A DNA stretch of 16,064 bases, taken from contig QZKK01000248.1 in assembly GCA_003599475.1 (NCBI GenBank), positions 1 to 16,064 on the forward strand. The letters are read 5' to 3'. The position numbers and the translations under genes are program-made. A model generated the notes under the pieces. It saw only the letters and a list, made by a program, of their open reading frames with translations. It ran no database searches and had not been told where the DNA came from. Position 1 is the first letter of the stretch. Every line of letters starts with the position of its first letter. The stretch is from Desulfobacteraceae bacterium. Lineage in GTDB: Bacteria > Desulfobacterota > Desulfobacteria > Desulfobacterales > SURF-15. Of this stretch, positions 1-16,064 are shown piece by piece.

Positions 1-98
1 TAAGATCCGGGCAAGGCCTTTATGTTTGTCGAGCGGACAGTTATCCGTCTTCTAAGGGAGGATTGATTGTTTTGGGGATTTCGCTGCGGGCGTTTGCA

Positions 99-129
99 GG
101 GGCACCTACTCTTTTAGAGCGGGTGCCCC
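99..129 (-). terminator. Stem-loop downstream of the cold-shock gene, possible terminator
   Basis: An 8-bp outer stem (GGGGCACC at 99-106 with GGTGCCCC at 122-129) encloses a small internal loop and a 4-bp inner stem (CTCT 109-112 with AGAG 116-119). It starts about 20 bases after the stop codon of the cold-shock gene on the minus strand, where a terminator belongs. No U-tract follows on either strand, so it may instead be a 3'-end stabiliser or need a helper factor. The rest of 1-149 holds nothing recognisable. Confidence 0.45.
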
Positions 130-149
130 ATTTCGGCAAATGCAGAGCC

Positions 150-350
150 TTATCTGACAGTGACGTTGACGGCGGCTAGACCCTTTTTGCCTTGCTCGAC
201 GTCAAAAGACACCTGGTCGCCTTCGCTCAGGCTTTTAAAACCGCTTGCGTTGATCCCTGAATGATGCACAAACACATCCGGTCCGTTTTCCTGTGCGATG
301 AAACCGAAACCTTTTTGGTCGTTAAACCATTTTACAGTTCCATTGGTCAT
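150..350 (-). CDS. Cold-shock protein, CspA family
   Basis: A 66-residue single cold-shock (OB-fold) domain, the normal length for the family. Both nucleic-acid-binding motifs are intact: RNP1 KGFGFI at residues 13-18 and RNP2 VFVHH at 26-30, with the expected N-terminal TVKWFN. Such proteins bind single-stranded RNA and DNA in the cytoplasm and act as RNA chaperones or antiterminators. The ATG at 350 follows a strong AAAGGAGG ribosome site. It appears to be a single-gene transcript with a leader of about 120 nt. That leader holds an inverted repeat covering the ribosome site (own entry), so control at translation is likely. Family assignment is secure; whether this copy is cold-induced or constitutive cannot be read from the protein. 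Confidence 0.96.
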
Positions 351-355
351 GATAA

Positions 356-401
356 CATCCTCCTTTCTTAAGATTTATTCAAAATTTAAATCTGGAGGAT
401 G
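356..401 (-). promoter_or_regulatory. Shine-Dalgarno-sequestering hairpin in the csp leader
   Basis: In the csp mRNA, CAUCCUCC (plus positions 401-394) is an exact complement of GGAGGAUG (363-356), which contains the whole Shine-Dalgarno sequence and ends five bases before the AUG. Directly inside lies a second exact pair, AGAUUUA (393-387) with UAAAUCU (377-371), closed by a 9-nt loop. The two stems (8 and 7 bp) would stack, with a 7-nt bulge, UAAGAAA, on the 3' side. Folded, the ribosome site is fully paired. The repeats are seen directly; a temperature-responsive or protein-opened translation switch is inference, consistent with structured leaders known on other cold-shock mRNAs. Confidence 0.6.
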
Positions 402-480
402 CTTCATTGCGTGCAGAAATTTCCTACAGAAAAAATCGCCCCATCCATCACCGATGTCGGGGCCGTGTTGAATACCATAC

Positions 481-508
481 ATAATAAGCCAATCCGGGCC
501 AAAAGCAA
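481..508 (-). promoter_or_regulatory. Candidate sigma-70-type promoter for the cold-shock gene
   Basis: On the minus strand a TTGCTT -35 box (508-503) and a TATTAT -10 box (486-481) are separated by 16 bases. Transcription would start near 474 and give a leader of about 120 nt, a usual length for cold-shock mRNAs and long enough to contain the ribosome-site hairpin. It was found by inspection in an AT-rich stretch, so chance matches are possible. Confidence 0.4.
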
Positions 509-626
509 GCGAATTGTTTAAATTCTTTTTACCGAGGTGTTTCGCGAAGGTGTTTCCTTTCTTTCCCCCAAGATGCTATCATCCGGCTCGATGAATCACA
601 ATTTGCCCTAAAGGACGGACCTATCG

Positions 627-1301
627 ATGAATTCGGTTGAAAACACCGGTTTCAGTATCGCCTCTCTAGAATTCGGAGCCGATATGCCGGTTACCCCCAC
701 AGAGAACTTCGTCAAAGGCGTGTACGGTTCGGTGGATGAAGCGACTGCATGCGGACTGGATCGGCTGCGCAGCGAAGAGGGCATCATTCCAAGCTGTAAA
801 CTGAGCTGTTGGCACTGTTGCCGTTTTCATATTCTTATCAACATTGCAGAGGCCCATACCCTGGCGCAATATATCAGGCGTGAACTGCCTGCAGACCAGA
901 TAGAGGGCCTTCGGATGCGGACGCAGCAATGGCATGAGTGGGACAATTCCAGGCCGGGCCGGCATCCGCCGGCCGTGATCGTAGAACATACGGATTTTTC
1001 AGGCTATCAACATTGCTGCCCTCTGCTGGTAAACGGCGCATGCCGTGCTTATCCCGTGAGGCCGATGGTGTGTCGAACGCATTTTGTGCTTTCGAATCCT
1101 CTTTCCTGCCGCTCGGCCAACGATCCGGAGTCTACAGAAGGCGCTCCGGTGGTGCTCTCGTCCGTTTTGAAGGCGACTAGTGCATTTTCAAAGAAAATAA
1201 GGGTTCATATCGAAAACGAAGGCCTGGATTTCTCCCGGTCTCAAATGCTTCTTCCCCATTGGTTGGCGATTGAAATGGGTTGGGAGTTCGCAATAGAATA
1301 A
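627..1301 (+). CDS. YkgJ-family cysteine-cluster protein
   Basis: A 224-residue soluble protein with the YkgJ/CxxCxxCC pattern: C57, C61, C64, C65, then CC at 130-131, C139 in NGACRAY, C149 in RPMVCR and C161. The closing Cx(n)YPVRPxxCR block is the best-conserved part of this family, annotated as zinc- or iron-chelating; its biochemical role is not established. The ATG at 627 is chosen because AAGGAC (611-616) lies about ten bases before it; Met20 is a possible later start without a clear ribosome site. The cupin gene follows after 66 bases on the same strand, so the two may be cotranscribed, but no functional link is evident. Confidence 0.85.
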   Translation: MNSVENTGFSIASLEFGADMPVTPTENFVKGVYGSVDEATACGLDRLRSEEGIIPSCKLSCWHCCRFHILINIAEAHTLAQYIRRELPADQIEGLRMRTQQWHEWDNSRPGRHPPAVIVEHTDFSGYQHCCPLLVNGACRAYPVRPMVCRTHFVLSNPLSCRSANDPESTEGAPVVLSSVLKATSAFSKKIRVHIENEGLDFSRSQMLLPHWLAIEMGWEFAIE

Positions 1302-1367
1302 GAGTTGTGGCATTTTAAGCGGTGAGGCATCCATGTCGGTATTTTCGTTTTCAGTTGGAGGAACACG

Positions 1368-1808
1368 ATGAAAAAGCTCATTGCATTCATTCTCGTTTCA
1401 GCGGGCGCCTTCGCAGGATTTTCGTTTGCACAGAGCGGTGCACCCGCACCCATTTTCCCGGATACTCTTCGCTGGGTGAGCCCGCCAAATCTGCCGAAGG
1501 TACAAGGGGCATGGGTGCTGGGGGCGGATCAGAAGCCGGGAGTCTACATTTTCCGGGTCAAGCTTCTTCCAGATGCGGTTATTCCTCCGCACACGCATCC
1601 GGATGAGCGCAATACCACGGTGCTGAAAGGCACAATCTACGTCGGATTCGACGAAAATTTCAATCAAAGCGAGGTCGTCGCCGTTCCGGAAGGTGCAGTG
1701 TACATCGCGCCCGCAAATGTTCCCCATTTCATCTGGGCGAAAGAGGGGGAGGCAGTGTATCAAGAGGCCGGGGTGGGCCCCACCGAGACCTCTTTCATCA
1801 AACGATAG
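1368..1808 (+). CDS. Exported small cupin-domain protein
   Basis: A 146-residue protein with a Sec-type signal peptide (MKK, hydrophobic run at about 4-20, likely cleavage after the FSFA-Q region), so it is probably periplasmic. The rest is one cupin barrel: motif 1 is PPHTHPDE at residues 73-80, giving metal ligands H75, H77 and probably E80, and motif 2 includes H120 in NVPHFIW. The layout matches small periplasmic cupins whose substrate is unknown. GGAGG at 1357-1361 sits six bases before the ATG, fixing the start. It lies 66 bases after the YkgJ-family gene. Metal binding is likely; enzyme activity cannot be named. Confidence 0.85.
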   Translation: MKKLIAFILVSAGAFAGFSFAQSGAPAPIFPDTLRWVSPPNLPKVQGAWVLGADQKPGVYIFRVKLLPDAVIPPHTHPDERNTTVLKGTIYVGFDENFNQSEVVAVPEGAVYIAPANVPHFIWAKEGEAVYQEAGVGPTETSFIKR

Positions 1809-1852
1809 ACACTTTCAAGGATCTGCTTCGACAGTTCCTCGGCTGTCCCCGA

Positions 1853-1960
1853 TCATTCCCAGACAAACACCACTTTGCCCGTCTGCCCCTGCTGAAAAAT
1901 CCGGTATGCCTCCCGTGCCTGGTCCAGCGGAAACCGATGAGTGATCAGGTCTTCCCCGCC
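1853..1960 (-). pseudogene. 3' remnant of a zinc-dependent (MDR) alcohol dehydrogenase
   Basis: Directly after the UGA stop of the flavin reductase gene, the same frame stays open for 35 codons. It reads as the C-terminal tail of a medium-chain zinc alcohol dehydrogenase: LITHRFPLDQAREAYRIF, then GKVV, ending at TGA 1855-1853. This is the conserved end of the family (ITHRFPL..A.EAY....GK.V). The other roughly 300 residues are absent: the codons before the UGA belong to the flavin reductase. It is therefore best read as debris from a deletion or recombination at this junction. Readthrough into a selenocysteine fusion is unlikely because no SECIS-like hairpin follows the UGA and the partner gene already ends at a normal length. 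Confidence 0.6.
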
Positions 1961-2551
1961 TCACTCCGGGTCGCCTTCGATCAGCCGCCGGCCCAGATCT
2001 TCGGCCTTGACCTGCAACCGGGCGTCTTCGGCCAGGTCCCCGGGCTTATCCCCGGTGCCGTAAACGAACCCGGCAAGTTCGATTCCCACGAACCGGAAGG
2101 CATCCTGAAAACTTCTCAGGGCATTGACGCAGCCGGACATAAAGGGATCCTCGTCGCCGTAACTCATGACGACCGCCGCCCGCTTGCCTCCCAAAGCCCG
2201 GTACCCGTCGGCTCCGAACATGTACCAGCGGTCCATGAAAAGCTTGGTCTGGGCCGACATGGTAAACCAATAGACCGGGCTGGCAATGATGAAGCCGTCA
2301 GCCGCAGCGATCTTGGGATAGAGGACCTGCATGTCGTCATCCTGGACGCAGCCGGGGCGCCCGGCTTTGCGGCAGGAGCCGCAGCCTTGGCAGGCGGAAA
2401 TCTTCAGACCGTTGAGATAAACCGTCTCCACTTCCGCTCCGGCGCTTTCTGCGCCCCTGGTCGCGGCCGAAGCCAGAGACGCGCTGTTTCCCTTCTTACG
2501 GGGGCTGCCCAGCAGCGTCAGCACTCGTTTGACCCGCTTTTTTTCCGCCAT
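1961..2551 (-). CDS. NADPH-dependent FMN reductase / iron-sulfur flavoprotein-like oxidoreductase
   Basis: A 196-residue flavodoxin-fold protein. The FMN-phosphate loop is GSPRKKGNS at residues 15-23, and SPVYWFTMSAQTKLFMDR at 91-108 is the usual flavin-binding strand-loop. Between them lies a compact cysteine motif, C54-x2-C57-x2-C60-x7-C68, like the one that holds a [4Fe-4S] cluster in archaeal and bacterial iron-sulfur flavoproteins (ISF). It probably moves electrons between a pyridine nucleotide or ferredoxin and a small acceptor in the cytoplasm. The start at 2551 is preferred over one 25 codons upstream because AAGGAG lies just before it and homology begins there. The ORF closes with UGA, immediately followed by a dehydrogenase remnant. 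The exact substrate is unknown. Confidence 0.85.
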   Translation of the reverse strand: MAEKKRVKRVLTLLGSPRKKGNSASLASAATRGAESAGAEVETVYLNGLKISACQGCGSCRKAGRPGCVQDDDMQVLYPKIAAADGFIIASPVYWFTMSAQTKLFMDRWYMFGADGYRALGGKRAAVVMSYGDEDPFMSGCVNALRSFQDAFRFVGIELAGFVYGTGDKPGDLAEDARLQVKAEDLGRRLIEGDPE

Positions 2552-2871
2552 GGTTTCTATTCTCCTTCTTTTGGATGAATATCTGTAGATCAACTTCATG
2601 CAGTTCAATAAAAGCTCAGCCGCCAAAGATTACGATTCATCTTAAGTACGCTTATTCTTCATCCTTTTCAAGAACGACTGAAATCGTCACAATCACCTCA
2701 AGTCCGACTCTCCCTGTCAGAAGGGAAGGTGAACGCCCGTCTTCTGGTCCTGTTTTGGCCGATTTTAGTTTGACATTTCCTGTAATTTTCGATAAATAGA
2801 ACTCTTTTGTCTTTTGATTTCGGCAATCGACTGCAGTTTCCAGTCCATGAATCCAAGGAGAGCATCTTGTC
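2552..2871. other. Divergent intergenic region between the flavin reductase and fdhA
   Basis: This 320-bp stretch separates the divergently transcribed flavin reductase (minus) and fdhA (plus). It is more AT-rich than the genes around it and must hold both promoters; only one on the fdhA side could be proposed. Short open frames here have no ribosome site and resemble nothing convincingly. A 17-residue minus-strand frame ending near 2652 looks vaguely like the start of a HicB-type antitoxin, too short to claim. Confidence 0.6.
2770..2798 (+). promoter_or_regulatory. Candidate promoter of fdhA
   Basis: A perfect TTGACA -35 box lies at 2770-2775. The -10 region is poor: either GATAAA at 2791-2796 (15-base spacer) or TAAATA at 2793-2798 (17-base spacer). 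Transcription would start near 2804, leaving a leader of about 68 nt before the ATG. No sigma-54 -24/-12 pair, common for formate dehydrogenase genes elsewhere, was seen. Confidence 0.35.
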
Positions 2872-5637
2872 ATGACCGCAGTGAACAAAATCACAATCAA
2901 CGGTAATGAATTTTCCTTCGAGCCGGGGGAGACCATTTTGGAGGTTGCGCGGCGGAACAGCATCGATATCCCCACGCTCTGTCATCTGAAAGGAACCACG
3001 CCTACGGGCGCATGCCGCATCTGCATCGTCGAAGTGGAGCGCGCAAGAACGCTGGTGGCCTCGTGTGCGGCACCTGCCGCAAACGGGATGGTCGTTTATA
3101 CCGAGTCAGCGAAAGTCGTCAAGACCCGTAGGATGCTCATCCAACTGCTGCTTTCATCCGGAAATCACAACTGTGCGGTTCGCGGATCGGACGGCGAAAA
3201 CTGGACGCAGTTTCAGCTCAGGGTTCAGCAGGAAGACGGCAGCGGAGAACTCTGTCCGGTCTGGGGGGATTGCCGTCTCCAGGACCTCGCCTATCGATAC
3301 CAGGTCTCCGGCGATGTGTTCCCCGCCACCGAAAACCGCTACCCGATGGAGCTTGCCAATCCATTCATCGTTCGCGATTTTTCCCGCTGCATCCAGTGCG
3401 GCCGTTGCGTCCAGGCCTGCAACGAAGTGCAGGTCAACAAGGCCATCAGCTTCGGATACAGGGGGGCTGCAACCAAGATCATTGCGGCTGGAGACCGCCC
3501 CTATGCGGATTCGGACTGCGTATTTTGCGGCGAATGCGTACAGGCCTGTCCGGTCGGCGCCCTGGTGGAAAAGGATGCCCGGTATCGATACCGGCCCTGG
3601 CAGAACCGGAAGGTTCGCACCACCTGCGGTTACTGCGGAGTCGGATGCCAGTTGGACCTCCATGTCGATGACAACCGGGTGATGAAAGTAACCGGTGCAG
3701 AGGAAACCGCTCCCAATTACGGCAGCCTCTGTGTGAAGGGGCGCTTCGGATACCACTTCATCGGCTCTCCGGACCGGCTGAAACGACCGCTGATCAAGGA
3801 AAACGGAAAGTTCAAAGAAGCCTCCTGGGAGGAGGCGCTGAACCTTGTGGCAAGCCGGCTGAAAGAAATCCAATCGAGCCATGGGCCGGACAGCATCGGG
3901 GTCATGACGTCCGCCCGGGTCACCAACGAGGAAAACTACATCGTCCAGAAGTTCGCCCGCGCGGTGCTCAAAACCAACAATGTGGACCACTGCGCCCGCC
4001 TCTGACATGCCTCCACGGTGGCCGGTCTGGCCGCAGCATTCGGAAGCGGTGCGATGACAAACACAATCGCCGATATCGAAAAGGCAAAAGTCATCCTCAT
4101 CACCGGTTCCAATACCACGGAGAATCATCCGGTCCTTTCCACATTTGCCAAAAGGGCGGTGACCCGGAGAGGCGCCAAGCTGATCGTCGTCGATCCCAGG
4201 AGGATCAAAATCTCGACCTTTGCCCATGAGTGGCTCCGTCCAAACCTGGGAACCGATGTAGTCTGGATCAACGGAATGATGCATGTCATCATCGAAGAGA
4301 ACCTCTACGATGCGGAATTTGTCAAAAACCGCACAGAAGGCTTCGAGCAGCTCAAAGAAGCCGTCGAGAAGTACAGCCCGGACTATGTGGAATCGATGAC
4401 GGGCATCTCCTCCGAGCAGATTGTGGAAGCCGCGCGGCTCTATGCCGGCGCCAAACCGGCAAGCATCCTCTACTGCATGGGGATCACCCAGCATGTCAGC
4501 GGAACCGACAACGTGAAATCGCTGGCAAATCTTGCCATGCTGTGCGGGAACATCGGGATCGCGGGCGGAGGCGTGAACCCCCTTCGTGGCCAGAACAACG
4601 TTCAGGGGGCCTGCGACATGGGCGGGCTTCCCAACGTCTATTCCGGCTATCAGAACGTGGGAGATTCAGCCTCCCGGCAGAAGATGGCCAAGGCCTGGGG
4701 GGTTTCAGACCTTCCGGAAAAACCGGGGCTCAAGGTCACCGAGATGCTTCCCAAAGCCCACGATGGAAGCCTCAAGGCGATCTATATCGTGGGGGAAAAT
4801 CCGCTGGTTTCGGACCCGGATCTGAACCATGCGGAAAAAAGCCTGGAAAACCTCGAATTTCTGGTCGTCCAGGATATCTTCTTGACCGAAACCGCTCTAA
4901 AAGCCGATGTGGTGCTCCCATCGCGTTGCTTTGCCGAGAAAGACGGCACCTTTTCCAACACCGAGCGCCGTGTACAGCGGGTCCGCAAAGCAGTGGAAGC
5001 GCCGGGAGAAGCCCGGGACGACTGGAAGATCGTATGCGATATCGCTTCCCGGATGGGGTATCCGATGGATTACGAAAACAGTGAAGCCATCCTGAAAGAG
5101 ATCGCAGCCGTGACCCCTTCCTATGCGGGGATCACCTACGACAGGATCGAATCCGAGGGGCTGTACTGGCCTTGCCCCGACTCCGAACATCCCGGAACCC
5201 CGATTCTGCACGTGGACCGCTTCAGCCGGGGAAAGGGGCTGTTCCATGCAATAGAGTACATCCCGCCGGCTGAGATTGTCGATGAGGACTATCCGCTTTT
5301 CCTGACTACCGGGCGCCTTTTGTATCAGTATCATACCCGGACCATGACCGATAAATCGAAAGACTTAAACGAAGCCGCACCCGAAAGCTTCGTCGAAATC
5401 TCCCCTGAAGATGCTCGAACCTACGGCCTCGGAAACGGGGAAATGGCCGAGATTTCGTCCAGGAGGGGAAAAATCAAGGTCCGGGTAAAGATCTCTCGCA
5501 CGGCGGCTTCCGGAACGGTCTTTGTCCCCTTCCATTACGCCGAAGGCGCCGCGAACAAACTGACGAACGCCGCGCTCGATCCGGTCTGCGGGATTCCCGA
5601 GTACAAGGTCTGCGCGGTGCAGTTGGCGAGGGCATAG
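2872..5637 (+). CDS. fdhA: Formate dehydrogenase catalytic subunit, selenocysteine-containing
   Basis: A 921-residue selenoprotein. UGA at 4003-4005 is selenocysteine 378 in the active-site motif DHCARL-U-HASTVAG; ligand to Mo or W, followed by the conserved His379. Order of domains: [2Fe-2S] ferredoxin (C37, C48, C51, C65), a His/Cys cluster region (H99, C101, C128, C134), two [4Fe-4S] clusters (C173, C176, C179, C183 and C216, C219, C222, C226), the proximal [4Fe-4S] (C252, C255, C259, C287), then the bis-molybdopterin-guanine-dinucleotide catalytic part to the C-terminal FVPFHYAEGAANKLT region. There is no signal peptide, so it is cytoplasmic, of the NAD/ferredoxin- or Hdr-linked type. AAGGAG at 2855-2860 precedes the ATG. 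No beta subunit or accessory gene is adjacent; it converges on the hdr-met operon, whose MvhD could accept its electrons. Catalyses formate to CO2 or the reverse. Confidence 0.95.
4003..4039 (+). promoter_or_regulatory. SECIS element of fdhA (UGA plus hairpin)
   Basis: After the UGA (4003-4005), a GGCC/GGCC stem (4020-4023 with 4029-4032) closes a GGTCT loop at 4024-4028, and ATGC/GCAT (4007-4010 with 4036-4039) can close the base. The loop begins 18 nt after the UGA. Both the GGUCU loop and this distance match the SelB-binding hairpin of E. coli fdhF as I recall it. This directs selenocysteine insertion rather than termination. Confidence 0.8.
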
Positions 5638-5721
5638 AGCGAGAGGGAAAGAGGGATAGAAAATCAGAAGATGAGAAACTGAGAAGTTGAGATTATAGGG
5701 GAAGCAAGAAAATTAAAACGA

Positions 5722-5754
5722 AAAAAGGGAAGGAGGCCATCTCCTTCCCTTTTT
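5722..5754. terminator. Bidirectional intrinsic terminator between fdhA and metF
   Basis: GGGAAGGAG (5727-5735) pairs exactly with CTCCTTCCC (5741-5749) around a 5-base loop. A flanking A-run (5722-5726) pairs with a T-run (5750-5754), so there is a U-tract for transcripts from either side. It serves fdhA from the left and the hdrA-metF operon from the right, about 85 and 70 bases after their stop codons. Confidence 0.85.
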
Positions 5755-5825
5755 GTTTTAAAGACTAGTGATGGCAGAGGACAGTTTTTATTCTTTCCTT
5801 CTGTCCTTCTTTACCTCTTTCCTTC

Positions 5826-6770
5826 TTATTCAACCACAGGTCTCGGCAGCATGCCGGCACGCTCGGCGATCTCGGGCACCCGGTGCTCCCATTCGATGGC
5901 CATCAGGTGGACGCCGGCCACCCCTTTCATCTGCTTGAACTCCTCGATCTGCTCGCAGGCGATCTTGATTCCTTCTTCGGCGGCTTTTCCCTTGCCGGCC
6001 CCCTGCAGCCGTTCGATCAGCGCTTCCGGAACATCCATTCCGGGGACGTTGTTTTTCATGTAACGGGCCATACCGACACTTTTCATCGGAGTGACCCCGG
6101 CCAGGATATGGGCTTTCCCGGTCAGCCCCATGTCGTTTGCCTGACGGATAAACTCCCGGAAGCGGTCCATGTTGTAAATGCATTGGGTCTGGATGAAATC
6201 GACCCCGGCATCGATTTTTTTTGCCAGGCGATGAACCCGCCAGTCGAGCGGGTCGGCAAAGGGGTTTGCAGCGGCCCCGATAAAAAGCCTGGGGGCCACC
6301 TCGATATCTGCCCCTGATAAAAACTTGGCCTCGTCCCGCATCCGCTTGACCATGCAGATCAACTGCATCGAATCGATGTCGAAGACCCCCTTGGCCTGCG
6401 GATGGTCGCCGAATTTCTGATGGTCTCCGGAAAGGCAGAGCATGTTCCGCACGCCGTGCGCATAGACACCCAGGATGTCCGACTGCATGGCGAGCCGGTT
6501 GCGGTCCCGGCAGACCATCTGGAAGTTGGGTTCGAGCCCCTCCTGGATCAACAGCAGACTGGCGGCCCAGCTTGACATCCGGACGACGGCGGTCTGGTTG
6601 TCGGTGATGTTGACCGCATCGACCATTCCCTTGAGGTGGGCGGCTTTCTTCCGGACCTCATCCGCACTCGCCCCGCGGGGCGGACCCAGCTCACCCGTAA
6701 AGGCGAAGTGCCCGGCTTTTAGAACTTTTTCGAGATTGCTCCCCGACTTCAATCCGTTTTGGCTGCTCAT
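5826..6770 (-). CDS. metF: 5,10-methylene-tetrahydrofolate reductase, MetF
   Basis: A 314-residue TIM-barrel flavoprotein of the MTHFR family, which reduces methylene-THF to methyl-THF, or the reverse when acetyl-CoA is being oxidised. The N-terminal FTGELGPPRG carries the catalytic Glu27. DAVNITDNQ (51-59), the LCLSGDHQKFGDHP FAD-binding loop (111-124), and the QTQCIYN and ILAGVTPM barrel strands are all present. The length fits the short form that works with MetV and has no NADH domain. ATG at 6770 is chosen over an upstream GTG at 6785 because the GAGGG ribosome site lies between the two. It is the last gene of the hdrA-mvhD-hdrC/B-metV-metF series and is followed by the bidirectional terminator. 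With Hdr proteins next to it, its electron donor is likely the Hdr complex rather than NADH (inference). Confidence 0.93.
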   Translation of the reverse strand: MSSQNGLKSGSNLEKVLKAGHFAFTGELGPPRGASADEVRKKAAHLKGMVDAVNITDNQTAVVRMSSWAASLLLIQEGLEPNFQMVCRDRNRLAMQSDILGVYAHGVRNMLCLSGDHQKFGDHPQAKGVFDIDSMQLICMVKRMRDEAKFLSGADIEVAPRLFIGAAANPFADPLDWRVHRLAKKIDAGVDFIQTQCIYNMDRFREFIRQANDMGLTGKAHILAGVTPMKSVGMARYMKNNVPGMDVPEALIERLQGAGKGKAAEEGIKIACEQIEEFKQMKGVAGVHLMAIEWEHRVPEIAERAGMLPRPVVE

Positions 6771-6805
6771 CGCACTTTCCCTCACCCCTTCTTTCTACCC
6801 TTTCA

Positions 6806-6896
6806 GCCACCAAGACACGAAGGCACAAAGAAGAGGTTAAAAGTTTAAACTCATATCAAAAATTGGGTAAGCTTCGTGTCATAATGCCTTTGCGGC
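6806..6896. repeat. Dispersed 'ACACGAAGGCACAAAG'-type repeat with inverted partner, metV-metF gap
   Basis: Two related units in opposite orientation lie in the 125-bp metV-metF gap: one at 6806-6830, containing CCAAGACACGAAGGCACAAA, and a diverged one at 6872-6896 reading CTTCGTGTCATAATGCCTTT. They share the exact 9-bp inverted pair GACACGAAG (6814-6822) and CTTCGTGTC (6872-6880). Similar ACAAAGACACGAAGGCAC strings recur between genes in many environmental bacterial genomes; their origin is unknown to me. The second unit runs into the metV stop codon. The intervening RNA could fold and lower metF expression relative to metV. Confidence 0.5.
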
Positions 6897-7576
6897 TAAT
6901 CGATCTTCTTCTTTTCCGGCTTCCTGTACCCCGGCTGGATCAGCGTGCGGGGGACCTGGTCCCTCCATTCCTCGACGGGATGGATCTTTCGGATGCAATC
7001 GAGCCGGCCCTGTTTCGAAAGCCGATCATAGATCATGTACCAGGCGCAGGGCTGATCGGGATCGACCTCGCAGCTCCCCTTGTTGGTCCCCCCGCAGGGG
7101 CCGTTGTAGAGGCCCTTGGCGCACATGGTCACCGGACAGATGCCGCCGGTCCAGCCGAGAACACAGCGCTGGCAGGATCGGCACCGCTCTTCATACCATC
7201 CGACCGCCTGATTGACCGCAAGGCCGCTGGTGTCTACCGCCGGAAAGACCGGTTTCCCGGGAAACCGTTCGGCAAGAAACTGGATCCCCACACCGCAGGC
7301 CATCGACATCAGGGCGTCGTAGGAATCGACCATCTCGTCCAGTTGGGCCAGATACTCCCGGTCGCACTGTCTTTCCACCGTGATCTGTCCGAGTTCGATC
7401 GGATCGTCTTCGAGGCGCCGGGCCATATCGAGCTCGGTGTTCAACACCGTGACTTCCTTTTCTCCGCCGACCAGGCAGACCGACACACAGGTTCCGCAAC
7501 CGACGTTGAGGACCCTTTTATACCCCTTGAGCATCTCTCTGATCTCTTCAAAGGGCTTCCGTTTGGCAACGATCAT
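6896..7576 (-). CDS. metV: Methylene-tetrahydrofolate reductase partner subunit, MetV
   Basis: A 226-residue cysteine-rich protein of the MTHFR C-terminal (zinc-finger-like) family, the partner of short MetF proteins in acetogens and other Wood-Ljungdahl organisms. N-terminal GCGTCVSVC (C27, C30, C34) and C71 and C94 precede the C-terminal cluster region: C132, C135, C138, C147, C152, then GLYNGPCGG with C161, then C169 and C177. This is the family signature and is thought to bind iron-sulfur clusters or zinc. GGAGG four bases before the ATG fixes the start. It lies 61 bases after the hdrC/B fusion and 125 before metF, all on one strand, matching the metFV-hdr-mvhD arrangement of Moorella. 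Role: to connect MetF to its electron source. Confidence 0.88.
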   Translation of the reverse strand: MIVAKRKPFEEIREMLKGYKRVLNVGCGTCVSVCLVGGEKEVTVLNTELDMARRLEDDPIELGQITVERQCDREYLAQLDEMVDSYDALMSMACGVGIQFLAERFPGKPVFPAVDTSGLAVNQAVGWYEERCRSCQRCVLGWTGGICPVTMCAKGLYNGPCGGTNKGSCEVDPDQPCAWYMIYDRLSKQGRLDCIRKIHPVEEWRDQVPRTLIQPGYRKPEKKKID

Positions 7577-7637
7577 CTTTCCTCCAGTTTCCCTGCGGCG
7601 TTTCTATTCCATCGGTGCCGCCGCCGGGTGCGACAGA

Positions 7638-8954
7638 TTACTCCGATTCGGGGTGGAACACGAGCACTTCCTTGAGATCGTCTCCCAGATACGCGCGCTC
7701 TTTGGGCCCCAGCACGCCCAGGGAAAGGCAGATCAGCGTCCACAGATGGACCGTATTCCATGCATGGTCCCGCATATCGGAGAGATCGTGGACCTGGGCG
7801 TGGCAGTTGTGGCACGGCGTGATGCAGTAATCCGCCTTTGTGGCCAGGATCTGCTCGGCCTTGAGCCTCCCGTATTCCCTCCGCTGTTCCGGGTATCCGG
7901 ACTGAAGGAACCCGCCGCCGCCGCCGCAGCAGTAGTTGTTCGAGCGGTTCGGCTGCATGTCGATGAAGTTTTCCTCGCCCACCACCGATTTGACAACGAA
8001 TCGAAGGTCTTCGGCCACCGGGTCCCCGAAGCTCTTTCGAACGAGCTGGCAGGGGTCCTGAACCGTGAACTTGACCTTCAAGTCTTTGTTCCAGTCGGAG
8101 CTTACCTCGAGTTTTCCCTCCCGGATCCACTGGGCATAGTATTGAATGATGCTTTTGATCTCGAAGTTGTAGGGGATGTTGAATTTTTTCAGTCCGGCCC
8201 GGACTGCAAAGAGTTCGTGCCCTCACTCCGTATTGAGCCAGACCTTGCAGCCAAGCTCCTCCACCGCCTTGACCTTGGTCCGTACGATATGCTCCCAACC
8301 CTCATTGTCCGCCAGAAACAGGCAGTAGTTTTCCGCTGCCCACCCTTTGGTCCCGTAGGTCCAGTCGGCTCCGACCTGGTGCAGGATCTTCCAGAGCGGC
8401 ACCATTTCGTCCGGTTCGGTGACCGGCTCCCGCGAGTTTTGATTCAGGAAGAGTTCGGCTCCTTCCTTGTTTACGGGCGCCTCCATCTCCGCAAATTCGG
8501 GTTGAGACTCCCGGTATTCCTCGAGAACGTCTTCCACCACAAACTGGAAATCCTCCTCGTTTGTCCCCATCGCGCTGCATGTGTCATTCCTGAGCGCCAT
8601 GTCGCAGGAGCCGAGAATCCCCTTGGGCCTTTTTTCGCGCGGCCAGGAATTCCGGACATTGAAAACCAGTTGGGGGATATCGATCTTCATCGGACAGACA
8701 TAGATGCAGCGCTGGCACATGGTGCACATCCACGCCCAATTCGAGCTCAAGATCTCCTCATCCAGCCCCAGCGAAGCCATCCGCAGGAATTTTCTGGGGT
8801 CCATATTCTCCAGTCCGGTTGCCGGGCATCCGGACGAACACATTCCGCAGGTAAGGCAGAGGTTCAGGTTCCCGCCGTCCGGCAGGAGCGCCATCACCTT
8901 GTCCTTGAACATGCTCTTTTTTTTGCCTCCGAGTTTGATCGCTTCCTCTCCCAT
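7638..8954 (-). CDS. HdrC-HdrB fusion (HdrD/DsrK-like iron-sulfur oxidoreductase), selenocysteine-containing
   Basis: A 438-residue protein read through UGA at 8225-8223 (Sec244). The HdrC-like N-terminus holds two [4Fe-4S] motifs: C33, C36, C39, C43 and C77, C80, C83, C87. The HdrB-like C-terminus holds one complete CCG motif: C302, C342-C343, C381-x2-C384, the ligand set of the non-cubane [4Fe-4S] cluster in HdrB. The first CCG repeat is degenerate; its conserved TECGH is here NTE-U-GH. Frames on both sides of the UGA are identical, and both halves are needed for the fold. The start at 8954 follows GAGGAG by five bases, and mvhD ends 13 bases upstream. It should carry electrons from HdrA to a disulfide-like or protein acceptor, here possibly MetVF. 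Cys-containing relatives include HdrD and DsrK. Confidence 0.88.
8190..8225 (-). promoter_or_regulatory. SECIS-like hairpin of the hdrC/B fusion
   Basis: Sixteen bases after the UGA (8225-8223), CAGTCC pairs exactly with GGACTG (8206-8201 with 8195-8190) around a GGGCC loop. A further TTT/AAA extension is possible past one mismatch. Position and size fit bacterial SECIS elements, and the GG start of the loop is typical. Confidence 0.65.
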
Positions 8955-8967
8955 AATTTCTCCTCTT

Positions 8968-9393
8968 TTAACTTTTGCCTCGCTTTTCTCTCAATGGATT
9001 GGGGCCCAGTGCCCGGATGCGTTCGGTCATCTCTTTTGCATAGGCGGCAAAGGTGGGGCCTTCGCCGGAGGAGAGATTATACATACGAACGCGGTCCCCC
9101 TCAAGACCGATTTCTTCGAGCATCATCCGGACATGCTCGACCCGCTCGCGGGCCCTGAAGTTGCCCTCGTTGTAATGGCAGCTCCCCTCCAGGCAGCCGA
9201 CGGCATAGACGCCGTCCGCCCCCTTCTGGAACGCCGTAAGCAGGTGGATGACGTCCACCTTTCCGGTGCAGGGAACCCGGATAATCTTTACGTTTGCCGG
9301 ATAGTCGAGTCGCATGGAACCTGCCAGGTCCGCAGCCGAATATCCTCAGTAATCACAACAAAAAGCGATGATTTTCGGTTCGAATTCTGCCAT
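8968..9393 (-). CDS. mvhD: MvhD-type electron-transfer subunit (F420-non-reducing hydrogenase delta), selenocysteine-containing
   Basis: A 141-residue [2Fe-2S] protein that in methanogens and acetogens bridges a hydrogenase or formate dehydrogenase to HdrA. UGA at 9348-9346 is Sec16 in FCCDY-U-GYSAADLAGSMR; relatives read CCNWCSYGGADLAG, so Sec replaces the third cysteine. Other ligand candidates are C12, C13, C42 in RVPC, and C67 and C72 in GCLEGSC. The ATG at 9393 directly abuts the TAA of hdrA, with GAGGAA inside the end of hdrA as ribosome site, so the two are translationally coupled. A caller treating UGA as stop would start at an internal Met27 and lose the cluster-binding N-terminus. 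No MvhA/G hydrogenase is present; the nearby FdhA is the obvious partner (inference). Confidence 0.92.
9316..9348 (-). promoter_or_regulatory. SECIS-like hairpin of mvhD
   Basis: Fourteen bases after the UGA (9348-9346), GGACCT (9331-9326) pairs with AGGTTCC (9322-9316) with one bulged base, around a short GGC loop. It is weaker than the other three hairpins here; an alternative small stem exposing GGTTCC further on is also possible. The protein evidence for Sec is stronger than the RNA evidence. Confidence 0.5.
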
Positions 9394-12300
9394 TTAAGAT
9401 AATTCCTCAGCCAGTAGAGCATCGATTTTACAGATGAGCTGCTCGTTTTCATAGAAGCTTAAGCGGATCGCCTCCCGCGGGCAGACCGCCGTACAAACCC
9501 CGCATCCTCTGCAGAGCGCCTGATCGATTTCGACCTCCCCCTTTTCCTTGTTGAAAGCGGGCACCTGGAAGGGGCAGGACCGCACACAGGTCAGACATTT
9601 CACGCAGTGGTCGGAATCGAGCTTTGCGTTGATTGCAGAAAGCCGGATCTCCGACTTGGAAAGGAAAGTCGCCGCCCGCGAGACGGCTGCCTGGGCTTGT
9701 GCGATCGCTTCCGTGATCAGCTTGGGCCCGTGCGCGGTCCCGCACAGGAAAACGCCCTCCGAGCCCATATCGACCGGCCGGAGCTTCACATGGGCTTCCA
9801 TGAAAAACCCCTCCGCGTTCCGGTTCAGCTTCATGGTGCGGGAAAGCTCTTCGGTATCCTGGGCGACCACGCCTGCGCTCAGCGCCACCAGGTCTGCTTC
9901 GATCTGAAGGTCGCGCTGGAGGATGTGGTCTTTGACCGTCACCCGCAGGCTTCCGTTTCCGGCATCCACAACAGGCGGGGCCTGGGAATCGAAGCGGATG
10001 AAAATCACCCCCTTTTCCCGCGCCTCGGTGTAGTAGTCTTCCAGCAGCCCGTAAGTCCGAATGTCCCGGTTGAGGATAAAGACCTGGGCCTCCGGATTGA
10101 CCTTTTTGATCGCAAGTGCGTTTTTGACCGCAGACTGGCAGCAGATCCTGGAGCAGTTCGGATTCTTGTCGTTTCTAGACCCCACGCACTGGATCATCAC
10201 CACAGTCGATAGATCGGACGCCCCCTTTTTATCCAATCGGTCGCCCAGCTCGACCTGAGTCAACACCCGGTCGTCGGTCCCGTATGCGTACTCGGTGGGG
10301 ACGTATTCGGTCGCTCCTGTGGCAACGATGATGATTCCGTGATTCAGCGTGCGGGGATCGTCTTCGCCCGGAACCGAAACCTCGGTGGTGAAGTTTCCCT
10401 TGTATCCGGTGAATCCGACGATTTCGGCGCCTTTCAAGACCTCGATGTTTCTTTCGGATCCGATCTCGCCGATCAGGTTTTCAAGGTAGCCGGCAATGTC
10501 TTTTCCTTCGATGGTATGGTGCAGCTTCCGCGCCATGCCCCCCAGCTCGGGCTCTTTCTCGATCAGAAAAACCTTGAACCCCTGCCGCCCCAGACCGAGG
10601 GCTGCGTTCATGCCGGCGATGCCGCCGCCGATCACAAGCGCCTGTTTGTTTACCGGAATGAGCCTTTCCTTGAGCGGATAGAGCGTTTCGGCCCGGGCGG
10701 CCGCCATCCGCACCAGGTCTTTTGCCTTTCGCGTGGCGGTTTCCGGATCCTTGGAATGGATCCAGGAATTCTGATTCCGGATATTGGCCATCTCGAACAA
10801 ATACTTGTTCAATCCGCACCCTTCCAGCGTCTCCTGGAAGATCGCCTCATGGGTTTTGGGGGTGCAGGCCGCCACCACCAGGCGGTTCAGCTTGTGCTCT
10901 TTGATCTTCTGCTTGATCTTTTCCTGCGTGTCCTGGCTGCAGGTAAAGAGGTTTTCATCGGTAAATACAACGTTGGGAAGAGACGCCGCGTACTCCTTTA
11001 CCCCCGGCACATCCACGATGCCTCCGATATTGATGCCGCAGTTGCAGATGAAAACCCCGATTCTGGGATCTTCTTCGGACACATCGATCTCATCCGGGAT
11101 CACCGCCTTGCGGGTGTCGGTGTGCCTGGCTTCCGTAAGAGCCGCCCCGGCAGCCCCTGCCGCCGCACTGGCTTCGGTGACGGCCGCAGGAATATCCTTC
11201 GGCCCCTGGAAGATCCCGCAGGTGTAAACGCCGGGCCGCGAGGTCGATACCGGCGAAAACGGGTCGGTCACGGCGAAGTTGTATTTTCCGAGATCGATCC
11301 CCAGCCGCTTTGCAAGCCCGATTCCCGATTCGGTGACCTCGAGGCCGACCGAAAGGACCACCATGTCGAAGACTTCCTCCTGTATTGTGCCGGCGTCATC
11401 GACCCAGTGCAGTTTCAACTGGCCTGTCTCATGGATCTCTTCGATCGTGTGGATCCTCGCCTTTACGAAGCGGACCCCTTCCTTGTCCTTTGCGCGCAGA
11501 TAGTACTTCTCGTAGTCTTTGCCGAAGGTCCGGATGTCCATGTTGAAGATGGCGCAGTCGAGGTTCCCGTGGGCGTGCTCCTTGGCGATCATGGCCTCCT
11601 TGACCGCGTACATGCAGCAGACTGAAGAACAGTATCCGTTCCCGCAGCGGTTGGTGTCTCTTGAGCCCACGCACTGGAGCCAGGCGATCTTTTTGGGGTC
11701 TTTCCCGTCCGAAGGCCGCTCGAGATGGCCCAGCGTGGGGCCTGAAGCGCTCAGGATCCGCTCGAACTCAAGGCTTGTCAGGACATTCGGGTTGCTCTTC
11801 CAGTGATAAAACGGCTCCATTTTTGCAGGATCGAAGGCGTCCGCCCCCTGGGAGAGGATCACCGATCCCACCCGAAGCTCTTTTTCCACCGGCTCCTGGG
11901 TGTGGTTGACAGCCCCTGCAAGGCAAGCCTTCACGCACTGGTAGCATTCCGAACAGATGCCGCAGCGGAGGCACCGATCGGCCTCCCGCTTGGCCTCGGC
12001 CTCATCGTATCCGAAGGAGACCTCCAGGAAATTGCACTCCCGAGCCTTCGGATCGAGGCAGCGGACCGGCGTTCTCGCTTTTTTCTTCTCAAGAGAGGTA
12101 TCCGGTTTTTCGTACTCCCAGCTCTTTTCCCTCCCCTCCTGCAGATCCATCCCGTTGATGTACCGGTGGATGCTTTCGGCGGCTTCCTTTCCGCAGGATA
12201 CCGCATCGACCACCGATTTGGGGCCGTAGAAGACATCGCCGCCTGCAAAAACCCATCCGAGCGGCGTCTGCAATGTCTTGGGATCGGCCGACAGTCCTCC

Positions 12301-13833
12301 CCTTTGCGTCACGGGAATTTTCTGCCCTTCGGCGAACTCCAGATTGGCGCTCTGGCCGATGGCCACGATGATCGTATCTCCGAAATACGACTGGCATGCG
12401 TTTTCATCGTATTGGGGGTTGAAGCGTTTATTCGCGTCGAAGACCTCCGTACAGGTCTTGAATTCGATTCCTGAAACGCGCCTTTTTTTATCGATGAAAA
12501 ACGCCTTGGGACCGAAGCTGTTTACGATCTCGATATCGCCTTCGAGGGCCTCCTGGATTTCATGCTGCCAGGCCGGCATCTCGTCTCTCTTCTCGAGACA
12601 GATCAGGGTGACCTTTTCAGCCCCTTTCCGCTTCGCGGTCAGGGCCACATCGATTGCCACATTGCCGCCGCCGATGACAAGCACTTCCTTTCCGATTGGG
12701 ACCTCTTTGCCCATGGCGGCATCGCGCAGGAAATCGACCCCTTGAAGAACACCGACCGCGTCTTCGTTTTCAACCCCGAGCCTTCGCCCGCCGTGGAGGC
12801 CGACCGCGAGAAAGACAGCGGAAAATCCGTCTTTCTTCAGGCTTTCGAGCGTGATGTCTTTTCCGAAAGTCACCCCGGTTTTAATGGTGACCCCCATCTT
12901 TCGGATCACTTCGATTTCGTCTTGAAGGATCTCTCTCGGCAGCCGGTATTCGGGGATGCCGACGGCCATCATCCCGCCTGCAACCGGAAGTCTTTCGAAG
13001 ATGGTTACCGGATAGCCCTGCCTTGCCAGGGAATATGCGGCCGTAAGCCCGGCGGGTCCGGACCCGATCACGGCGACTTTTTCTTTGCGGGCTTCGGCGA
13101 CTTCCGGGATATAGAAGTCTTGCGAGTCTCGCTCGAAATCGGAAAGAAACCGGTGCAGTTCACGAATCGCCAGAGGCTGGTCCACATCGTTTCGGGTGCA
13201 GATCCCCTCACACGGATGATGGCAGACCCTGCCGCAGATACCCGGGAAGGGGTGCTCCTGCTTGAAAAGCTCGAGCGCTTCCCGGTATTTCCCCGCATTG
13301 ATCAGCGCGATATACCCCTGGATGCTCACATGGGCCGGGCAGGTCGCCTTGCAGGGGGCGGTCCCGCGTTTGCTGATCCCGAAAGCCCCGGGAATCGCCT
13401 GGGGGTATTGCTTAAAGATGGCCTTCCGCTTGGAAAGTCCCTCGTCGTAATCGTTTGAAAGCTCGATCGGACAGACCTTTGCGCAGTCTCCGCAGCTTGT
13501 GCACTTGGAAAGATCCACAAAGCGGGGGGCCTGCCGGACCTTTGCGGTGAAGCTTCCGGGCTCGCCTTTTAAATCCAGCAGTTCGGTATTTGTGAGCAAC
13601 TCGATGTTTAAATGCCGGCCGACCTCGACCAGTTTCGGTGAGATCACTCACATGGCGCAGTCGTTTGTGGGAAACGTCTTGTCCAGTTGAGACATCAGCC
13701 CGCCGATTGCCGAAGACTTCTCCACCAGATAGACGTAGTAACCGGATTCCGCCAAGTCCAGAGCGGACTGCATGCCGGCGATACCTGCACCCACCACCAT
13801 CACGGATCCACTCTTTTTCGCTTTCTCAGCCAT
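9394..13833 (-). CDS. hdrA: Large HdrA-type flavoprotein with inserted GltD-like module, selenocysteine-containing
   Basis: A 1479-residue fusion. First HdrA module: FAD-binding GAGIAG (15-20), TFPTNDCAM-U62-VISPKLVEVGRH (UGA 13650-13648 where relatives have Cys) and a [4Fe-4S] cluster (C111, C114, C117, C121). Inserted GltD-like module, about 150-560: N-terminal clusters (C161, C165, C200, C204, C208, C212), FAD site GSGPAG near 257 and NAD(P)H site GGGNVA near 388. The first HdrA then resumes with CLRCGICSECYQCVKAC (C621-C637) and CVGSRD...CC near 720-740. A second HdrA module (about 922-1390) has its own FICNCG domain, FAD site GGGIAG near 1070 and CVGSRN...CC. Two [4Fe-4S] ferredoxin motifs close the protein (about 1408-1457). 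ATG at 13833 follows AAGGAG; the TAA touches mvhD. It should be the electron-splitting hub, with at least three flavin sites and a pyridine-nucleotide site. Large HdrA-type (HdrL) proteins are known from sulfate reducers. Confidence 0.92.
13615..13650 (-). promoter_or_regulatory. SECIS-like hairpin of hdrA
   Basis: Fifteen bases after the UGA (13650-13648), CTGGTC (13632-13627) pairs with GGCCGG (13620-13615), with two G-U pairs, around a 6-base loop GAGGTC. The loop contains GGUC, and its position is close to that of the fdhA element. Confidence 0.65.
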
Positions 13834-13952
13834 GAAAACTCCTTCTCGATCCTCTGCAACCCGCTGCAAACGCCGCACGCATCGTCGGCATGGAATGCAA
13901 GTCATCGAACTTCCAATATTTTCAATTCCTTGAAAAAAAGTCGAAGAGAGCG

Positions 13953-13982
13953 AGTATGGCACAGGTCAAGCGGGCTTGTCAA
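13953..13982 (-). promoter_or_regulatory. Candidate promoter of the hdrA-mvhD-hdrC/B-metV-metF operon
   Basis: On the minus strand a perfect TTGACA (13982-13977) is followed after 18 bases by CATACT (13958-13953), which matches four of six -10 positions. Transcription would start near 13946, giving a leader of about 110 nt before the hdrA ATG. All five genes follow in the same direction with gaps of 0, 13, 61 and 125 bases, and no strong terminator appears until 5754-5722. Confidence 0.45.
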
Positions 13983-14083
13983 TAAAATGAAGCTTGATTT
14001 CAACGATTTTTTTGATTCGCATCCACGCCTTGAGCTGGGAGGCGCCTTAACCCTGCGACTGGCCCTCCGGTCCCGCATCCAGT

Positions 14084-14112
14084 TTGACAAATCCGGCGAA
14101 ACGATGTGTATT
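14084..14112 (+). promoter_or_regulatory. Candidate promoter of the GH13 gene
   Basis: TTGACA at 14084-14089, a 17-base spacer and TGTATT at 14107-14112 (four of six matches). Start of transcription would be near 14119, which agrees with translation from the ATG at 14189 and argues against the far upstream TTG at 14084. Confidence 0.4.
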
Positions 14113-14188
14113 CATACAAATGGATCGGGATGATTATCCAAATTCCACAAAAAGAACGCTCGCTCCGAATATCAAGGGAAATCCCGTG

Positions 14189-15721
14189 ATGCGCATCCGA
14201 AGGACCGGGCACCCTTTGATCTATGAAATCAATACGCGCGTTTGGGTGCACGAGTTCGGAAAGAAGACCCGAAAAGAACCTTTCACCATAGACGATATCC
14301 CGGATTCTGCCCTGGATGAAATCACCGACCTCGGTTTCGATCTTGTCTGGCTGATGGGCGTCTGGCAGACGGGGGAGCTCGGGAAAACGATCGCCCGACG
14401 ATATCCGTCTCTTCAGCCGCAGTATCAAACGGTCCTGCCCGACGCCACATCCCGGGATATCCTGTCCTCTCCCTATGCGGTGCAGGATTATCAGGTTTCT
14501 TCCGGGCTGGGGGGTCCCAAAGCTTTGGCCGGGCTGCGGCGGCGCCTTGCGCGGCGGGGGATCGGATTGATCCTGGACTTTGTCCCCAATCACACGGCCT
14601 GCGATCATCCCTGGATCTTTTCCCATCCGGAGTACTACGTGCAGGGCAATGAAGAATCCCTGGAAAGGGAGCCGCAGAATTTTTTCCAGGCCGAGACGGT
14701 CTCAGGAAGCAAAATCATCGCCCATGGCCGGGATCCGTATTTCCCGGCGTGGTCCGATACGGCCCAGCTAAATTACCGGCACCGGGGAATGTGCACTGCC
14801 ATGAAAAACCGCTTGATGAAGATTGCGGAACAATGCGACGGCATCCGGTGCGACATGGCCATGCTGGTGTTGAAAGAGGTGTTTGCCCGCACCTGGGGAG
14901 AGCGGGTGGACGCAACCCATACGCAGGCCCCCGACGGCGAGTTCTGGACGGAGGCGATCGACCGGGTGCGGAAACGGTTCCCGGATTTTATCTTTATCGC
15001 TGAAGCCTATTGGGGGCTCGAGCGTCAACTGCAGTCCCTCGGATTCGATTTTACCTACGATAAGACCCTTTATGATTTGCTTCGCGATCAGGGGACGGCA
15101 GAGGTCCGCGAACACTTGCGCACCGATGTGGAATTTCTCGCAGGCTCGGTCCATTTCCTGGAGAACCATGACGAGCTTAGGGCCGCGCAGGTGTTTTCAA
15201 AGGATCGGCATCAGGCCGCGGCCGTGATCTGCTACACGACACCTGGAATGCGCTTTTTTCACGAGGGTCAATTGGAAGGGCGAAAGATCAGAATCCCCGT
15301 TCAACTGGCACGGAGACCCGATGAGCCCTGCGATCCGCAGATTCGCCGCTTCTACGAGAGACTCCTTCAGAAGCTGCAGGCGCCCGATTTTCACGGCGGC
15401 GCCTGGAAGCTGCTCGAAGCCAAGCTCGCCCGGCCGGGAGATGACGCCTGGAAGGATATTCTCATTTACGGCTGGCGGGGTGATGGAGATTCGCATCTGG
15501 TGGCGGTCAACTACGCCCCCCGACACGGCCGTTGTCATGTGCCCCTCGATATCCCTTATCCCCATTGCAGAAACGTCCTGTTCACCGATCAGTTCAGCAA
15601 TCTGTCCTTTCAGCGCTCCTGCGATACCCTCCGGGATCAGGGGCTTTACCTCGAAATGGCCCCATTTCAATTCCACCTCTTCAAGTTGACCTTTCAAACA
15701 TCCGATCCGCCAGGGGAGTGA
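14189..15721 (+). CDS. GH13 alpha-amylase-family glycoside hydrolase or glucosyltransferase
   Basis: A 510-residue TIM-barrel enzyme with all four GH13 signature regions: DFVPNHT (130-136), GIRCDMAML with Arg220 and nucleophile Asp222, FIAEAYW with acid/base Glu272, and FLENHDE with His327 and Asp328. It begins HPLIYEINTRVWV, as many cytoplasmic GH13 proteins do, and has no signal peptide. The end (about 420-505) looks like the small C-terminal beta domain. ATG at 14189 is chosen because AGGGA lies nine bases before it and homology starts there; an in-frame ATG at 14120 and a TTG at 14084 are unlikely. The active site is intact. Substrate and product (alpha-glucan, trehalose or a maltosyl compound) cannot be named. 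It is divergent from hdrA and appears functionally unrelated to it. Confidence 0.88.
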   Translation: MRIRRTGHPLIYEINTRVWVHEFGKKTRKEPFTIDDIPDSALDEITDLGFDLVWLMGVWQTGELGKTIARRYPSLQPQYQTVLPDATSRDILSSPYAVQDYQVSSGLGGPKALAGLRRRLARRGIGLILDFVPNHTACDHPWIFSHPEYYVQGNEESLEREPQNFFQAETVSGSKIIAHGRDPYFPAWSDTAQLNYRHRGMCTAMKNRLMKIAEQCDGIRCDMAMLVLKEVFARTWGERVDATHTQAPDGEFWTEAIDRVRKRFPDFIFIAEAYWGLERQLQSLGFDFTYDKTLYDLLRDQGTAEVREHLRTDVEFLAGSVHFLENHDELRAAQVFSKDRHQAAAVICYTTPGMRFFHEGQLEGRKIRIPVQLARRPDEPCDPQIRRFYERLLQKLQAPDFHGGAWKLLEAKLARPGDDAWKDILIYGWRGDGDSHLVAVNYAPRHGRCHVPLDIPYPHCRNVLFTDQFSNLSFQRSCDTLRDQGLYLEMAPFQFHLFKLTFQTSDPPGE

Positions 15722-15734
15722 AAAGGAAGAAAGG

Positions 15735-16064
15735 TTACCAAACGAGAAGGGAGACCCCCGAAAAAAGCAGCAGACCGGCGACAATTTGATGGAATCGTCT
15801 TTCACCGATCCGGGCATGCGTCTTGTGACCCAGGACGGTCCCCAAAACGAGCGCCGGAGTGAGGACAAGGGCGAGCTCGATCGTTTCCGGAGTCAACAAT
15901 CCGGCTCCTGCATAAAGGCAGATGCGCCACGAATAATCGATCGAAAACAATCCGATCAGAGATGCGCGCATGATCTCTTTTCTCCTGATCCGATAGGAAA
16001 GATAGGCGACGAAGGCCGGTCCGCTGGTACCGAACATGCCGCCGAAGATGCCGCCGAGGGTTCC
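15735..16064 (-). CDS. TauE/SafE-family permease, C-terminal part (runs off window)
   Basis: The last 109 residues of a membrane protein whose start lies beyond 16064. The visible part opens with the glycine-rich GGIFGGMFGTSGPAF, the second repeat motif of the TauE/SafE family, then a charged loop (SYRIRRKE) and about three hydrophobic helices ending at residue VW. The family moves organic or inorganic anions such as sulfite, sulfoacetate or sulfonates across the cytoplasmic membrane; this member's substrate is not evident. Its stop codon lies 13 bases from that of the GH13 gene, so the two are convergent, and no intrinsic terminator is visible between them. Confidence 0.82.
   Translation of the reverse strand, partial: GTLGGIFGGMFGTSGPAFVAYLSYRIRRKEIMRASLIGLFSIDYSWRICLYAGAGLLTPETIELALVLTPALVLGTVLGHKTHARIGERRFHQIVAGLLLFSGVSLLVW

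Follow-up and report, generated by a model that had tools for sequence, protein, structure and literature searches.

Operons encoding several selenoproteins, in which glpC, hdrA and frhD carry selenocysteine (Sec), were described in 2006 (Zhang et al. 2006, PMC1794560). In the glpC-hdrA-frhD-frhG-frhA operon of Deltaproteobacteria, Sec-containing GlpC, HdrA and FrhD occur together, including hdrA-hdrA fusions, as in the window, by which we mean the whole 16,064-nucleotide stretch of DNA analysed here (PMC1794560). Sec forms of HdrA, VhuD and FdhA are known from methanococci, and the UGH motif given for a GlpC-like Fe-S oxidoreductase in the same 2026 review is also that of the HdrCB fusion in the window (PMC13188914). 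Desulfobacterium autotrophicum HRM2, a sulfate reducer with selABCD, has Sec HdrA-GltD fusions (HdrL), a Sec HdrD of the HdrCB type (HdrD4), Sec MvhD and Sec FdhA, all like the window, and the available text on this organism describes no metVF-linked cluster of three Sec genes (PMC2702500). A sequence-only reading of this DNA had rightly placed all four of its Sec genes in families known to include selenoproteins, as Sec FdhA, HdrA, FrhD (MvhD) and GlpC (HdrCB-like) have been in print since 2006. It had also called Sec at every link of a formate-MvhD-HdrA-HdrB electron path striking; the arrangement is less so than claimed given the Sec glpC-hdrA-frhD operons (PMC1794560) and the methanococcal Sec proteins (PMC13188914).

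The HdrCBA-MvhD-MetVF system of Moorella thermoacetica and Sporomusa ovata has the same gene set as the window, and the Moorella HdrA, numbered to 1487, compares with a window HdrA of 1479 aa that carries a GltD insert (PMC9430772). HdrC and HdrB are separate genes in the Moorella type, whereas in the window they are fused and the fusion itself contains Sec; a fused HdrBC with metVF has been reported from a marine Chloroflexi cell (PMC5736913). In the literature searched, mostly open-access main text, we found no metVF cluster described as carrying three Sec genes.

Table 1. Genes and stem-loops of the window, with the position of each Sec codon.
Feature	Position	Strand	Details
hdrA	9394..13833	-	1479 aa, Sec62 (UGA 13648-13650)
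mvhD (frhD/vhuD)	8968..9393	-	141 aa, Sec16 (UGA 9346-9348); PF02662 1.3e-49
hdrCB fusion (HdrD/GlpC/HmcF-like)	7638..8954	-	438 aa, Sec244 in NTEUGHE (UGA 8223-8225)
metV	6896..7576	-	PF12225 5.1e-34
metF, methylene-THF reductase	5826..6785	-	GTG start; PF02219 1.9e-38
fdhA	2872..5637	+	921 aa, Sec378 (UGA 4003-4005); TIGR01591 5.3e-272
fdhA SECIS stem-loop, GGUCU loop	4018..4034	+	Rfam SECIS_3 match 4000-4058
hdrA SECIS stem-loop	13615..13632	-	folding and conservation in relatives
mvhD SECIS stem-loop	9317..9331	-	folding and conservation in relatives
hdrCB SECIS stem-loop	8190..8206	-	compensatory pairs among relatives

The genes hdrA, mvhD, hdrCB, metV and metF form a single co-directional run with gaps of 0, 13, 61 and 110 bp, mvhD directly abutting hdrA, and are probably one operon (Table 1). 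The fdhA gene is convergent with metF, 188 bp separating the two. Where the glpC-hdrA-frhD-frhG-frhA operon has FrhG and FrhA, the window instead has metV and metF together with the convergent fdhA, and a Pfam scan covering 11 ORFs of the window revealed neither an FrhG/FrhA hydrogenase nor an FdhB. HdrA consists of a TrxR/Fd module with an inserted GltD-like domain followed by a full HdrA (Moorella MTHFR type, HdrL-like), and the N-terminus of FdhA is NuoG-like, as in NAD(P)-linked enzymes. MetV and MetF contain no Sec.

The frames of FdhA, HdrA, MvhD and HdrCB (921, 1479, 141 and 438 codons) each hold one internal TGA, no TAA or TAG, and end in TAA or TAG. The internal codons lie exactly where the sequence-only reading had placed them, at Sec378, Sec62, Sec16 and Sec244, respectively, and relatives have Cys or Sec at these positions. 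The Sec244 site of HdrCB is Cys in all 120 of the best 120 of 2440 protein-database relatives, the top match being a Cys form at 74%; in genomic DNA a Sec relative was found at 87%, and in all 80 genome loci kept (the best 80 of 575 relatives) the best match carries TGA at this codon. Few Sec forms are present in the protein database because the genes are split at the UGA, and standard table 11 does cut hdrA, mvhD, hdrCB and fdhA there, as had been anticipated. In an H2/formate Hdr complex (PDB 9SFI and 9T1S, from a methanogen by its chain names and compared by sequence match only), a non-standard residue X, taken to be Sec, stands at the equivalents of HdrA U62, MvhD U16 and FdhA U378; the HdrB stretches shown contain no X, and the complex has no MetVF. 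We take the Sec of HdrA, MvhD and HdrCB to be at Fe-S ligand or redox positions that are normally Cys, and that of FdhA to be a metal ligand. Sec244 was assigned by inspection to the second Cys of a CxxC in the first CCG domain of HdrCB. A mapping of this residue onto a solved HdrB was set aside, as the printed profile alignments cover the second CCG domain only; the match to the HdrB of 8RVV spans both CCG domains. Pox-virus F1L rows among the profile matches of HdrCB (E 0.24-0.54) were taken as chance.

Stems begin 12 (FdhA), 15 (HdrA), 14 (MvhD) and 16 (HdrCB) bases past the UGA, close to the 14-18 bases originally claimed. Among distinct sequences from related loci, the hairpin is complete in 213 of the 222 with Sec and in 2 of the 95 with Cys or Ser. 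Rows below preset identity limits are not counted here, and neither are 89 HdrA rows of low identity, the majority of which have other residues at the Sec site. By gene, all pairs are formed in 12/12 (FdhA), 65/66 (HdrA), 55/55 (MvhD) and 81/89 (HdrCB) Sec forms, and in 1/13 (HdrA), 1/46 (MvhD) and 0/2 (HdrCB) Cys forms and 0/34 Ser forms of MvhD. One Cys form of MvhD, at locus L087, retains a fossil SECIS. Third codon positions within the stem are conserved at 0.97-1.00 in HdrA, MvhD and FdhA, most of those outside it being clearly lower, whereas in HdrCB stem (0.70-1.00) and surroundings (0.37-0.96) show no separation; here the stem has compensatory pairs, with GC in 60 and TA in 25 at one pair. 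In predicted minimum free energy (MFE) structures a G is among the first two loop bases in 9/9 (FdhA), 25/29 (HdrA), 26/27 (MvhD) and 81/81 (HdrCB) sequences, the commonest HdrA loop being AGGU. The MFE downstream of the UGA was rejected as SECIS evidence, an equal or lower value being reached at 10%, 41%, 56% and 46% of codons in the same gene (FdhA, HdrA, MvhD and HdrCB); the hairpins are significant because they are conserved, not because of their folding energy. A low-threshold Rfam scan gave a SECIS_3 match for fdhA whose 53 bits (E 5.5e-10) fall short of the gathering score, 63, and no SECIS family match for hdrA, mvhD or hdrCB.

That table 11 splits these genes is the only point in favour of the UGAs being true stops, with genes that are decayed or split and downstream ORFs that are separate. 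The TGA kept at the HdrCB codon in every one of those 80 best genome loci, the protein conservation on both sides of the UGA, and a hairpin that accompanies Sec and is nearly always absent with Cys or Ser all argue against this, and we give it next to no chance; as far as sequence can refute such a reading, it is refuted. The UGAs instead bear the marks of the ordinary bacterial decoding route, in which a stem-loop serves SelB and tRNA-Sec. Among 23 genomes of relatives (the host's not included), SelA was above the cut-off in 20, SelB in 19, SelD in 21 and tRNA-Sec in 12, with all four present in 10, compared to 1, 2, 2 and 5, respectively, of 14 control genomes. Because the hairpins track Sec rather than Cys or Ser, and because 10 of the 23 relatives' genomes carry all four parts of the Sec machinery, FdhA, HdrA, MvhD and HdrCB are, judging from sequence, almost certainly selenoproteins.

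In the Wood-Ljungdahl pathway, the electron exchange of methylene-THF reductase is one of the points that are less firmly settled. Since metV and metF complete the minus-strand run, the catalytic end of the system is likely methylene-THF/methyl-THF, and we consider it highly probable that the products of the Sec cluster make up an Hdr-linked methylene-THF reductase of the Moorella/Sporomusa type, as one predicted complex whose UGAs are decoded as Sec. The sequence-only reading, sound on the four selenoproteins, their family Cys sites, the hairpins and the broken annotation, had missed the metV and metF of this same run. In such a complex MetF-MetV would catalyse the methylene-THF/methyl-THF interconversion, and HdrCB, an Fe-S protein, would carry electrons between MetV and HdrA. 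The NAD(P)H site of HdrA would be GltD-like and its flavin accompanied by a bifurcation-type Glu/Lys pair (E691/K745), and MvhD would connect to a further partner. FdhA would carry out the CO2/formate step at the opposite end of the same methyl branch. Sec in place of Cys would presumably speed up electron flow near equilibrium or make it more reversible. A Desulfobacterales-like sulfate reducer is the probable host. The HdrA architecture and Glu/Lys pairs are described for Moorella, and pull-downs for Sporomusa; in the latter, purification yielded no tight complex of MetVF with the Hdr/MvhD subunits (PMC9430772).

The formate-MvhD-HdrA-HdrB path originally proposed is one possibility only. 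It would have FdhA oxidise formate and pass electrons through MvhD and HdrA to HdrB, as in methanogen Hdr-Fdh complexes, with MetVF incidental. In 11 other distinct loci of 180, an fdhA ends no more than 323 bp from a convergent gene for MetF, MetV or HdrCB, which we count in favour of this path and of the MetVF reading alike. In addition, 9SFI/9T1S is a complex of this kind that carries X at the three equivalent sites, and Hdr-linked FdhBA clusters have been reported from Desulfobacula toluolica and from a Chloroflexi cell (PMC5736913). However, Hdr-linked formate dehydrogenases (HdrBCA-MvhD-FdhBA) have fdhB and fdhA in one operon with mvhD and hdrA, whereas in the window fdhA is on the opposite strand and the scanned ORFs include no FdhB; the NuoG-like N-terminus of FdhA and the presence of metVF inside the co-directional run itself also speak against this path, which we regard as improbable.

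The metVF-linked cluster with three Sec genes recurs across many Desulfobacterales-like genomes. Beside MetV, HdrA and MvhD are in the same state, Sec or Cys, in every one of the 56 distinct pairs scored, and in 38 of these, the window included, HdrA, MvhD and an adjacent HdrCB are all Sec; HdrCB is not adjacent in 8 of the 46 distinct Sec pairs. This agreement fits the suggestion of the sequence-only reading that Sec is selected along the whole chain, but all 56 rows can be explained by just 2 changes on the tree, HdrCB-Sec occurs in many other gene contexts, and MetV and MetF are without Sec. The alternative, that each subunit keeps Sec through local site chemistry and that co-occurrence reflects shared descent, has in our view an even chance of being right. 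Besides the 2 tree changes, it is favoured by the pairs away from MetV, 21 of the 23 scored there combining HdrA-Sec and MvhD-Cys. It is likewise favoured by HdrCB-Sec in many loci without adjacent MvhD or MetV (of 111 distinct HdrCB genes, 49 lack both an upstream MvhD and a downstream MetV) and beside MvhD-Ser in 8 loci, and by locus L087, where HdrA and MvhD are Cys yet HdrCB is still Sec. Against it stands the lack of any discordant pair among the 56 beside MetV, although TGA to TGC or TGT is a single-base change. Whole-chain selection as the sole explanation did not hold up, given the 2 tree changes, the HdrA-Sec/MvhD-Cys pairs and HdrCB-Sec elsewhere. Retention of Sec subunit by subunit is compatible with an Hdr-linked MetVF complex, and competes only with the selection claim.

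More tentatively, the Hdr-linked methylene-THF reductase of Desulfobacterales may be selenium-dependent, the Sec of its electron-carrying subunits stemming from a common ancestor. HdrA and MvhD might then gain or lose Sec as a pair (both are Cys in L087), while the Sec of HdrCB would be a distinct one that has received little study, located at a degenerate CCG cluster site and used with several partner enzymes.

What is added here is the recurrence of the metVF-linked triple-Sec version and the fossil SECIS in one Cys revertant. Naturally occurring Sec and Cys versions, L087 and its fossil SECIS among them, could be used to test the role of Sec in Hdr complexes. The arrangement seen in the metVF-linked Sec cluster is of a known kind, one that routine annotation tends to fragment. 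If selenium is required in three subunits of the Hdr-linked form in sulfate reducers, the supply of selenium may influence carbon turnover there.

The sequence-only reading had assigned one in-frame UGA to each of fdhA, hdrA, mvhD and the fused hdrCB, and rightly so: each frame terminates at TAA or TAG and is interrupted by a single UGA and by no further stop. That reading had passed over metV and metF, which Pfam matches place in the window.

Genes of the window, with position, strand and remarks
Gene	Position	Strand	Remarks
hdrA	13833-9394	minus	first gene in five-gene run
mvhD	9393-8968	minus	0 bp gap after hdrA
hdrCB	8954-7638	minus	13 bp gap after mvhD
metV	7576-6896	minus	PF12225, 5.1e-34; 61 bp gap after hdrCB
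metF	6785-5826	minus	PF02219, 1.9e-38; 110 bp gap after metV
fdhA	2872-5637	plus	3' end 188 bp from metF
NADPH-dependent FMN reductase-like protein	1961-2626	minus	flank
alpha-amylase-family enzyme	14084-15721	plus	flank
TauE/SafE-like protein	15735-16064	minus	flank; extends past window edge

The predicted Sec sites of HdrA, MvhD and FdhA align with a non-standard residue, X, in PDB 9SFI/9T1S, which we take to be Sec. The HdrCB site is TGA in the best match of all 80 loci kept from 575 relatives, and Cys in all 120 relatives listed of 2440 in the protein database; by inspection it is the second Cys of the CxxC in the first, degenerate CCG domain, while the second CCG domain keeps all five Cys. 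Among relatives, a stem-loop particular to each of the four genes begins 12-16 bases downstream of the UGA. Counting distinct sequences above set identity limits, the stem is complete with Sec in 12/12 FdhA, 65/66 HdrA, 55/55 MvhD and 81/89 HdrCB, with Cys in 1/13 HdrA, 1/46 MvhD and 0/2 HdrCB, and with Ser in 0/34 MvhD, the Cys and Ser rows being in part paralogues. Conservation at third codon positions is 0.97-1.00 within the stems of FdhA (9 rows), HdrA (29) and MvhD (27) and mostly 0.4-0.9 outside them, the exceptions being one HdrA position (1.00) and one MvhD position (0.96). HdrCB (70 rows) showed no such contrast; compensatory exchanges do occur in its stem. MFE by itself would not have revealed this signal. 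In the relatives' 23 genomes, tRNA-Sec exceeded the cut-off in 12, SelB in 19, SelA in 20, SelD in 21 and all four together in 10; the respective counts in 14 control genomes were 5, 2, 1 and 2.

The further suggestion that Sec is selected along the whole electron path is borne out only in part. From 80 loci obtained via HdrCB, together with 100 regions (of 150 listed places) around MetF in same-class genomes, 79 distinct HdrA-MvhD pairs were scored, 56 beside MetV and 23 elsewhere. Beside MetV, all 56 agree and none is mixed: 38 are Sec-Sec with adjacent Sec HdrCB, 8 Sec-Sec without HdrCB, 9 Cys-Cys without HdrCB, and one, locus L087, Cys-Cys with Sec HdrCB. A further 11 MvhD genes there (10 Sec, 1 Cys) have no scorable HdrA site. 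Away from MetV, HdrA-Sec stands with MvhD-Cys in 21 of the 23 pairs, and Sec HdrCB accompanies 2 of these 21; the other 2 pairs are Cys-Cys. The agreement beside MetV persists though a one-base change makes UGA a Cys codon, but a quickly built tree of these 56 rows has only two state changes, indicating that it is mostly shared descent.

The Sec state of HdrCB goes its own way. Sec is present in 109 of 111 distinct HdrCB genes, a sample drawn by similarity to the Sec form and biased towards it; 49 of the distinct genes have neither MvhD upstream nor MetV downstream, and 8 Sec HdrCB genes follow a Ser MvhD. The 21-kb Desulfospira locus L042 has Sec HdrCB and no HdrA, MvhD, MetV or MetF match; downstream lie parA, parB and an ispH-ubiA fusion, and locus L018 has ORFs of similar lengths. 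A second gene order, metV-metF-hdrA-hdrA-mvhD-hdrCB, with Ser MvhD, occurs in L013, L016, L035, L041 and L051, where HdrCB is Sec, and in many of L103-L176, where the HdrCB site is not covered. In loci L116, L123, L125 and L168, two genes on the other strand diverge from the metVF run: one for a distant MetF (32-33%) and a second HdrA-GltD-HdrA gene, which has Sec at its site in three of these loci, the site being not covered in L123.

In L087 (genome G250), HdrA and MvhD are both Cys and HdrCB of the same gene run is still Sec. Behind the Cys codon, its MvhD gene retains a complete SECIS stem within the following 45 bases, a fossil that marks a recent change from Sec to Cys; in its HdrA only 4/7 stem pairs remain. 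In L161, HdrA is Cys and branches outside the Sec clade, yet its Sec-type stem is complete (7/7 pairs), and the Sec state may therefore be older still.

Window HdrA is of the long type, in which a TrxR/ferredoxin part and a GltD-like domain precede an entire HdrA, the arrangement described for the Moorella thermoacetica methylene-THF reductase in PMC9430772. The same paper gives a Glu/Lys pair as marker of bifurcating flavins; alignment places one at E691/K745, with a second, seen by eye only, at E1195/K1237. It also reports Sporomusa pull-downs linking MetF or MetV with HdrA, HdrB and MvhD, without a tight complex. MetV-MetF would interconvert methylene-THF and methyl-THF, and HdrCB, HdrA and MvhD would link this pair of enzymes, perhaps through confurcation, to NAD(P)H as well as to one or two additional partners. 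FdhA probably acts in the same pathway, at its CO2/formate step, because 11 other distinct loci have an fdhA ending within 323 bp of a convergent MetF, MetV or HdrCB and because three other loci (L077, L106, L110) have all four Sec families, the FdhA of L106 being only 47% alike.

Close Sec relatives are known. Deltaproteobacterial operons that join Sec GlpC, HdrA and FrhD date in print from 2006 (PMC1794560). Other published work reports Sec in HdrL, HdrD4, MvhD and FdhA of HRM2 (PMC2702500) and in HdrA, MvhD and FdhA of Desulfococcus multivorans (PMC5109826), HdrABC-MvhD-MetVF with fused HdrBC in a marine Chloroflexi cell (PMC5736913), and, in a 2026 review, a UGH motif in a GlpC-like protein and an operon of four selenoprotein genes (PMC13188914). 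Our literature search, in what was accessible, found no description of three Sec genes within one metVF cluster.
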